From positions 324,131-388,130 of the forward strand of contig QFDA01000001.1 of assembly GCA_003130815.1 (NCBI GenBank): DNA of 64,000 nt. The letters are read 5' to 3'. Positions within the stretch are counted from its first letter, which is position 1. Every line of letters begins with the position of its first letter. Positions 1 to 64,000 of the stretch are shown piece after piece. The notes under the pieces are model-generated. The model was given only the letters and a program-made list of their open reading frames with translations, did not search any database and was not told where the DNA came from. Source of the DNA: Bacteroidetes bacterium SCGC AAA795-G10. Its GTDB lineage: Bacteria; Bacteroidota; Bacteroidia; Flavobacteriales; Flavobacteriaceae. The translations under genes and the position numbers were made by a program.

Positions 1-641
1 CTTTTGAGCTCATTAGATGTAACACTTTTATAACTGAGTGTACTTTCGGTTTACCTGTCTTTAAATGGGAAAAACCTCTGAAAGTTCATGATGACATAAA
101 CAGTTGGTGGGCAAATAATAAATCAAATAAAGTTACAAGCTTGTTAATGGGCTACTCTCTTGGGAAAGTACAAAGGCTTTTAAAACACATAGATTGCAAA
201 ACAGGAAAAATCTTTACCCACGGAGCAACAGAAAAAATGACTAATATATTAAGGCAATTCATTGACTTCCCTAAAACTCAATTAATAACGCGTGATACTA
301 AAAAAGCGGAAATTGAAGGGAATTTGGTTCTCGCTCCACCAGCTGTAATGGGTAGTGCCTGGGCTAAAAAACTTGGAGAAATTTCAACAGGCTATGCTTC
401 TGGATGGATGGCTTTTAGGGGGGCTAGAAGAAGGCGTGCAGTTGATCATTCATTTGTATTATCGGATCATGCAGATTGGGAAGGGTTATTATCAGTCATA
501 AAAGCTACAGGTTGTGAAGATATAATTACTACTCATGGCTACACGGATATTTTTGCTCGTTATCTTAAGGAAAATGGTTGGAATGCTCGTACTGAAAAAA
601 CAAAATATGAAGTTGAAACTATTGATTCTGAAGTAATTTAA
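1..641 (+). CDS. Ligase-associated DNA exonuclease (MBL fold), 5'-truncated by window edge
   Basis: The frame is open from base 3, so the gene begins outside the window; only about the C-terminal 213 residues are seen. A start at the TTG at 141 would cut a conserved stretch (TECTFGLPVFKW, read upstream of it) and is rejected. The protein resembles the metallo-beta-lactamase/beta-CASP exonuclease encoded beside bacterial Lhr-type helicase and ATP-dependent ligase. Visible signs are the conserved segment around VLSDHADW and the closing ITTHGYTDIFARYL. The active-site HxHxDH motif would lie in the missing N-terminal part. Its stop (639-641) directly abuts the ligase ATG at 642. Presumed role: cytoplasmic processing of DNA ends for repair. 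Confidence 0.88.
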   Translation, partial: FELIRCNTFITECTFGLPVFKWEKPLKVHDDINSWWANNKSNKVTSLLMGYSLGKVQRLLKHIDCKTGKIFTHGATEKMTNILRQFIDFPKTQLITRDTKKAEIEGNLVLAPPAVMGSAWAKKLGEISTGYASGWMAFRGARRRRAVDHSFVLSDHADWEGLLSVIKATGCEDIITTHGYTDIFARYLKENGWNARTEKTKYEVETIDSEVI

Positions 642-2228
642 ATGAGAAGTTTTGCAGCTCTAATTGAAGAATTAGATAGTACTAATAAAACTAATGAAAA
701 GGTAAAAATTTTATCAAATTATTTTAAAAGTACGCCACAAAAAGACTCTCTTTGGGCGATTGCACTTTTATCCCATAGACGTCCTCCCCGTCCACTTAAT
801 ACGACTTTAATGAGGATTTGGGCCTCAGAATTAGCAGGGATCCCAGATTGGCTTTTTGAGGAATCTTATCACATTGTAGGAGACCTTGCCGAAACTATTT
901 CTCTTTCAGTTCCTCAAGAAATTCATTTAGCGCCACCTTCACTATCTGAATGCATTAAAGAAATAATTAATTTAAAGTATAAAGATGAAAAAGAGAAAAA
1001 AAGTTACGTATTTAAGCGTTGGAAGAGTTTTAATAACTACGAAAAATTTGTATTTAATAAGATACTTACAGGAGGATTTCGTATTGGTATAAGTCAAAAA
1101 CTTATGACTCGTGCTCTTTCAAAAGCAGTCAAAATTGAAGAAAATATATTAGCTCACCGTCTAATGGGACAATGGTCACCGATGACTACAACTTTTGAAG
1201 AACTTATAATTAATCCTAATCCTGAAGATCAAATTTCTCAACCCTATCCATTTTTTTTAGCTTATCCTATTGATCAAGATTTTCAAGATAAAGAGTTAGT
1301 TCAAAATTGGTGTTTTGAACACAAATGGGATGGGATGAGATCCCAATTAATAATAAGAAAAGGGAAATATTTTTTGTGGAGTCGTGGAGAAGAATTAATT
1401 ACTAATAAATTTCCCGAGCTTAGTTCACTAGTTGGTTTAATTCCAGATGGTACAGTTTTAGACGGAGAGCTTTTACCCTATAAAGAAAATAAGGTTGGAT
1501 ATTTTAATGACTTGCAAAAAAGAATTGGACGTAAAACTGTATCGAAAAAATTGCAGGATGAAATTCCAATTGTAATAATGCTTTATGATATATTGGAATG
1601 GGAGGGAAAAGACATTAGGAATTACCTTTTAGTAAGACGAAAAGAAATTTTAGAATCTCTTTATAAAAAAATTAAAGTTAATAATGCTCCTGTACTTTTA
1701 TCTCAGGTAATGTTTTTTGAGAATTGGAACAAGGTGAAAGAAGAAAGAAAAAGAGCAGATGAAAAATCTAGCGAAGGCTTAATGATAAAGAAAAAAGATT
1801 CGATATATTCTGTAGGGAGAAAGAAAGGTTTTTGGTTTAAGTGGAAATCAGATCCAAAAACAATTGATGCTGTACTAACTTATGCTATGAGAGGACATGG
1901 TAGACGAACTAACCTTTATACAGATTATACTTTTGCTCTGTGGAATGATGAAAAACTAGTAACTTTTGCAAAGGCATACTCTGGACTGACAGATATGGAA
2001 ATAAGAAAAGTTGATAGGTTCATAAAACAAAATACTATTGATCGTTTTGGCCCTGTTCGTCAAGTAAAGCCAGAGTTAGTTTTTGAAATCGCTTTTGAGG
2101 GGATTGCATCATCATCTCGGCATAAAAGTGGTTTTGCTGTACGTTTCCCAAGGATTTTACGTTGGCGTCATGACAAAAAGATAGCCGATGCTGATACTAT
2201 AAATGATCTCAAACAATTTTTGCGGTGA
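642..2228 (+). CDS. ATP-dependent DNA ligase of the Lhr-associated cluster
   Basis: This 528-residue protein is an ATP-dependent ligase of the type found in bacterial Lhr-Lig repair clusters, separate from the replicative NAD-dependent LigA. The N-terminal roughly 200 residues form the helical DNA-binding domain. The adenylation motif KWDGMR puts the AMP-accepting lysine at about K228. The downstream motifs DGELL and SEGLMIKKK and a C-terminal OB-fold part (FKWKSDPKTIDAVL onward) follow in the expected order. It starts at an ATG touching the exonuclease stop and ends in a 4-nt overlap with the helicase. Expected role: sealing nicks during DNA repair. Confidence 0.93.
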   Translation: MRSFAALIEELDSTNKTNEKVKILSNYFKSTPQKDSLWAIALLSHRRPPRPLNTTLMRIWASELAGIPDWLFEESYHIVGDLAETISLSVPQEIHLAPPSLSECIKEIINLKYKDEKEKKSYVFKRWKSFNNYEKFVFNKILTGGFRIGISQKLMTRALSKAVKIEENILAHRLMGQWSPMTTTFEELIINPNPEDQISQPYPFFLAYPIDQDFQDKELVQNWCFEHKWDGMRSQLIIRKGKYFLWSRGEELITNKFPELSSLVGLIPDGTVLDGELLPYKENKVGYFNDLQKRIGRKTVSKKLQDEIPIVIMLYDILEWEGKDIRNYLLVRRKEILESLYKKIKVNNAPVLLSQVMFFENWNKVKEERKRADEKSSEGLMIKKKDSIYSVGRKKGFWFKWKSDPKTIDAVLTYAMRGHGRRTNLYTDYTFALWNDEKLVTFAKAYSGLTDMEIRKVDRFIKQNTIDRFGPVRQVKPELVFEIAFEGIASSSRHKSGFAVRFPRILRWRHDKKIADADTINDLKQFLR

Positions 2229-4642
2229 ATAATGTATTAAAATGGTTTAAAAAGAGGGGTTGGAATGCACAAAAATTCCAAAAAGAATGTTGGAAAGCTT
2301 ACTCTGAGGGAAAAAATGGAATTCTTAATGCTCCGACTGGAAGTGGAAAAACCTATGCAATATGGGGAGGTATTATCGAAGAATCATTAAAAATGAAAAA
2401 ACATAAAATCGGTATTCAGGCAATATGGATAACTCCCTTACGTGCTTTAGCTGTAGAAATTCAAAAAGCAATACAAATAATGACTAATGATTTAAACCCT
2501 GATTTAAATATTGCGCTACGCACAGGAGACACGTCACAAAAAGAAAGAGGTAATCAAAAACGAAAACCATCTTTTGGTCTTGTTACAACACCTGAGAGTT
2601 TGCACCTTTTGTTAAGCACGAGAGACCATCAAAAAACACTCCAGCGTCTCAAAGTAATTGTAATAGACGAATGGCACGAGCTTCTGGGAACAAAAAGAGG
2701 TGTTCAAATTGAATTAGCTATTGCATACTTAAATTATTTTCTTCCTAATCTTAAAGTTTGGGGCATATCAGCCACAATTGGAAATAAAGACTTAGCTAGT
2801 AAAATTTTATTAGGATCTTCAAAATCTTTTATAACAGTAAATGCAGAAATCAAAAAAAAAATAGAGGTTGAATCAATTTTACCAAAAAATATGGAAAGAT
2901 TCCCTTGGCGTGGTCACCTTGGAATTCATCTTTTATCTCGTGTACTAGAAATAGTTAAAAAAAATAAAACTACTTTAATCTTTACAAATACGCGTGCTCA
3001 ATGTGAAATATGGTATCATCATCTTCTAGATGGAAACCCGGAGCTTGCGGGAGATATTGCAATGCATCACGGCAGCATTGATAAAAAAATTCGATTGTGG
3101 GTAGAAGATTCCCTCAGAAAAGAAAATCTTAAAGTAGTAGTTTGCACTTCGAGTTTAGATTTAGGTGTTGATTTTTCACCAGTAGAAAATTGCATACAAA
3201 TAGGAAGTCCAAAAGGTGTAGGTAGATTTATTCAGAGAGCAGGTAGAAGTGGTCACCAACCAAAAGCAAAAAGCAAAATTTATTTTCTACCAACTCATGC
3301 TATGGAGCTAATTGAGTCATTAGCCTTACAAAGAGGAATTGAAAAAAATAAAATAGAAGATCGTCTCCCTTATCTTAATAGTTATGACGTGCTTTTTCAA
3401 TTTTTGATGACACTCGCTGTTGGAAGTGGCTTTGATCAAAAGGACTTGTTCCCTGTAATTAAAAAAACATTTTGTTTTCAAACCATTAAAAAAGAACAGT
3501 GGCAATGGGTACTAAATTTTTTAGTTAAAGGGAGTCAGAGCTTAGAATATTATGATGAATATAAAAAAGTAACAATTCTGGAAAATGGAATCTATAAAGT
3601 AATCAATAAAGGAATAATAATGCGTCATCGCCTTTCTATTGGAACGATAGTGGGTGATGCTACATTGAAAGTTAGATATCAAAAAGGAGGTTATTTAGGT
3701 TCTGTTGAAGAGTGGTTTATTTCGAAATTAATCCCCGGAGATATATTCACTTTCTCCGGTCGAAACTTAGAATTAATTAGAATTCGTAACATGGAAGTAA
3801 TTGTACGTAAATCCAAATCTAAAAAAACAAGAATCCCTTCTTGGATGGGAGGACGAATGAGCTTCAGTGCTCATCTTAGTGATTTACTCAAAAATGTACT
3901 TTACGAAGAAACGAATAAAAATAGTCTGGAATTTATGGCATTAACTCCCATTTTTGATCAACAAAAAAAGGAATCTATTATACCAAAATCTAATGAATTC
4001 TTAATTGAGCGCTTTGAAACTAAAGAGGGGTTTCATACAATATTCTATCCATTTGAGGGATATGCTATTCATGAAGTGATGGCAAGTCTCTTAGCATACC
4101 GAATAAGTCTCTTAAAACCAATTAGTTTTAGCATGTCATTTAATGATTATGGATTCGAGCTTTTGTCAGATCAAGCTTTTTCGAAAGAAGACTTCCTAGA
4201 TAATAATTTACTAACAAAAAAATATTTAAACGATGATATTGAGAGGAGTATAAATATATCCGAGATGTCTAGACGTCGCTTTAGGGATATAGCTGTAATT
4301 TCTGGGTTAGTATTTCAAGGTTTTCCTGATAAACCCATAAAAAGTAAACATCTACAGAGTGGGTCTCAACTTTTTTATAATGTTTTCAAAGATTATGAAC
4401 CTGACAATTTATTATACCAACAAGCTATTGAGGAAACTTTTGAACATGGTATGGAAAGAGGCCGAATGACAAAGGTGTTTGAAAATATTGAAAATCAATC
4501 CATAGTATGGCGTTATTGCAGTCAACCTACACCATTTTCTTTTCCTATAATTACAGATCGAATAAGAACTAAACTTTCTTCTGAAAGTGTAGAAGATCGT
4601 ATTAGAAAAATGTCTCTCCAACTCGAAAAAGGTAAAATATGA
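2225..4642 (+). CDS. Ligase-associated DEXH-box helicase (Lhr-like)
   Basis: An 805-residue superfamily 2 helicase of the Lhr-core type. Walker A is APTGSGKT with K42, motif II is DEWH at about 148-151, motif III is SATIG, and motifs V/VI appear as TSSLDLGVDF and QRAGRSGH. A winged-helix/Lhr-specific C-terminal half follows. The start is a GTG that overlaps the ligase stop in GTGA, implying translational coupling; no better ATG exists upstream. The end overlaps pdeM in ATGA. Lhr-core enzymes are 3'-to-5' translocases, and this genomic pairing with ligase, exonuclease and phosphoesterase points to a repair pathway. Confidence 0.95.
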   Translation: MNNVLKWFKKRGWNAQKFQKECWKAYSEGKNGILNAPTGSGKTYAIWGGIIEESLKMKKHKIGIQAIWITPLRALAVEIQKAIQIMTNDLNPDLNIALRTGDTSQKERGNQKRKPSFGLVTTPESLHLLLSTRDHQKTLQRLKVIVIDEWHELLGTKRGVQIELAIAYLNYFLPNLKVWGISATIGNKDLASKILLGSSKSFITVNAEIKKKIEVESILPKNMERFPWRGHLGIHLLSRVLEIVKKNKTTLIFTNTRAQCEIWYHHLLDGNPELAGDIAMHHGSIDKKIRLWVEDSLRKENLKVVVCTSSLDLGVDFSPVENCIQIGSPKGVGRFIQRAGRSGHQPKAKSKIYFLPTHAMELIESLALQRGIEKNKIEDRLPYLNSYDVLFQFLMTLAVGSGFDQKDLFPVIKKTFCFQTIKKEQWQWVLNFLVKGSQSLEYYDEYKKVTILENGIYKVINKGIIMRHRLSIGTIVGDATLKVRYQKGGYLGSVEEWFISKLIPGDIFTFSGRNLELIRIRNMEVIVRKSKSKKTRIPSWMGGRMSFSAHLSDLLKNVLYEETNKNSLEFMALTPIFDQQKKESIIPKSNEFLIERFETKEGFHTIFYPFEGYAIHEVMASLLAYRISLLKPISFSMSFNDYGFELLSDQAFSKEDFLDNNLLTKKYLNDDIERSINISEMSRRRFRDIAVISGLVFQGFPDKPIKSKHLQSGSQLFYNVFKDYEPDNLLYQQAIEETFEHGMERGRMTKVFENIENQSIVWRYCSQPTPFSFPIITDRIRTKLSSESVEDRIRKMSLQLEKGKI

Positions 4643-5271
4643 ATTCAATTGAAATTAATAACCATAATTTCATTCTACACCCAAGTGGGGCAATTTTCTG
4701 GTTGGAGAAAAAAACTCTTTTTTTAGCTGATGTTCACCTAGGTAAAGTTGCTCATTTTAGAAAAAATGGGATTGCTGTACCAAGAAAAGCAGAGGGACTG
4801 TTTTACGAAAAGATTACAAAACTGTTAAATGAGTTTACTCCAATACGTATCATTTTTTTAGGAGATCTTTTCCATAGTGAACAAAACAACGAATGGTACT
4901 TATTCGAATCATGGGTTAAAAAACAAAATCTTGAAATAATTTTAATTGAAGGCAACCATGATATTATCCCTAAACTTGAATATAATTCATTAAATATAAA
5001 AATTTTAGAAAATTTAATTGAGGACAAATTTTATTTTACTCACCTCCCCATTTATAAGAAAGATTATTTTGTTTTTTGTGGACACATCCACCCAGGTGTA
5101 AAACTCAAAGGGTCTGGTTTGCAGCAAATGAAAATGCCGTGTTTTTTTAAGTCAAAAGATCAGTTAATACTCCCAGCTTTTGGAGGATTTACAGGTCTAC
5201 ATATATTGTCACCAACTGAAGGTGTTAAAGTTTATGTAACAACAGGAAAAGAAGTAATGGAAATGTCTTGA
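4639..5271 (+). CDS. pdeM: Ligase-associated DNA damage response endonuclease PdeM
   Basis: A 210-residue calcineurin-like metallophosphoesterase. The metal-binding motifs occur in order: ADVHLGK, GDLFHS, GNHD (105-108) and, near the C terminus, CGHIHPG. This matches PdeM, the fourth member of the Lhr-Lig cluster, known as a Mn-dependent phosphodiesterase. It is translationally coupled to the helicase through an ATGA overlap. The size is normal for the family. It is a cytoplasmic enzyme presumed to clean or cut DNA ends. Confidence 0.92.
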   Translation: MNSIEINNHNFILHPSGAIFWLEKKTLFLADVHLGKVAHFRKNGIAVPRKAEGLFYEKITKLLNEFTPIRIIFLGDLFHSEQNNEWYLFESWVKKQNLEIILIEGNHDIIPKLEYNSLNIKILENLIEDKFYFTHLPIYKKDYFVFCGHIHPGVKLKGSGLQQMKMPCFFKSKDQLILPAFGGFTGLHILSPTEGVKVYVTTGKEVMEMS

Positions 5272-5313
5272 TTAAAAATCTAAGAAATTATCTTTGGGAA
5301 AAAAATCAATTCA

Positions 5314-8300
5314 TTGCTAGATAAGTTTGATAACTTAAAATCACAAGAGGAACTGAAATTAGCTTTTTCAGCAAATCATTGTACTTATATTAAAGGACTA
5401 GTTGGATCTGGATTGTCATTTAGAATAGCAGCAGCTTTCAAAAATTTAAACAAATCTATTTTATTTATTCATGATAGTGCAGAAAAGGCTGCTTATTTTT
5501 TTAATGATTTTGAATATCTAGTTGGCGCCTCTAATGTTAACTATTTCCCTTCAAGCTTTAGACAGCCCTATGCACCTGAAACGACAGACAATTCAAAGAT
5601 ACTAGTAAGGTCTGAAGCCTTAAAAAAACTTAATAGTTCAAATAAAGCAAGAATAATTGTAACCTATACCCAAGCTATTTTTGAGAAGATTATTTCACAA
5701 AAGAACCTAAAGAAAATTTCTTTAAGACTCAAAAAAAATAATAATTTCTCATATGGTATTCTTAATGAACGTCTTTTTGAAATGGGATTTGATCGTGTAG
5801 ATTTTGTAAGTAGTCCTGGGGAATTTGCTGTGCGTGGAGGAATAATTGATGTTTTTTCTTTTGCTTACCAACACCCTTATAGAATTGAGTTTTTTGATCA
5901 AACAATAGAACGATTATCCTGTTTTGATGTTGTCTCTCAAAGATCGATCTCAAATTTTGAGGAAGTTGAGTTACTTCCAAATATTTCAGACCATCATAAT
6001 ACCACAGAGCGTAAAATTTTTACTTCTTTTTTCAGTGATAATACTTGCTTTATTTATTCGGATTTTGATAAGATAATGTCTGGATTAGATAAAATGTTTA
6101 AAAATGCAAACAGTGTTTACAATAAGATTAAGACAAACAATCAATATGCCCCCAAAAATTTATTTGTTAATTCTACTGATTGGATAAAAAGTTGTCAAAA
6201 AAAATCAATTATAGTTCTCGAAAAAACAGATAAGCTAAAAGCATACAAACAGATTTTTATTAAACAATCACCTCAACCCTCCTTCAACAAAAAATTTGAT
6301 TTATTGGTTAATCACTTAAATGAAAATAAAAAAAGAAGTTACACTAATACTATTTTTTGTAGCAATGAAAATCAAGCAAAAAGATTTCGTGACATTTTTG
6401 AAGAAATGAAAAAAACAGTTCATTATAATATAAGCGTAAATGCAATTTTTGAAGGGTTTGAAGATTTAGAGGCCAAGTGGTGTTGTTTCACTGATCACCA
6501 AATTTTTGAGCGCTATCATAAATATAGACTTAAATCTGACCTTCGAAAAAAAGACACTTTGAGCCTTAAAGAGTTAACACAGATGGATGTTGGTGATTAT
6601 GTGACTCACATAGATCACGGGATTGGAACTTTTGGTGGATTGCAATATATAGACGTAGAGGGAAAATTACAAGAGTCTATCAAACTGATTTATGCAGATA
6701 GAGATGTTCTTTATTTAAGTGTTCACTCTCTTCATAAAATAAGCCGATATGCTGGAAAAGATGGCAAAGTACCAAAAATTTATAAGCTTGGGTCTAAGGC
6801 ATGGAAAGCATTAAAACAAAAGACAAAGAAAAGGGTAAAAGAAATTGCATTTGATCTTATTGAACTATACGCTAAAAGGAAGCAAAAAATCGGTTTTGCC
6901 TACAATCCAGACAGCTATTTACAATGGGAATTGGAATCCTCTTTTTTATTTGAAGATACACCTGACCAGGAAAAAGCCACAAAAGCCATAAAAAAGGATA
7001 TGGAATTAAATATCCCTATGGATCGCCTCATATGTGGAGATGTAGGGTTTGGGAAAACGGAAGTTGCTATAAGAGCCGCTTTTAAAGCGGTAGACAATAG
7101 CAAACAGGTTGTAGTATTGGTTCCTACAACTATCTTAGCCTTTCAACATTTTAAAACATTTTCAAAAAGATTAGAGGAATTTCCAGTTAAAGTAGACTAT
7201 CTAAATCGTTTTCGGTCAACAAAGGATAAAACCAAAATTTTAACTGATTTGAGTTTAGGGAAAATTGACATTTTGATTGGAACTCATCAATTGGTAAATA
7301 AGAATATTTTATTTAAGGATTTGGGCCTCTTAATTGTAGATGAGGAACAAAAATTTGGAGTTTCGGTTAAAGAAAAAATAAGATCAATAAAAGAAAATAT
7401 TGATGTGTTAACCTTGACAGCTACACCAATTCCTAGAACACTTCAGTTTAGTTTAATGTCAGCGCGTGATTTGTCTGTTATTAATACACCTCCACCGAAC
7501 CGATATCCCATTGAAAGTGAGATTATTCGATTTAATTCGAATTTAATAAAAGATGGTATTTTTTATGAGCTTCAAAGAAAGGGGCAAGTATTTTTTATTC
7601 ATAATCGAGTTGAAAATATTATGGAGATTTCAAGCTTTCTACAGCGTCTCGTTCCGGACGCAAGAATTGCAGTTGGTCACGGTAGAATGGAAGGTAGAAA
7701 ATTAGAACAAGTATTATTAAACTTTATGAATGGTAATTACGATATCCTTGTTGCTACAACAATAATTGAAAATGGATTAGATGTACCAAATGCAAATACA
7801 ATGTTTATAAATAATGCACATAATTTTGGACTAAGTGATTTGCATCAAATGAGGGGGAGAGTCGGCAGAAGCAACAAAAAAGCCTTTTGTTATTTCATAA
7901 CCCCTCCATTATCGTCTATGAGCTCTGACTCACAAAAAAGAATTAAAACTGTAGAACAATTTTCAAACCTTGGCTCTGGTATACAAATTGCTATGAAAGA
8001 TTTAGAAATTAGAGGAGCAGGAGATCTATTGGGAGGTGAACAAAGTGGTTTCATTAATGAGATGGGGTTTGATACTTATCAAAAAATCTTACAACAAGCA
8101 ATTGAAGAATTAAAAGAGAATGAATTTAATTCTGTTTATTCAAACGATTTAAATGATAATATTGGCCAATATGTTGATGAAATTCAAATTGATACTGATC
8201 TAGCAATTTACATTCCTGACTATTATATTAATATTGTTAGAGAGCGATTAGCACTATACCAAGAATTAAGTAAAATTAATAATGATAGTGCCTTAGAAGA

Positions 8301-8643
8301 TTTTAAAAATAAACTTAAAGATAGATTTGGTCCCCTTCCAAGCGAAACAAAAGAGTTATTAGAAACTGTTCGTTTAAAACGAGTAGCATCCAAACTTGGT
8401 ATAGAAAGAATTGTACTTAAAAAAGGAATATGTCTTTGCTATTTAATAGCAGATCAAAAAAATAAATTTTATAATAGTCAAAATTTTGACTATTTGATAA
8501 ATAAAATTAAAGAAGGGTCTGGTAGGATTGAAATAAAACAGAAAAAAACATCCGGTGGTATAAAACTAATACTCTCAATAAGCGAGGTAAAAAATATAAA
8601 AGCAATAACTATTTTACTGCAAAATTTATTGAAGGAAAGCTAA
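5314..8643 (+). CDS. mfd: Transcription-repair coupling factor Mfd
   Basis: An 1109-residue Mfd, about normal length. The N-terminal UvrB-like region is followed by the RNA polymerase-interacting domain beginning near MDVGDYVTHIDHGIG (around residue 423). The SF2 translocase motor comes next: GDVGFGKTE with K581, DEEQ at 676-679, TATPIPRTL, and motif VI in RGRVGRS. The C-terminal TRCF regulatory domain spans roughly 970-1090. The start is TTG at 5314; the frame is open only back to 5284 and holds no ATG or GTG, so TTG is the best available. It lies 42 nt after pdeM and may be co-transcribed. The stop overlaps the convergent neighbour by 4 nt. Confidence 0.97.
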   Translation: MLDKFDNLKSQEELKLAFSANHCTYIKGLVGSGLSFRIAAAFKNLNKSILFIHDSAEKAAYFFNDFEYLVGASNVNYFPSSFRQPYAPETTDNSKILVRSEALKKLNSSNKARIIVTYTQAIFEKIISQKNLKKISLRLKKNNNFSYGILNERLFEMGFDRVDFVSSPGEFAVRGGIIDVFSFAYQHPYRIEFFDQTIERLSCFDVVSQRSISNFEEVELLPNISDHHNTTERKIFTSFFSDNTCFIYSDFDKIMSGLDKMFKNANSVYNKIKTNNQYAPKNLFVNSTDWIKSCQKKSIIVLEKTDKLKAYKQIFIKQSPQPSFNKKFDLLVNHLNENKKRSYTNTIFCSNENQAKRFRDIFEEMKKTVHYNISVNAIFEGFEDLEAKWCCFTDHQIFERYHKYRLKSDLRKKDTLSLKELTQMDVGDYVTHIDHGIGTFGGLQYIDVEGKLQESIKLIYADRDVLYLSVHSLHKISRYAGKDGKVPKIYKLGSKAWKALKQKTKKRVKEIAFDLIELYAKRKQKIGFAYNPDSYLQWELESSFLFEDTPDQEKATKAIKKDMELNIPMDRLICGDVGFGKTEVAIRAAFKAVDNSKQVVVLVPTTILAFQHFKTFSKRLEEFPVKVDYLNRFRSTKDKTKILTDLSLGKIDILIGTHQLVNKNILFKDLGLLIVDEEQKFGVSVKEKIRSIKENIDVLTLTATPIPRTLQFSLMSARDLSVINTPPPNRYPIESEIIRFNSNLIKDGIFYELQRKGQVFFIHNRVENIMEISSFLQRLVPDARIAVGHGRMEGRKLEQVLLNFMNGNYDILVATTIIENGLDVPNANTMFINNAHNFGLSDLHQMRGRVGRSNKKAFCYFITPPLSSMSSDSQKRIKTVEQFSNLGSGIQIAMKDLEIRGAGDLLGGEQSGFINEMGFDTYQKILQQAIEELKENEFNSVYSNDLNDNIGQYVDEIQIDTDLAIYIPDYYINIVRERLALYQELSKINNDSALEDFKNKLKDRFGPLPSETKELLETVRLKRVASKLGIERIVLKKGICLCYLIADQKNKFYNSQNFDYLINKIKEGSGRIEIKQKKTSGGIKLILSISEVKNIKAITILLQNLLKES

Positions 8644-9299
8644 AGTTTTTTTAAATTTTTAATCACTTTAAATGCAATATCTACATCATCCTCATTCATT
8701 AAAATTGTAAATTCATTTGAAGTAGATATTACTTCCCTAATGTTAACCCCCTCCCATGATAATCTTTGGAAAATAAAATAATAAATCCCAGGAATTTTTA
8801 CATTATCAACTGGAAGTTTAATAGTAATTGATGACAAATTTTCCACTTTTGAATGGCATACTTCGTTTTTAAAAAGATCGTCAACTAATGAAATAATATT
8901 TTGACTAACAACTATGTTTGATTCAGAAACCCCTCTTGAAGATGTGTAAAAAATGTTTTTTTTGTTTTCTATTTCTTTTAGAAGGTTTGCCTGCGTAAGC
9001 AATAAAGTTTCTGAGAGTAAAAAACCATAATCCACTAAATAAGAGCGAACAGTTATATCTCCAATATTTTTTAAAACTCTACTAATTTTATTTGTGACTG
9101 AAAATGCCGCATCATCAGAAACTCTTTTTAATGACATAACTATAGCTCCTTGATTTACTTTTTTCCTCATCAAGTTTTCAATATCATTATGAATATTTCT
9201 AGCTAATGATGTCAAATTGATAATTCCTTCATTGAGTGCCGAAGCTAAATATGGTTTAGTTTTAATATATTCTGTTACGGTAGCAGCAATTGTCTTCAT
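8640..9299 (-). CDS. ACT-domain-like protein of unknown role
   Basis: A 219-residue protein with no catalytic domain I recognise. The N-terminal half (VTEYIKTKPYL, then a helix with NLTSLARNIH) resembles a helix-turn-helix-like segment. The C-terminal 60 residues (KIPGIYYFIFQRLSWEGVNI, then EFTILMNEDDVDIAF) read like an ACT domain, the small-molecule sensing fold of aspartokinases; the middle may hold a second copy. This is pattern recognition, not a proven match. It could sense an amino acid or be an orphan regulator. It converges on mfd with a 4-nt overlap and diverges from metG across a gap carrying a perfect palindrome. Confidence 0.6.
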   Translation of the reverse strand: MKTIAATVTEYIKTKPYLASALNEGIINLTSLARNIHNDIENLMRKKVNQGAIVMSLKRVSDDAAFSVTNKISRVLKNIGDITVRSYLVDYGFLLSETLLLTQANLLKEIENKKNIFYTSSRGVSESNIVVSQNIISLVDDLFKNEVCHSKVENLSSITIKLPVDNVKIPGIYYFIFQRLSWEGVNIREVISTSNEFTILMNEDDVDIAFKVIKNLKKL

Positions 9300-9325
9300 T
9301 TGATTAAAATCTAAAGTTTAATAGA

Positions 9326-9333
9326 CAAAATTA
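9326..9333 (-). promoter_or_regulatory. Possible -7 box for the ACT-like gene
   Basis: On the minus strand this reads TAATTTTG, an exact match to the Bacteroidota -7 consensus TAnnTTTG, 27 nt upstream of the ATG at 9299. No TTG lies at the usual 17-23 nt further upstream, and AT-rich sequence gives chance matches, so support is weak. Confidence 0.25.
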
Positions 9334-9350
9334 ATTTTTTCTAACAAAAA

Positions 9351-9364
9351 GTTAAATATTTAAC
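9351..9364. promoter_or_regulatory. Perfect 14-bp palindrome, candidate operator
   Basis: GTTAAATATTTAAC is its own reverse complement. It sits in the 221-bp gap between the divergent ACT-like gene and metG, about 50 bp from the former's start. A dimeric repressor could bind here, but a chance AT-rich palindrome is possible. Confidence 0.35.
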
Positions 9365-9493
9365 AAATACAATTTAAAATGTGCAATAAAAGCATATTAC
9401 AAAATAATTTTAATCAATAGTTTTTTGAATTTTTAGTTACTTTTTATTTACAATGATTTTAAGCTCACTAAAGAAAAAAGGGTTTCTTTTAAT

Positions 9494-9501
9494 TACTTTT
9501 G
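9494..9501 (+). promoter_or_regulatory. Candidate -7 box for metG
   Basis: TACTTTTG matches the Bacteroidota -7 consensus TAnnTTTG and lies 19 nt before the metG ATG. No TTG is found at the expected -33 distance, so only half of the promoter is supported. Confidence 0.35.
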
Positions 9502-9520
9502 AAAAAAATTAGTTTCAATA

Positions 9521-11212
9521 ATGTCCAACCGCTACACAATTACAGCAGCACTACCCTACACAAACGGACCTATTCATATTGGTCACCTCGCTGGTGTATA
9601 TGTCCCCGCTGATATTTATGCACGTTATTTAAGAAATAGAGGTAAAGATGTTGCTTTTATATGTGGAAGTGATGAACATGGAGTTGCTATTGCATTAAAG
9701 GCTAAGATGGAAAATAAAACACCTCAACAGATAATTGATTATTACGACGAGTTAATACGAAATTCATTTAATTCATTTGGTATAAGCTTTGACAATTATT
9801 CTCGCACTTCAAGAAAAATTCATTATGATACTTCTCAAGAAATTTTTAAAGATCTAAACAAAAAAAATATTTTTCAAGAAATTGAATCTGAACAACTTTA
9901 TGATTCAGAAGCTAACCAATTTTTAGCTGATAGATATGTTATTGGTATATGTCCTATATGCCAAAATACTGAAGCATATGGTGATCAATGCGAAAGTTGT
10001 GGAAGTAGTCTTAGTGCTACTGAACTTATAAATCCGAAATCAACTTTAAGTGGATCTAAACCAAAAATGCGTAATACAAAACATTGGTATCTCCCACTTG
10101 ACAAATTTGAAAATTTTATAAATAAATGGATAATTAAAGGTCATAAATCCGACTGGAAACAAAATGTTTACGGACAAGTTAAATCATGGATTGATAATGG
10201 ACTAAAACCAAGAGCTGTTACCCGCGATTTAGATTGGGGTATACCTGTACCTATAGATGGAGCAGAAGGGAAAGTTCTTTACGTTTGGTTTGATGCTCCA
10301 ATTGGTTATATATCCTCTACTAAAGAGTGGGCAAATAATAATGGAATTGATTGGGAGCCCTACTGGAAGGATAGGGAAACTGAATTAATACATTTTATAG
10401 GTAAGGATAATATTGTTTTTCACTGTATTATTTTTCCAATTATGCTTCATGCATCTGGCTCTTTTATTTTACCCAAGAATGTACCTGCAAACGAATTTTT
10501 AAACTTAGAAGGAGAGAAAATTTCTACATCAAAAAATTGGGCAGTTTGGTTACACGAATATCTTGAAGAACTCCCAAATCAGCAAGATACCCTCCGTTAT
10601 GTATTAACGTCAAACGCGCCTGAAACTAAAGATAATGATTTTACTTGGGACGAGTTTCAATCTAGAAATAATAATGAATTAGTAGCAATCTATGGAAACT
10701 TTATAAATCGTGTAGTAGTCTTAACAAATAAATACTATGATGGTATTATTCCTAAAATTGAAACCCGATTACCAGAAGATGAAAAAATAATAGATCAAAT
10801 AGGAATAATTGCAAAAAAAATTGGATCATCAATTGAAAAATTCAAGTTTCGAGAGGCAAGTCAAAACCTAATGCAAATTGCAAGAACTGGAAATAAATAT
10901 CTAGCAGAAAAGGAACCCTGGAAATTAATTGATAAAGACCCTAAACGTGTTTCTGAAGTTATCTATACAGCATTACAAATATCAGCTTGCCTAGCTATAG
11001 TTAGCGAGCCATTTTTGCCATTCACATATAAAAAATTACTTTCAATTTTAAATATTAGATCACTAAAGTTAACATGGAATGATGCGTTTATGAAAAATGA
11101 GTTGATCCCGTCTGGTCATCAAATAAATAAAGCGACGCTTCTTTTTAGGAAAATTGAGGATATTGAAATTGAGTATCAACGCTCAAAATTGGCCAATAAT
11201 AAAAAAAGATAA
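9521..11212 (+). CDS. metG: Methionyl-tRNA synthetase, short form
   Basis: Class I aminoacyl-tRNA synthetase charging tRNA-Met. The HIGH motif is at 19-22, the KMSKS-type loop is KISTS at 333-337, and a zinc knuckle (CPIC...CESC) lies near residue 145. The catalytic and anticodon-binding domains look complete. The protein ends at 563 residues, whereas Flavobacterium-type MetRS, as I recall it, is about 680-690 because of a C-terminal EMAP/Trbp111-like tRNA-binding domain. That domain is absent, and the sequence after the stop shows no remnant in the same frame. The stop is followed at once by an 11-bp hairpin. The activity should remain, since the extra domain is dispensable in many bacteria. 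Confidence 0.96.
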
Positions 11213-11235
11213 TTTAATGTTGAAAACATTAAATT
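11211..11235 (+). terminator. Perfect hairpin directly after metG
   Basis: An inverted repeat with 11-bp perfect arms and a 3-nt GAA loop begins inside the metG stop codon. It is AT-rich and only a short TTTAATT follows rather than a full T-run, so it may be a weak terminator or an mRNA 3'-end stabiliser. Confidence 0.45.
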
Positions 11236-11389
11236 TAATTAAGACGATCCTTGGTTTAAATAAATTTTATGCTTTGTGTTTATTTATTCCTAAATACTTT
11301 AATGAATTTGAAATTTTAGAAAAAGATAGTTTTTCCGAAATTTTTTCATGAAAATTTAAATATTTGGTTAAAATAAAGTTTATTTCAAT

Positions 11390-12301
11390 TTGAATCCCAT
11401 TATACCAATTGCTTTTCACAATTCATTTCGCCTTGCTTTGAATAAAGAGCACAGATTTCCAATGGAAAAGTATGAGCTACTTCCTCAGCAATTGATTTTA
11501 GAAGGGACAAACAAAATTGAAGACTTTTTTGAGCCAAAACCAGCTTTGTTACAACATGTATTAAGAGTTCATGATAAAAATTATGTAAATCGTTTGTTAA
11601 ATTTAACATTAACAAAAAATGAAATTAGAAGTATAGGTTTTCCTTTAAGTAATGATCTTATCAATAGAGAATTTCTAATTGCTGGGGGAACAATTTATGG
11701 TGCTGAAAAGGCATTAAAATCTGGCATAGCAATGAATGTTGCCGGTGGAACGCACCATGCTTATCCAAACAAGGGAGAGGCCTTTTGTTTACTTAATGAT
11801 CAAGCTATTGCAGCTCAATATTTATTAGACTCAGGTAAGGTCAAGAAAATATTAATCTTAGATTTAGATGTTCACCAAGGAAATGGAACAGCTGTTATAT
11901 TTAAAAATAATTCTAATGTTTTTACTTGTTCTGTTCATGGGGAGAAAAATTATCCATTTCGGAAAGAGACAAGTGATTTTGATCTTCCATTAAAAGATGA
12001 CTGTACTGACAGTATTTATTTACGTCACATAAAAACTCTTCTTCCTGAGCTATATGATAAAGTAAAACCTGACTTTATTTTTTACTTATGTGGTGTGGAT
12101 GTTTTAAAAACAGATAGATTAGGTCGTTTAAGTATGACTATTGCAGGTTGTAAAAAAAGAGATGAGATTGTCTTGTCTTTTTGTAAAAAAAATAATATTC
12201 CTGTTCAATGCAGTATGGGTGGTGGATATTCAAGGGAAATAAAGACAATAATTGAAGCACACGCAAATACATTTAGGGTTGCAAAAGAAATTTTTACTTA
12301 A
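11390..12301 (+). CDS. Histone deacetylase superfamily deacylase
   Basis: A 303-residue arginase/HDAC-fold hydrolase, related to AcuC and acetylpolyamine amidohydrolases. The HDAC signature is clear: EHRFPMEKY near the start, GGTHHAY with the catalytic His pair, and LDLDVHQGNGTA carrying zinc ligands. CGVDVL and SMGGGYS follow near the C terminus. It likely removes acetyl groups from a small molecule or protein lysine in the cytoplasm; the substrate cannot be read. The start is TTG at 11390; the conserved part begins a few residues later (IPIAFH), and no ATG precedes it in frame. It overlaps the convergent CBS gene by 8 nt. Confidence 0.9.
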   Translation: MNPIIPIAFHNSFRLALNKEHRFPMEKYELLPQQLILEGTNKIEDFFEPKPALLQHVLRVHDKNYVNRLLNLTLTKNEIRSIGFPLSNDLINREFLIAGGTIYGAEKALKSGIAMNVAGGTHHAYPNKGEAFCLLNDQAIAAQYLLDSGKVKKILILDLDVHQGNGTAVIFKNNSNVFTCSVHGEKNYPFRKETSDFDLPLKDDCTDSIYLRHIKTLLPELYDKVKPDFIFYLCGVDVLKTDRLGRLSMTIAGCKKRDEIVLSFCKKNNIPVQCSMGGGYSREIKTIIEAHANTFRVAKEIFT

Positions 12302-12764
12302 AATTCCAAGTTTGACTTTTCATATTTAATGCTGCTACAACAATATCTTTTCTGCTAACCTGTCCGACTAAAGATCCTTTCTCAAGAACTGGATAACGTC
12401 TCCTGCTTGATTTTGAGAATTTTGCTGCAGCATCGAAAACATTCATGCTTGATTCAATTGTATCAACTTTTTGAGTCATAAAATGACCAACTGATTTATC
12501 AAGTATTGGCATATTAAAATAACGACTTTCAGAAATTTCTTTCATGCAATCAGCCTCAGAAATTATTCCAACTAGCTCTCCTGCTTTACTCACAACTGGT
12601 CCGCCTGAGATTCTATATTTAATAAAAGTTTTCATAACTTCATGGATACTTTGGTCGGGATTAAATACAATCAATCTTCTTTTCATTATATCTGAGACAA
12701 TTAATTTACTTGGCGTGACTTTATTTGTTCGGGCTCTCTCTCCTTGGAAACTTTTTACGGGCAT
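12294..12764 (-). CDS. Tandem CBS-domain protein
   Basis: A 156-residue protein made almost wholly of two CBS domains. The first covers about 25-85 (VSDIMKRRLIVFNPDQSI, then GELVGIISEADCMK); the second about 88-145 (VGHFMTQKVDTIESSMNV, then GSLVGQVSRKDIV). CBS pairs bind adenosine nucleotides and usually regulate a partner. No partner is apparent here: it stands between a convergent deacylase and a divergent NAD(P)-binding protein. The basic N terminus (MPVKSFQGERAR) is not part of the domains. Confidence 0.88.
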   Translation of the reverse strand: MPVKSFQGERARTNKVTPSKLIVSDIMKRRLIVFNPDQSIHEVMKTFIKYRISGGPVVSKAGELVGIISEADCMKEISESRYFNMPILDKSVGHFMTQKVDTIESSMNVFDAAAKFSKSSRRRYPVLEKGSLVGQVSRKDIVVAALNMKSQTWNFK

Positions 12765-12879
12765 AATTAATTATATTTATTATTTCTAATATAATTTTTT
12801 TTGCGATATTATCAAAATATTAATATAAAATTATAGTATTCATAAAATTTAAGTTGTTTTATTATAAAAAGTATATTTT

Positions 12880-13674
12880 ATGCATTCAGTTGGTATTTTA
12901 GGTTGTGGATGGTTAGGTATTTCCCTTGCAAAAAAATTCAAAGAATTAAATTATCAAGTCCTAGGTTCGAAAACCTCATTGAAAGGTTTGTCTGAAATTG
13001 AAAAAATTGGTATCGAAGGTTTTTTAGTTGTTTTAAAACAAGACAAATCAGAGGGTATTTTACCTTTTATAAAAAACATAGAAACGTTAATAATTTCTGT
13101 TCCTCCCCAAATGAAAAGTTCTGATTCTAATTTTACAGGAAAAATTCAAACCTTAATAAATTCGATAAAATCAAGTTCTTTAAAAAAAGTATTATTCTTA
13201 AGTAGTACATCTGTTTACGGATCAAAAGGAGGTTTTTTTGATGAAACAAAAAAATGTTTCCCAGATAACAGATCAGCACAAGAATTACATTATTGTGAGA
13301 AGTTAATAAAAAAATTGACTATTCCTACAGTGATTGTTCGGTTAGGAGGCCTTATTGGTGAAGACAGAAATCCAATTTATTATTTGCAAAATAAAATAAT
13401 TAAAAATCCTAACGGAAGAATTAATTTTATTCACAGGGATGATGCAGTAAATGGGATTTCAACATTAGTGACTAACAAGAAAATAAATGGTCTTTTTAAT
13501 TTGGTTTCTCCTCATCACCCAACGAGAAAATCATATTATAATTATGTTTCTAAAAAATACAATCTTAAGGATCCTAAATTTGAAAATGGCGAAAAAGTAT
13601 TGAGAATTATAAATGGAGATAAGATTACTAAAATGACCGAATTTAATTATTCTGTAGACAACTTGTTAATATAA
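12880..13674 (+). CDS. NAD(P)-binding epimerase/dehydratase-like protein
   Basis: A 264-residue Rossmann-fold protein. The N-terminal nucleotide motif is GILGCGWLG, close to the 6-phosphogluconate dehydrogenase or YeeZ-type GxGxxG, and SSTSVYGSKGG is the extended-SDR Ser/Tyr region. It therefore resembles the YeeZ-like atypical extended SDRs, whose substrates are unknown. The later segment HRDDAVNGI is typical of this group. It is a single gene, with a 115-bp upstream gap shared with the divergent CBS gene and no clear promoter box. Confidence 0.8.
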   Translation: MHSVGILGCGWLGISLAKKFKELNYQVLGSKTSLKGLSEIEKIGIEGFLVVLKQDKSEGILPFIKNIETLIISVPPQMKSSDSNFTGKIQTLINSIKSSSLKKVLFLSSTSVYGSKGGFFDETKKCFPDNRSAQELHYCEKLIKKLTIPTVIVRLGGLIGEDRNPIYYLQNKIIKNPNGRINFIHRDDAVNGISTLVTNKKINGLFNLVSPHHPTRKSYYNYVSKKYNLKDPKFENGEKVLRIINGDKITKMTEFNYSVDNLLI

Positions 13675-13733
13675 ATTTGCAAGTGTCTTAAATAGGATCG
13701 TATCTATTATTTAAATTGTTTAATAAATCAAAG

Positions 13734-14186
13734 ATGATTAAGAATAATAGTTATATTGCCTTACTTGAAAAACTACTAACGCACCTTAAAAATGCAAAAC
13801 TTGAGTATTTAAAGGCCGCGGACCACGCTAATAGATCAGAAAAAAAGAGATATTTTAATAAACAGGCTCTATTAAGAAACCGTTTTTTTCAAGAAATTCT
13901 GAGTGAACTCCAAAACCTTGGAATGCATTATAATGACCTTGTAACTAGCCGCCTGAATTTCGATCAACTACTAATATCATCAATTGACAAATTAAGATCA
14001 AATGCACTAGATAAATGTTTGGAATCGGATAAATTTTTACTAGAAACTTATCTTTCATTACGAGATAGCGAATTTCAGAATGAAAAGTTTCTTCAACACA
14101 GCTCTTGTATTGAAATTGCAATCGAACAAAATCAAATCTTTGCCTCAGATTATAAAATTAATGATAAAGTAAGATCTGACTTCTAG
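13734..14186 (+). CDS. DUF2383/PA2169-like four-helix protein
   Basis: A 150-residue, helix-rich protein starting at the ATG at 13734; a TTG 18 nt upstream is in frame but less likely. Features such as YIALLEKLLTHLKNAKLEYLKAAD and the absence of membrane or signal segments resemble the ferritin-like DUF2383/PA2169 family of Bacteroidota. The usual metal-ligand pattern is not evident by eye, so I make no claim of iron binding. It lies 59 nt after the SDR-like gene and overlaps the convergent lipoprotein gene by 4 nt. Confidence 0.65.
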   Translation: MIKNNSYIALLEKLLTHLKNAKLEYLKAADHANRSEKKRYFNKQALLRNRFFQEILSELQNLGMHYNDLVTSRLNFDQLLISSIDKLRSNALDKCLESDKFLLETYLSLRDSEFQNEKFLQHSSCIEIAIEQNQIFASDYKINDKVRSDF

Positions 14187-14707
14187 TAATCATTTTTTTC
14201 AAAGTCGAGATCATTTGATTCATCTTCAAAATCATACATTCTTGAAATCACTGCATTATAGCTTTTGTATAATTTTTTTAATGAAGGTATCAATGAGTCA
14301 TTTTTGAAATGCTTAGAGAAGTAATAAGACTTTTGTGATTCCATATGTACCACTTTAAGTCTACTTCTTATTTGAGGTTTTTCAAACGTTTTTGGCAACT
14401 TTTTTGAAAGTAATTTTTTCAAGCCTTTACTCAATTTTAAAATTTCGATATCTACATTCCTAAAATCTAAATTCCTAAACTGATTAAATAAATTATGCAA
14501 GTTTTTAAATTCTTCCCAATTCTCCATACCCTGATTTTTTATTAATTTTTCCGGATAATCAGAAAGATTTAAATCAATATTAAAGTTAATTTCTTTTTGC
14601 TTTTCCCTTTTTAAAACTTCTTGAGTATTTTTATTTTGTGTACTCGGATTACTGCAAGATAAATATGAAATAGAGCAAATTATAAGAATCCGAATGTAAA
14701 ATGACAT
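14183..14707 (-). CDS. Putative lipoprotein, last gene of the carotenoid operon
   Basis: A 174-residue protein from the ATG at 14707; a TTG at 14728 would add seven residues. It starts with MSFYIRILIICSISYLSCSN, a hydrophobic stretch ending in a cysteine in a relaxed lipobox (YLSC), so it is probably a lipoprotein. The rest is charged and helical with no family I recognise, and the last residues are acidic (DFEDESNDLDFEKND). It follows cruF by 10 nt and is probably transcribed with the carotenoid genes, but nothing in it indicates a role in pigment formation. Confidence 0.65.
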   Translation of the reverse strand: MSFYIRILIICSISYLSCSNPSTQNKNTQEVLKREKQKEINFNIDLNLSDYPEKLIKNQGMENWEEFKNLHNLFNQFRNLDFRNVDIEILKLSKGLKKLLSKKLPKTFEKPQIRSRLKVVHMESQKSYYFSKHFKNDSLIPSLKKLYKSYNAVISRMYDFEDESNDLDFEKNDY

Positions 14708-14717
14708 TATTTTAAAT

Positions 14718-15371
14718 TTAAATTCCAAAAGAATTAATTTTTATCAAAAGTATGGTGAAAAAAAGAAACTGAAGAATAAATAAATGAAAAGGAAATGGAC
14801 CGTTTAACTTAGGATTTACCTTATGATAAAAAAAATGTAGGGGAAATGAGACTAGCGACCAGCCAAAATAATTTTGAAAAGATGCCAAGCCAGATTTAAA
14901 AGTCCAAAAATCTAAAACAGGTGCAACGGGCTCCATTACCAAATCTAAAGAAACCATTAAAAATATCCCCAATAAAATTTTTTGCCAAATGTTTTGAAAA
15001 AATTTAGCAGAAATAAATCCAGTAATGAATACTAAAATGCACCAATTAATTCCAATCAAAATAGGAACACCAAAAACTTTTATCCCCAGGGCATCGCCAT
15101 AGCTGTATTCACCAAAAATTATTCCCTTATTAACTCCAATAATTTCAGCTAACATACCCACTGTAAAACATAGAATAAAGAGAAAAACTGTTTTTCTCGA
15201 GATTTTGGTATTTATTAATACTAATAAAAAGCTCAAAGCCAAGTTTAAAGGGGTTGCTTTAATAAACCATGAAGAATTACTATAAATAATCCCTATTAGT
15301 CCAGAGATATGGAAAATCCAAATTGTAGTAATTGATATATTTTGTTTATTAAATAGTTCTTTCTGTATCAC
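14718..15371 (-). CDS. cruF: Carotenoid 1',2'-hydratase-like protein (CruF/DUF422)
   Basis: A 217-residue polytopic membrane protein with about six to seven hydrophobic segments. Family marks include AEIIGVNKGIIFGEYSYGD, GVPILIGINW and LDLVMEPVAP, characteristic of the DUF422/CruF carotenoid proteins. CruF adds water to the psi end group of gamma-carotene-type intermediates, giving a 1'-hydroxyl. The start is a GTG sharing GTGA with the crtD stop, so the two are translationally coupled. Position directly after crtD fits sequential action on the same acyclic end. Some relatives in bisanhydrobacterioruberin pathways have other substrates, so the exact reaction is inferred. Confidence 0.85.
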   Translation of the reverse strand: MIQKELFNKQNISITTIWIFHISGLIGIIYSNSSWFIKATPLNLALSFLLVLINTKISRKTVFLFILCFTVGMLAEIIGVNKGIIFGEYSYGDALGIKVFGVPILIGINWCILVFITGFISAKFFQNIWQKILLGIFLMVSLDLVMEPVAPVLDFWTFKSGLASFQNYFGWSLVSFPLHFFYHKVNPKLNGPFPFHLFILQFLFFTILLIKINSFGI

Positions 15372-16840
15372 TTTTTAATATCAGGAATAATCTCAGAAAC
15401 AATTTTTGCAGAAAGTAAGCATAAGGGAATTCCTCCTCCAGGATGAACACTACCACCGCAAAAATAAAGATTCTTGATTTTGTTAGAAAAATTTGGATGC
15501 CTCAAAAATGCAGCCATTTTGTTGTTACTTGAAGAGCCATATAAAGCTCCCATGTATGACTGTGTTTTGTTTTCAATTGTTACTGGTGTTAGAATTTCTT
15601 CACATTCAATTTTATCTTTAAGCGAAATACCCAATTTATCTGATAGATTATTTATTACTATTTGCCTTAAATTTTTTACTAATTTATCCCAATCTTGTCC
15701 ATGATTTGCAGGTGTATTTACCATAACAAACCAGTTCTCACATCCTTTCGGAGCGTCATTTAAAACATCCTTTGATGTAATGTTTACATAAATTGTTGGA
15801 TCTTTATATACGGTTTTATTCTTAAAGATAGACTCAAACTCTTTAGCATAATTTTTTGAAAAGAATATGTTGTGTAAATCAAGTTGCCTAAATGAATGTT
15901 TTACACCCCAATAAAAAATTATTGCAGAGCTTGAACGTTCTTGCTGCAAGATTTTTAAAGGAGGTTTTAATTTAGGAATTAATTTTTTATAAGTATAAAA
16001 TACATCCATGTTAGAAATTATATAATCTGATTCAAAAAATTTATCATCTACCATAATGCCTTTTACACTTTTTTTATCAAGGACTATCTCATTTACTAAA
16101 GAACTAAAATGAAATTTTACCCCTAATCTTTTTGCCAAAGCAACTAGTGCTTCGGTAATTGAAACCATCCCTTTAGATGGAATAAACGTTCCATATGAAT
16201 TTTCAAAATGCTGAATCAAACTCATTATCCCAGGTGTTTGGTAGGGATCTGATCCATTATAAGTAGCATATCTATCAAAAAGTTGAATTAAGTAAGGGGA
16301 TGAAAATGAATTTGAGTTTACTTCATGTAGTGATTTTTGAATATCAAAAACTTGAAGTTGCAAGATTGCTTTAATTGTTGAAGCTGAAAAAAATGTTTTA
16401 ATTTTATGTAATGATTTTTCTAAAAATAAAGTGCCTGTCAGGTCATATTTTTTTTTCGCTTTTTTTAGATATCTAATAACTTTTTCTCTTGGTTCGTGGA
16501 ATTTGAATTCAACTTCATCTAAAAACTTTTCCTGACTCCCAAAAGCTGTAAAGGTCTTCCCATCTTGCCAAAAATATTTACAAGACACGTCTTTTTTCTT
16601 GAAATGAAAATGATCACTAGTATTTTCACCTGCTAATTCAAAAAGTTCTGTAATAAAATGTGGCATTGTGAATAAAGAAGGGCCAGCATCAAAACGATAA
16701 CCTTTAAGTTTAAAAGACGATAACTTTCCTCCTGGATATTTGTTTTGTTCAAAAATATGTACCCTGTAGCCTTTCAATGCCAATCTTACTCCAGAGGCTA
16801 ATCCAGCAACCCCTGATCCTATAATTGCTATCTTTTTCAC
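15368..16840 (-). CDS. crtD: Carotenoid 3,4-desaturase (CrtD-type, CrtI family)
   Basis: A FAD-dependent carotenoid desaturase. I place the start at the GTG at 16840, which overlaps the crtA-like stop as GTGA; a longer reading frame back to 16906 only adds residues that overlap that gene. This gives 490 residues beginning MKKIAIIGSGVAGLASG, the ADP-binding Rossmann motif. YPGGKLSSF, GYRFDAGPSLFTMP and a C-terminal GGSVHPGGGIPLCLLSA are typical of CrtD rather than CrtI. It should introduce the 3',4' double bond on a 1'-hydroxylated acyclic end group. A true CrtI is encoded at 19356-20822, supporting the division of labour. Confidence 0.88.
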   Translation of the reverse strand: MKKIAIIGSGVAGLASGVRLALKGYRVHIFEQNKYPGGKLSSFKLKGYRFDAGPSLFTMPHFITELFELAGENTSDHFHFKKKDVSCKYFWQDGKTFTAFGSQEKFLDEVEFKFHEPREKVIRYLKKAKKKYDLTGTLFLEKSLHKIKTFFSASTIKAILQLQVFDIQKSLHEVNSNSFSSPYLIQLFDRYATYNGSDPYQTPGIMSLIQHFENSYGTFIPSKGMVSITEALVALAKRLGVKFHFSSLVNEIVLDKKSVKGIMVDDKFFESDYIISNMDVFYTYKKLIPKLKPPLKILQQERSSSAIIFYWGVKHSFRQLDLHNIFFSKNYAKEFESIFKNKTVYKDPTIYVNITSKDVLNDAPKGCENWFVMVNTPANHGQDWDKLVKNLRQIVINNLSDKLGISLKDKIECEEILTPVTIENKTQSYMGALYGSSSNNKMAAFLRHPNFSNKIKNLYFCGGSVHPGGGIPLCLLSAKIVSEIIPDIKK

Positions 16841-17523
16841 AACGGTAATTTTTTTGTTGTGTCTGATATAAGATTGAATCTTGAGAAAAGATCCTCTTTG
16901 TACCACTTTTTTTTTCTTGTTACTTTGACTATGTCTGAATGAATTTTGTCTTTGTATGCAAAATCATTTATTGATTTAAAGTTATCCCAAATACTTATTG
17001 TGGCCTGTTGTATGAAAGGCCATTCACCAATACCCTTATAATAGTGAACTCCTTTAGCATTTTTTATTGCTTTGCTAGCTCTTGGAACAGCATTCCAAAA
17101 TGAAAGCAATCTGTTCCACCTTAATGTTGCCCGTGTAATAACAACAATTTTTTTATTTACTTCAGATTTTGAATTGTAAGACTCCCCCTTAAATGGATTT
17201 TTTTTGTCCCAAAATCCATGACTATTTATGTTTCCTAAAATTAAGTCACGTTGAGTATTTGCTTTACTTTGATATTCAATAAAAAGTGGGTGTTGAGATA
17301 AACATTTTTTGTACGATTCGTAACTATCCCATACGCCTAGAAATGCGTAAGTTGAAAAATCAGGGCGAAGGCTAAATCCCTGGCCACCACCTGTACCAAG
17401 GAATTTATAAAAGGATAAACCCTGCACATTTTTAATTTTTTTTGGAGCAATTCCCATTTGTGAAAAAGCCCAAAATTTGTTTTTAACGAATGAAAATATT
17501 GTGATTGAGGTAATCGAATTCAT
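16837..17523 (-). CDS. crtA: Spheroidene monooxygenase-like protein (CrtA family)
   Basis: A 228-residue protein with the look of the CrtA family: FKFLGTGGGQGFSLRPDFSTY-like wording (split here as FLGTGGGQGF and RPDFSTYAFLGVWD), a repeated heme-monooxygenase-like pattern around ATISIWDNF, and KGVHYYKGIGEWP. CrtA of purple bacteria adds a keto group at C2 of spheroidene. Here it is the first gene of a coupled crtA-crtD-cruF run, so it probably oxygenates the same acyclic end, perhaps at C2'. That regiochemistry is inference. The ATG at 17523 has a near-match -7 box (plus-strand CAATTTTA, 17540-17547) shortly upstream, and a long hairpin further up. Confidence 0.78.
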   Translation of the reverse strand: MNSITSITIFSFVKNKFWAFSQMGIAPKKIKNVQGLSFYKFLGTGGGQGFSLRPDFSTYAFLGVWDSYESYKKCLSQHPLFIEYQSKANTQRDLILGNINSHGFWDKKNPFKGESYNSKSEVNKKIVVITRATLRWNRLLSFWNAVPRASKAIKNAKGVHYYKGIGEWPFIQQATISIWDNFKSINDFAYKDKIHSDIVKVTRKKKWYKEDLFSRFNLISDTTKKLPL

Positions 17524-17576
17524 TAATGAGAAGGTATAGCAATTTTACCTATGTAAATTTATAAAAAGAAAAAAGA

Positions 17577-17637
17577 AAAACGTCTCTGTTTAGGATTTTA
17601 GAATTTGACTAATGGAAGTAATCAGCAGAGACGTTTT
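17577..17637 (-). ncRNA. Candidate structured leader or attenuator upstream of crtA-like gene
   Basis: The arms AAAACGTCTCTG (17577-17588) and CAGAGACGTTTT (17626-17637) are perfect 12-bp complements enclosing 37 nt. Read on the minus strand, the closing arm runs into a T-rich tract (bases 17580 down to about 17562), as in an intrinsic terminator or attenuator. The orientation places it 54 nt before the crtA-like ATG. It could also end an unannotated small RNA. No known riboswitch core is recognised. Confidence 0.45.
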
Positions 17638-17770
17638 GAAACCAAATTGAATTTAAACTTGTTTAAAGATATAGAAAAAAGATTATACAAAAAAACATTT
17701 TGTTTATTTTTTTTATTTTTTTTTCAAACGTTTATAATTGAAGTTGATTTTTATGTACCAATAGACTTAT

Positions 17771-17786
17771 TATCAATAGATTGATA
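17771..17786. promoter_or_regulatory. Near-palindrome, candidate operator upstream of K+ channel gene
   Basis: TATCAAT-AG-ATTGATA has two perfect 7-nt arms around a 2-nt centre, 73 bp before the channel start. The form suits a dimeric regulator such as a MerR- or GntR-type protein, but no such regulator is encoded nearby. Confidence 0.35.
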
Positions 17787-17858
17787 GACAAATAATAAAT
17801 ATCTTTAAAAAAGTAGATTATTAAAAAAAAAATGTTTTTTTGAACTAAATTATATTTT

Positions 17859-18557
17859 ATGAAAAAATTTAATCGCTTTGATATTTTCATTTACGTTCTG
17901 ATTATTGCAAATATTATCGCAATGATTCTGGAGTCTCACGAATTTATTAAAGATAGATTTGAAAAAAGTTTTTATTATTTTGAACTTATCTCTATTATAA
18001 CATTTACTTTAGAATATTTCTATCGAATATATATTAGTTATAATAAATCCAAATGGAAGGGAGTCAAATCATATGTCTTTAGTTTTTTTGGTGTGGTTGA
18101 TTTCATTTCAATATTACCTTTTTACATTAAACAGTTTGTCTTAATTGATGGCCGATTCTTTAGAATTTTAAGACTATTCCGTTTATCAAGAATATTTAAA
18201 CTTGGTCGGGACAGTAAATCTTTAAAGCTTTTTATAAAAGCTATATCTGCAGTCCAAAATGAATTAAAATTTACCTTTTTCTTATCATTACTATGTATTC
18301 TTTTTTCAGCTTCTGCTATTTATTTCTTAGAAAATGAAGCGCAGCCAGAAATATTTTCAAGTATTACAGCTTCATTATGGTGGGCTACTGTATCACTTGC
18401 AACTGTGGGTTATGGTGATGTGGTACCAATTACGACTTGGGGAAAAATATTTGCTGGATTTATCTCCTTAATAGGAATTGGAATCGTAGCGATTCCAACA
18501 GGAATAATAAGCGCTTCCTTTGTTGAAGAAATTCATCATTTTAGAAAAAAAAGGTAA
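17859..18557 (+). CDS. Voltage-gated-type potassium channel
   Basis: A 232-residue six-transmembrane ion channel. The selectivity filter TVGYGD is at 182-187 in the pore loop SLATVGYGDVVP, defining potassium selectivity. An S4-like helix with regularly spaced arginines (FRILRLFRLSR, about residues 100-115) suggests voltage sensing. There is no RCK or cyclic-nucleotide domain; only a short basic tail follows S6. It probably acts in the inner membrane for potassium flux or membrane potential. The ThuA-like gene begins 9 nt downstream, so the two are likely co-transcribed although their roles are not evidently linked. Confidence 0.93.
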   Translation: MKKFNRFDIFIYVLIIANIIAMILESHEFIKDRFEKSFYYFELISIITFTLEYFYRIYISYNKSKWKGVKSYVFSFFGVVDFISILPFYIKQFVLIDGRFFRILRLFRLSRIFKLGRDSKSLKLFIKAISAVQNELKFTFFLSLLCILFSASAIYFLENEAQPEIFSSITASLWWATVSLATVGYGDVVPITTWGKIFAGFISLIGIGIVAIPTGIISASFVEEIHHFRKKR

Positions 18558-18566
18558 CTGTCAAAT

Positions 18567-19295
18567 ATGAAAAAATTTAAACATTTTATATGTTTAGTTA
18601 TTCTTACAACAAGTTTTTCACACGCTCAGGTTTTAGATAATGACTTAGAAGATAAAAATATTCTTGTAGTCTATGGAGGATGGGAAGGTCACAAACCTAA
18701 ACTCTTTGCTGAGAAAATAGCCTCTTGGTTGAAAGAAAAAAAAGCTAATGTCTACGTTTCTGATACAACAGCTATATATACTGATACCAAACTTTTGAAA
18801 AAATTAGATTTAATTATTCAGCATGTAACTATGAGTGAGATTTCAGAAAATCAAATAAATAATTTAACAAAAACAATCAAAAATGGAACAGGGCTTGCTG
18901 GATGTCACGGAGGCTTAGGGGATTCTTTTAGGGATAATGTTGATTTTCAATATATGGTTGGAGGGCAGTTTGTTAAACACCCTGGAAATAAAATAAATTA
19001 TACAGTGAATATTAATTCAAAAAAAGATCCTATTACAAAAGATATTGATGATTTCAATATGACCTCTGAACAGTATTATATGCATGTGGACCCTGCTTTG
19101 GAAATACTAGCAACAACAAAATTTAGTGGCAAACATGATGCATGGATTAAAGGAGTTGTTGTTCCTGTAGTTTGGAAAAAGTATTATGGTAAAGGACGAG
19201 TTTTTTATAATTCTATCGGGCACTCAATAGAAAATTTTGATATTCCTGAAGTGTGGAAAATAACTACAAGAGGTTTAGTTTGGGCCTGCAAATAA
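18567..19295 (+). CDS. ThuA-like protein, exported
   Basis: A 242-residue ThuA-family (class I glutamine amidotransferase-like fold) protein. An N-terminal signal peptide ends near FSHAQ (about residue 21), indicating export. Family segments are VVYGGWEGHKP, GTGLAGCHGGLGDSF and the metal/His-rich part EQYYMHVDP. ThuA of rhizobia works with ThuB in utilisation of 3-keto-trehalose and related disaccharides. A role in keto-sugar breakdown is plausible here because a matching oxidoreductase gene set lies at 57424-64000, but they are not neighbours. It follows the potassium channel gene by 9 nt. Confidence 0.85.
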   Translation: MKKFKHFICLVILTTSFSHAQVLDNDLEDKNILVVYGGWEGHKPKLFAEKIASWLKEKKANVYVSDTTAIYTDTKLLKKLDLIIQHVTMSEISENQINNLTKTIKNGTGLAGCHGGLGDSFRDNVDFQYMVGGQFVKHPGNKINYTVNINSKKDPITKDIDDFNMTSEQYYMHVDPALEILATTKFSGKHDAWIKGVVVPVVWKKYYGKGRVFYNSIGHSIENFDIPEVWKITTRGLVWACK

Positions 19296-19340
19296 TACAC
19301 CTCTTTATTTGATTTAGATTTTTCTCCTCCTTTTTTATGA

Positions 19341-19348
19341 TATCTTTG
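19341..19348 (+). promoter_or_regulatory. Candidate -7 box for crtI, implying a near-leaderless mRNA
   Basis: TATCTTTG matches TAnnTTTG and ends 7 nt before the crtI ATG. Transcription starting 5-7 nt after the box would begin at or within two bases of the start codon. No TTG sits at the right distance for a -33 element; the nearest is about 29 nt upstream. Confidence 0.4.
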
Positions 19349-19355
19349 CAAAGCT

Positions 19356-20822
19356 ATGGGTAAAAAAATTGCGATTATAGGCTCTGGATTTTCGTCCATG
19401 TCTGCTGCTTCCTATCTGGCGAAGAGTGGTTTTGAAGTAAACGTTTATGAAAAAAATAAAACTCTTGGAGGAAGAGCACGTCAGCTAAAAAAAGATGGAT
19501 TTACTTTTGATATGGGCCCTTCTTGGTATTGGATGCCTGACGTTTTCGAATCATTTTTTAATGATTTTGGAAAAAAAACAGCTGACTTTTATAAGCTAGA
19601 AAGACTAGACCCTGGTTATCAGGTTTTTTTTGGAGAAAATGAAAGTATATGTATAGGTGATTCTCTTGAAAAAATTTGCAATGTTTTTGAAAAAGAAGAA
19701 AAAGGTAGTGGCGAAAAACTTATGAAATTTATCAAAACTGCAAATGAGAACTATAATATAGCGATTAAAGATCTTGTCTATCGGCCAGGAATTAGCCCGT
19801 TAGAACTTATTACACCAACAACAATTAAAAAGATAAAATACTTTCTAAGTAATATAAAAAAAGATGTGTGCAAAGATTTTGTTAGTCCTAAGCTTAGACA
19901 AATACTTCAATTCCCAGTACTTTTCCTTGGTGCTAAACCCTCAGAAACCCCTTCTTTCTACAATTTTATGAATTATGCAGATTTTGGATTAGGAACATGG
20001 CATCCTGAAAAAGGAATGTATAGTATAGTTGAAGCAATGTCTTCACTTGCTAAATCACTAGGTGTAAAATTCCATACAGAATCTAATGTTGAAAAAATAC
20101 TAGTTAATGACTCTAGAAATATAGCTGGTATAAAAATAAATGGGGATATTTTAAATACTGATGTTGTTTTATCAGGTGCGGACTACCATCATTCAGAAAC
20201 TCTTTTAGATAAAAAATATAGAAGGTATAGTAACGCATACTGGGAAAAAAAAGTTTTTGCCCCTTCTTCACTTTTATTTTATATCGGCTTAAATAAAAAA
20301 GTTGAAAATGTATCCCATCATTCTCTTTTTTTTGACGTTGACTTTGACAAACATGCTAGTACTATTTATGACTTTCCTTCATGGCCAGATAAACCACTTT
20401 TTTATGCAAACTTTCCTTCAATTTCGGACTCTTCGATGGCTCCAAAAGGAAAAGAAGCTTGCTTTATACTAATTCCAATTGCTCCCGGAATAGAGGATAC
20501 CAAAAAAATTAGAGACCATTACCTTGATTTAGTTATAAATAGATTGGAAAAATTGACTCACCAGTCAATAAAAAGAGAAATTCTTTTTTGTGAGTCATTT
20601 TGTATTAATGACTTTATTAGTGAATATAATTCCTACAAAGGCAACGCGTATGGGTTGGCTAATACACTTTTTCAAACAGCATTTTTACGTCCGAAACTAA
20701 AAAGTAAAAAGATTAAAAATTTGTTCTTTACAGGGCAACTAACAGTCCCTGGTCCTGGAGTTCCACCAGCTATAATCTCTGGCAAATTAGTTTCAGATCT
20801 AATATCAAAAACTAATCTTTAG
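19356..20822 (+). CDS. crtI: Phytoene desaturase
   Basis: A 488-residue FAD-dependent phytoene desaturase. The dinucleotide motif IIGSGFSSMSAASYLAKSG is at the N terminus, followed by NKTLGGRARQ and FDMGPSWYWMPDVF, a hallmark of Bacteroidota CrtI. The C-terminal carotenoid-desaturase signature is FFTGQLTVPGPGVPPAIISG. It converts phytoene to lycopene at the inner membrane. Unusually for the group, crtB does not follow; the next gene is convergent and overlaps by 11 nt, so crtI is a single-gene unit here and phytoene synthase must be elsewhere. Confidence 0.95.
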   Translation: MGKKIAIIGSGFSSMSAASYLAKSGFEVNVYEKNKTLGGRARQLKKDGFTFDMGPSWYWMPDVFESFFNDFGKKTADFYKLERLDPGYQVFFGENESICIGDSLEKICNVFEKEEKGSGEKLMKFIKTANENYNIAIKDLVYRPGISPLELITPTTIKKIKYFLSNIKKDVCKDFVSPKLRQILQFPVLFLGAKPSETPSFYNFMNYADFGLGTWHPEKGMYSIVEAMSSLAKSLGVKFHTESNVEKILVNDSRNIAGIKINGDILNTDVVLSGADYHHSETLLDKKYRRYSNAYWEKKVFAPSSLLFYIGLNKKVENVSHHSLFFDVDFDKHASTIYDFPSWPDKPLFYANFPSISDSSMAPKGKEACFILIPIAPGIEDTKKIRDHYLDLVINRLEKLTHQSIKREILFCESFCINDFISEYNSYKGNAYGLANTLFQTAFLRPKLKSKKIKNLFFTGQLTVPGPGVPPAIISGKLVSDLISKTNL

Positions 20823-21750
20823 GATTTAGAACCCACCAAATAAATTCAAATTCACTTTCCCTTACAGCAATAACAGAATCCAGCATTTTAGTGCTTTCAG
20901 TCAATGATTTTCGGTATTCTTGTAATTGATCTTTTACGGACCATTGCCATAAATCTAATCTTTTGAATAAGTTGTATTTAATAAATTTATCATTTTGAAT
21001 ATACTTTCTGTTCTCAATCCAAAATTCGTTATAATCTAAATTAACCCATGGTAAATCAAAAACCCATTTGTTTGCAACCCTATCAACAAATTGATTCACA
21101 TATCGCTCCTCTTTTACACCCGTATTCTCGATCAAATACTTAAGCTCAGTCCCATCATAAATTTCGGTCATTTTTAAGCCTACGTTTCTTGGGAGCAAAC
21201 GGAATGTCCCGTCTAATTTAATTGCATCAAAATTTACTCTTGGTGGGTCAAATGGGTCTCTATTAACATACATCCCCATTGGTGAAAAGTAATATTTTCC
21301 ATCTGGTTCCTCTTCATCTAACTGCCAGTTTATAAATACGCTATCGTTATCTTTTTCCCATTTATCATATTGTTTTTGATACATATCTGTAATCCAATCA
21401 ATTTGTTCAATATACTCGTCAGTATATGCAATGATTTCATCAACTTCCTGTCTCAAATTGTGAAGATTTTCTATTCCATCATTACGATTGTCTGACTCAC
21501 CTCCTTGTTGCTCAATGCCGAAAGAGACTGTTACACCAAAAACAAGAATAACAAATTCCACGATAGATTTTTTAACTCTATCCCAAAAATCTTTTATATC
21601 AAAACGATCTCCGAGGGTTATTAATCTTAAGAACCAATTAAGCTTTTCTCTTTCAACACCAGCTGACTGGTCTGCTGCATCAAATTCTTCTCTTGATATA
21701 AAACCATCTTTGTTAGTGTCTATTTTATCAAAATCATCTTTTTTAGCCAT
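20812..21750 (-). CDS. EF-hand membrane-anchored protein, unknown function
   Basis: A 312-residue protein that I cannot place with certainty. One canonical EF-hand loop, DTNKDGFISREE (11-22), lies near the N terminus and should bind calcium. A single hydrophobic helix follows (IVEFVILVFGVTVSFGIEQ, about 67-85), then a long helical and Trp-rich domain with no signature I know. The layout resembles the DUF6090-type proteins of Bacteroidota, which have a similar membrane segment, though without an EF-hand as far as I recall. Calcium would be sensed on the cytoplasmic side if the N terminus stays inside. Confidence 0.6.
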   Translation of the reverse strand: MAKKDDFDKIDTNKDGFISREEFDAADQSAGVEREKLNWFLRLITLGDRFDIKDFWDRVKKSIVEFVILVFGVTVSFGIEQQGGESDNRNDGIENLHNLRQEVDEIIAYTDEYIEQIDWITDMYQKQYDKWEKDNDSVFINWQLDEEEPDGKYYFSPMGMYVNRDPFDPPRVNFDAIKLDGTFRLLPRNVGLKMTEIYDGTELKYLIENTGVKEERYVNQFVDRVANKWVFDLPWVNLDYNEFWIENRKYIQNDKFIKYNLFKRLDLWQWSVKDQLQEYRKSLTESTKMLDSVIAVRESEFEFIWWVLNPKD

Positions 21751-21834
21751 CTCTAATTACATAAACTAACAAATAATTATCGCATAAAATTAATAAAAAT
21801 GAGTAAAAGAGATTCTAAATGTCATTTTAGAAAA

Positions 21835-24546
21835 TTAAATTGTCTTCTCTACGATAGGGACTGAGGGATCAAAAATTTCAAGTACTAAATTGAAAAGTTC
21901 TTTCTCGAAGTTATTTAAAGTAATTGGTTTTATTTCCAAGGCATCCTTTTCTCTACTATTTATTTTTATTGATGCAGGTATAAAATCATTTTTAAATGTT
22001 CTTAGTGGTATGACACCCGCGATAACTTTATCATAATTAAAGTCATTTTTTAAAAAATAGGAATATGAAAGTACTTGGAAAAGAGCATTTTTCTTCGCAT
22101 TTGTAGTTAAATCCTCCCATTTAATTAACGTCATATCAGATGAGTTTAAATTGCCTGTTTTATAATCCACAAATCTTAACGCTCCGTCAACTGAATCAAT
22201 TCGATCTACAGTTCCTTTAAAATTTTGACTCTCACCCAATGAATTTATGTATATAGTTTTTTTGAATTCGTATTCTAAAGCAAGTATTTTAAGTTTTAAA
22301 CCCTTTTTTACCATATCCCTTTCAGAAATAATAAATTTTGATATAATTTTTTCTATAATACTATAAATCAATGCATTTTTCCCTGTTTTAATATGACTGT
22401 TATTAGTCAATAAATTAAATTTTGTATCTAATTTTTCTGGAATAATTTCAAGCATTTCGTCATAATAATTTGTTCTCATTGTCATAGAAAGATATGGAGA
22501 ATATAAATCTTCAAGTACTTGATGTACTATAACACCCTTATCTATTGCATTTATATATTTACTAGATTCTTTTGTCTCAGGTATTTTAAGAACTCGCTTT
22601 TCATAAAACGAGTATGGATCCCTTATATATTGACATAATGAGGAAGGTGAAAACCCATCCTTTCCAATTTTTTTTAAATCAATTAAAATTTTCTCTGTCT
22701 TTTCAACTAATTTATTTTTTATTCTTAGCTCAGTGGAAGGCAACTGAATTTTCTTTTGCTTTAATTCATGGTTTGGCTGTTTGAAATATTCTAATTGCAT
22801 TAAAAATCTACTTGGTTCTGAAGAAATGAAATCTTCGGAAGATCCATTATATATGAGGAATATTTTTTTTGCTCTTTGTAAAAGCCTAAAAAAATGATAT
22901 GCATAGAGATGATCCTGTTCTAGGAATGTATTCATTTCAAACTTTTTCCTAACATCAAATGGAAAAAACGAAAATGAATTTTCTGATTTGGGTAAAATCC
23001 CCTCATTTAAATTTGTAATTACGACATTATCAAAATCCAAAAGCCTTGTTTCTAGTAATCCCATAACTTGAATTCCACTTAATGGATCTCCATCAAAATT
23101 TAACGTTTCTTCAGATAACATAGTCTCAAAAACTATCCTTATATCTGAGACTGATTTTATGAAATTATAATCTTGACAATATTTATTTAGCTTTTCAAAA
23201 AACCCAAGGAAAATGTCACAAACCTGAATGTGATAGGGCTCATCTTCTTCGGCGATAAAGCTGTTTCTAGTAATTTTAATTATCTGTTCTATCTGCTTTA
23301 AAAATTGTTTTGAATTTTTAAAGGGAGTGTAAAATAGTGCCCCTGTTTTATCATTTTTACACAGGCTTTCCACACTAACGTAATTTAGATTTCTTTGAAT
23401 TAATAAATTATTTCTTGAGTTTGTTATTTTAAAAATCCTTTTTACAAAAATTAAAATTGAAAATTCTTTTAATTTTCTGTAAGGGAATCCTTTTTGACTA
23501 ACACTTTCATGTAAATCAAAATATAATCTAATAAATCCTGTTAATAATGTATTTTTTAATGGATAGCCCATTGTAACATTCCATGGTGATTTTTCAGGCA
23601 ATACAGAAAGTGAAGATCTTAAAAGGTTTTCATCTCCAAGAACTATTACTGTTGATTCTTGAGGTAGTTCTTTATATAATTTAGATGCAATTTTCACAGC
23701 TGTTTTTGCCTGTGTATTATTATTAAAAGTTTTAATAATTTCAATTTTTTTTTGGTGTGAAAAAAAGTTTTGAAACTCTTGTTTTGTATGCTTTTTAAGA
23801 ACTTTCCATTCTTTATAATATTTCCTTATAAAATGTCCAGCACTATGATAGGAGTCTTCAAAGAATTTAATATCAATATCCCAAACGATTTCTGCTTTTT
23901 GCGCTGAAATCATCTCTTGAATCAAAATTGCTTCAGATTTTGTTAGCGCGTTGAATCCTATAAAAAAATGATATGGGATTTCTTCTTCAATGTAAAATGG
24001 TAAATTTTTTATGGCTTCTCTAATTCTTAATCCATAATAACCATTTTGACTATTTAAAAGTTTTTGATAAAGTTTATTGTAATAAATAAATATTCTTTCT
24101 TGCAGATTATAATGAATTTTACTAAGCTCTCTTTTTTTCTCAGGCCTCCAATTCTCTAAATTCTTTATAGCAGACATATAATTGAACAGTTCTTTACTAT
24201 CTATTAGTTGACTATCTATCTCGCTGAATTCCTCAATTAATTTAGAAGCCCATCCAGAAAAATGACTAAATAATTCTAATTCCTTAATAGGTGTGTTTTC
24301 CTTGTAAACTTCATAAAAATTAAAAAGAATTTCTGATCTTGATATAGGATTGATCCCGGAGATATCTTTGACAAACTCATCAATAGTCAAAATTTTTGGA
24401 GCAATAATTGGGCGGTCAATAACTTTTTTAAAACATTCTTTCAAAAAAATTATAGCCCTATTATTTGGGACTATCACTTTTATATTATCCCATTTATGAG
24501 TTGAAGAAGCTATTTTTTCGGCAACATAATTTAAAAAAGTTTGCAT
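21835..24546 (-). CDS. PD-(D/E)XK nuclease, AddB-like subunit
   Basis: A 903-residue protein resembling the AddB/RexB-type partner of a RecB-like helicase. The N terminus (VIVPNNRAIIFLKE) takes the place of a Walker A motif, so helicase activity is not expected. Middle parts such as VVITNLNEGILP belong to the inactive helicase fold. The C-terminal nuclease domain carries DRIDSVDGALRFVDYKTG with the active DYK near residue 794. It is presumably paired with the UvrD/AddA-like protein encoded just upstream, resecting double-strand breaks for recombination. An ATG start at 24546 leaves a 64-nt gap to that gene. Confidence 0.87.
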   Translation of the reverse strand: MQTFLNYVAEKIASSTHKWDNIKVIVPNNRAIIFLKECFKKVIDRPIIAPKILTIDEFVKDISGINPISRSEILFNFYEVYKENTPIKELELFSHFSGWASKLIEEFSEIDSQLIDSKELFNYMSAIKNLENWRPEKKRELSKIHYNLQERIFIYYNKLYQKLLNSQNGYYGLRIREAIKNLPFYIEEEIPYHFFIGFNALTKSEAILIQEMISAQKAEIVWDIDIKFFEDSYHSAGHFIRKYYKEWKVLKKHTKQEFQNFFSHQKKIEIIKTFNNNTQAKTAVKIASKLYKELPQESTVIVLGDENLLRSSLSVLPEKSPWNVTMGYPLKNTLLTGFIRLYFDLHESVSQKGFPYRKLKEFSILIFVKRIFKITNSRNNLLIQRNLNYVSVESLCKNDKTGALFYTPFKNSKQFLKQIEQIIKITRNSFIAEEDEPYHIQVCDIFLGFFEKLNKYCQDYNFIKSVSDIRIVFETMLSEETLNFDGDPLSGIQVMGLLETRLLDFDNVVITNLNEGILPKSENSFSFFPFDVRKKFEMNTFLEQDHLYAYHFFRLLQRAKKIFLIYNGSSEDFISSEPSRFLMQLEYFKQPNHELKQKKIQLPSTELRIKNKLVEKTEKILIDLKKIGKDGFSPSSLCQYIRDPYSFYEKRVLKIPETKESSKYINAIDKGVIVHQVLEDLYSPYLSMTMRTNYYDEMLEIIPEKLDTKFNLLTNNSHIKTGKNALIYSIIEKIISKFIISERDMVKKGLKLKILALEYEFKKTIYINSLGESQNFKGTVDRIDSVDGALRFVDYKTGNLNSSDMTLIKWEDLTTNAKKNALFQVLSYSYFLKNDFNYDKVIAGVIPLRTFKNDFIPASIKINSREKDALEIKPITLNNFEKELFNLVLEIFDPSVPIVEKTI

Positions 24547-24610
24547 CTTTAAATGTAAATAATCAGATTTGAAATTATTGGCTGTGAACTTGAAGAGTTA
24601 ATGTTTATTT

Positions 24611-27600
24611 CTAAATTTTTAAAATTTGTACTTTATCATTGATATAAACCAAAATATTTTCTACATCAAAATATCCCATATTATTTAAAACTTTTGAGTA
24701 AGATAAGATTTGTGATTGGTCTGTTTTTTTTGGAGTTCCTGTTTTGTAATCAACTACACATACTCCCCCGGATTTTTTGATATTTATTCGATCTGGTCTT
24801 AGAGTAGGTCCATTTGGAACAAGTAGATCTTCTTCACATAAAACTTTATCTTTACCATTATATAAAGACTTCAATTCAGTATGTGTAACAACTTTTCTTA
24901 AGCTCTTTTCAACAAAACCTTTAATTTTAATTGGAAGAATTTGTTCATCTATGGCTTTTTGAAGAACATCAGCCACCATATCTGAAGTAATTATTTGAGC
25001 TAACAAATTGTGTATTAAAACACCCTTTTCTTGAGAGCTTTTAATATTTTTCTTTTTTATTGAATCTAGTACAAAATGTTGCTTCCAACCCACATTTAGT
25101 TGTAGAGAATAATGATCCGTTATCTCAGACTTTTCATTTAATTCTCGATTTTTATTTGCTTTAATTAATAATTCTCCCCTAGTAAATGGAGCTTTTGAAT
25201 TAAAACTATCTCCCTCACTTATAATATATTTTTTTAATAAATGAGCATATGTATTTTCACCTTCGTCTACTTCCTTCGTAATTATAAACATTGCCTCTAC
25301 GGCTCGGGTTAATGCCACATAAAGAACATTAAGAGCATCTAATTTTTGATTAAGGCGATGTGACCTATAAAGCTTTATGCCTTCTTTTCCATAATTTTGA
25401 ATTTCATTTGAGAAATTAAACCATCCCCACCCAAAATTTTTTAAGTTTTTATCCTTGAAAGGATACCATATTTTTTCAATAACATTGGGATATATTGATG
25501 AATCCATAAATGGAAGTATAACGACTGGAAACTCAAGGCCCTTTGCTTTGTGTATAGTCATAAGCTTAATAGATTCGTTGGTCTCTGATGTTGCTATTCT
25601 TAACCTAGGAGACTGAATTTCCCAGTGACTTAGATAGGAGTCTATTGAAGCTGCGAATGATTTGGAAAACTCTAATACATCTTCCATAAATGATGATAAG
25701 TAAATATCATCCATATCAAAAGTTGACAACCTTATTAAAATGTAATCTACAGCATCTAAAATTGTTTTAGATTTAATTTTTTCTAGATCTAATTTTAATC
25801 CAAAATTAATTTCAAGTTGACTGAAAAAAATAGATGTTTTGACGTTTAAATTGTTAATTGCAAATTGGTGATAATCTTTAATTTTTCTGTCGCTTAATTC
25901 ATATAGAATGTCAAATATAGTTTTGTGATGTCGAGATGAATTTGGATTTGAAGATAAATACAGAATGGCAATTATTAATTGTACTTTAACAGAATGATTC
26001 ACTAACATGGATTCTGATGAAGATATATTGAATCCCTGTTTTATCAGTTCATTACCAATTTCTGTAGCTTGTTCTTTTTTTCGGACCAAAATTGCTATAT
26101 CAGTTTGATCATATCCATTTTTAACAAGTTTTTTTATAATCTCGACTGTTTTAGAAATATATTGCGGAGTTGTTATTCCTTTTTTACCATCTTTACTAAT
26201 AGCTTGTACATTTACGTATCCACCTTCATGAATATGTTTTTGTTGACTTGACTCTCCATAAAGCTTTCTGAAATATTTATTTTCAAAACTATTTGATATA
26301 ATTTGGAAAAGACCTTTATTAAAATCTACAATCTCTTTGAATGACCTGTAATTTGTTTTTAACGTTTCTTGGCTAGCAGAAATTTGAAAAGGATTTTTAA
26401 TATTATTAACCAACTCAATAAATTGGTTCATATCTCCTCCTCTCCACCTATAGATAGACTGCTTTGGATCACCAACTATAAAAAGGGATCCTTTTTTCCC
26501 AGATAAACTTTCGCCCTCGACAGAATTAGAAATTAAAGGGATTAAATTATTCCACTGCAAAGTAGATGTATCTTGAAATTCGTCTAAAAAATAATGTTGG
26601 TACCTCACACCTAATCTTTCATAGATAAATGGAGTAGGTTCATCTTTGACTAAAAGGTTAATTTTTTTATTAAAATCTGAGTTAATCCTAATTTTTTTTT
26701 CATTCTGAATCCTTTCTAAACGGTCTTCCATCAATTGCAAAAGTAATCTTGGGGTCCAAGACGCTAGGGTTCGTTGAATTAATAATATTTGTATTACACT
26801 TTTTTTAACACTAAAAAAATAATGCTCAATTTTATCTTTATTCTTATCAATTAAAACTTTTTTCTCTTCAGATAAAGAAAAATTATATATAGGTTTTTCA
26901 CCTGATAAAGAAAATTCTAATTGTTCAAAATATTTTGTGGTGAATGATCCCTTGCTAATATTTTCAAAATACTTGTGAACTCTTTTTTGAGTGAAATCAT
27001 TAGCTTTTAAATCTAGACTCTTAAGAAAATTTAATGCCTCTCTTGCATTTTTTAAAACTTTTAATTTCTCATTTTTCAAAAGCTTACTTAGTAAAACTCT
27101 ATCTGCTTCTAATATTTTAGTATTTCTATTTTTTATATAATTTACAGGGATTCTATCATTCTCATTTAAAAGTATAGAAATGAACTCTTTTAAATCTATT
27201 TCAACATCCCAATCTTTATTATTGTTTATTTTTTGAAGACTAAAATCCAAAAGATATTTGGATATTAACCTGTCTATTCCTATCTCATCAAGAATTGAAT
27301 CTATTGTCTCCTCAATCAAACTTTCTGAATCTAACGATACTTCAAAACCAAATGGCAAATTAAATTCACGATAAAATGTTCTGACCAATCTATGGGTAAA
27401 TTTATCAAGTGTAATAACACTGAAAGCACCATATTCTAAAAAAATTTTTTTAAAAATTAGCATTGACCTAAAAGCCAACTCTTTTTTTGAAATATTAAAA
27501 AATTTACAAAAATCGTCTGAGTAGGATTTTGCATCATTTGATTCAATAGAAAGTAAAAATAATGTCTCGAGTATTCTACTTTTCATTGAGTTAACTGATT

Positions 27601-27745
27601 TATTTGTAAATGTCAATGCTAAAGAATGTTTGAAAGTATTGTCGGAGGGATCTTCTAATAAAATTTTTAAATATTCATGTACCAGATTATAGGTTTTCCC
27701 AGAACCTGCCGATGCGTTTATAATTTTGAAATGATTTTTACCCAA
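24611..27745 (-). CDS. UvrD-family helicase/nuclease, AddA/RecB-like
   Basis: A 1044-residue superfamily 1 helicase with fused nuclease. Motif I is ASAGSGKT at about 11-18, motif II is LDEFQDTS near 386, motif III is VGDPKQSIYRWRGGD, and motifs V/VI lie at MTIHKAKGLEFP and VLYVALTRA. The C-terminal PD-(D/E)XK nuclease shows VCVVDYKTG with DYK near residue 1005. Together with the AddB-like protein it would form a break-resecting helicase-nuclease. The start is TTG at 27745, as the Walker A lies only ten residues in and there is no in-frame ATG before it. Confidence 0.92.
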   Translation of the reverse strand: MGKNHFKIINASAGSGKTYNLVHEYLKILLEDPSDNTFKHSLALTFTNKSVNSMKSRILETLFLLSIESNDAKSYSDDFCKFFNISKKELAFRSMLIFKKIFLEYGAFSVITLDKFTHRLVRTFYREFNLPFGFEVSLDSESLIEETIDSILDEIGIDRLISKYLLDFSLQKINNNKDWDVEIDLKEFISILLNENDRIPVNYIKNRNTKILEADRVLLSKLLKNEKLKVLKNAREALNFLKSLDLKANDFTQKRVHKYFENISKGSFTTKYFEQLEFSLSGEKPIYNFSLSEEKKVLIDKNKDKIEHYFFSVKKSVIQILLIQRTLASWTPRLLLQLMEDRLERIQNEKKIRINSDFNKKINLLVKDEPTPFIYERLGVRYQHYFLDEFQDTSTLQWNNLIPLISNSVEGESLSGKKGSLFIVGDPKQSIYRWRGGDMNQFIELVNNIKNPFQISASQETLKTNYRSFKEIVDFNKGLFQIISNSFENKYFRKLYGESSQQKHIHEGGYVNVQAISKDGKKGITTPQYISKTVEIIKKLVKNGYDQTDIAILVRKKEQATEIGNELIKQGFNISSSESMLVNHSVKVQLIIAILYLSSNPNSSRHHKTIFDILYELSDRKIKDYHQFAINNLNVKTSIFFSQLEINFGLKLDLEKIKSKTILDAVDYILIRLSTFDMDDIYLSSFMEDVLEFSKSFAASIDSYLSHWEIQSPRLRIATSETNESIKLMTIHKAKGLEFPVVILPFMDSSIYPNVIEKIWYPFKDKNLKNFGWGWFNFSNEIQNYGKEGIKLYRSHRLNQKLDALNVLYVALTRAVEAMFIITKEVDEGENTYAHLLKKYIISEGDSFNSKAPFTRGELLIKANKNRELNEKSEITDHYSLQLNVGWKQHFVLDSIKKKNIKSSQEKGVLIHNLLAQIITSDMVADVLQKAIDEQILPIKIKGFVEKSLRKVVTHTELKSLYNGKDKVLCEEDLLVPNGPTLRPDRINIKKSGGVCVVDYKTGTPKKTDQSQILSYSKVLNNMGYFDVENILVYINDKVQILKI

Positions 27746-27786
27746 AATGTTAAAATTCTAATTTAAATTTACTGCTTTTACAAACT

Positions 27787-27820
27787 TTGCCTTTTATTGC
27801 AAAAAGAAATTTTAATTTTG
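27787..27820 (+). promoter_or_regulatory. Bacteroidota-type promoter for superoxide dismutase
   Basis: TTG (27787-27789) and TAATTTTG (27813-27820) are separated by 23 nt, the upper limit of the TTG-N17-23-TAnnTTTG arrangement known in Flavobacterium. The ATG follows 21 nt later. Confidence 0.5.
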
Positions 27821-27841
27821 TTTAATCTTAAAAAATAAAAC

Positions 27842-28450
27842 ATGGCTTTTGAATTACCCTCCTTATCATATGATTACAACGAATTAGAACCTCACATTGA
27901 TGCTAGGACAATGGAAATCCATCATTCTAAGCATCACAATGGTTACACTAATAATCTCAATAATGCTATTGCTGATACACCTCTTGCAGATCTTTCGATT
28001 GAAGAAATACTAAATGGGTTAGATCTCAATAACAATGTTGTCAGAAACAATGGTGGAGGCTTCTATAATCATTGTTTATTTTGGAAAATAATGTCCCCTA
28101 ATGGTGGAGGTTTACCTGAAGGTGTCTTATTAGAAGCAATAGATAATGAATTTGGCTCATTTGAGAATTTTAAAACCGAATTTTCCAAAGCTGCTGCAAC
28201 ACAGTTTGGCTCAGGTTGGGCTTGGCTTTGTGCAAATAAAGGTGGTTCTGTTGAGGTATGTTCAACTGCTAATCAGGATAATCCTTTGATGCCTGGAATT
28301 AGTTGCTTGGGGACTCCTATTTTAGGAATTGATGTCTGGGAACACGCATACTATCTTAACTATCAAAACAGAAGACCAGATTACATTAATGCATTTTTTA
28401 ATGTAATTAATTGGGAAAAAGTTACGGACTTATACAGTGACATAATATAA
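27842..28450 (+). CDS. sodA: Superoxide dismutase (Mn/Fe family)
   Basis: A 202-residue iron/manganese superoxide dismutase. The metal ligands appear as ELEPHID (first His, about 27), NHCLFW (second His), and the pair in [11 protein letters not shown] near the C terminus. The second-shell glutamine in [11 protein letters not shown] comes from the C-terminal domain, as in manganese enzymes, and the NNGGGFYNH segment is of the same type, so I favour Mn or cambialistic use. It dismutates superoxide in the cytoplasm. The gene is alone, diverging from the helicase-nuclease gene. Confidence 0.95.
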
Positions 28451-28507
28451 TTCTATTTCTTAGGTAAGCTAGTTTATTGGTTGTTATATTTTATAAGGAT
28501 AAAAAAA

Positions 28508-30406
28508 CTAATAAGCCCTTTTGTTTTTTTTCTCTACAAAATTCACAAAAGCTTTGTTCACAACCCTGCGACCACCTGGTGTTGGATAATCTCCTGAAAA
28601 ATACCAATCCCCATGATTTTTGGGACAAGCTTTTTTCAACCCATCAATCGTTTGGAAGATAACCTCTACCTCCGCATTTATGTCATTTGTTTTTAACATT
28701 TCTGAAATCTTATATGAAATTTCCTCGTCAGAAAAGGGTTTATATATCTCTTTAACAAAATTTTCAGGTGATTCTAGTTCATTTTCTATAGCATTCAAAC
28801 AATTATGATACACCTCTTTTACAATTTTTTCTTTAGTCCCATGATCCTCATGAAGCTTCAAAGCAGCACGAAATGCTATAAATTCTTCTAATTTGGCCAT
28901 ATCGATACCATAACAATCTGGATACCTTATTTGTGGAGCGCTTGAAACAACAATAATTTTTTTAGGCTCCAAACGATCTAACATTCTTAGTATGCTTTTC
29001 TGTAATGTAGTCCCCCTTACAATACTGTCATCAATAATTACCAAATTATCACTTGTTTTAACAACACCATATGTTATATCATAAACATGAGCTACTAGAT
29101 CATCTCGGTCACTATCTTCAGTTATAAATGTTCTTAGTTTTGCATCTTTTATAGCAATTTTTTCAATTCTTGGTTTTAAGTTTAACATCTTAGTTAGCTT
29201 ATCAATTTTGAGTTTTTTTTCTTCATTCAACTCTTTCTTAAAAAGATCTCTTACGTGATCTTGAACTGCACCAATCATACCATAAAAGGATGTCTCAGCT
29301 GTATTCGGTATAAAAGAAAAAACTGTGTTTTCTAAATCTCCTTTTATGGATTTATATACTAGAGGAAATAAAGCTTTGCCTAAATTTTTTCTTTCCTGAT
29401 AGATTTCAGAATCTCCTCCTCGAGAAAAATATATTCTTTCGAATGAGCACGATTTTTTCTCTTTAGGCTCTAAAATTTCTTTAATATATGTATTGCCATT
29501 TTTTTTTGTAATAATCGCGTAACCTGGACTCAATTCCTCTACCTTAGAATAAGGTACATCGAATACTGTTTGTATTGCAGGTCGTTCAGATGCTACTACA
29601 ACGATCTCATTATCTGAATAATAATAAACTGGTCGAATTCCAACTGGGTCTCTAAGAACGAAAGAATCTCCATGGCCTAATAGACCTGCCATTGCATATC
29701 CTCCATCCCAATTTTTTGATGCTTTTCTTAAAATCTTTGAAAGTTTTAAGCGTTCCGCTATTAGTGGAGAAGCTTCTGCTTTTGAATAGCCTTCGTTACG
29801 CAAGTTTTTATAAATCTTTGCTACAGCATCATCAAGGAAATGACCGATTTTTTCCATTACAGTTACAGTGTCAGCTCTCTCCTTAGGATGCTGCCCGAGT
29901 TCAACAAGATTATCAAATAGTTGATTTACGTTTGTAAGATTAAAATTTCCCGCTACAATTAGATTCCGATGCATCCAATTGTTTTGTCTTAAAAAGGGAT
30001 GAACACTTTCGATGTTATTTTTTCCAAAGGTTCCATAACGCACATGTCCAAGCATTAACTCGCCTATATATGGAACTTCTTTTTTTAATTTTTCTACATC
30101 AGATAATAGGTTTGGTGAAATTTTAATTTGCTTTCTAACCCGCTCCTTAATGGTTTTAAAAATATTTTGAATGGGTTGTGGTTTAGCAGATCTAACCCTA
30201 CTTATATAACGCTCCCCTGGTAACATGTCAAATTTAATACTCGCAAAGCCAGCACCATCTTGTCCACGATTATGCTGTTTTTCCATCAATAAATACATTT
30301 TATTAATCCCATATAATGCACTACCATATTTTTCTTTATAGTATAATAATGGTTTTTTTAATTGTAAAAGGGCAATGCCGCATTCATGTTTAATGATATC
30401 GCTCAT
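28508..30406 (-). CDS. PurF-like amidophosphoribosyltransferase paralogue, long form
   Basis: A 632-residue class II glutamine amidotransferase fused to a PRPP-type phosphoribosyltransferase domain. The Ntn nucleophile cysteine is C9 in HECGIALL, implying removal of a short propeptide. RGQDGAGFAS and GHVRYGTFG are glutaminase motifs, and the PRPP loop is VIIDDSIVRGTTL around residue 455. PurF enzymes are usually about 470-510 residues; the extra length lies mostly in the linker and C terminus. Bacteroidota commonly carry this long form beside a normal PurF, so it may not be the housekeeping enzyme. It follows the PfkB gene by 24 nt. Confidence 0.88.
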   Translation of the reverse strand: MSDIIKHECGIALLQLKKPLLYYKEKYGSALYGINKMYLLMEKQHNRGQDGAGFASIKFDMLPGERYISRVRSAKPQPIQNIFKTIKERVRKQIKISPNLLSDVEKLKKEVPYIGELMLGHVRYGTFGKNNIESVHPFLRQNNWMHRNLIVAGNFNLTNVNQLFDNLVELGQHPKERADTVTVMEKIGHFLDDAVAKIYKNLRNEGYSKAEASPLIAERLKLSKILRKASKNWDGGYAMAGLLGHGDSFVLRDPVGIRPVYYYSDNEIVVVASERPAIQTVFDVPYSKVEELSPGYAIITKKNGNTYIKEILEPKEKKSCSFERIYFSRGGDSEIYQERKNLGKALFPLVYKSIKGDLENTVFSFIPNTAETSFYGMIGAVQDHVRDLFKKELNEEKKLKIDKLTKMLNLKPRIEKIAIKDAKLRTFITEDSDRDDLVAHVYDITYGVVKTSDNLVIIDDSIVRGTTLQKSILRMLDRLEPKKIIVVSSAPQIRYPDCYGIDMAKLEEFIAFRAALKLHEDHGTKEKIVKEVYHNCLNAIENELESPENFVKEIYKPFSDEEISYKISEMLKTNDINAEVEVIFQTIDGLKKACPKNHGDWYFSGDYPTPGGRRVVNKAFVNFVEKKNKRAY

Positions 30407-30430
30407 TTGAATAAATTGATATTGGGTTAT

Positions 30431-31348
30431 TTAAATTTCAAACTCGGTTAACGATTTAAATTCCTTTACTCTTTTATCTAATTTTTGTAATGTCAAGTTT
30501 TCTAATTCTTTAATGCCAAATTTTTGTACTGTATACGAAGCAATAGCTGATCCCCTTACGGCAGCCGTTTTCATTGCCTGAAAAGAAAGTTGTTTTTTTT
30601 CAGATAAACTTCCAGCAAAACCTCCTATAAAACTATCACCAGCACCAGTGGGATCAAAAATTTTTTTCAATGGAAATGCAGGTACTTGAAAAATTTTTTT
30701 ATCACTAAAAAGTATTGCACCATGCTCCCCTTTTTTTATGATTACATTTTTTGGCCCCATCGCTTGGAGTTTGTAGGCTGAATCAATAAGTGACAATGAA
30801 CCCGTCAACTGTCTTGCTTCCTCTTCATTTACAGAAATTAAATCGACTTTACTTATTATTTCATCTAATTTTATTCTATACCCATCTATCCAAAAATTCA
30901 TAGTATCCATAATTACAAACTTTGGATTTTTCATTTGATTTAAAACATCTAATTGCAGATTAGGATCTAGATTTCCCAACAATACAATACTTGCATCTAG
31001 GAACTTATTTGGAACAACAGGTCTAAATTTAGTCAAAACATTTAATTGTGTCTCTATGGTTATTCTGCTATTAAAATTATCAAGATATCTACCGCTCCAG
31101 AAAAATGTTTTCTCATTTGGTACAAAATCGACTCCTGAAATATCTAATCCATTGGATTCAAATAATTTAAAATAAGAATTTTCAAAATCTTCCCCTACTA
31201 TTGAGACTAAACAACATGATGTTTTGAACTTTGATGCAGATAAACCAATATAGGTGGCACAGCCCCCTAAAATTTTTTTTGCGGTCCCTGAAGGTGATTC
31301 TATTGAGTCATAGGCAATAGTGCCCAAAACCAAAAGTTTGTTGTTCAT
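30431..31348 (-). CDS. PfkB/ribokinase-family sugar kinase
   Basis: A 305-residue carbohydrate kinase. The PfkB signature DPTGAGDSFIGGFAG near residue 240 holds the catalytic aspartate and the anion hole, and the N-terminal GGCATYIGLSASK is the typical glycine-rich substrate site. Substrate cannot be read; ribose, adenosine and other nucleosides are options. It sits directly upstream of the PurF-like gene in the same direction, a pairing that points to nucleoside or ribose-phosphate metabolism. Confidence 0.88.
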   Translation of the reverse strand: MNNKLLVLGTIAYDSIESPSGTAKKILGGCATYIGLSASKFKTSCCLVSIVGEDFENSYFKLFESNGLDISGVDFVPNEKTFFWSGRYLDNFNSRITIETQLNVLTKFRPVVPNKFLDASIVLLGNLDPNLQLDVLNQMKNPKFVIMDTMNFWIDGYRIKLDEIISKVDLISVNEEEARQLTGSLSLIDSAYKLQAMGPKNVIIKKGEHGAILFSDKKIFQVPAFPLKKIFDPTGAGDSFIGGFAGSLSEKKQLSFQAMKTAAVRGSAIASYTVQKFGIKELENLTLQKLDKRVKEFKSLTEFEI

Positions 31349-31426
31349 TTTGTAAAATTAATAAAGTCTATTACCATCTTAATATTTTTGAAACATTAAT
31401 CTAATTTTATTACCTAATTAATCTAT

Positions 31427-31906
31427 TTAAATTTTTTTGTTCTTTGTTTCAAAAACTGTATCTCGAACTAAATTTTTCTTTTTTGCAGCCATTGACGCCA
31501 TGCTATCACATCTTTCATTTTGTGGATGATTATTATGTCCTTTGATCCATTGAAAAGAAACTTTATGTTTTTTGTAAACTTTTATAAATCGTAGCCAAAG
31601 ATCACTATTCTTTTTATTTTTAAAATTAATTTTCTCCCATTTAAATAGCCATTTTTTTTCCACAGCATCAATCACATATTTTGAATCGCTGTAAACGGTT
31701 ACTTCAGTATCTAGTTCCTTAAGCATCTCTAATCCAACAATAACTGCTAATAATTCCATCCTATTGTTAGTTGTAAGAAAATAACCTTCCGAAAACTCTT
31801 TTTTATATGATGTACCAACCCATTCTAATATTATACCGTAACCTCCTGGACCAGGATTGCCTTGTGAAGATCCATCGGTATATAAGTGAATAGATTTAGC
31901 TCTCAT
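31427..31906 (-). CDS. rnhA: Ribonuclease HI
   Basis: A 159-residue RNase HI degrading the RNA strand of RNA-DNA hybrids. The catalytic carboxylates are recognisable: D11 in YTDGSSQGNPG, E in TNNRMELLAV, D in VYSDSKYV, and a late D in NERCDSMA. A basic-protrusion segment (KWLFKWEKINF) matches the E. coli handle region. The length is standard. It is downstream of purN and overlaps it by 11 nt, so the two are co-transcribed. Confidence 0.95.
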   Translation of the reverse strand: MRAKSIHLYTDGSSQGNPGPGGYGIILEWVGTSYKKEFSEGYFLTTNNRMELLAVIVGLEMLKELDTEVTVYSDSKYVIDAVEKKWLFKWEKINFKNKKNSDLWLRFIKVYKKHKVSFQWIKGHNNHPQNERCDSMASMAAKKKNLVRDTVFETKNKKI

Positions 31907-32477
31907 TAACTTGATTTATTAAAAATTTTTTAATGATTTTTGGAAAATAAACATATTCCAATTGGTGTATTTTGAAAGCAATTTCCTCAATTGTATCCTC
32001 AGTATCTATTTTAATTTTCTTCTGAAATAAAATTTTACCCTTATCAAAGTCTTCATTTACATAATGAATAGTAATACCAGTTTCTTTTTCTTTGTTATTC
32101 TTGACTGCTTGATGAACATAATCCCCAAACATACCCTTGCCACCATATTTTGGTAAAAGGGCTGGATGAATATTAATTATCTTATCAGGAAAAGAACGAA
32201 TCCAGTCTGGTCCTAACTTTAATAAAAACCCTGCTAAAACAATTAAATCTGGATTTAGAGAACATATCGTTTTAAGTAGATCCCCTTTGTTAAAAGAAAT
32301 TTTATCAAAAACTTCAGCTTTGATTCCATATTCTTTAACTCGTTCTATAACCCTAGCTAAAGGATTATTAGTGAAAACAGATATTATATCAACTTTATTA
32401 TCCTTATGAAAAAAACGGCAAATATTTGCTGCATTTGTTCCATTCCCAGAAGCTAACAAAACAATTTTTTTTGGCAT
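31896..32477 (-). CDS. purN: Phosphoribosylglycinamide formyltransferase
   Basis: A 193-residue GAR transformylase using 10-formyl-tetrahydrofolate in purine synthesis. It begins with LLASGNGTNA, the phosphate-binding loop. The catalytic Asn-His region is INIHPALLPKYGGKGMFG, and the conserved Asp follows in HYVNEDFDKG. It is the upstream gene of the purN-rnhA pair. A divergent 151-bp gap separates it from acpP. It is in the same part of the genome as the PurF-like and PfkB genes, giving a small purine-related cluster. Confidence 0.95.
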   Translation of the reverse strand: MPKKIVLLASGNGTNAANICRFFHKDNKVDIISVFTNNPLARVIERVKEYGIKAEVFDKISFNKGDLLKTICSLNPDLIVLAGFLLKLGPDWIRSFPDKIINIHPALLPKYGGKGMFGDYVHQAVKNNKEKETGITIHYVNEDFDKGKILFQKKIKIDTEDTIEEIAFKIHQLEYVYFPKIIKKFLINQVNES

Positions 32478-32591
32478 TTAAATCATATAAAAGATTGAGT
32501 ATTGGGTTATTTTTGAAAACATATTATTTAACTTTAAATAAAATTAAGGTTAATATTCAATCACAATCCATAGAATTCTTTTAAAGTTTTA

Positions 32592-32599
32592 TATTTTTG
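32592..32599 (+). promoter_or_regulatory. Candidate -7 box for acpP operon
   Basis: TATTTTTG fits TAnnTTTG and lies 29 nt before the acpP ATG, giving a leader of about 23 nt. No TTG is seen at 17-23 nt upstream, so the -33 element is missing or diverged. Confidence 0.4.
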
Positions 32600-32628
32600 T
32601 TGACACTTAATTTAAACAAAGATTAATT

Positions 32629-32862
32629 ATGTCAGACATTTCCTCAAGAGTAAAAGCCATTATAGTTGATAAACTAGGTGTGGACGAGAACGAAGTTGTT
32701 GATGGAGCAAGCTTTACCAATGACCTAGGTGCAGACTCACTGGATACCGTAGAATTAATTATGGAATTCGAAAAAGAATTTGACATCCAAATTCCCGATG
32801 ACCAAGCGGAAAATATTGCAACTGTTGGTCAAGCTATAAAATTTATTGAACAATCCGATTAA
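32629..32862 (+). CDS. acpP: Acyl carrier protein
   Basis: A 77-residue acidic ACP carrying growing fatty acyl chains on 4'-phosphopantetheine. The attachment serine is S37 in [10 protein letters not shown], the universal DSL motif. Length and acidity are typical. fabF starts 9 nt downstream, the standard acpP-fabF-rnc order in this phylum, so the three form one operon. Confidence 0.98.
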
Positions 32863-32871
32863 AAAAGTATA

Positions 32872-34122
32872 ATGAAACCAAGACGCGTAGTAGTTACCGG
32901 ATTGGGAGCACTTACACCAATTGGAAATACCCTCTCTGAATATTGGGAGGGTTTAATAGCTGGTACCAGTGGTGCTGACAAAATAACTTATTTTGATCCT
33001 AAATTATTTAAAACACAATTTGCTTGTGAACTCAAGAATTTTGACCCATTAGATTTTTTCGATCGTAAGGAATCGCGAAAGTATGACCGTTTCGCGCAAT
33101 ATGCTTTAGTAACTGTTGAAGAAGCAATAAAAAACTCTGGCCTTTTATTAGATAAAGTTGACAAGGACCGTATTGGTGTAATTTGGGGTGCAGGAATTGG
33201 AGGCTTGGAGACGTTTCAAAATGAAGTATTAAATTTTGCTTCGGGAAATGAAAATCCAAGATTCAATCCATTCTTTATACCTAAGATGATAGCTGATATT
33301 GCCCCTGGTTTGATCTCTATAAAATATGGGTTTAGGGGACCAAATTTTGCTACAGTGTCTGCTTGTGCTTCAGCTTCGAATGCAATGATCGATAGCTTAA
33401 ATTATATCCGTTTAGGATATGCCGATATAATTGTTACTGGAGGTTCTGAAGCTGCTGTGACAAAAGCAGGTATCGGAGGATTTAATGCAATGCATGCTCT
33501 TTCAAAGAGAAACGATGACCCAAAAAGTGCCTCCCGCCCTTTTGACAAGAATAGAGATGGTTTTGTTTTAGGTGAAGGTTCAGGAGCATTGATTTTGGAA
33601 TCTTATGATCACGCTATTGCACGCGGAGCCAAAATTTATGCCGAATTTTCGGGAGGAGGCCTTTCTGCAGATGCCTATCATATGACAGCACCTCATCCAG
33701 AGGGTCTGGGAGCGATTAAAGTAATGGAAAATTGTCTCAAAGATGCAAACGTTTGTTTAGACGAAGTTGACATTATTAATATGCACGGAACATCAACTCC
33801 ATTGGGAGATATTGCAGAATCGAATGCAATTGTAAATTTATTTAAAGACCATGCTTATAAAATGAATATAAATTCTACAAAATCAATGACAGGGCATCTT
33901 CTTGGAGCTGCAGGGGCAATTGAAGCAATAGCTTCAATTTTGGCAATAGAAAACAGCATAGTACCACCTACAATTAACCATAAAACCCAAGACGAAAAAA
34001 TAGATGAAAAAATCAATTTCACTTTTGGTAAAGCTGAAAAAAGAGAGGTTAATGTTGCCCTTTCAAACACATTTGGATTTGGTGGACACAATGCTTGTGT
34101 CTTATTCAAAAAGATTACTTAA
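32872..34122 (+). CDS. fabF: 3-oxoacyl-ACP synthase II
   Basis: A 416-residue condensing enzyme elongating fatty acyl-ACP with malonyl-ACP. The Cys-His-His triad is C165 (SACASASN), H305 (NMHGTSTPLGD) and H342 (SMTGHLLGAAG). The N-terminal RRVVVTGLGALTPIG and C-terminal NTFGFGGHNA are family hallmarks. It is immediately preceded by acpP, its carrier, and followed 9 nt later by rnc. Confidence 0.98.
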   Translation: MKPRRVVVTGLGALTPIGNTLSEYWEGLIAGTSGADKITYFDPKLFKTQFACELKNFDPLDFFDRKESRKYDRFAQYALVTVEEAIKNSGLLLDKVDKDRIGVIWGAGIGGLETFQNEVLNFASGNENPRFNPFFIPKMIADIAPGLISIKYGFRGPNFATVSACASASNAMIDSLNYIRLGYADIIVTGGSEAAVTKAGIGGFNAMHALSKRNDDPKSASRPFDKNRDGFVLGEGSGALILESYDHAIARGAKIYAEFSGGGLSADAYHMTAPHPEGLGAIKVMENCLKDANVCLDEVDIINMHGTSTPLGDIAESNAIVNLFKDHAYKMNINSTKSMTGHLLGAAGAIEAIASILAIENSIVPPTINHKTQDEKIDEKINFTFGKAEKREVNVALSNTFGFGGHNACVLFKKIT

Positions 34123-34131
34123 AATAATTGT

Positions 34132-34884
34132 GTGAAACTTTTAAAGTACATAAGGGGTTCAAAATTTTCATTATCAGAAAATTTTGCTCAAAAAATTCAA
34201 CGCAGATTAAACATAAAAATATTTAATAAAGATCTTTTTGAAGAGGCTTTTACTCATAGTTCTGCAAATTTAAAAAATTCGACTGGTCAAATAATAAACT
34301 TTGAACGCCTCGAATTTCTTGGAGACGCCTTATTAACAAGTATTGTCGCCGAATTTTTATTTGAATACTATCCTTATGCCAAGGAAGGTGAATTGACCAA
34401 ATTAAGAGCAAAAATAGTTAGCAGATCAAAACTCAATGAAATAGGAAAACAAATGTGTCTTTTTGAATTTGCAAAAATTTCTAATCATCACAAAAATTTT
34501 GGTGAAGATATACATGGTAATCTCCTAGAATCTTTGATTGGTGCCATTTTTATAGACAAGGGATATAATAAAACCAAGAGTTATGTGATTAATAAAATAA
34601 TCTTACGATATATAGACATCAAAAACTTAGATAAAATTGTTTTAAGTCACAAAGCCTTTTTAATTGAATGGGGGCAAAAGGAAAAGAAAGAAATTGAGTT
34701 TTTAACTCAAGAATCTGGCAAAGTGGGTTTAAAAAGTAATTACTCATCTGAAATTTTTTTAGAAAATAAACTTTTGATTAAATCTAAAGACACATCCAAG
34801 AAAAGAGCTGAAGAAAAGGCAGCTAAAATTGCTGTACGTATTTTGAAATTGCGCCCTGAAAAATCACAAAATAAGTATGGTTAA
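34132..34884 (+). CDS. rnc: Ribonuclease III
   Basis: A 250-residue double-strand-specific ribonuclease that processes rRNA and other structured RNAs. The RNase III signature ERLEFLGDALL (about residue 60) supplies the metal-binding acidic residues, with a second E/D site in GNLLESLIGAIFID. A dsRNA-binding domain occupies about 180-245, ending KKRAEEKAAKIAV. The start is GTG at 34132, 9 nt after the fabF stop. It overlaps the next gene by 8 nt. Confidence 0.96.
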   Translation: MKLLKYIRGSKFSLSENFAQKIQRRLNIKIFNKDLFEEAFTHSSANLKNSTGQIINFERLEFLGDALLTSIVAEFLFEYYPYAKEGELTKLRAKIVSRSKLNEIGKQMCLFEFAKISNHHKNFGEDIHGNLLESLIGAIFIDKGYNKTKSYVINKIILRYIDIKNLDKIVLSHKAFLIEWGQKEKKEIEFLTQESGKVGLKSNYSSEIFLENKLLIKSKDTSKKRAEEKAAKIAVRILKLRPEKSQNKYG

Positions 34885-35344
34885 AAAAATACACTACATA
34901 GATATTGATGAAGAAAATGAAAAAGAGTATTGGATTGCTGTACATTCTACATATGAGGGGTTTCAACTTGCCTACTTTATAAATAAAAATGGGTTAGTAA
35001 AGTTAAGAAGATCGGATAATGATATTAAGAATTATTTAGATGAAGGAGTATTTAACATTTTCGAATTTACCGATAAAATAAATCATAAATATTGTAATTT
35101 GATTTCTAATAAATGTGTCTTAGAAAATTTTTCAAATTCTATAAATAATAATACCCTTTTTAATGTACCAGAAAGAAATGAATTATATTTATTGAAAGAA
35201 TTTAAACAAGTTGATTTCTTTATAAAATCAAACGACAAAGATTTACACAATTTGATACATAAAGAACTTTTGATACTACCTATGGTTTCTTTGGTATATG
35301 TTATCCCTGAAAAAATTATGAGTAAAAATCTAATACTTTGCTAA
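34877..35344 (+). CDS. IPExxVDY-family protein
   Basis: A 155-residue protein of unknown function conserved in Bacteroidota between rnc and pyk. The namesake motif is degenerate: LKEFKQVDFF (about 115-124) stands where IPExxVDYF would be expected. No signal or membrane segment. The N-terminal part (YWIAVHSTYEGFQLAYFINK) matches the general family pattern. Coupled with rnc by overlap and with pyk by TAATG. Confidence 0.8.
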   Translation: MVKKIHYIDIDEENEKEYWIAVHSTYEGFQLAYFINKNGLVKLRRSDNDIKNYLDEGVFNIFEFTDKINHKYCNLISNKCVLENFSNSINNNTLFNVPERNELYLLKEFKQVDFFIKSNDKDLHNLIHKELLILPMVSLVYVIPEKIMSKNLILC

Positions 35345-36771
35345 TGAATTTTAATAAAAAGACAAAAATAGTTGCCACACTTGGACCTGCAACTTCTTCG
35401 GAAGAAATTATTAAAAAAATGATTCTAGCTGGTGTAAATGTTTTTCGTATTAATTTTTCTCACGCAAATTATGATGAAATAAAACAAAGTATACTCTTAA
35501 TTAGAAAGGTTGACAAAAATCTTCGAACTAATACAGCTATTTTAGGAGATTTACAAGGTCCTAAACTAAGAATAGGTAAAATCAAAGAAAATACTTTTAT
35601 AAAAGAAGGAGATGAAATAGTCTTTTCGACTCATTCACCATTTGAAGGAGATAATTATAAGGTATATATGAATTATCAAAATTTTCCTACGGATGTTTCT
35701 AAAGGTGAAAAAATTTTGCTTGATGATGGGAAACTTATTTTTGAAGTGTTGTCATCAGATAAACTTAATAAGGTAAAGGCAAGAGTTATTCAAGGAGGAC
35801 AACTAAAATCAAACAAGGGTGTTAATCTCCCAAATACAAAAATATCTCTTCCTGCCCTGACAGAAAAAGATGTTAGAGATGCTGAATTTATATTTAATCA
35901 AGATATCGACTGGATAGCTCTTTCATTTGTTAGGCAAAGCCAAGATATCATTGATCTTCAAGAACTAATGAAAAAACATCTTGATGAAAAAATACCTATA
36001 ATATCAAAAATTGAAAAGCCAGAAGCAATAGAAAATATCGATAAAATAATAGCTTATTCAGATGGTATTATGGTGGCTCGCGGAGATTTAGGTGTAGAGG
36101 TTCCAGCCCAAGAAGTTCCTCTTCTTCAAAAGCAACTAGTTCACTTGGCAAAAAAGGCTCGTATTCCAATTATAATTGCTACTCAGATGATGGAAACTAT
36201 GATTGACAGTCTTACCCCAACACGTGCGGAAGTCAATGATGTTGCTAACTCTGTGATTGATGGAGCTGACGCAGTGATGCTCTCTGCTGAAACTTCTGTA
36301 GGTAAATATCCTATTGATGTAATAAACAATATGTCTGATATTTTAATTTCAGTAGAGAATTCGCATCTAATTAGTGTACCTCAGAGTCCACCTACAATTC
36401 GAACGAAAAGATTTATTACTAAATCAATTTGCTACCATGCTGCTAAATTGTCAAATGATATAACTGCGAAAGCAATTTGTACTCTTACTAACAGTGGTTA
36501 TACTGCATTTCAAATATCAGCATGGAGACCTCAGTCACTCATATTGGTCTTCACTTCCAATAGAAAAATTTTAAATCAACTTAATTTGCTGTGGGGAGTA
36601 AAAACATTTTACTACAATAATCTAAACAGTACTGATAAAACAGTTGAAGAAATTAATAGACTAGCTTTGGAAAAAGGATATGTTGAAAAAGATGATTTTG
36701 TTGTTAACCTGACAGCAATGCCAATTGAATCTAAAGGCATGGTAAATACACTTAGGGTTTCTACTATTTAA
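35344..36771 (+). CDS. pyk: Pyruvate kinase
   Basis: A 475-residue pyruvate kinase, last step of glycolysis. I choose the ATG at 35344, which shares TAATG with the preceding gene; a TTG 6 nt earlier is in frame but inferior. Motifs: KIVATLGPATSS at the N terminus, the catalytic lysine region IISKIEKPEAIEN, the metal-binding MVARGDLGVEVP, and TQMMETMI. The C-terminal allosteric domain is present. It overlaps convergent dinB by 4 nt. Confidence 0.97.
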   Translation: MNFNKKTKIVATLGPATSSEEIIKKMILAGVNVFRINFSHANYDEIKQSILLIRKVDKNLRTNTAILGDLQGPKLRIGKIKENTFIKEGDEIVFSTHSPFEGDNYKVYMNYQNFPTDVSKGEKILLDDGKLIFEVLSSDKLNKVKARVIQGGQLKSNKGVNLPNTKISLPALTEKDVRDAEFIFNQDIDWIALSFVRQSQDIIDLQELMKKHLDEKIPIISKIEKPEAIENIDKIIAYSDGIMVARGDLGVEVPAQEVPLLQKQLVHLAKKARIPIIIATQMMETMIDSLTPTRAEVNDVANSVIDGADAVMLSAETSVGKYPIDVINNMSDILISVENSHLISVPQSPPTIRTKRFITKSICYHAAKLSNDITAKAICTLTNSGYTAFQISAWRPQSLILVFTSNRKILNQLNLLWGVKTFYYNNLNSTDKTVEEINRLALEKGYVEKDDFVVNLTAMPIESKGMVNTLRVSTI

Positions 36772-37865
36772 AATGGTAAACTTAGCTGAGAAGTTTTGGG
36801 AATTTTTTTATTTTTTCTTTTATTTTCTGGGTTATTGAAGTTTGAAAGTGTAATCCCAATCAATCTAACTGATTCCGATAGCTTATCCTTGTATAGCAGT
36901 TTTTTTGCTTCTTCAAATATTAGTTCTTTAGAGGATAAGTATAGATCTCCTGTTTTACTTCTTGTTTGTTGATTAAAGTCACTATATTTAATTTTTAAGG
37001 TTATTGTTTTACCTGCAATTTTAATTTTTGATAGTCTTTTTTCTAATAAACTTGATATATTTTTTAATTTTTCTTCCAAATAAATTTCACTGCTTAAATT
37101 TTTTTCAAATGTGCTTTCAGTTCCAACAGACTTTGGAATTCTATACGCCTTGATTGGACTGTTATGAACCCCTCTTACTATTTCGTAATAATATTTACCA
37201 GACTTACCAAAATGAGAAATCAAAAAATCTTTTGAGTAAAGCTTTAAGTCTTTACCTGAAAATATGCCTAATTGATACATTTTTTCTCTAGTTTTTTTTC
37301 CTATCCCATGAAATTTTTTAACATCTAGATTTTCTAAAAAGGAATGTATTTCCTCAGGAGGTAGTGTTTTTTGACCATTTGGTTTGTTCCAATCGCTAGC
37401 TATTTTTGCCAAAAATTTATTGATTGAAATTCCTGCAGATGCTGTTAATCCGGTTTCTTTTTTAATTTTTAATCTAATTTCTTTTGCAAGAATAGTAGCA
37501 GATGGATAGTTAGAAACATCTAGAAAAGCTTCATCCAAAGAAAGCGGTTCTACTAATGGAGTATACTCTCTAAAAATAGATTGAATCTTATTAGATATTT
37601 CTTTATATCTCTCAAAGCGAGGTTTTACAAAAATAAGCTTTGGGCAAAGTTTTTTTGCAACTATTCCACTCATAGCACTTTTCACACCAAAATTTCGTGC
37701 TTCGTAACTCGCAGCTGAAACAACTCCCCTCGAACTTTCTCCACCTACTGCTATCGCTAAACCACGAAGCTCTGGACGATCAAGCTGTTCTACAGATGTA
37801 TAAAATGCATCCATATCTACATGAATTATTTTTCTTGATTTATCTACTTGAATTTCTTTATCCAT
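36768..37865 (-). CDS. dinB: DNA polymerase IV (Y family)
   Basis: A 365-residue translesion polymerase. The catalytic carboxylates are D17 in IIHVDMDAFYTSVEQ and the pair in SLDEAFLDVS (about residue 112). A helix-hairpin-helix (FHGIGKKTREKMYQLGI) and the little-finger domain follow. There is no obvious beta-clamp motif QLxLF except the C-terminal TSQLSLPF, which is a very good clamp-binding peptide. The gene is isolated, converging on pyk. Confidence 0.96.
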   Translation of the reverse strand: MDKEIQVDKSRKIIHVDMDAFYTSVEQLDRPELRGLAIAVGGESSRGVVSAASYEARNFGVKSAMSGIVAKKLCPKLIFVKPRFERYKEISNKIQSIFREYTPLVEPLSLDEAFLDVSNYPSATILAKEIRLKIKKETGLTASAGISINKFLAKIASDWNKPNGQKTLPPEEIHSFLENLDVKKFHGIGKKTREKMYQLGIFSGKDLKLYSKDFLISHFGKSGKYYYEIVRGVHNSPIKAYRIPKSVGTESTFEKNLSSEIYLEEKLKNISSLLEKRLSKIKIAGKTITLKIKYSDFNQQTRSKTGDLYLSSKELIFEEAKKLLYKDKLSESVRLIGITLSNFNNPENKRKNKKIPKTSQLSLPF

Positions 37866-37954
37866 TATAGATTAGCTAAAATTGCTATCAATAAGAAGTT
37901 TTATTTATTGGTTATTTTATCTGAAAATAAATTTGAAATGAAATTACTTTAAAA

Positions 37955-38983
37955 TTATTCGTCTTTATATATTTTGACATCTAATTTACCTTCTTGGTTC
38001 ATATGAGCTCTGTACATTCCTGACGTATTCATCTCCATAGCAATATTCCCATTATTGTCAATTCCAATAATACCACCATTACCCCCTAACGCCCCAACTT
38101 TATTGTGAATTACTTCATATGCAGCTTCTTGGATAGATAAACCCTTATATTCCATAATAGCAGAAATATCATGCGCAACTACCGCACGTATAAAGAATTC
38201 ACCCCATCCTGTTGCAGATATAGCGCATGTCAAATTATTAGCATAAGTTCCTGCTCCTATTATTGGAGCATCTCCTATACGATTCCATTTTTTGTTCGTC
38301 ATTCCACCGGTTGAGGTTCCTGCTGCAAGATTGCCAGACTTATCTAAAGCAACACAACCAACTGTCCCGTAGCGTTGATTTTCTAAAAAACTTCTATCAT
38401 TTTGAGTTTTATAAACTCCTTTCAACTTTTCAACATTTTGTAATCTTTTCAAACCGTTTATTCTTCTTTCGGTAAAAAAATAATCCTGATCTACAATTTC
38501 TAAATTATGGATCTGGGAAAATATATCAGCTCCTTGACCAGATAGCATTACATGTGGTGATTCCTCCATAACTTTAATTGCAGCTGATATAGGATTTTTA
38601 ACTTTTTTAACCCCTGAAACAGCACCTGCATTAAGTGTTTTACCATCCATAAAGGAAGCATCTAATTCAATGGTGCCTTCGGATGTTAGTACACCACCTT
38701 TACCTGCATTAAATAATGGTGAGTCCTCCATATAATTGATAGTTTTTTCTACAGCCGCTTTACTAGGACCACCATTCTTTAATACATCATATCCAATTCG
38801 AATTGCTTCACTCAAGGCTTGTCGATATTCTTTTTCTTTTTCTTTTGTCATATTTTTCTTTAGAATAGTCCCTGCACCACCATGGATAACTATACCAAAA
38901 GATTGTTTTTCAAATTTATTTTTTGATGTTTTAAAACATCCTAAAAGAGTAAAAGCTAGAATGAGAAGAATTAGTTTTTTCAT
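37955..38983 (-). CDS. Isoaspartyl peptidase/L-asparaginase (plant type), lipoprotein
   Basis: Ntn hydrolase of the Thr-aspartase family. I use the ATG at 38983 because it gives a clean lipoprotein signal (MKKLILLILAFTLLGC); a start at 39007 would add eight residues. Self-cleavage should occur before T207 in RYGTVGCVALD, and NAGKGGVLTSEG and GNLAAGTSTGGMTNK are further hallmarks. It cleaves isoaspartyl dipeptides or asparagine, probably in the periplasm on the membrane surface. No operon partner. Confidence 0.92.
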   Translation of the reverse strand: MKKLILLILAFTLLGCFKTSKNKFEKQSFGIVIHGGAGTILKKNMTKEKEKEYRQALSEAIRIGYDVLKNGGPSKAAVEKTINYMEDSPLFNAGKGGVLTSEGTIELDASFMDGKTLNAGAVSGVKKVKNPISAAIKVMEESPHVMLSGQGADIFSQIHNLEIVDQDYFFTERRINGLKRLQNVEKLKGVYKTQNDRSFLENQRYGTVGCVALDKSGNLAAGTSTGGMTNKKWNRIGDAPIIGAGTYANNLTCAISATGWGEFFIRAVVAHDISAIMEYKGLSIQEAAYEVIHNKVGALGGNGGIIGIDNNGNIAMEMNTSGMYRAHMNQEGKLDVKIYKDE

Positions 38984-39106
38984 AAAGAAGCAGGTATTTA
39001 ACCCCAATATAAAATTTTAAGTTGGTTTTGAAAAGTAAGTAGAACTCACTTTTTTTTGGAAATTAAATTGAGTATCTCAAAAAAAATTAATTTTAAATTA
39101 TTTATT

Positions 39107-39550
39107 ATGTCTGCTTTAATTGAAAATCTTCACTACAATTGGACCATCTTGTTGCTTTTAACACTTTTTATAAATGTGTTAAATGCTATTATTAGTAGAA
39201 TTTCAGGAAAAAATTTTTCTATACTTGATCTAAGAATTTGTCTTTTCGGTCTAATTTTCTCGTACTTTCATCTTTTAATAAGTTTAACATTATATCTCAT
39301 TTTTCCATTCTTTAATCAGTGGTTTGAAAATAGCCTAACTAACATATTAATGAATAACGAATTACGAAGTAATCTAGTTATAAATCCACTTATAAATATA
39401 TTGGCAGTATGTTTTGTAAATCTTGGGTGGAAACTTAAAAAAAACCATTTTAAATCATCTAAAAAGTTTCTAAGAGTTGCTATATTTTATGGCTTGGGTT
39501 TGATTTTATTTATAATAGTTTCAGGTAATAGCATTTTGCCATCCAATTAA
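39107..39550 (+). CDS. Small four-helix membrane protein, unknown function
   Basis: About 147 residues from the ATG at 39107; a TTG at 39056 would add 17 basic residues. Four hydrophobic segments of about 20 residues can be seen (around ILLLLTLFINVL, GLIFSYFHLLISLTLY, INPLINILAVCFV and VAIFYGLGLILFIIV). Similar small proteins with an N-terminal LHxxW pattern are widespread in Flavobacteriaceae without known function. No catalytic residues or conserved domain recognised. Confidence 0.65.
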   Translation: MSALIENLHYNWTILLLLTLFINVLNAIISRISGKNFSILDLRICLFGLIFSYFHLLISLTLYLIFPFFNQWFENSLTNILMNNELRSNLVINPLINILAVCFVNLGWKLKKNHFKSSKKFLRVAIFYGLGLILFIIVSGNSILPSN

Positions 39551-39585
39551 TTCTAAGTCGTATTTTAAAAACTATATAAATAAAT

Positions 39586-40602
39586 TCAAATAGTTGTTTT
39601 GAACTGTTCAAGGAAGCGGATATCATTCTCAAAAAACAAACGTATATCACTTATCTGATATAAAAGCATCGCTATTCGTTCTATCCCCATACCAAACGCA
39701 AAGCCAGAGTAATTTTCTGAATTAATACCACAATTTTCAAGTACATTAGGATCTACCATTCCACAACCCATTATCTCTAACCACCCAGTACCTTTTGTTA
39801 TTCGATAATCTTTTTCTGTTTCAAGACCCCAATAAATATCTACCTCTGCACTTGGCTCTGTAAAGGGAAAAAATGATGGTCTTAGTCTCATTTTTTTATT
39901 CCCAAATAGCGACTTGGTAAAATAGTTTAATGTTTGTTTCAAATCAGCGAAAGAAACATCCTTGGCGACATATAAACCTTCAATTTGATGAAATATACAG
40001 TGGGATCTTGATGAAATTGCTTCATTCCTAAAAACACGACCAGGTGAAATTGTTCTAATTGGTGGTTGATTATTTTCCATATACCTTACTTGTACAGATG
40101 AAGTATGAGTTCTTAAAAGTATATCAGGATTTGTTTCTATAAAAAAGGTATCCTGCATATCTCTTGCTGGATGATGGTAAGGTAAATTAAGTGCTGTAAA
40201 ATTGTGCCAATCATCTTCAATTTCAGGGCCCTCCGATACACTAAATCCAATTTGAGTGAAAATATCAATTATTCTATTTTTTACAATGGAAAGAGGGTGT
40301 CTACTTCCTGTATTTGTTTTAAAAGCTGAACGTGTAGGGTCACTTATTTTATTAGATCCTGATTTTTTTTTAGAAACTTCCTTTAGATCTCTTACTTTCT
40401 CTAAGACAGCAGTCTTTAGTTTGTTTAGTTCAATACCAAATGATTTTTTTTCTTTCACAGGTACTTTTCTAAAATCAGAAAAAAGACTGTTTAAAATTCC
40501 TTTTTTACCCAAAAAATTTATTCTAAAGGCCTCGATTTTTTCAAGATCAAAACTTTCAAAAGCTTTTACTTCTTCAAAATATTTTTTTACATCTTCAACC
40601 AT
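39586..40602 (-). CDS. pheS: Phenylalanyl-tRNA synthetase alpha subunit
   Basis: A 338-residue alpha subunit of the alpha2-beta2 enzyme. After the N-terminal coiled coil, the class II motifs are visible: motif 1 near [10 protein letters not shown], motif 2 with [19 protein letters not shown], and motif 3 [14 protein letters not shown]. The phenylalanine-pocket segment [12 protein letters not shown] is intact. The beta subunit gene (pheT) is not in the window; in this phylum the two are often apart. It is divergent from cvpA. Confidence 0.97.
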
Positions 40603-40695
40603 AGAGTAAAATTAAAATATCTTTTTTAATCCATTTTGTAATTACCCTAAATATTTAATTTTTGAGAGAATCTTGAAAAAATGTACTTTAGACTG

Positions 40696-41205
40696 ATGAA
40701 TGTAATTGATGTTGTCGCATTTATAATTCTTACATATGGTGTTTTAAGAGGACTTAACAAAGGCTTCGTAATCGAAATTTCTGGCATATTAGCCTTCGCT
40801 TTAGGTCTAATGGGCGCATTTAAATTTTCTAATCTTACAAGTAAAATTTTTAGCAATTTAGTTAATTGGAACCCGAAAGCTATTCAATTGATATGTTTTA
40901 TAACTCTTTTTTTAATGATTGTATATTTGATATCCTTAATGGCAAAAATGATAACTAAAACCTTGAAATTAATAGCATTGGGTTGGTTAAACAGAATCTT
41001 TGGGGCATTATTTGGTTTTATTAAATGGAGTATTATTATAAGTGCTCTTTTTATAGTAATAAATGAAATAAATACTTTAGTTATTATATTTCCAAATTCA
41101 ATTTTTGAGAATTCAAAAATTTATCCTTTTTTGGCTGATTTTGGTAGTTTTTTATTTGACTGGGTTACAGAAACAGAAGTTTTAGAAAAAAATCAAATTA
41201 TTTAA
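40696..41205 (+). CDS. CvpA-family membrane protein
   Basis: About 169 residues from ATG 40696 (an ATG 15 nt upstream is also in frame). The N terminus NVIDVVAFIILTYGVLRGLNKG and three to four transmembrane helices are diagnostic of the CvpA family (colicin V production-associated). The Pfam family is conserved but its molecular role is still unclear; some members affect envelope stability. It is a single gene that converges with batE, with a gap of only 4 nt. Confidence 0.88.
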   Translation: MNVIDVVAFIILTYGVLRGLNKGFVIEISGILAFALGLMGAFKFSNLTSKIFSNLVNWNPKAIQLICFITLFLMIVYLISLMAKMITKTLKLIALGWLNRIFGALFGFIKWSIIISALFIVINEINTLVIIFPNSIFENSKIYPFLADFGSFLFDWVTETEVLEKNQII

Positions 41206-41209
41206 AGAA

Positions 41210-41995
41210 TTAATTAATCTTTTTGAATGAAGCTTCTTTTATCCAACCCTCAGAGCCATTCGCAATTCTAATCTTTTGCCATTCTTCAAGACTATCTAAA
41301 AGTCGCATTTTAGTACCTTCATGTAAAACGAATAAACGATCTGCTTGTTGATTCGGTTCTGACCAAATATCAATTTGTTTTGAAAATAGTATTGCGAATT
41401 TCTTATTTTTTTCGTTTTGATCAATTGAATAAGTAATTGAGAGGGCTAAAATAAATAATAAGAGAATGCTTAATGAGCTAAAGAAAAATATTCTTTTAAA
41501 CCTTGCCCGAATAAAAAATAAATAAGCTAAAAAAAGGAAAGTGAAAATCCATAATAAAATTACAGTAAAATATGCCCATATCTCGAAACTAAATATTTCA
41601 ATAATTGAATTTCTTATCTGATCAATTTGTGATACAGGTATTTTTTCAATGGCATCAATGGTCATGTTATTTGCAAAAGCGCTATTTGTAATAATATCTC
41701 TATCCTTTGGCCTCATAAACATTGCCTTTTCAAAATAATAAACACTTTCGGCAACTTTATTTAATCTATAATTTGCATTCCCAAGATTATAATATACGTC
41801 TGCACTGTGTTTACCCATTTTTAAAGTTTGCTCGTATAAACTAATCGCATTTTCATAGTCCCCTGCATTGTATGCTTTATTGCCTTCATTAAATAAAAAT
41901 TCAGGGGTAGTCTGGCCATGAGACGTTCCTAAAACAGAAAATATGACTAAAAATATAAGCTTCATAACTATATTAAATTTTCCTCTTCTTCTCAT
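41210..41995 (-). CDS. batE: BatE: TPR and SH3 domain protein
   Basis: A 261-residue membrane protein. Signal-like N terminus, then TPR repeats at about 35-100 (FNEGNKAYNAGDYENAISLYEQ, then NLGNANYRLNKVAESVYYFEKAM; each quoted in part), two transmembrane helices at about 140-190, and a C-terminal SH3-like domain (DIWSEPNQQADRLFVLHEGT). ATG at 41995 overlaps the batD stop as ATGA. It is the last gene of the moxR-bat operon. In Bacteroides and Leptospira, Bat proteins have been linked to aerotolerance or stress, with debated function. Confidence 0.88.
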   Translation of the reverse strand: MRRRGKFNIVMKLIFLVIFSVLGTSHGQTTPEFLFNEGNKAYNAGDYENAISLYEQTLKMGKHSADVYYNLGNANYRLNKVAESVYYFEKAMFMRPKDRDIITNSAFANNMTIDAIEKIPVSQIDQIRNSIIEIFSFEIWAYFTVILLWIFTFLFLAYLFFIRARFKRIFFFSSLSILLLFILALSITYSIDQNEKNKKFAILFSKQIDIWSEPNQQADRLFVLHEGTKMRLLDSLEEWQKIRIANGSEGWIKEASFKKIN

Positions 41996-43767
41996 ATCTG
42001 CCTATCGATTTTTCCAATTAAACTACTTGCATTTTTGAAATCATCCTTCATGTTTACAAGTGACTCAGGAGAATACCTTGCTCTTTCACAACTTTCAATA
42101 ACTTCTACATATTCTAATGCCGTTTTTTTGTCAACACTTTTTTGATGTAATAAATTTTTAATTTTTGATTTACTAAGCTCTGTCGTTTCAATTTTAAGCT
42201 TTGCTTTTAGGTAACTATGAAGCGCCCTTTCTAAAACCTCATAAAATTGAGCTTGATCATCAAAATGTTTTTTTGCTGAGCTTAAATATTTTTTTGTTAG
42301 TTGTTCAGCTCGCCTCTGTTTCTGTTTGGTGACATCATTATTCCTTCCATAAAAAACACGTTTTAACAAAAAAGATATTGACAAAATAAAAACTGGAAAT
42401 ATAACTAAAGTCCAAAAAAGTTGGCTCCTCCAAAATGATTTCTTATCAATTGACACAAATTTAGTCTCCAATTTAATATATCGAAAAGCATTATCAACGG
42501 CTGGAATAGAAGTTTTAGGAGCTATTGATTTTAAATTTCGATTCGTGTTTACTGCTGCTGGACCTTCAAAAACATCAACTATTAGATCTTGAGATTTTAA
42601 TATTTTATATGATTCAGAATTTGGATCAAAATATGAAAATTGAATTGATGGTATGGGATATTTGCCTTGAAATTGTGGAACAATTGTATAATTATCTTCG
42701 ATAGTTCCCTGCATGCCAGAAATTGTAATTTTAACTTTTTCATCATGCTCTGGTTCATAAACTTCCAAAGTATTAGGAACATTAATAGTAGGTAGATTAA
42801 AAAGCTTTAAATTACCTTTTCCCTTAACTTTTATTTTTGCCTGGAATGATTCTGAAGCTTTCAACAAATCTTTATTTAATATCACATCAAAATCGAATTG
42901 CCCTACTGCCCCAGAAAAATTTTTAGGTTTATTATTTTGCGGTAGGTCTTTTACTGCTATAACTTTTTCTCCAGTTGTAATTGTTTTTTGAGTCTGCGTC
43001 ATAATACGTCTTCCAAATAGGTCTCGCCTATTACTGGGTATACTCAAGCTAAGGTTTAAAGTTAGTGGTTCAAGAACTAACTTTCCTGTTTTTTGCGGAT
43101 ACAAAACCGCTTTTCTCCAGATCACCTCATTATAAGGTTCCCCCTTATATGAACCACGCATGTTGATTTCTGCTCTTCCAATTTTAATTAGATGACTCCA
43201 AAAGTCACCATATGAGGGTGACTCTAATTCTGAAACATCTGAAACCGAAATAGGGTTTCTAAAATAGAGCTTATAAATTACTGTTATTCCCTCATTTAGA
43301 TAAGGAGCTGATTTGGAAACTTCTGCCACAAGATGAATGTTCCCGTCTACAATATTATCAACATTATTTGGATCATTTGGCTTTCTGACTGAATTGGTTA
43401 CTTCAATTTCAACTGGAGTTGTTTTATATATTTCACCTCCAATAGTAACAACAGCCTGCCCAATGGTCACTTTACCCTTAATTTTTGGAGTTAAAAAGTA
43501 AGTGTATGTTTTTGAAAAACTTTGAACCCCATTAACCCAAGAACGACTTACAGCTTGTTGTGGACCACTTACAACTTGAAAATTTGAAAAAGAAGGTGGG
43601 TTGAAATTATCTCCGTTTTCATTCATTTCAAAATCAACTCTTAACCTTTCATTAAGACCCAATTTCCTCTTACTAACCTTAGCTTCAAAAGTTACTTGTG
43701 CCTCCATTAGGAAATTAAACCCCAATAGAAAACACAATAAATATCGGGCTGAGTACTTCATCGACAT
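41992..43767 (-). CDS. batD: BatD: large oxygen-tolerance family protein
   Basis: About 591 residues from the ATG at 43767; TTG 43776 or ATG 43761 are alternatives. Signal peptide (LLCFLLGFNFLMEAQ), long extracytoplasmic beta-rich region, one transmembrane helix near residue 460-480, and a helical cytoplasmic tail (LTKKYLSSAKKHFDDQAQFYEVLERAL). This matches the BatD family. Its periplasmic Ig-like domains suggest protein binding. Coupled to batE (ATGA) and adjacent to batC. Confidence 0.88.
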   Translation of the reverse strand: MSMKYSARYLLCFLLGFNFLMEAQVTFEAKVSKRKLGLNERLRVDFEMNENGDNFNPPSFSNFQVVSGPQQAVSRSWVNGVQSFSKTYTYFLTPKIKGKVTIGQAVVTIGGEIYKTTPVEIEVTNSVRKPNDPNNVDNIVDGNIHLVAEVSKSAPYLNEGITVIYKLYFRNPISVSDVSELESPSYGDFWSHLIKIGRAEINMRGSYKGEPYNEVIWRKAVLYPQKTGKLVLEPLTLNLSLSIPSNRRDLFGRRIMTQTQKTITTGEKVIAVKDLPQNNKPKNFSGAVGQFDFDVILNKDLLKASESFQAKIKVKGKGNLKLFNLPTINVPNTLEVYEPEHDEKVKITISGMQGTIEDNYTIVPQFQGKYPIPSIQFSYFDPNSESYKILKSQDLIVDVFEGPAAVNTNRNLKSIAPKTSIPAVDNAFRYIKLETKFVSIDKKSFWRSQLFWTLVIFPVFILSISFLLKRVFYGRNNDVTKQKQRRAEQLTKKYLSSAKKHFDDQAQFYEVLERALHSYLKAKLKIETTELSKSKIKNLLHQKSVDKKTALEYVEVIESCERARYSPESLVNMKDDFKNASSLIGKIDRQI

Positions 43768-43769
43768 AT

Positions 43770-44579
43770 TTACCAATCTTTTTCCCCTTTTATGGGTGCT
43801 CCTTTTAATTTTTTTGCGTTTATTTTGTCTTGAACTTTTTCCTCTTGGTTATTCATTGCCTCTAACAAGCTTTGTACTTGTTGAGGAGAAAGTTGTCCTT
43901 GTTTTGGTGTCTGTTTTTTATCTTCGGGCTTTTCCTGTTTTTGATCCTGGTTTTTATCTTTTTTTTGATCTCCTTCATTTTTAGGTTCATTTTCTTTATT
44001 AGATTCTTCCCCATCATCTCCATCATTTTTTGGGTCCTCATTCTTCTGATCTTGATTTCCCTTATCTTCTTCTTTTTCATTTTGATCCTCTTTTTTTTCT
44101 TGATCTTTATTGTCCTGCTCTTGTTCTTCAGGAGGCTTGTCTTTCTCTAGAAGCTCCTTTGCAAGGGCATAGTTATACCTTGTTTCTTCATCGGAGGGAT
44201 CATTTCTCAATGCATTTTTATACGCTTCAACTGCATTTTGATATTCTTTTTTTTGCATATATACATTCCCCATATTATGGAATGCACGATGCTTTGATTC
44301 TTTATTTTTTGCAAACTTCTGAGACTGGAAAAATCGTTGTGAAGCTTCATCATATTTTTCATCTAAAAAATGTGTATTCCCAAGATTATATAAAGCTTCA
44401 GATTTTTCTGGTGCTAAAGAAATAGCTTTCCTATAGGATTTCTCAGCCTCTACATAGGCTTCTGTTTTCACTTTTTTATTTCCTTCATAAATGTGGTTAG
44501 TAACTTCTCCCGTTTGAGAGATTCCAAATTTGAATGTTATTAATACAAAAATGTAAAATAAGTCAATTTTCATTTTCAT
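43770..44579 (-). CDS. batC: BatC: TPR protein with charged low-complexity linker
   Basis: A 269-residue exported TPR protein. After a short signal sequence, three TPRs occupy about 30-130 (NHIYEGNKKVKTEAYVEAEK; ALYNLGNTHFLDEKYDEAS; AFHNMGNVYMQKKEYQNAVE). From about 150 to 225 it is almost only K, E, D, Q, N and G, a disordered linker. Its reverse strand produces hydrophobic phantom frames. The last 40 residues, QVQSLLEAMNNQEEKVQ, form a short helical end typical of BatC. It overlaps batB by 17 nt. Confidence 0.9.
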   Translation of the reverse strand: MKMKIDLFYIFVLITFKFGISQTGEVTNHIYEGNKKVKTEAYVEAEKSYRKAISLAPEKSEALYNLGNTHFLDEKYDEASQRFFQSQKFAKNKESKHRAFHNMGNVYMQKKEYQNAVEAYKNALRNDPSDEETRYNYALAKELLEKDKPPEEQEQDNKDQEKKEDQNEKEEDKGNQDQKNEDPKNDGDDGEESNKENEPKNEGDQKKDKNQDQKQEKPEDKKQTPKQGQLSPQQVQSLLEAMNNQEEKVQDKINAKKLKGAPIKGEKDW

Positions 44580-45603
44580 TAAATAAGTTCAGTTTTTGAA
44601 CCCACTTTGTTTTAGTTTCAAACAAAAATAGGTCGATTAAAAGAAAAATTAAAGCAGCTAATAAAAAAGCTTGAAAACGATCTTTGAAGCTTACAAATTT
44701 TTTAGCTTCAAACTCTTTTTTGTCCATCGCTTTTAATTGCTCCGAAACAAAATCTAAAACTTTTTGTGTATTATTCCCGTCTTGATAAATCCCCCCTGTG
44801 CTCGCAGCAATATTCTGCAAAATATTTTGATTTAATTTTGTTATCACAACTTCTCCGTCAGAATCTTTCTTATACGACTCTATAATACCATTTCTTTTTA
44901 ATGGAATTGGTGCTCCGCTTTCCGTTCCAACACCAAAAGTGAAAATTTTGATTCCTAATTTGGCGGCTCTTGATGCAGCATTTGATGCCTCTTCAGAATG
45001 GTCTTCTCCATCAGATATTAAAAAGATTACTCGATTGGTTTGATCTTCATCATCAAAAAAAGTTCCTGCAAGATCAATTGCACTGTCTAGAGCGGTTCCC
45101 TGTGAGGAGAGCATATCTGTATTTAAGGCCTGTAAAAACATTTTTGCAGCAGCATAATCTGTTGTAATAGGTAATTGAGGTACTGCTTGAGCAGCATAAG
45201 CAATAATTCCAACTCTATCGCTAGCTAATTGATTAATAATAGCCGATACCAAACGCTTTGACTTTTCAATTCGATTCGGGGCAATATCCTCAGCTAACAT
45301 ACTTCTAGATACATCCATCGCAAAAACTATATCTACTCCTTCCCTTTTAACAGTCTCAAGTTGTGTTCCTATTTTAGGGTTCATTAACCCGAACACTAAT
45401 GAAACAATTGATAGGCTTAAAAGAATTATTTTAAAAGTTGGTTTGAATTTAGAGCGATTTGGACTTAACAGTTCCAATAATTCTGGTCTTGCAAAAATAC
45501 TCTGAGTTTTTCTTTTCCAGCTAACTAATATAGCGTATGTAAACCATAACAATGGCAAAATACACAGAAGATAAATATATTGGAATACGTCTATTTGATA
45601 CAT
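44563..45603 (-). CDS. batB: BatB: membrane VWA protein
   Basis: A 346-residue inner-membrane protein with N-terminal transmembrane helices, a von Willebrand A domain from about 90 to 280, and a C-terminal helix. The MIDAS motif DVSRS is intact (AMDVSRSML), with LISDGEDHS completing the metal site. Starts at an ATG sharing TAATG with batA. BatA and BatB form the paired VWA subunits of the bat operon and are likely periplasmic. Confidence 0.93.
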   Translation of the reverse strand: MYQIDVFQYIYLLCILPLLWFTYAILVSWKRKTQSIFARPELLELLSPNRSKFKPTFKIILLSLSIVSLVFGLMNPKIGTQLETVKREGVDIVFAMDVSRSMLAEDIAPNRIEKSKRLVSAIINQLASDRVGIIAYAAQAVPQLPITTDYAAAKMFLQALNTDMLSSQGTALDSAIDLAGTFFDDEDQTNRVIFLISDGEDHSEEASNAASRAAKLGIKIFTFGVGTESGAPIPLKRNGIIESYKKDSDGEVVITKLNQNILQNIAASTGGIYQDGNNTQKVLDFVSEQLKAMDKKEFEAKKFVSFKDRFQAFLLAALIFLLIDLFLFETKTKWVQKLNLFNENEN

Positions 45604-46607
45604 TAAATAAAACTTTTAAAAACAGTACTTCTGAGAATCCATTCAAAAACAATTAAAGCTAGAGCTAATAATATAAGAGAGCGATACTTTTCTTCGTAAT
45701 TATAATATTTAAATTCTTCAATCTCGGTTTTCTCTAACTTATTGATTTCGTCATAAATTTCTTCAAGTTTTTGATTATTAGTTGCTCTAAAATATATGCC
45801 TCCTGTCTTTTGTGAAATTTCTTTTAATAAAACTTCATCTATCTCTACTTTGGTGAGTCCGTATTTGAATTTTCCGTTTGGAAGAATTCCAACTGGTGCT
45901 AATGCGGTACCATTACTTCCAAGGCCAATCGTATAAGTCTTAATTCCAAACTCTACTGCCAACTCTGTAGCAATTTTAGGATCAATAAATCCTGAGTTAT
46001 TTACACCATCCGTTAGTAAAATAATGATTTTACTTTTGGCTTTGCTATCTTTTAATCGATTAACTGAGGTCGCTAGACCCATTCCAATTGCTGTTCCATC
46101 TTCTATAAGACCTTGGAAATTTATTTCGCCTAGAGATGATTTTACTATACTTTTATCACTTGTAATTGGAGTTTTTGTGTAGCTTTCACCAGCATATACA
46201 ACAAGCCCTATTCTATCAGACCTACGATCTTCAATAAATTCTCCAGCAACTCTTTTCAACGCAACTAACCTATTTGGTTTCAAATCTTGTGCCAGCATAC
46301 TTGATGAAACATCTATAGCCATTACAATATCAATACCTTTATTAGTTTTTGTCCTTGTTGAAACATCAACTGTTTGAGGTCTAGCAATTGATAAAATAAT
46401 CAAACTAATTGACAATAAACGAAATACATAAAGAAATGGATAGAGTTTTGCCAAAAAAGAAGAACCCATCTTAAAATTTAGAAGACTAGGCATTTTTAAT
46501 ATAGGTTGTTTTTTTTTCCAGGTTAAAATATTCCATACAACCATAATAGGAATAATTGAAAGAAGCCAGAGATAATTAGGGTTTGCAAAATAAATTCCTT
46601 CAATCAT
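45603..46607 (-). CDS. batA: BatA: membrane VWA protein
   Basis: A 334-residue paralogue of BatB with the same architecture: two N-terminal transmembrane helices, VWA domain with MIDAS DVSSS (AIDVSSSML) and LLTDGVNNSG, and a C-terminal helix. It is preceded by the BatD-like gene with a 2-nt gap and followed by batB with a 1-nt overlap. Metal-dependent ligand binding is predicted. Confidence 0.93.
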   Translation of the reverse strand: MIEGIYFANPNYLWLLSIIPIMVVWNILTWKKKQPILKMPSLLNFKMGSSFLAKLYPFLYVFRLLSISLIILSIARPQTVDVSTRTKTNKGIDIVMAIDVSSSMLAQDLKPNRLVALKRVAGEFIEDRRSDRIGLVVYAGESYTKTPITSDKSIVKSSLGEINFQGLIEDGTAIGMGLATSVNRLKDSKAKSKIIILLTDGVNNSGFIDPKIATELAVEFGIKTYTIGLGSNGTALAPVGILPNGKFKYGLTKVEIDEVLLKEISQKTGGIYFRATNNQKLEEIYDEINKLEKTEIEEFKYYNYEEKYRSLILLALALIVFEWILRSTVFKSFI

Positions 46608-46609
46608 TT

Positions 46610-48232
46610 TTATAACTCTTTTATCAATTCTATACTATTAATAATGCGCTGTTCTATACTTGGAGCATAACGATCTTCTTTTTCATACATTATTGTAAGA
46701 ATAATTGTGCCCTCCTCAAAAGTAAATAGTAACGCATTAAATGAACATCTAATCCGATCTGATATTCCTTTTTTGGGGTAATCTAAAGTCCCAAAAACTT
46801 TAGCTACCGATAGACCAGAAGGGAGTTCTACTGCATCATTTTTTATTAGAATATTTACAGCTCCTTTAGATTCAAAATTTGAAATTATTGAATTTATCAA
46901 AGCTTGCCCTTTTTCTAGGTCAGCTTGCTTAGGATCTAAGGTAGTAGACTGAGGTTTTTGAGAATTTCTAGATTGGAAATCAAATAGTAAATCGACATAG
47001 AACGGGCTGTCAAAAGTTCCTAATCCGAATTGTTCAATATTTTTTTCTTCTCTTGAAAAACGCTCAAGAACCTCTGGTGTCTCAATTTTCAGTGGAGGTG
47101 TACCATATTGACTTGAAATCCATTGACCGCTATAAAGTCCTTTAGTTGGATATAACAAAATAGTATCTCGGACAGGATAATAGCCATATATAAGCATACT
47201 TAAAACAAGTGCAAATGATGCTAAAATACCAACCCCAGAAAACCCCCAAATCCACAGTTCTTTTCTGCGTTTTTTTGCTAAATATTCTTGATAGGCTGCT
47301 TTTTCTTTAAGCTCTTCTTCAGTAGGTTCAGGTAAAGCTTCTTTAGTCTCAATTACTACCGTCTCAACTACTTTTCTGTCCTCATTTGCTATACGATATT
47401 CTGGCATAGATTTAGCAAATTTTACCAAATCAGCATTTTGTAAAACCTCTTTCAGACTCAAAAGTGTTTTTCTATCCAAATCAAGAGTTCCAGCATCTTT
47501 TCGAATTTCCAGTTTTGCTAAAAGTTCATCTGAGGTACTTTCAAGTGCGTCTATTTTTGCATCTTCTTGAAGATATACTCTTACAACCTCAATTAAACTT
47601 GAATAATATCTTTTATACTCTTCTTGTTTATTTAGATTCTCATTTTCGAGAGCTCTAAGTTGCTCGATAGCTCTTTCAAAAGGGGGTAGCTCACTTTCTT
47701 TTAATTCTTTTCTCCTTTTCTTAAATAAATATGTGTAAAATATCCCAGATAGAATAATTATAACTACTATGCCCCAAAGAATTCGAGCAATTATTTTATC
47801 ATAATTTTTTTGTACTTCCTCTAATGGCTTTATGTCAAAAAGTTTTTGCTTTAGAGTGTCCACTTTTATTGAATTTACTCTAATTGGAATTAATCTAGAA
47901 ATTTTTGAGAACCCATTAATTAATACTTGTTGTTGTGGAATATAAAAATCTCCAGAATCAAATTGAATTAGTGAATATTTTTTAGTGTATAAATAGTGAT
48001 CAGAAGTTTTAAAAGTATCAACAGGACTTGACTCTAATAGTTCAAAAGGTGCAAACAAGGATTGTTCAGGAAAAACAACTTGAGCGCTAGTATCTGCTTT
48101 TACTTGAAGAAAATAATTTATTTGTTCACCTATTCTTACAACTGTAGAATCTACTGATACGGTTAATTTCTCACTTTTTTGAGCAATACAAATAAAAGAT
48201 ATTCCAAAAAAAACAATTGTTTTTTTAAACAT
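46610..48232 (-). CDS. BatD-like protein with two TM helices and unusual C-terminal domain
   Basis: A 540-residue protein. N-terminal signal (VFFGISFICIAQ), then a BatD-like periplasmic beta domain (about 20-135), a transmembrane helix at about 149-170, a cytoplasmic helical segment (about 180-320) resembling the DUF4381 tails of Bat proteins, a second transmembrane helix at about 326-350, and an extracytoplasmic C-terminal domain of 190 residues. I do not recognise that last domain; GLSVAKVFGTLDYPKKG and EEGTIILTIMYEKEDRY are its most regular parts, vaguely PsbP-like. Its place between DUF58 and batA is normal for Flavobacteria. Confidence 0.75.
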   Translation of the reverse strand: MFKKTIVFFGISFICIAQKSEKLTVSVDSTVVRIGEQINYFLQVKADTSAQVVFPEQSLFAPFELLESSPVDTFKTSDHYLYTKKYSLIQFDSGDFYIPQQQVLINGFSKISRLIPIRVNSIKVDTLKQKLFDIKPLEEVQKNYDKIIARILWGIVVIIILSGIFYTYLFKKRRKELKESELPPFERAIEQLRALENENLNKQEEYKRYYSSLIEVVRVYLQEDAKIDALESTSDELLAKLEIRKDAGTLDLDRKTLLSLKEVLQNADLVKFAKSMPEYRIANEDRKVVETVVIETKEALPEPTEEELKEKAAYQEYLAKKRRKELWIWGFSGVGILASFALVLSMLIYGYYPVRDTILLYPTKGLYSGQWISSQYGTPPLKIETPEVLERFSREEKNIEQFGLGTFDSPFYVDLLFDFQSRNSQKPQSTTLDPKQADLEKGQALINSIISNFESKGAVNILIKNDAVELPSGLSVAKVFGTLDYPKKGISDRIRCSFNALLFTFEEGTIILTIMYEKEDRYAPSIEQRIINSIELIKEL

Positions 48233-49102
48233 TTAAATACGTGTTTTAAAATACCCTAATAACTTCTTTACATAACTTTCTTCAACACTACAACTTAGGT
48301 GTCCCGCACCGTTTTTGCTAAATAGTTCCTCGTATTTTTTTACTTTTTCCCTATATGCATCTGCATATATTTTTCGTGTTGATTTAGAAAAGGTATTTAT
48401 CCATCTTACAATTTTTGTTTCAGCATCTTGCATTGGAACTATTCCTAAATTTGGTAAGACTGCTTCGATTGGATCAAAAACCCTAATTCCAGTTAAATCG
48501 TGTTTTTTTGCCACAATGCGTAAGTTCTTTTCATAACCTTCATCCATAAAATCTGAAAGAACAAATACAATGGCTTTTTTCTTTAAAACTCCTGAAAGGT
48601 ATTCAAAAGTTGTTGCTATGTTTGTTTTTGAGCTTATTGGTTGAAACTCTAATAATTCCCTAATGATCCTTAATATATGTGATTTACCCTTTTTTGGTGG
48701 AATAAAAAGTTCAACATTATCAGAAAATAATAGCAAACCTACTTTGTCATTATTTTGAAGTGCAGAAAAAGCAAGAGTTGCGGCAATCTCAGTTAATATT
48801 TCTCTTTTGAATTGAGTCTTTGTACCAAAAGACTCAGAGCCACTAACATCTACAACAAGCATCATAGTTAGTTCACGTTCTTCTTCAAAAACTTTTATAA
48901 AAGGCTCATTGTAACGTGCTGTCACATTCCAATCAATTGCTCTTACATCATCTCCATATTGATACTGCCTAACTTCACTGAAAGTCATTCCACGTCCTTT
49001 AAAAGTAGATTGATATTCCCCTCCAAAAATGTTATCACTTAATCGGCGGGTTTTGATTTCAATTTTACGAACTTTTTTCAATAAGGCTTTTGTATCCATC
49101 AC
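48233..49102 (-). CDS. DUF58 protein of the bat operon
   Basis: A 289-residue protein with a DUF58 domain, related to VWA proteins: the N-terminal FSEVRQYQYGDDVRAIDWNVTAR is the DUF58 hallmark, and VVDVSGSESFG has the MIDAS-like DxSxS. It is cytoplasmic by lack of hydrophobic segments. DUF58 proteins accompany MoxR ATPases throughout bacteria and are thought to be their partners or substrates. Its stop is directly adjacent to the next gene start. Confidence 0.93.
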   Translation of the reverse strand: MMDTKALLKKVRKIEIKTRRLSDNIFGGEYQSTFKGRGMTFSEVRQYQYGDDVRAIDWNVTARYNEPFIKVFEEERELTMMLVVDVSGSESFGTKTQFKREILTEIAATLAFSALQNNDKVGLLLFSDNVELFIPPKKGKSHILRIIRELLEFQPISSKTNIATTFEYLSGVLKKKAIVFVLSDFMDEGYEKNLRIVAKKHDLTGIRVFDPIEAVLPNLGIVPMQDAETKIVRWINTFSKSTRKIYADAYREKVKKYEELFSKNGAGHLSCSVEESYVKKLLGYFKTRI

Positions 49103-49135
49103 CTGCTGTATCAGTTAAAATAAAGTCAATCTTTC

Positions 49136-50143
49136 TTATGGAACCTCTACCTCATTAATAATTTGCGTTATTATTTCTTCTGAGGTAATATTTTCTGCTT
49201 CTGCCTCGTAGGTTAGTCCTATTCGGTGTCGAAGTACATCATATATAACAGCTCTAACATCTTCAGGAATAACATAACCTCTATGCTTTAGAAAAGCATA
49301 ACATTTCGATGCCGTGGCAAGATTAATACTCCCTCTTGGAGAGGCACCAAAACTAATCATAGGCTTTAGTGATTCCAGTTTATAATTTTCCGGATAGCGA
49401 GTAGCAAAAATTAAGTTAAGAATATAATTTTCAATTTTTTCATCCATATATACTTCATGAACAGTCTCTTGGGCAGAGATAATTTGCTTAGTGTTAATTA
49501 CAGGTTTAATATTTTTGTTAGAACTGTTGAGATTAGTACGCATAATTAGTTGCTCCTCATTAAGCTTGGGGTAGTCAATTACAGCTTTAAGCATAAATCG
49601 ATCAACTTGTGCTTCTGGTAGAGGATAGGTACCCTCCTGTTCTACTGGATTTTGAGTAGCCATAACCAAAAAAGGAGCTTGGAGCTTAAAACTTGTATCT
49701 CCGATTGTTACCTGTTTTTCTTGCATTGCTTCAAGTAAAGCAGATTGAACTTTAGCTGGAGCTCTATTTATCTCATCTGCCAGAACAAAGTTGGCAAAAA
49801 TTGGACCTTTCTTAATAGAAAAATCGTTTTCTTTAATGTTGTAAATCATCGTTCCAATTACATCGGCAGGAAGTAAATCCGGTGTAAACTGAATTCTGCT
49901 AAAACTTCCTTTTACCGATTTACTTAAAGTATTTATAGCTAGAGTTTTTGCGAGCCCCGGAACTCCTTCAAGTAATATGTGACCTTTACCTAAAAGCCCA
50001 ATTAAAAGGCTTTCAATCATGCGCTTTTGTCCAACAATTATTTTATTTATTTCTAATGTGAGAAGATCAATAAAAGAGCTTTCTTTTTCAATTTTCTCAT
50101 TAATTGACTTTATGTCAATATTTTGATTTTTAGTTTCTTCCAT
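49136..50143 (-). CDS. MoxR-family AAA+ ATPase
   Basis: A 335-residue AAA+ ATPase. Walker A is GVPGLAKT, Walker B is VLADEINRAP, sensor 1 is the ATQNP segment, and the arginine-rich tail is normal. MoxR ATPases act as chaperones, often loading metal cofactors or assembling VWA-containing complexes. It is the first gene of the eight-gene bat operon and follows the only well-formed promoter for it (50178-50208). Confidence 0.96.
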   Translation of the reverse strand: MEETKNQNIDIKSINEKIEKESSFIDLLTLEINKIIVGQKRMIESLLIGLLGKGHILLEGVPGLAKTLAINTLSKSVKGSFSRIQFTPDLLPADVIGTMIYNIKENDFSIKKGPIFANFVLADEINRAPAKVQSALLEAMQEKQVTIGDTSFKLQAPFLVMATQNPVEQEGTYPLPEAQVDRFMLKAVIDYPKLNEEQLIMRTNLNSSNKNIKPVINTKQIISAQETVHEVYMDEKIENYILNLIFATRYPENYKLESLKPMISFGASPRGSINLATASKCYAFLKHRGYVIPEDVRAVIYDVLRHRIGLTYEAEAENITSEEIITQIINEVEVP

Positions 50144-50177
50144 AGATTTTTACAATATTTTTTTGGACAATAAAATT

Positions 50178-50208
50178 CAAAAATAAATTACCACTTAGCT
50201 GTTAACAA
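50178..50208 (-). promoter_or_regulatory. Promoter of the moxR-bat operon
   Basis: On the minus strand, TTG (50208-50206), a 20-nt spacer and TATTTTTG (50185-50178) fit the Flavobacterium consensus TTG-N17-23-TAnnTTTG. The predicted transcript would start about 30 nt before the moxR ATG. The -33 part lies inside the sequence TTAACAATTGGTTAA, an imperfect inverted repeat that might bind a regulator. Confidence 0.6.
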
Positions 50209-50293
50209 TTGGTTAAAAATTGAACAGATATCATCTAGCTTAAATCTGAATTGTTGCTAATTTAGGTGTTAAAATTAATCAATTGATATTCTC

Positions 50294-51160
50294 GTGAAGC
50301 CCTTTTCAAGAATAATTTGTGGAACCATGAGTTGGGGAGATTGGGGTAAAAAATTTTCAATACCTCAAATGCAAGAGTTAATTGAAAAAGCTGTAGATAT
50401 TGGAATTCATACATTTGACCACGCTGATATCTATGGGGGATATACGACAGAGAAAAGCTTTGGTGAAGCTTTTAAAAAGAGTTCTTTAGCTAGAGAAAAA
50501 GTACAGTTTATTACCAAATGTGGTATACAAATTCCATGTCAAGCCCGGCCACTTGAGGTTAAACACTATGATTATACTGCTTCTCACATTCAACTTAGTG
50601 TAGATAACTCTTTAAAAAATCTTAATACTGAATACATTGACGTTCTTTTACTTCATAGGCCAAGTCCACTGATTGATGAAAATGTCATTAATGAAGCTAT
50701 CAGAAAATTACAAAGAGAAGGGAAAGTAAAAGAGTTTGGAGTTTCAAATTTTACTCCATCTCAAATGGATTTAATTCAACAAAATATTTCGTTGGCCTGG
50801 AATCAGATAGAGTGTTCACTAACTCACGAAACACCAATGTTTGATGGTACTTTAAATCACATGAAAATTAACGGTGTAGGTACTATGGCTTGGAGTCCTT
50901 TAGGCACATATTTTAAAGAAAATTCTTCTCAAAAAAAGAGAATAAAAAAAATTTTGTTGCAATTATGTGAAAAATATAATTCTAGTGAAGATCAGATATT
51001 ACTCGCATGGCTTTTATTCCATCCTTCAAAAATCTATCCTGTGGTGGGAACCACTTCCCTTAAAAGATTAAAAAGAGCTTTTGAAGCCATAAAAATTAAA
51101 TTAGAAATTAGTGACTGGTTTTTACTCTTAGAAGCCAGCATGGGAAAACCTATACCTTAA
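50294..51160 (+). CDS. Aldo/keto reductase (YdhF-like)
   Basis: A 288-residue NADPH-dependent aldo/keto reductase, closest in pattern to E. coli YdhF. The barrel carries the tetrad: D in FDHADIYGGY with its Tyr, Lys in FITKCG, and His in LLLHRPSPL. Start is GTG at 50294. Substrate is unknown. An SDR gene follows 3 nt downstream in the same direction, so the pair may reduce a shared carbonyl compound. Confidence 0.88.
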   Translation: MKPFSRIICGTMSWGDWGKKFSIPQMQELIEKAVDIGIHTFDHADIYGGYTTEKSFGEAFKKSSLAREKVQFITKCGIQIPCQARPLEVKHYDYTASHIQLSVDNSLKNLNTEYIDVLLLHRPSPLIDENVINEAIRKLQREGKVKEFGVSNFTPSQMDLIQQNISLAWNQIECSLTHETPMFDGTLNHMKINGVGTMAWSPLGTYFKENSSQKKRIKKILLQLCEKYNSSEDQILLAWLLFHPSKIYPVVGTTSLKRLKRAFEAIKIKLEISDWFLLLEASMGKPIP

Positions 51161-51163
51161 ATT

Positions 51164-51916
51164 ATGAAAAATAAAATTGTTTTAATCACTGGAGCAACAA
51201 GTGGAATAGGGTGGGCTACAGCCCTAGAATTTAAAAAAGCTGGGGCAAAATTAATTTTATGTGGCAGAAGAAATGAAAGACTAAAACTTCTTGATAATAA
51301 ATTGGGAGGAGAACAAAAATTATTGAATTTTGATGTTCGTGACAAAAATGACGTATTTAAATCATTTGAAAGCCTCCCAGAAAATTGGAAAGATATTGAC
51401 CTATTAATTAATAATGCTGGAAATGCACATGGCTTAGATCCAGTACAATCTGCAAGCCTTGAAGATTGGGATTCTATGATTGACGGAAATGTTAAAGGTT
51501 TAATGTATGTTACAAAAGCTGTTCTTCCAAGTATGATTAAGCGCAAGAAAGGCCATATAATTAATTTAGGTTCGATTGCTGGTAAAGAAGTATACCCAAA
51601 CGGAAGTGTATATTGCAGCAGTAAAGCGGCAGTAGACTTTTTTACACGCGGATTAAGAATTGATCTCAACCCACTTGGCATTAGAGTTGGAGCAATTCAT
51701 CCTGGTTTAGTTGAAACTGAATTTTCCGATGTCAGATTTAAGGGCAATAAAAAAAGGGCAAAGGCAGTTTATGAGGGAATTGAAGCACTTACAGCAAAAG
51801 AAGTAGCCAGCTCAATACTTTATATGGCTAATGTTCCTGATAAAGTTACAATAGCTGACATGGTTATTTTACCAACTTGTCAAGCCAATTCTTATGTAAA
51901 TAATCGTAAAAAATAA
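51164..51916 (+). CDS. SDR-family oxidoreductase (YdfG-like)
   Basis: A 250-residue classical short-chain dehydrogenase. TGATSGIG (cofactor), NNAGNAHG, and the catalytic SxnYxxxK set (GSIAGKEVYPNGSVYCSSKAA) are clear; the order fits the YdfG/serine 3-dehydrogenase-like subgroup acting on 3-hydroxy acids, which is a guess about substrate. It is co-directional with the aldo/keto reductase gene, 3 nt away, and converges with hflX leaving 2 nt. Confidence 0.9.
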   Translation: MKNKIVLITGATSGIGWATALEFKKAGAKLILCGRRNERLKLLDNKLGGEQKLLNFDVRDKNDVFKSFESLPENWKDIDLLINNAGNAHGLDPVQSASLEDWDSMIDGNVKGLMYVTKAVLPSMIKRKKGHIINLGSIAGKEVYPNGSVYCSSKAAVDFFTRGLRIDLNPLGIRVGAIHPGLVETEFSDVRFKGNKKRAKAVYEGIEALTAKEVASSILYMANVPDKVTIADMVILPTCQANSYVNNRKK

Positions 51917-51918
51917 CC

Positions 51919-53124
51919 TTAATTTATGTTTTCGGGATATAGAAAATGATTGTATGGAAAACGTGTTACATGAATTCTACGAACAGTTTCATAAATTAAA
52001 TTTAGTAATTTTTTGAAGTTTTTCTTTTTCAGCGCTGAAACAAATATTGATTGCTCATTTTTTTTACTTATCCAAGATTTCTCCCATTCAGCTATCGTGT
52101 AATTTCTTTTGTCCCGCTTTTGAATTAATTCATTTTCATCCCATGGTAGTGCCTTGTAGGCATCTATTTTATTAAAAACCATTATTGTTGGCTTTTCAAT
52201 ACAATTGATTTCTTCAAGAATTTGATTAACAGAATCAATATGCTCCTCAAAATTTGGATGCGATATATCGACTATATGAATTAAAATGTCAGACTCCTTC
52301 ACCTCATCCAATGTACTTTTAAATGATTCTATCAACTGCGTGGGTAATTTCCGAATAAATCCAACTGTATCACTTAGTAAAAAAGGAAGATTTTCTACCA
52401 CAACTTTTCTGACAGTTGTATCCAATGTTGCAAAAAGTTTGTCTTCTGAAAAAACTTTACTTTTAGAAATTACATTCATCAAAGTAGACTTCCCAACATT
52501 TGTATAACCAACCAAAGAAACCCTTACTAATGAACCTCTATTCCCACGCTGTGTTGCCATTTGTTTATCAATGATTTCCAACTTATTTTTAAGTAGCGAA
52601 ATTTTATTTCTTACAATCCTTCGATCAGTTTCAATCTCAGTTTCACCAGGTCCACGCATGCCTATTCCACCTCTTTGACGTTCTAAGTGCGTCCAAAGTC
52701 CCTTAAGCCGAGGAAGCAAATATTGATATTGTGCGAGCTCAACTTGGGTTCTTGCATAACTGGTTCGGGCCCTTTGAGCAAAAATATCAAGGATAAGACC
52801 TGTGCGATCAAGAATTTTTACTTTTAATAGTTTTTCAATATTGCCTTGCTGAGTTGGTGTTAATTCGTCATCAAAAATTACTGAAGAGATTTTTTTTTCC
52901 TTAACAAATTTTAATAATTCGATAATTTTCCCTGAACCTATAAAGGTTTTTGGATTAGGAAAGTCTAATTTTTGTGTGAAAGATTTGACCACTTCCCCTC
53001 CAGCGGTAAATGTCAAAAATTTCAACTCTGCCAAGTATTCTTTTGACTTTTCCTCATTTTGGTTAGAATTAATGATTCCCACCAAAACAGTTTTTTCAAG
53101 TTCAATTGGTCTGCCTTCAATCAT
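51919..53124 (-). CDS. hflX: GTPase HflX
   Basis: A 401-residue ribosome-associated GTPase. The N-terminal HflX domain contains the diagnostic RGGIGMRGPGETEIETDRR; the G domain has GYTNVGKST (G1), DTVGFIRKLP (G3) and FNKID (G4). HflX rescues or splits ribosomes under heat or antibiotic stress. Length is normal. It is preceded by lpxH with no intervening base (lpxH stop at 53125), suggesting co-transcription. Confidence 0.96.
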   Translation of the reverse strand: MIEGRPIELEKTVLVGIINSNQNEEKSKEYLAELKFLTFTAGGEVVKSFTQKLDFPNPKTFIGSGKIIELLKFVKEKKISSVIFDDELTPTQQGNIEKLLKVKILDRTGLILDIFAQRARTSYARTQVELAQYQYLLPRLKGLWTHLERQRGGIGMRGPGETEIETDRRIVRNKISLLKNKLEIIDKQMATQRGNRGSLVRVSLVGYTNVGKSTLMNVISKSKVFSEDKLFATLDTTVRKVVVENLPFLLSDTVGFIRKLPTQLIESFKSTLDEVKESDILIHIVDISHPNFEEHIDSVNQILEEINCIEKPTIMVFNKIDAYKALPWDENELIQKRDKRNYTIAEWEKSWISKKNEQSIFVSALKKKNFKKLLNLIYETVRRIHVTRFPYNHFLYPENIN

Positions 53125-53886
53125 TTACATTTGTTCCCATTTTTTAAGTTCTAATTTTCTGCCGTCAAAAACACCGTAAGTAAAATGCGTAATCCAATCC
53201 CCTAAGTTAATGTAAGTTGAATTTTTATCTAACCTAACATTTAATGGAAGATGACGGTGGCCAAAAATAAAATAATCCCGATGCCTTTGTTTTAACTTAC
53301 GCTTGGAATATTGAATTAATAATTCTTTATCCTCCCCTAAATATTTCATTTCATTACCTCCTGATATCCATTTATTTTTAAGAGATAAAAATTGGCCCAT
53401 TCTGATTCCTAAATCAGGATGAAGTATTTGAAAAAGTTTCTTAGCTATAGGGTTTTTAAAAACTTTCTTTATCAGTTTGTAAGAAATATCTCTTGGCCCA
53501 AGCCCGTCGCCATGACCAATAAAAAAAGAAACATTGTTATATATAAAATCTTTTGGTTCGTAATACATTTTGATGTTTAATTCTTTTTCAAAATAATCTT
53601 TTATCCAAAGGTCATGGTTTCCAACAAAATAATGAACTGGAATACCGGAATCTGTTATCGCGGCCAATTTCCCTAGCACCCTAACAAAACCTTTAGGAAC
53701 CACTTTGCTATATTCAAACCAGAAGTCAAATAGGTCTCCTAATAAAAAAAGTTCTGAACCTTCTTTTTCTACCATATGAAGCCAATTGATAAAATGTCTT
53801 TCTCTTTCTGCACTAAGATTTTTATTTGGGGCTCCAAAGTGCTGGTCTGAAGCAAAATAAATTTTTTTGATTTTAGTTACTCTCAT
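53125..53886 (-). CDS. lpxH: UDP-2,3-diacylglucosamine diphosphatase
   Basis: A 253-residue calcineurin-like phosphoesterase of the LpxH type for lipid A synthesis. The metal motifs occur in order: SDQHFGAP, GDLFDFWFEY, GNHDLW and GHRHLP. The FDFWFE pattern separates LpxH from general phosphoesterases. It implies a lipid A-bearing outer membrane. It adjoins hflX and follows the trans-sulfuration gene by 9 nt. Confidence 0.92.
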   Translation of the reverse strand: MRVTKIKKIYFASDQHFGAPNKNLSAERERHFINWLHMVEKEGSELFLLGDLFDFWFEYSKVVPKGFVRVLGKLAAITDSGIPVHYFVGNHDLWIKDYFEKELNIKMYYEPKDFIYNNVSFFIGHGDGLGPRDISYKLIKKVFKNPIAKKLFQILHPDLGIRMGQFLSLKNKWISGGNEMKYLGEDKELLIQYSKRKLKQRHRDYFIFGHRHLPLNVRLDKNSTYINLGDWITHFTYGVFDGRKLELKKWEQM

Positions 53887-53895
53887 TAATTGAAA

Positions 53896-55047
53896 CTAAC
53901 CAATTGCTTGCTTTAAATCTGTAATTAGATCATCAACATGTTCTATTCCAACACTCAATCGAATTAAAGCATCAACAACACCACTCTTTTCTCTTATTTG
54001 CTTGGGTATCGAAGCATGTGTCATGCTTGCAGGATGACCAGCCAAACTTTCAACACCCCCTAAGGATTCAGCAAGAGTAAATATTTTCAATTTCTCAACA
54101 ATCTTTATCGCTGATTTATAATCTGCTCCTTTAGTAACAAAAGAGAGCATCCCTCCAAAATCTTTCATTTGACTTCTTGCTATATTATGGTTAGGATGAA
54201 ATTTAAACCCAGGCCAATATACCTTTTCAATTTTCGTGCTTTCTTTCAAGAAATTTGCAATTTGTGCAGTATTTTCGCAATGTCGTTGCATCCGTACATG
54301 TAAAGTTTTTATCCCCCTAAGCGTTAAAAAACTGTCCATTGGTCCACAAACAGCACCACTAGCATTTTGGATAAATTTAAGGCGTTCTGCCAAGTTCTTA
54401 TCATTTACTATTAAAGCACCCAAGATAACATCTGAATGTCCAGCTAGATATTTAGTCGCAGAATGCATTACAATATCTGCTCCAATTTTTAATGGTTGTT
54501 GAATGTAGGAAGAAGCAAAAGTATTATCAACTGCTACTAAAATATCTTTGCCTTTAACTAAATCAACAACAGATTTAATGTCGATTATATTCATCATTGG
54601 GTTAGTTGGGGTTTCAATCCAAATTAACCTAGTTTTGTCATTTAAAACATTAGAAATATTTTTAGTATCATGCATTGATACGAAGTGAAACTTTAGCCCA
54701 AAATCTTTAAATATTTTGGTAAATAATCGGTATGATCCTCCATAAAGATCGTCAGTTGAAATAATTTCGTCACCAGGTTTAAGAGTTTTCAGAACTGCAT
54801 CCATAGCAGCAAGCCCTGAACCAAAAGCAAAAGCAAAATTACCAGATTCAATACTAGCTAGAGATTTTTCTAATGCTTCTCTAGTAGGGTTGTGAGTACG
54901 ACTATATTCAAAACCTTTGTGCTTTCCTGGGCTTTTTTGAGCGTAGGTTGAGGTTTGGTAAATTGGAGGCATTACGGCTCCATAGGCTTTATCTGGAGAT
55001 TGGCCTCCATGAATAGTAGCTGTATTAAAATGAAGTTCTTCTTTCAT
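53896..55047 (-). CDS. Cystathionine gamma-synthase/lyase (PLP)
   Basis: A 383-residue Cys/Met-metabolism PLP enzyme. The PLP lysine is K199 in SATKYLAGHSD, and YSRTHNPTR near the N terminus and SLGGVESLAGHP near the C terminus are typical. Gamma-synthase and gamma-lyase cannot be separated by reading; in Flavobacteria this type is usually called cystathionine gamma-synthase. It is the first gene of a likely run with lpxH and hflX, although their functions are not related. Confidence 0.92.
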   Translation of the reverse strand: MKEELHFNTATIHGGQSPDKAYGAVMPPIYQTSTYAQKSPGKHKGFEYSRTHNPTREALEKSLASIESGNFAFAFGSGLAAMDAVLKTLKPGDEIISTDDLYGGSYRLFTKIFKDFGLKFHFVSMHDTKNISNVLNDKTRLIWIETPTNPMMNIIDIKSVVDLVKGKDILVAVDNTFASSYIQQPLKIGADIVMHSATKYLAGHSDVILGALIVNDKNLAERLKFIQNASGAVCGPMDSFLTLRGIKTLHVRMQRHCENTAQIANFLKESTKIEKVYWPGFKFHPNHNIARSQMKDFGGMLSFVTKGADYKSAIKIVEKLKIFTLAESLGGVESLAGHPASMTHASIPKQIREKSGVVDALIRLSVGIEHVDDLITDLKQAIG

Positions 55048-55093
55048 TGTTGTATTTTATATAAGGTAAAGTTATTTGATTTTACAAAAACTA

Positions 55094-55107
55094 TACTCTT
55101 TAGAGTA
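55094..55107. repeat. Small inverted repeat in the gap before the ArsC-like gene
   Basis: TACTCT-TT-AGAGTA, two perfect 6-nt arms, in the gap between divergent genes. It is 33 nt before the ATG at 55140. It may be an operator half-site pair or a chance feature. Confidence 0.25.
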
Positions 55108-55139
55108 AAATGATTTTTCTTTGTAAAGAAAATTTAAAT

Positions 55140-55496
55140 ATGAGATTATTTTATTATTTAAGTACATGTCAGACATGTAAACGCATAATGAAGGATCTTG
55201 ATTTAGATGATTCAATTCAAAAAATAGACATCAAAAAAAATCCTATAAATAAGGATCAATTAAATTATTTATACAAAATTGAAGGGTGCTATGAAAACTT
55301 AATAAATAAAAGAGCGCAACTTTTTAAGACTCTCAGTTTAAGCAACAATGTCTTAGGGGAAAATGATTTTAAGAAGTTACTTTTGAAACATTACACTTTT
55401 CTAAAAAGACCTGTGCTTGTTTATGATAATTATCTTTTTATTGGAAATTCTTCTAAAGTGACTATTGAGATGAAAAAGTTTTTAAGTGAACAGTAG
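55140..55496 (+). CDS. ArsC/Spx-like thioredoxin-fold protein
   Basis: A protein of 118 residues from the ATG at 55140; an ATG 30 nt upstream adds ten residues that disturb the fold start. The thioredoxin-like N terminus RLFYYLSTCQTCKRIM has a CxxC motif in place of the single ArsC cysteine. The late RPVLVYDN resembles the RPIxxD loop of ArsC/YffB/Spx. True arsenate reductase function is not certain; the CxxC suggests a redox role. It overlaps the next gene by 11 nt. Confidence 0.8.
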   Translation: MRLFYYLSTCQTCKRIMKDLDLDDSIQKIDIKKNPINKDQLNYLYKIEGCYENLINKRAQLFKTLSLSNNVLGENDFKKLLLKHYTFLKRPVLVYDNYLFIGNSSKVTIEMKKFLSEQ

Positions 55497-56391
55497 AATA
55501 TTAGCTTTTTTTGCTGCTTTTGGCGCTACAACCATTTATGGTTTGAATCATACTATAGCAAAAGTAGTTATGCCACATTATATTGGCCCCTTTGGATTTA
55601 TAATGTTAAGGGTATTTGGTGCTGGGTTTTTGTTTTGGCTTGTAAGTTTATTTATAAAAAATGAAAAAATTCATCGTGAAGATTATTTTAGAATAGCCTC
55701 AGCTGCAGTTTTGGGAATGTGCATTAATATGTTAATGTTTTTTAAAGGACTTCAGTTATCTACACCTATTAATAGTGGTGTAATTGTAACTTTAACACCA
55801 ATTATTATTTTGGTTCTTTCAGCATTTTTTTTGAAAGAAAAATTGACTACACAAAAGGTCATAGGTATTTTTTTAGGTTTTGTAGGTGCCGTAATGCTTG
55901 TTATTTATGGAAGCAATTCAAAGGTTATAAATGCGCCAAATATTTCATTTGGTAATATACTTCTTTTAATTAATGCAATTAGTTTTGGAGCATATCTTGT
56001 AATAGTTAAACCAATCACAAAAAAATACCACACAATCACACTAATGAAATGGATGTTTCTGCTTGGAATGATCTACACCTTCCCATTTACATACAATGAA
56101 TTTAGTCAGGTATCTTGGAGTGCACTCCCATTTGAGGCAATTTGGCGAATGAGTTTTGTAGTAATTGGAACCACTTTTTTAACTTACATGCTTAATGTTT
56201 ACGCTTTAAAAAAATTACCCCCAACCGTTATTGGTAGCTTGACTTACTTACAGCCACTAATAACCATAATTTATGCAGTAATTACTGGGAATGATATTTT
56301 AGATAGTGTTAAGTTTTTTGCTTGTATTTTAGTTTTTATTGGAGTTTATCTGGTTTCAAAGAAAAATTCAAAAGTTGGTCTTGAAGAATAA
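55486..56391 (+). CDS. EamA/DMT-family transporter
   Basis: A 301-residue inner-membrane transporter with ten predicted helices and two EamA halves, of the drug/metabolite transporter superfamily. The GTG start at 55486 lies in the 3' end of the preceding gene, indicating coupled translation. The ring of short charged loops and LPPTVIGSLTYLQPL in the second half are typical. Substrate unknown. Confidence 0.9.
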   Translation: MNSRILAFFAAFGATTIYGLNHTIAKVVMPHYIGPFGFIMLRVFGAGFLFWLVSLFIKNEKIHREDYFRIASAAVLGMCINMLMFFKGLQLSTPINSGVIVTLTPIIILVLSAFFLKEKLTTQKVIGIFLGFVGAVMLVIYGSNSKVINAPNISFGNILLLINAISFGAYLVIVKPITKKYHTITLMKWMFLLGMIYTFPFTYNEFSQVSWSALPFEAIWRMSFVVIGTTFLTYMLNVYALKKLPPTVIGSLTYLQPLITIIYAVITGNDILDSVKFFACILVFIGVYLVSKKNSKVGLEE

Positions 56392-56405
56392 AAATCTTTT
56401 AAAAT

Positions 56406-56885
56406 TTATTTATCTAAATTTTTAGGTTCTCTATTCCATCTTCTTGTATCCTTAGATGTAATTTCTTTGAATGAACTTGTCTTATTACTTATCTGAAATT
56501 TTTTCAAGATATCTTTGGGTAAAGAAGTAAGTTTTCTTGATTTAAGATTTATCCATCCCCCCGACATTTCACATCGTGCTAAATTTTCGCCCTTGTCATT
56601 ATAATAATTATGCTCAAATTCAAAAAAAGTACCGTCCTTACTCAAAGCCGCTAACTCAAATGAAACTTTAATTTTCTCATCTGGTAGAATTTCTTTAAAA
56701 TAGAAGAGATGTTCATTGAAAACTACAGGTCCAATAGATAACTTCATTAACGTTGAATGTGATAACCCTATATTTTTTAAAAATTTCATACGCGTATCAC
56801 TTGCAAAACTTAAAAATGAAATATTCGCAAGATGCCTATTTGCATCAAGATCATTCCACCTAATTTCAAATTCTTTTAAAAACAT
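56406..56885 (-). CDS. Acyl-CoA thioesterase, hotdog fold
   Basis: A 159-residue 4HBT-type thioesterase. The catalytic/structural segment is RWNDLDANRHLANISFLSFASD, the classical hotdog Asp motif (split here from 10 to 31), followed by FEFEHNYYNDKGENLARCEMSGGWIN. It probably cleaves acyl-CoA or acyl-ACP in the cytoplasm. It stands alone between convergent EamA and divergent azurin genes. Confidence 0.87.
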   Translation of the reverse strand: MFLKEFEIRWNDLDANRHLANISFLSFASDTRMKFLKNIGLSHSTLMKLSIGPVVFNEHLFYFKEILPDEKIKVSFELAALSKDGTFFEFEHNYYNDKGENLARCEMSGGWINLKSRKLTSLPKDILKKFQISNKTSSFKEITSKDTRRWNREPKNLDK

Positions 56886-56915
56886 AAAATCTTTTTTATA
56901 AATCTATTCTTTTTC

Positions 56916-56923
56916 TATTTTTG
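56916..56923 (+). promoter_or_regulatory. Candidate -7 box for azurin gene
   Basis: TATTTTTG matches TAnnTTTG and ends 11 nt before the ATG, leaving a leader of about 5-6 nt. No TTG at the -33 distance. Confidence 0.4.
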
Positions 56924-56934
56924 AAAAAAAAAAA

Positions 56935-57420
56935 ATGAAAAAGATTATTCACTTTTTGTTGCTGGGATTAATAATAAATGCCTGCGGTGAATCAAAACCA
57001 TCACAAAAACAAACAACTAGTAAAACTGAACAAAACTCAGAAGAAGAATTAAGCACAAACATTGTCATTAACTCTGATGATACGATGAAGTTCGATAAGA
57101 ATATATTATTGATACCAGCAGGTAAAAAAATTACTTTAACACTCAACCATAACGGTAAATTCCCAAAAGTTGGGATGGGTCATAATTTTGTGCTTTTAAA
57201 AGCTGATACTAACGTGAGTGAATTTGCTGAAAAAGCCGCCATGGCTAGAAAAACAGATTACATTCCTGAAGGAGACCAAACTATTGCTTACACGAAGCTT
57301 TTAGGAGGAGGTGAAAGTGATACAATAACCTTTGATGCGCCAAAAAAAGGGTACTATACTTTTTTATGTACGTTTCCTGGCCATTGGCAATTAATGAAAG
57401 GCAAATTAATAGTGAAATAA
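56935..57420 (+). CDS. Azurin, lipid-anchored
   Basis: A 161-residue type 1 blue copper protein. Lipoprotein signal with C17 in INAC, then a low-complexity Q/T/S/E linker to about residue 40. The copper site is H83 (MGHNFVLL), C145 and H150 in CTFPGHW, and M154. The C3-C26 disulphide of Pseudomonas azurin is missing; no mature cysteine except C145 remains. It is an electron carrier, anchored to a membrane facing the periplasm, and sits beside an exported oxidoreductase (57424-59705) that may reduce it. Confidence 0.92.
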   Translation: MKKIIHFLLLGLIINACGESKPSQKQTTSKTEQNSEEELSTNIVINSDDTMKFDKNILLIPAGKKITLTLNHNGKFPKVGMGHNFVLLKADTNVSEFAEKAAMARKTDYIPEGDQTIAYTKLLGGGESDTITFDAPKKGYYTFLCTFPGHWQLMKGKLIVK

Positions 57421-57423
57421 AAA

Positions 57424-58002
57424 TTATTGAAGGGACCAAGCTTTGCCTCCAGTTGCTTCATCAAGATCGACGCAACCCACATTTCTTCCTGGAACTGGTT
57501 GATAAGCAAGGATATTCTCACCAATATATTCATTGGTCCGAAACGCATTAATAGTTAGATTTCTTAAATCAGTGGTAAAACTAGCAGCAAATTTTTCTTC
57601 ATCACTATTAATATCTTTACTTTTTAAAAATTTGTCTAATAGTTTATCTAACTCATCAAATGTTAAATCCCTTGTTGGTTTTTGTCCAAATTTAGTTTTA
57701 GCAACATCTTTAAAAAGCTTAAGGCTCTTGTTTATATTTTCTTTCGATTTTTTGTCCCATACTGCATCAATATAATTATCTACAAATTCTGGTAGTTTAA
57801 GTTCTATAGCTCCAGGAATGTCTGTTTTTGGAATTATAATTTCCATAAGGCGAGAAATCAAATTAAAATCTTCTGCTATAAAAAAGGTTGGTTTGAAAGT
57901 TTTAGACGATTGGCATCTTTGAAATATACTAACTATCGTAGGAGTTACTATTATAGTCCCAATCCCTTGACCAATGTTTCCTAAAGCTTTTCTCCTATCC
58001 AT
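57424..58002 (-). CDS. Gluconate 2-dehydrogenase subunit 3-family protein, Tat signal
   Basis: A 192-residue small subunit from ATG 58002 (a TTG at 58008 is in frame). The N terminus MDRRKALGNIGQG carries a twin-arginine pair, and a cysteine at position 30 (FQRCQS) could be lipidated after export. The family accompanies GMC flavoenzymes such as glucoside 3-dehydrogenase and gluconate 2-dehydrogenase as a stabilising/export partner. It follows the GMC gene by 11 nt. It presumably carries the folded GMC subunit across the membrane with it. Confidence 0.88.
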   Translation of the reverse strand: MDRRKALGNIGQGIGTIIVTPTIVSIFQRCQSSKTFKPTFFIAEDFNLISRLMEIIIPKTDIPGAIELKLPEFVDNYIDAVWDKKSKENINKSLKLFKDVAKTKFGQKPTRDLTFDELDKLLDKFLKSKDINSDEEKFAASFTTDLRNLTINAFRTNEYIGENILAYQPVPGRNVGCVDLDEATGGKAWSLQ

Positions 58003-58013
58003 TTTCAATAAAT

Positions 58014-59705
58014 TTATAAATTTTTCTTATTTAACTCTTGAATTGCGTGTTTTACAGCTCTTGCAGTAAGGGCCATATATGTTAATGAAGGATTTGCATT
58101 TCCAGAAGAGGTCATACATGATCCATCTGTTACATAAACATTTTTTACCGCATGAATTTGATTATGTTTATTTAAAACAGAATTTTTAGGGTTGTCACCC
58201 ATCCTAGCTGTTCCCATTTCATGAATACCATTCCCAAAAATATATTTTTTATCATATGGTACTATTTCTTTTGCTCCAGCTGCTTCAAACATTTCAATAG
58301 CTTGTTGCATCATGTCTTTTCTCATATTGAGCTCATTTTCTTTTATCTCTGCATCAAATACTACCTTTGGTAATCCCCAACTGTCTTTATCATCCTGATC
58401 CAGATACATTTTATTTTCATGATATGGTAAAATTTCACCAAATGCTTGCATTCCAATACTCCAATCACCTGGTTTTGTGATTGATCTTTTAAAGTCTGAC
58501 CCATATCCGAGTTCTAAAGCATTCTTAGATACTCCTCCTCTGCTCGCATCTCCCTGATAACCGTATCCACGAGTATAGTTTTTTTGATTTGAGTCCCCCC
58601 CTACATTTCTAAATCGTGGAATGTAAAATCCAGCTGGTTTTCTTCCTATATAATATTTTTCTTCAATCCCCTCTATTATTGCATCTGCTCCTACTTGAAA
58701 ATGGTGATCCATAAGATTATGCCCTAATTCCCCAGAATCATTTCCCATCCCATTTGGAAAGCGTTCAGATATTGACTGCATTAATATTGATGTTGAACCA
58801 ACTGTAGATGCACAAAGAAAAATTACTTTTGCCTTGTAATCGAAAACTTCTTTTGTATTAGAATCGATTACACGGACTCCAGTTGCTTTTCTAAGATTTT
58901 TGTCATAAATAATTTCATGAACTAATGAGTTAGGCTTAAGTGTCATATTACCAGTAAGCTCTGCTGCTGGAAGGGTTGAAGAGTTACTGCTAAAATAGGC
59001 TCCATATGGACAACCCCTTCTGCATCTATTTCTGTACTGGCAACTAACTCTTCCCAAGCCAGGTTTTGTACCTTCAGTAATGTGAGCAATCCTTGCATTA
59101 GAGACTATTCTGTCATCAAATGAATTATTGACTTTTTTTTGGAGAACTTCTTCTGCACAATTAAGTTCCATAGGCTTTAAATATATCCCATTTGGAAAGT
59201 GGGGGAGGTTTTCATTTTTCCCACTAACACCGATATATCGCTCAACATAATCATACCAAGGTGCAATATCTTTATATCTAATGGGCCAATCAATTGCAAT
59301 GCCTTCTTTTAAATTAGCATTAAAATCAAAATCTGTTAATCGATAAGTATGCCTAGCCCATAGAAGGGATCTTCCACCCACGTGATAACCTCTTATCCAA
59401 TTAAAGGGCTTTTCTTCCTTGTATGGATGTTCTAGATCGTTTACAAAAAAATGTTTTGTAGATTCACTGTTTACATAATCTGTTCTACTCTGTTTTGGTT
59501 GTACCCTTTTAATTTCTTGGGTGATGACATCCCCATTTTTGTAATCCCAAGGATCGTCATTCATTGTGGTGTAATCTTCGATGTGTTTTATCATCCTTCC
59601 ACGCTCCAATACTAAGGTTTTCAATCCTTTTTCACAAAGTTCTTTGGCTGCCCAACCACCACTTATACCGGTTCCTATAACAATGGCATCAAATTCGGTT
59701 TCCAT
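58014..59705 (-). CDS. GMC-family FAD oxidoreductase
   Basis: A 563-residue glucose-methanol-choline oxidoreductase. The N terminus FDAIVIGTGISGGWAAKELCEKG binds FAD (quoted from residue 5), GRSLLWARHTYR is the substrate/FAD area, and the catalytic His region is GIHEMGTARMG with the final SGNANPSLTYMALTARA. There is no signal peptide, so export as a complex with the Tat-signal small subunit is likely. A cysteine-rich patch, CQYRNRCRRGCPYG (about 232-245), is typical of sugar-3-dehydrogenase-like members. Probable activity: oxidation of a sugar or polyol hydroxyl. Confidence 0.92.
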   Translation of the reverse strand: METEFDAIVIGTGISGGWAAKELCEKGLKTLVLERGRMIKHIEDYTTMNDDPWDYKNGDVITQEIKRVQPKQSRTDYVNSESTKHFFVNDLEHPYKEEKPFNWIRGYHVGGRSLLWARHTYRLTDFDFNANLKEGIAIDWPIRYKDIAPWYDYVERYIGVSGKNENLPHFPNGIYLKPMELNCAEEVLQKKVNNSFDDRIVSNARIAHITEGTKPGLGRVSCQYRNRCRRGCPYGAYFSSNSSTLPAAELTGNMTLKPNSLVHEIIYDKNLRKATGVRVIDSNTKEVFDYKAKVIFLCASTVGSTSILMQSISERFPNGMGNDSGELGHNLMDHHFQVGADAIIEGIEEKYYIGRKPAGFYIPRFRNVGGDSNQKNYTRGYGYQGDASRGGVSKNALELGYGSDFKRSITKPGDWSIGMQAFGEILPYHENKMYLDQDDKDSWGLPKVVFDAEIKENELNMRKDMMQQAIEMFEAAGAKEIVPYDKKYIFGNGIHEMGTARMGDNPKNSVLNKHNQIHAVKNVYVTDGSCMTSSGNANPSLTYMALTARAVKHAIQELNKKNL

Positions 59706-59737
59706 AAAAATTCAATTCGCTCAACTATCTAGTTATT

Positions 59738-59745
59738 CAAATATA
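59738..59745 (-). promoter_or_regulatory. Possible -7 box for GMC-subunit 3 operon
   Basis: The minus strand reads TATATTTG, matching TAnnTTTG, 32 nt upstream of the GMC ATG. A -33 TTG is missing, and the sequence around it is a run of AT repeats, so this is weak. Confidence 0.3.
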
Positions 59746-59823
59746 TATATTTTCTTTATTGATCATCATAAATTACATAAATTTAGGAACGAGTTACGAT
59801 AATAAATAAAACAAACAAAGTAT

Positions 59824-60783
59824 ATGAAACCAAATATTTTTACCAAAGCCACCTTATTGATTCTTTTGATTTTCAATTTTTTGTCATGCAAAAATGAAAA
59901 TAAAACTAGTAGCCCAAATCAGAAAATTTTTTTTAAGACTTCATTAGCTCAATGGTCAATACACAATTCTATTCGTGAAGATGGAGTATCTCCATATGAG
60001 TTTGCAAAAATCGCACATAATTTAGGTTTTGAAGGACTAGAATATGTAAATGATCTCTATTCAGATGTTACAGAAAGTGAAGACAAATCTTCTGCAATAA
60101 AAGAATTTGTGTCAAAGAATAATGATCTAGCTGCTAAGTACAATTTGAAAAATGTGCTTATTATGATTGACGGCGAGGGGGATTTAGCAAGCTCAAACTC
60201 TGAAGAAAGAATACAAGCTCTTGAAAATCATAAATTATGGATAGATGCTGCTAGTAAAATGAATTGTTCAGCAATTAGAATAAACTTAAAAGGAGAAAAA
60301 GAAATAGAAAGTTGGATAAAATATTCGATAGAAAGTCTTAATGCCTTAGGAGAATATGCTAAGCCTCTGAACATTAATGTGATTGTAGAAAATCACGGGG
60401 GATTATCTTCAAATGCTAGTCTTCTGATGAAAGTTATAAACCAAGTAAACTTGGAAAATTGCGGCACTTTACCAGACTTTGGTAACTTTTGTATGAGTGA
60501 GGGGTATGGATCACTTAAGGGTGATAGTTGTGAAGACCCTTATGATCCGTATTTAGGAGTCTCTGAGATGCTGCCCAGAGCATTTGGTCTGAGTGCAAAA
60601 TCTTATGAGTTTGATTCTAATGGGGATGAGACCACCTTGAACTACTATAAATTGTTATCCATTGCAAAAGATGCTGGATATTCTGGATATATTGGTGTAG
60701 AATATGAAGGTGAAAAACTTTCTGAAATAGACGGTATAATTGCAACTAAAAAATTACTAGAAAAAGTAGCTTCTAAAATTTAA
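59824..60783 (+). CDS. Sugar phosphate isomerase/epimerase-like TIM barrel, lipoprotein
   Basis: A 319-residue xylose isomerase-like TIM-barrel protein with a lipoprotein signal (NFLSC, Cys 22), so it is expected on the outside of the inner membrane. The barrel carries the acidic and His residues of the AP endonuclease-2 fold: VIVENHGGLSSN, LPDFGNFC and GVEYEGE near the end. Many such barrels in keto-sugar gene clusters isomerise or hydrolyse 3-keto-sugars. It starts the rightward operon, 3 nt from the transporter. Confidence 0.87.
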   Translation: MKPNIFTKATLLILLIFNFLSCKNENKTSSPNQKIFFKTSLAQWSIHNSIREDGVSPYEFAKIAHNLGFEGLEYVNDLYSDVTESEDKSSAIKEFVSKNNDLAAKYNLKNVLIMIDGEGDLASSNSEERIQALENHKLWIDAASKMNCSAIRINLKGEKEIESWIKYSIESLNALGEYAKPLNINVIVENHGGLSSNASLLMKVINQVNLENCGTLPDFGNFCMSEGYGSLKGDSCEDPYDPYLGVSEMLPRAFGLSAKSYEFDSNGDETTLNYYKLLSIAKDAGYSGYIGVEYEGEKLSEIDGIIATKKLLEKVASKI

Positions 60784-60785
60784 AG

Positions 60786-61997
60786 ATGACTCCTTTTAGA
60801 CGTTTCCAACTTTCATTCCTTTTTTTCCTTGAGTTTTTTATTTGGGGAGGATGGTTTGTTACTATGGGAACATTTCTTTCTCAAGAATTTAATGCTTCTG
60901 GGGGTCAGCTTGCACTAGCCTATGAGACGCAGTCTATAGGTGCTATAATTGCTCCTTTTGTAGTAGGATTAATTGCTGATCGTTATTTTGAAGCCCAAAA
61001 AATCTTGGGTATTCTTCACATTATAGGTGCGTCATTATTGTACATGGCAAGTAACTCCGTTAGTTTTTCAAATTTTTATCCTTACATTTTTATTTACATG
61101 CTTTTATATATGCCTACACTAGCTTTGTCAAATTCTGTAGCATTTCACCAAATGGAAGACCCCTCTAAACAATTTGCGTCAATAAGAGTGTTGGGAAGTG
61201 TAGGTTGGATAGTCGCAGGATTAGTAATCGGTTTTTTTGCATGGGAAGGAATGCAGACATTAAAATATTCTTTCTACATGTCTTCTGGTGCTTCTGCAAT
61301 ACTTGGGATTTACTGTTTTATGCTTCCTAATACTCCTCCAAAGTTATCTTCTAACAAAAAGTTATCTTTCCGAGAAATAATGGGTATTGACGCATTGTCT
61401 ATGTTAAAAGATAAAGGTTTTCTATTTTTCTTTATTGCATCAATACTAATTTGTGTCCCGTTAGCATTTTATTATCAACATGCTAATCAATTTTTAAATG
61501 AGCTAGGAATGAAAGCGGCTGCTTCAAAAATGATTTTAGGCCAAATATCAGAAGTGTTATTTTTACTTTTACTTCCTATTTTTATTAAAAGATATGGAAT
61601 TAAAAATGCCCTTATTGTTGGTATTTTGGCTTGGGGAATACGCTATATTTTATTTGCATATGGAAATGTAGGCACTCAAGTATGGATGTTGATTTTTGGA
61701 ATCATTCTTCATGGTGTCTGCTACGATTTCTTTTTTGTTTCAGGCCAAATATATACTGACTTTAAAGCTGGTGAAAAATTCAAAAGTACTGCCCAAGGGT
61801 TAATTACTTTGGCGACTTATGGTGTTGGAATGCTGATTGGATTTCGATTTGCAGGATGGTTAACCGACCAATACGTTACTGATTCAGGTCATTTATGGAA
61901 GAATATATGGATTCAACCTGCTATTTTTTCATTTGTTGTTTTAACTTTATTTTTAATCTTTTTTAAGAATGAAACTATTAAAATCAAAACAGTATGA
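60786..61997 (+). CDS. MFS transporter, nucleoside:H+ symporter (NupG-like)
   Basis: A 403-residue major facilitator with about twelve helices. FFIWGGWFVTMGTFL at the N terminus and FHQMEDPSKQFASIRVLGSVGWI are typical of the nucleoside:H+ symporter (NupG) family. In Bacteroidota, members of this family next to GMC/Gfo-Idh/TIM-barrel genes may move sugars or keto-sugars rather than nucleosides; this is inference. It overlaps the oxidoreductase gene by ATGA. Confidence 0.9.
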   Translation: MTPFRRFQLSFLFFLEFFIWGGWFVTMGTFLSQEFNASGGQLALAYETQSIGAIIAPFVVGLIADRYFEAQKILGILHIIGASLLYMASNSVSFSNFYPYIFIYMLLYMPTLALSNSVAFHQMEDPSKQFASIRVLGSVGWIVAGLVIGFFAWEGMQTLKYSFYMSSGASAILGIYCFMLPNTPPKLSSNKKLSFREIMGIDALSMLKDKGFLFFFIASILICVPLAFYYQHANQFLNELGMKAAASKMILGQISEVLFLLLLPIFIKRYGIKNALIVGILAWGIRYILFAYGNVGTQVWMLIFGIILHGVCYDFFFVSGQIYTDFKAGEKFKSTAQGLITLATYGVGMLIGFRFAGWLTDQYVTDSGHLWKNIWIQPAIFSFVVLTLFLIFFKNETIKIKTV

Positions 61998-63133
61998 ATA
62001 AAATTAAACTTGGAATATTAGGTGGCGGTGGTGACTCCTTAATCGGGATACTACACCGTGTTGCCTCGAATATGTATGATCGCTATAAAATAGTCGGAGG
62101 AGTTTTTAATCCTAATTATGAAGAAAATTTAAAATTTGCTGATAAGATTGGAGTCGATACAGATAGGGTCTACATTGACTTTGATACTTTTATAGAGGAA
62201 GAAATTAAAAAATCTAGCGAGGAACGTATTGAAGTAGTTTCTGTTCTTACCCCAAATTTTTTACACTTCCCGATGGCAAAAAAACTTTTGGAGAATGGTT
62301 TTCACGTTATCTGCGAAAAACCTTTAACTACATCATATAAAGAAGCAATTGAATTGGAAACACTCCAAAAAAAACATAACGCCATTTTTGCTGTTACTTA
62401 TACCTACACTGGTTATCCTATGGTACGGCACATGAAACATTTGATAGCCTCAGGTGCCCTTGGGGAGATTCAAAAAACAGATGTGCAATATTATCAAGGA
62501 TGGATAAATCCAGTCATTCATGACCCTGAAATTCGAAAGACAGTTTGGCGTCTTGATCCCGAAAAAGCTGGGATTAGCTCATGTATTGGTGATATTGGAA
62601 CCCACGCATTTCAGATGACTGAATATCTAACAGGAATGGAAGTGAAATATGTACTTTCAGATCTCAATATGCTATATGATGATAATGAATTGGATCTTGA
62701 TGGTACTATTCTTATTCGTTTTTCTGAAAAAGTAAAAGGAGTTATTCGAGCAAGTCAAATCGCTACAGGAGAAGAAAATGGACTAACTGTAGCTGTTTAT
62801 GGTAAAAAAGGTGCCTTCAAATGGGAGCAAGAAAATCCAAACATACTTTATCACATAACTGACGATGAGCCTAAGAGAATTATTAAGCCTGGACATGCAT
62901 ATGTTTCTGAAGTTGCAGCTGATGGAACAAAATTACCCGGCGGACATCCTGAGGGTATATTTGATGCTATGGGTAATATCTATAAAGGTGTTGCCAAAGC
63001 CCTAAGGGACGAAACTGCATTTGATGGAGAATATCCTACGATGAACGATGGTGTAAGGGGTATGCTATTTATTGAAAAAGTTGTTGAATCACATAAAAAT
63101 GGAAATATATGGCTAAGCTTGGAAAGGAAATGA
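61994..63133 (+). CDS. Gfo/Idh/MocA-family oxidoreductase
   Basis: A 379-residue NAD(P)-dependent oxidoreductase. The nucleotide loop is the glycine-rich GILGGGGDSLIG, and the active lysine is in CEKPLTTS (about residue 112). GISSCIGDIGTHAFQMTEY carries the catalytic His in the C-terminal barrel-like domain (quoted in part: GDIGTHAFQ). It probably acts on a keto-sugar delivered by the upstream transporter. Coupled to both neighbours by ATGA overlaps. Confidence 0.93.
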   Translation: MNKIKLGILGGGGDSLIGILHRVASNMYDRYKIVGGVFNPNYEENLKFADKIGVDTDRVYIDFDTFIEEEIKKSSEERIEVVSVLTPNFLHFPMAKKLLENGFHVICEKPLTTSYKEAIELETLQKKHNAIFAVTYTYTGYPMVRHMKHLIASGALGEIQKTDVQYYQGWINPVIHDPEIRKTVWRLDPEKAGISSCIGDIGTHAFQMTEYLTGMEVKYVLSDLNMLYDDNELDLDGTILIRFSEKVKGVIRASQIATGEENGLTVAVYGKKGAFKWEQENPNILYHITDDEPKRIIKPGHAYVSEVAADGTKLPGGHPEGIFDAMGNIYKGVAKALRDETAFDGEYPTMNDGVRGMLFIEKVVESHKNGNIWLSLERK

Positions 63134-64000
63134 AAACAGTAAAAGGACCTGGAATTTTTCTTGCCCAATTTGTTGACAATAAGGCTCCTTTTAACACATT
63201 AGAAGGAATGTGTAAGTGGGCATCTGATTTAGGGTATAAAGGAATTCAAATCCCGACATGGGAATCATTCTTAATTGATTTAGATAAAGCAGCTGAGAGT
63301 AAAACTTATTGTGATGAACTTAAAGGGAAAATAAACTCTTTTGGATTAGAAATCACTGAGCTTTCAACTCATCTTCAAGGTCAATTAGTTGCTGTTCACC
63401 CGGCATATGATTTGATGTTTGATAACTTTGCCCCAGAGGCTTTTAAAAACAATCCTAAGGCGAGGACAGATTGGGCTGTGGAGATAATGAAAAAAGCAGC
63501 AAAAGCTAGTAATCATTTGGGACTTAAAACACATGCAACTTTTTCAGGAGCTTTACTTTGGCATACATGGCATCCATGGCCTCAAAGGCCTGAGGGTCTG
63601 GTAGAACTTGGATTTAGTGAATTAGCAAAAAGATGGATGCCTATTTTGGATATATATGATGAAAATGGAGTTGACGTGTGTTATGAAATACATCCTGGTG
63701 AGGACCTTCATGATGGTGTAACATTTGAGCGCTTTCTTGAAGCAACAAACAACCACAAGAGAGTAAACATTTTATATGATCCAAGTCATTTTGTTCTGCA
63801 ACAGCTTGATTATATTGAGTATATTGATCACTACCACGATTTTATTAAATCATTTCATGTAAAAGATTCTGAATTTAAACCAACGGGTAAAAAGGGGGCG
63901 TTTGGTGGTTATGGTGATTGGATTGACCGTGCTGGACGATATCGTTCTCCTGGGGATGGCCAAATCGACTTTAAATCAATATTTACTAAACTTACGGAAT
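63130..64000 (+). CDS. Sugar phosphate isomerase/epimerase TIM barrel, 3'-truncated by window edge
   Basis: Open from the ATG at 63130 (sharing ATGA with the oxidoreductase stop) to the window end; 290 codons are visible with no stop. It starts MKTVKGPGIFLAQFVDNKAP and lacks a signal peptide, so unlike the first barrel it is cytoplasmic. Metal ligands of the xylose isomerase-like fold are visible: E186 in CYEIHPGED, D in LYDPSHF, H in SFHVKDSEF. Its place after the Gfo/Idh/MocA gene suggests it acts on the product of that enzyme. Confidence 0.9.
   Translation, partial: MKTVKGPGIFLAQFVDNKAPFNTLEGMCKWASDLGYKGIQIPTWESFLIDLDKAAESKTYCDELKGKINSFGLEITELSTHLQGQLVAVHPAYDLMFDNFAPEAFKNNPKARTDWAVEIMKKAAKASNHLGLKTHATFSGALLWHTWHPWPQRPEGLVELGFSELAKRWMPILDIYDENGVDVCYEIHPGEDLHDGVTFERFLEATNNHKRVNILYDPSHFVLQQLDYIEYIDHYHDFIKSFHVKDSEFKPTGKKGAFGGYGDWIDRAGRYRSPGDGQIDFKSIFTKLTE

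Follow-up and report, generated by a model that had tools for sequence, protein, structure and literature searches.

A conserved hairpin upstream of a crtA-like gene in small-genome Flavobacteriaceae: probable terminator of a small RNA

The long hairpin at 17577–17637 in the window (the whole stretch of DNA that was analysed, 64 kb, from a draft genome of 1.93 Mb) is read here as the terminator of a small RNA, about 88 nt long and transcribed on its own. On the evidence of sequence comparison, I put the probability of this reading at roughly 80%. The RNA would run from about 17657 to about 17570 on the minus strand, and I have filed the element, provisionally, as a new family of intergenic small RNA with an intrinsic terminator. 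The initial annotation had allowed both for the end of a small RNA and for a conditional terminator or structured leader controlling the adjacent pigment genes. It is the former that finds support, in a predicted promoter of its own, in conservation and in covariation. The features referred to below are as follows.

17688–17691, minus strand: TTTG, −33 box of the proposed small RNA promoter, within the conserved context TTTTGTNTAA (alignments and published consensus)
17664–17671, minus strand: TATCTTTA, −7 box of the proposed small RNA promoter, separated from the −33 box by 16 nt (alignments; per-position conservation 0.83–0.89)
17569–17663, minus strand: conserved element, matching covariance model R1 with 121 bits (covariance-model search)
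17638–17657, minus strand: single-stranded 5' tail UUUAAAUUCAAUUUGGUUUC, 20 nt, nearly invariant (0.95–0.99), candidate seed (alignment, fold)
17626–17637, minus strand: 5' arm of the terminator stem, AAAACGUCUCUG (complementarity, fold, stem covariation)
17589–17625, minus strand: conserved loop, containing the segment GUCAAAUUCUAAAAUCC and, around CUUCCAU, a small inner hairpin; candidate second seed or protein site (fold, alignment)
17577–17588, minus strand: 3' arm of the terminator stem, CAGAGACGUUUU (complementarity, fold, stem covariation)
17563–17576, minus strand: T-rich tract of the intrinsic terminator, TCTTTTTTCTTTTT, directly past the closing arm (sequence)
17540–17547, minus strand: weak −7-like box TAAAATTG of a proposed separate crtA promoter, 5 of 6 match (spacer motif search)
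16837–17523, minus strand: CrtA-like gene (spheroidene monooxygenase relative), neighbour outside the RNA (NF045923, 188 bits, under its cut-off of 300 bits)
17859–18557, plus strand: voltage-gated potassium-channel-like gene, divergent, usually found on the other side of the element (profile match, locus comparison)

The element sits in a 335-bp gap between the divergent potassium-channel-like gene and the CrtA-like gene, the latter followed by CrtD and a CruF-like gene. Two CrtI-type desaturases flank the locus, at 19356–20822 and 15368–16906; they are CrtID (bifunctional phytoene/3,4-desaturase) and CrtD, both above cut-off. The combination of CrtID, CrtD, CrtA-like and CruF-like genes suggests a carotenoid pathway of the acyclic or a related type. 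On the channel-gene side, the remainder of the gap (17720–17860) is very A/T-rich and poorly conserved beyond the closest relatives.

The hairpin itself is as initially annotated. The arms (17577–17588 and 17626–17637) are complementary at 12 of 12 base pairs around a loop of 37 nt, the T tract follows on the minus strand, and about 54 nt separate the closing arm from the downstream crtA-like ATG at 17523, with the near −7 box present at 17540–17547 in between. The 83-nt hairpin stretch has a fold energy of −15.9 kcal/mol (z = −4.1 relative to shuffled sequences). It is the single perfect 12-bp inverted repeat in the 64-kb window whose arms each hold 4 or more G/C and whose loop is no longer than 45 nt; dinucleotide shuffles of the window contain on average 0.12 such repeats, and 7% of them have at least one. 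The uniqueness of the hairpin, taken alone, is only mildly unusual, and its proof rests on conservation.

When the regions upstream of crtA are aligned within the genus, a sharply bounded block (17688–17569) stands out with 83–99% agreement, while the adjacent downstream spacer is only 50–60% conserved and the first codons of crtA 68–75%. The order of parts within the block is TTTG, 16 nt, TATCTTTA, AACAAG, TTTAAATTCAATTTGGTTTC, stem, loop, stem and T tract. A CrtA-like protein is present in 34 of the 37 genus genomes searched, that of the window included, and the covariance model identifies 28 carriers of the element among 38 genus genomes. Of 397 genomes sampled from the family, 12 match the same model, distributed over seven genera (six besides its own); in one of these other genera 15 of 22 genomes carry the element, and a sample of 395 genomes from the order added no further carriers. 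The tail motif, searched for in 84,980 species, gave 28 matches, all in this kind of organism and always upstream of a crtA-like gene where the contig is long enough, the channel gene being nearly always on the opposite side. Many of the named carrier records, which are metagenome-assembled or uncultured genomes under the labels Flavobacteriaceae, Flavobacteriales or Bacteroidetes, bear marine sample names, and all carriers are small draft assemblies of about 1.2–2.2 Mb. I found no second copy of the element in its own genome and no match to it in viral contigs. In one assembly, JJ.26, two contigs (the start of L089 and the end of L096) break exactly within the element, which is probably an assembly artefact.

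Covariation of the stem in relatives was assessed with 29 diverse sequences of the element, using 500 shuffles and slid partners as controls, and the outcome was positive. Standard pairs occupy 97.3% of the stem cells, and 6 of the 12 pairs show two-sided, compensatory changes, as in the arm pairs CGUCUCUG/CAGAGACG, CGCCUCUG/CAGAGGCG and CACCUCUG/CAGAGGUG. None of the 500 shuffles reached the covariation observed, and slid partners pair at just 36–67%. These results support a structured RNA containing the 12-bp helix. The top of the helix differs between lineages in length and pairing.

In members of the element the stem is followed by a U tract, which is weak in one genus, g85. There (G125 and G340; L139 5133–5222 and L140 5367–5457), the stem is fully paired and extended and the T tract is nearly gone. 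Since the stem is kept despite the poor tract, the g85 hairpin may have a role besides termination.

The putative promoter boxes, TTTG-16-TATCTTTA, are kept at the level of sequence in alignments of the genus itself and of the other genera that carry the element. The distance of 16 nt between −33 and −7 boxes is on the short side. TTTG/TAnnTTTG is the promoter consensus of B. fragilis and F. johnsoniae (PMC2483708). The proposal, then, is that a housekeeping-type Bacteroidetes promoter (−33 TTTG, −7 TATCTTTA) would start the RNA near 17657. The RNA would consist of the 20-nt unstructured 5' tail and then the 12-bp terminator stem enclosing the conserved 37-nt loop; transcription would end in the U tract, and the downstream crtA would be transcribed from a separate promoter. 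The predicted RNA of about 88 nt likewise combines an unstructured tail with a conserved loop. Tail and loop have the motif AAAUUC in common, and its two copies lie in otherwise unstructured conserved segments. The element contains no conserved short reading frame or leader peptide.

Most members of the element lie upstream of crtA and in the same direction, and this arrangement, in nearly all genomes, together with the position of the hairpin on the same strand 54 nt upstream of the gene, is what speaks for a conditional terminator or attenuator. A promoter near 17680 would then drive the crtA-crtD operon through a long 5' leader, and the hairpin would set how much transcription passes. In G244, moreover, crtA starts about 13 nt past the U tract and the interval shows no −7 box, so read-through may matter there; it is quite possible that a small share of transcripts reads through. 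Two genomes of one other genus (G198 and G385) speak against a leader, however. They retain the element and its promoter next to the channel gene but lack the crt operon there, and the element is followed by a convergent gene, which I judge from its sequence to encode a nucleoside transporter. An attenuator should always be followed by the same-strand gene that it regulates, and in these two it is not. Conversely, four genomes of the window's own genus (G001, G004, G008 and G029) have crtA without the element; they fall in at least two separate places on the CrtA tree, and hence the RNA has probably been lost more than once. A full TAnnTT[TA]G box occurs between terminator and crtA in 13 of 23 genus loci, as against about 8% per spacer expected from shuffling, and a leader is further disfavoured by the lack of a leader peptide and of any alternative antiterminator pairing in the predicted folds (single-sequence and consensus). 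With a predicted promoter of its own, persistence without a co-directional gene, crtA without the element and a separate −7 box usual before crtA, the structured pigment leader of the initial annotation is not favoured, and I regard it as unlikely.

Two further readings are far less probable. The conserved block might be a DNA element, that is, an operator with its promoter region, in which the hairpin arose by chance, and a palindrome, TTTAAAC-AA-GTTTAAA, does overlap the start region. The compensatory changes in the stem already disfavour this, though, and both the spacing and the sequence of the palindrome drift in other genera, while conservation of the loop reaches well past the promoter; I consider it very improbable. 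The palindrome TTTAAACAAGTTTAAA was considered as an operator, for example for a repressor of the CarH type, and was rejected because other genera do not preserve its spacing. A ligand-sensing element resembling a riboswitch would fit with the large conserved loop. The initial annotation had surmised a ligand-binding or regulatory part there, and it is true that the loop exceeds what a terminator needs and is about 90% conserved across the genus, but there is no sign of a ligand. A single helix has support, with no conserved multi-branched structure, no Rfam family matches, and in G198 and G385 there is no downstream gene to control. This is the least credible reading of all.

If the element is indeed the small RNA proposed, its conserved single-stranded tail, its loop or both may pair in trans with mRNAs near translation starts, without Hfq. 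I consider this the most likely mechanism, by analogy with GibS of Bacteroides, at about even odds; it is drawn from the anatomy of the RNA, and target searches found nothing convincing. Reverse complements of loop and tail, searched in 38 genus genomes, gave no conserved site at a start codon, and matches to the antisense patterns were only modestly above those of reversed-pattern controls. The recurrent loop matches that were followed lie within conserved coding sequences, which on their translations alone belong to an ABC-F-like ATPase and to a second conserved gene; another group falls in promoter-like intergenic sequence. One such sequence, the conserved intergenic TTGACAAATAGGATTTTAGAATGTGGTACCTTTG in L228, L229 and L230 (near 709–751, reverse strand), looks like a strong Bacteroidetes promoter, and its match to the antisense of the loop is probably due to chance. 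A duplex scan of 59 start regions in the window gave best energies within the shuffled range. A search of 31 genomes, including 19 from the window's own genus, detected its positive controls but no Hfq. A link of the RNA to pigment control is suggested by its neighbourhood only.

A variant of the stand-alone RNA, whose probability overlaps that given above for the small RNA, is that tail and loop bind an RNA-binding protein through AAAUUC, rather than mRNAs, which would make it a protein-binding or sponge RNA. The two copies of the motif in unstructured conserved segments, the retention of the stem where the T tract is weak and the failure of target searches to find an mRNA all lean this way; however, the motif is short and A/T-rich, and no candidate protein was identified. 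I hold this variant to be rather unlikely.

Little is known about small RNAs in marine Bacteroidetes, and Hfq was not found in the genomes considered here; the element offers a test case for small RNA control in small-genome bacteria. Tentatively, and with less than even odds, it may represent an undescribed family in small-genome marine Flavobacteriaceae, with a near-invariant 20-nt tail and a loop inside its own terminator hairpin, that regulates genes for pigment or membrane ions without Hfq. The element is compact, fixed at one locus, more conserved than the coding sequence next to it and lost in a few lineages, properties that make it a good marker in metatranscriptomes.

Comparison with Rfam, including Flavo-1, had been proposed in the initial annotation. 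No family of Rfam 15 matches anywhere in the window at the gathering score, and the region of the element matches nothing at E up to 10, Flavo-1 included. Flavo-1 (RF01705) is likewise a structured RNA candidate of Bacteroidetes, one not thought to be cis-regulatory (PMC2864571, table), and differs from the element in giving no match at that threshold. The 6S-Flavo RNA (RF01685) resembles it in being a small RNA of Flavobacteria that stands alone and forms a long hairpin. An assignment of the element to that family was rejected, as there is no match and the genome's own 6S-Flavo lies elsewhere (G000:C60:71563-71671, 106 bits). I found no description of the element in the literature on small RNAs in Flavobacteria, the coverage of which was incomplete. 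Attenuators with intrinsic terminators share with it a hairpin and T tract upstream of a biosynthetic operon; unlike them, the element occurs without the operon and has no leader peptide and no antiterminator that could be seen. The closest working model is, by analogy, GibS of Bacteroides thetaiotaomicron, an intergenic small RNA of about 145 nt, described as conserved within Bacteroides and with known targets, whose conserved single-stranded 5' seed pairs at start codons and which also affects its adjacent operon (PMC7366714). Both are intergenic, with their own start (a predicted one in the element) and an intrinsic terminator, both have a conserved and mostly single-stranded 5' part, and both belong to a phylum without obvious Hfq; the element is shorter, about 88 nt, and the likeness is one of organisation, with no homology claimed.
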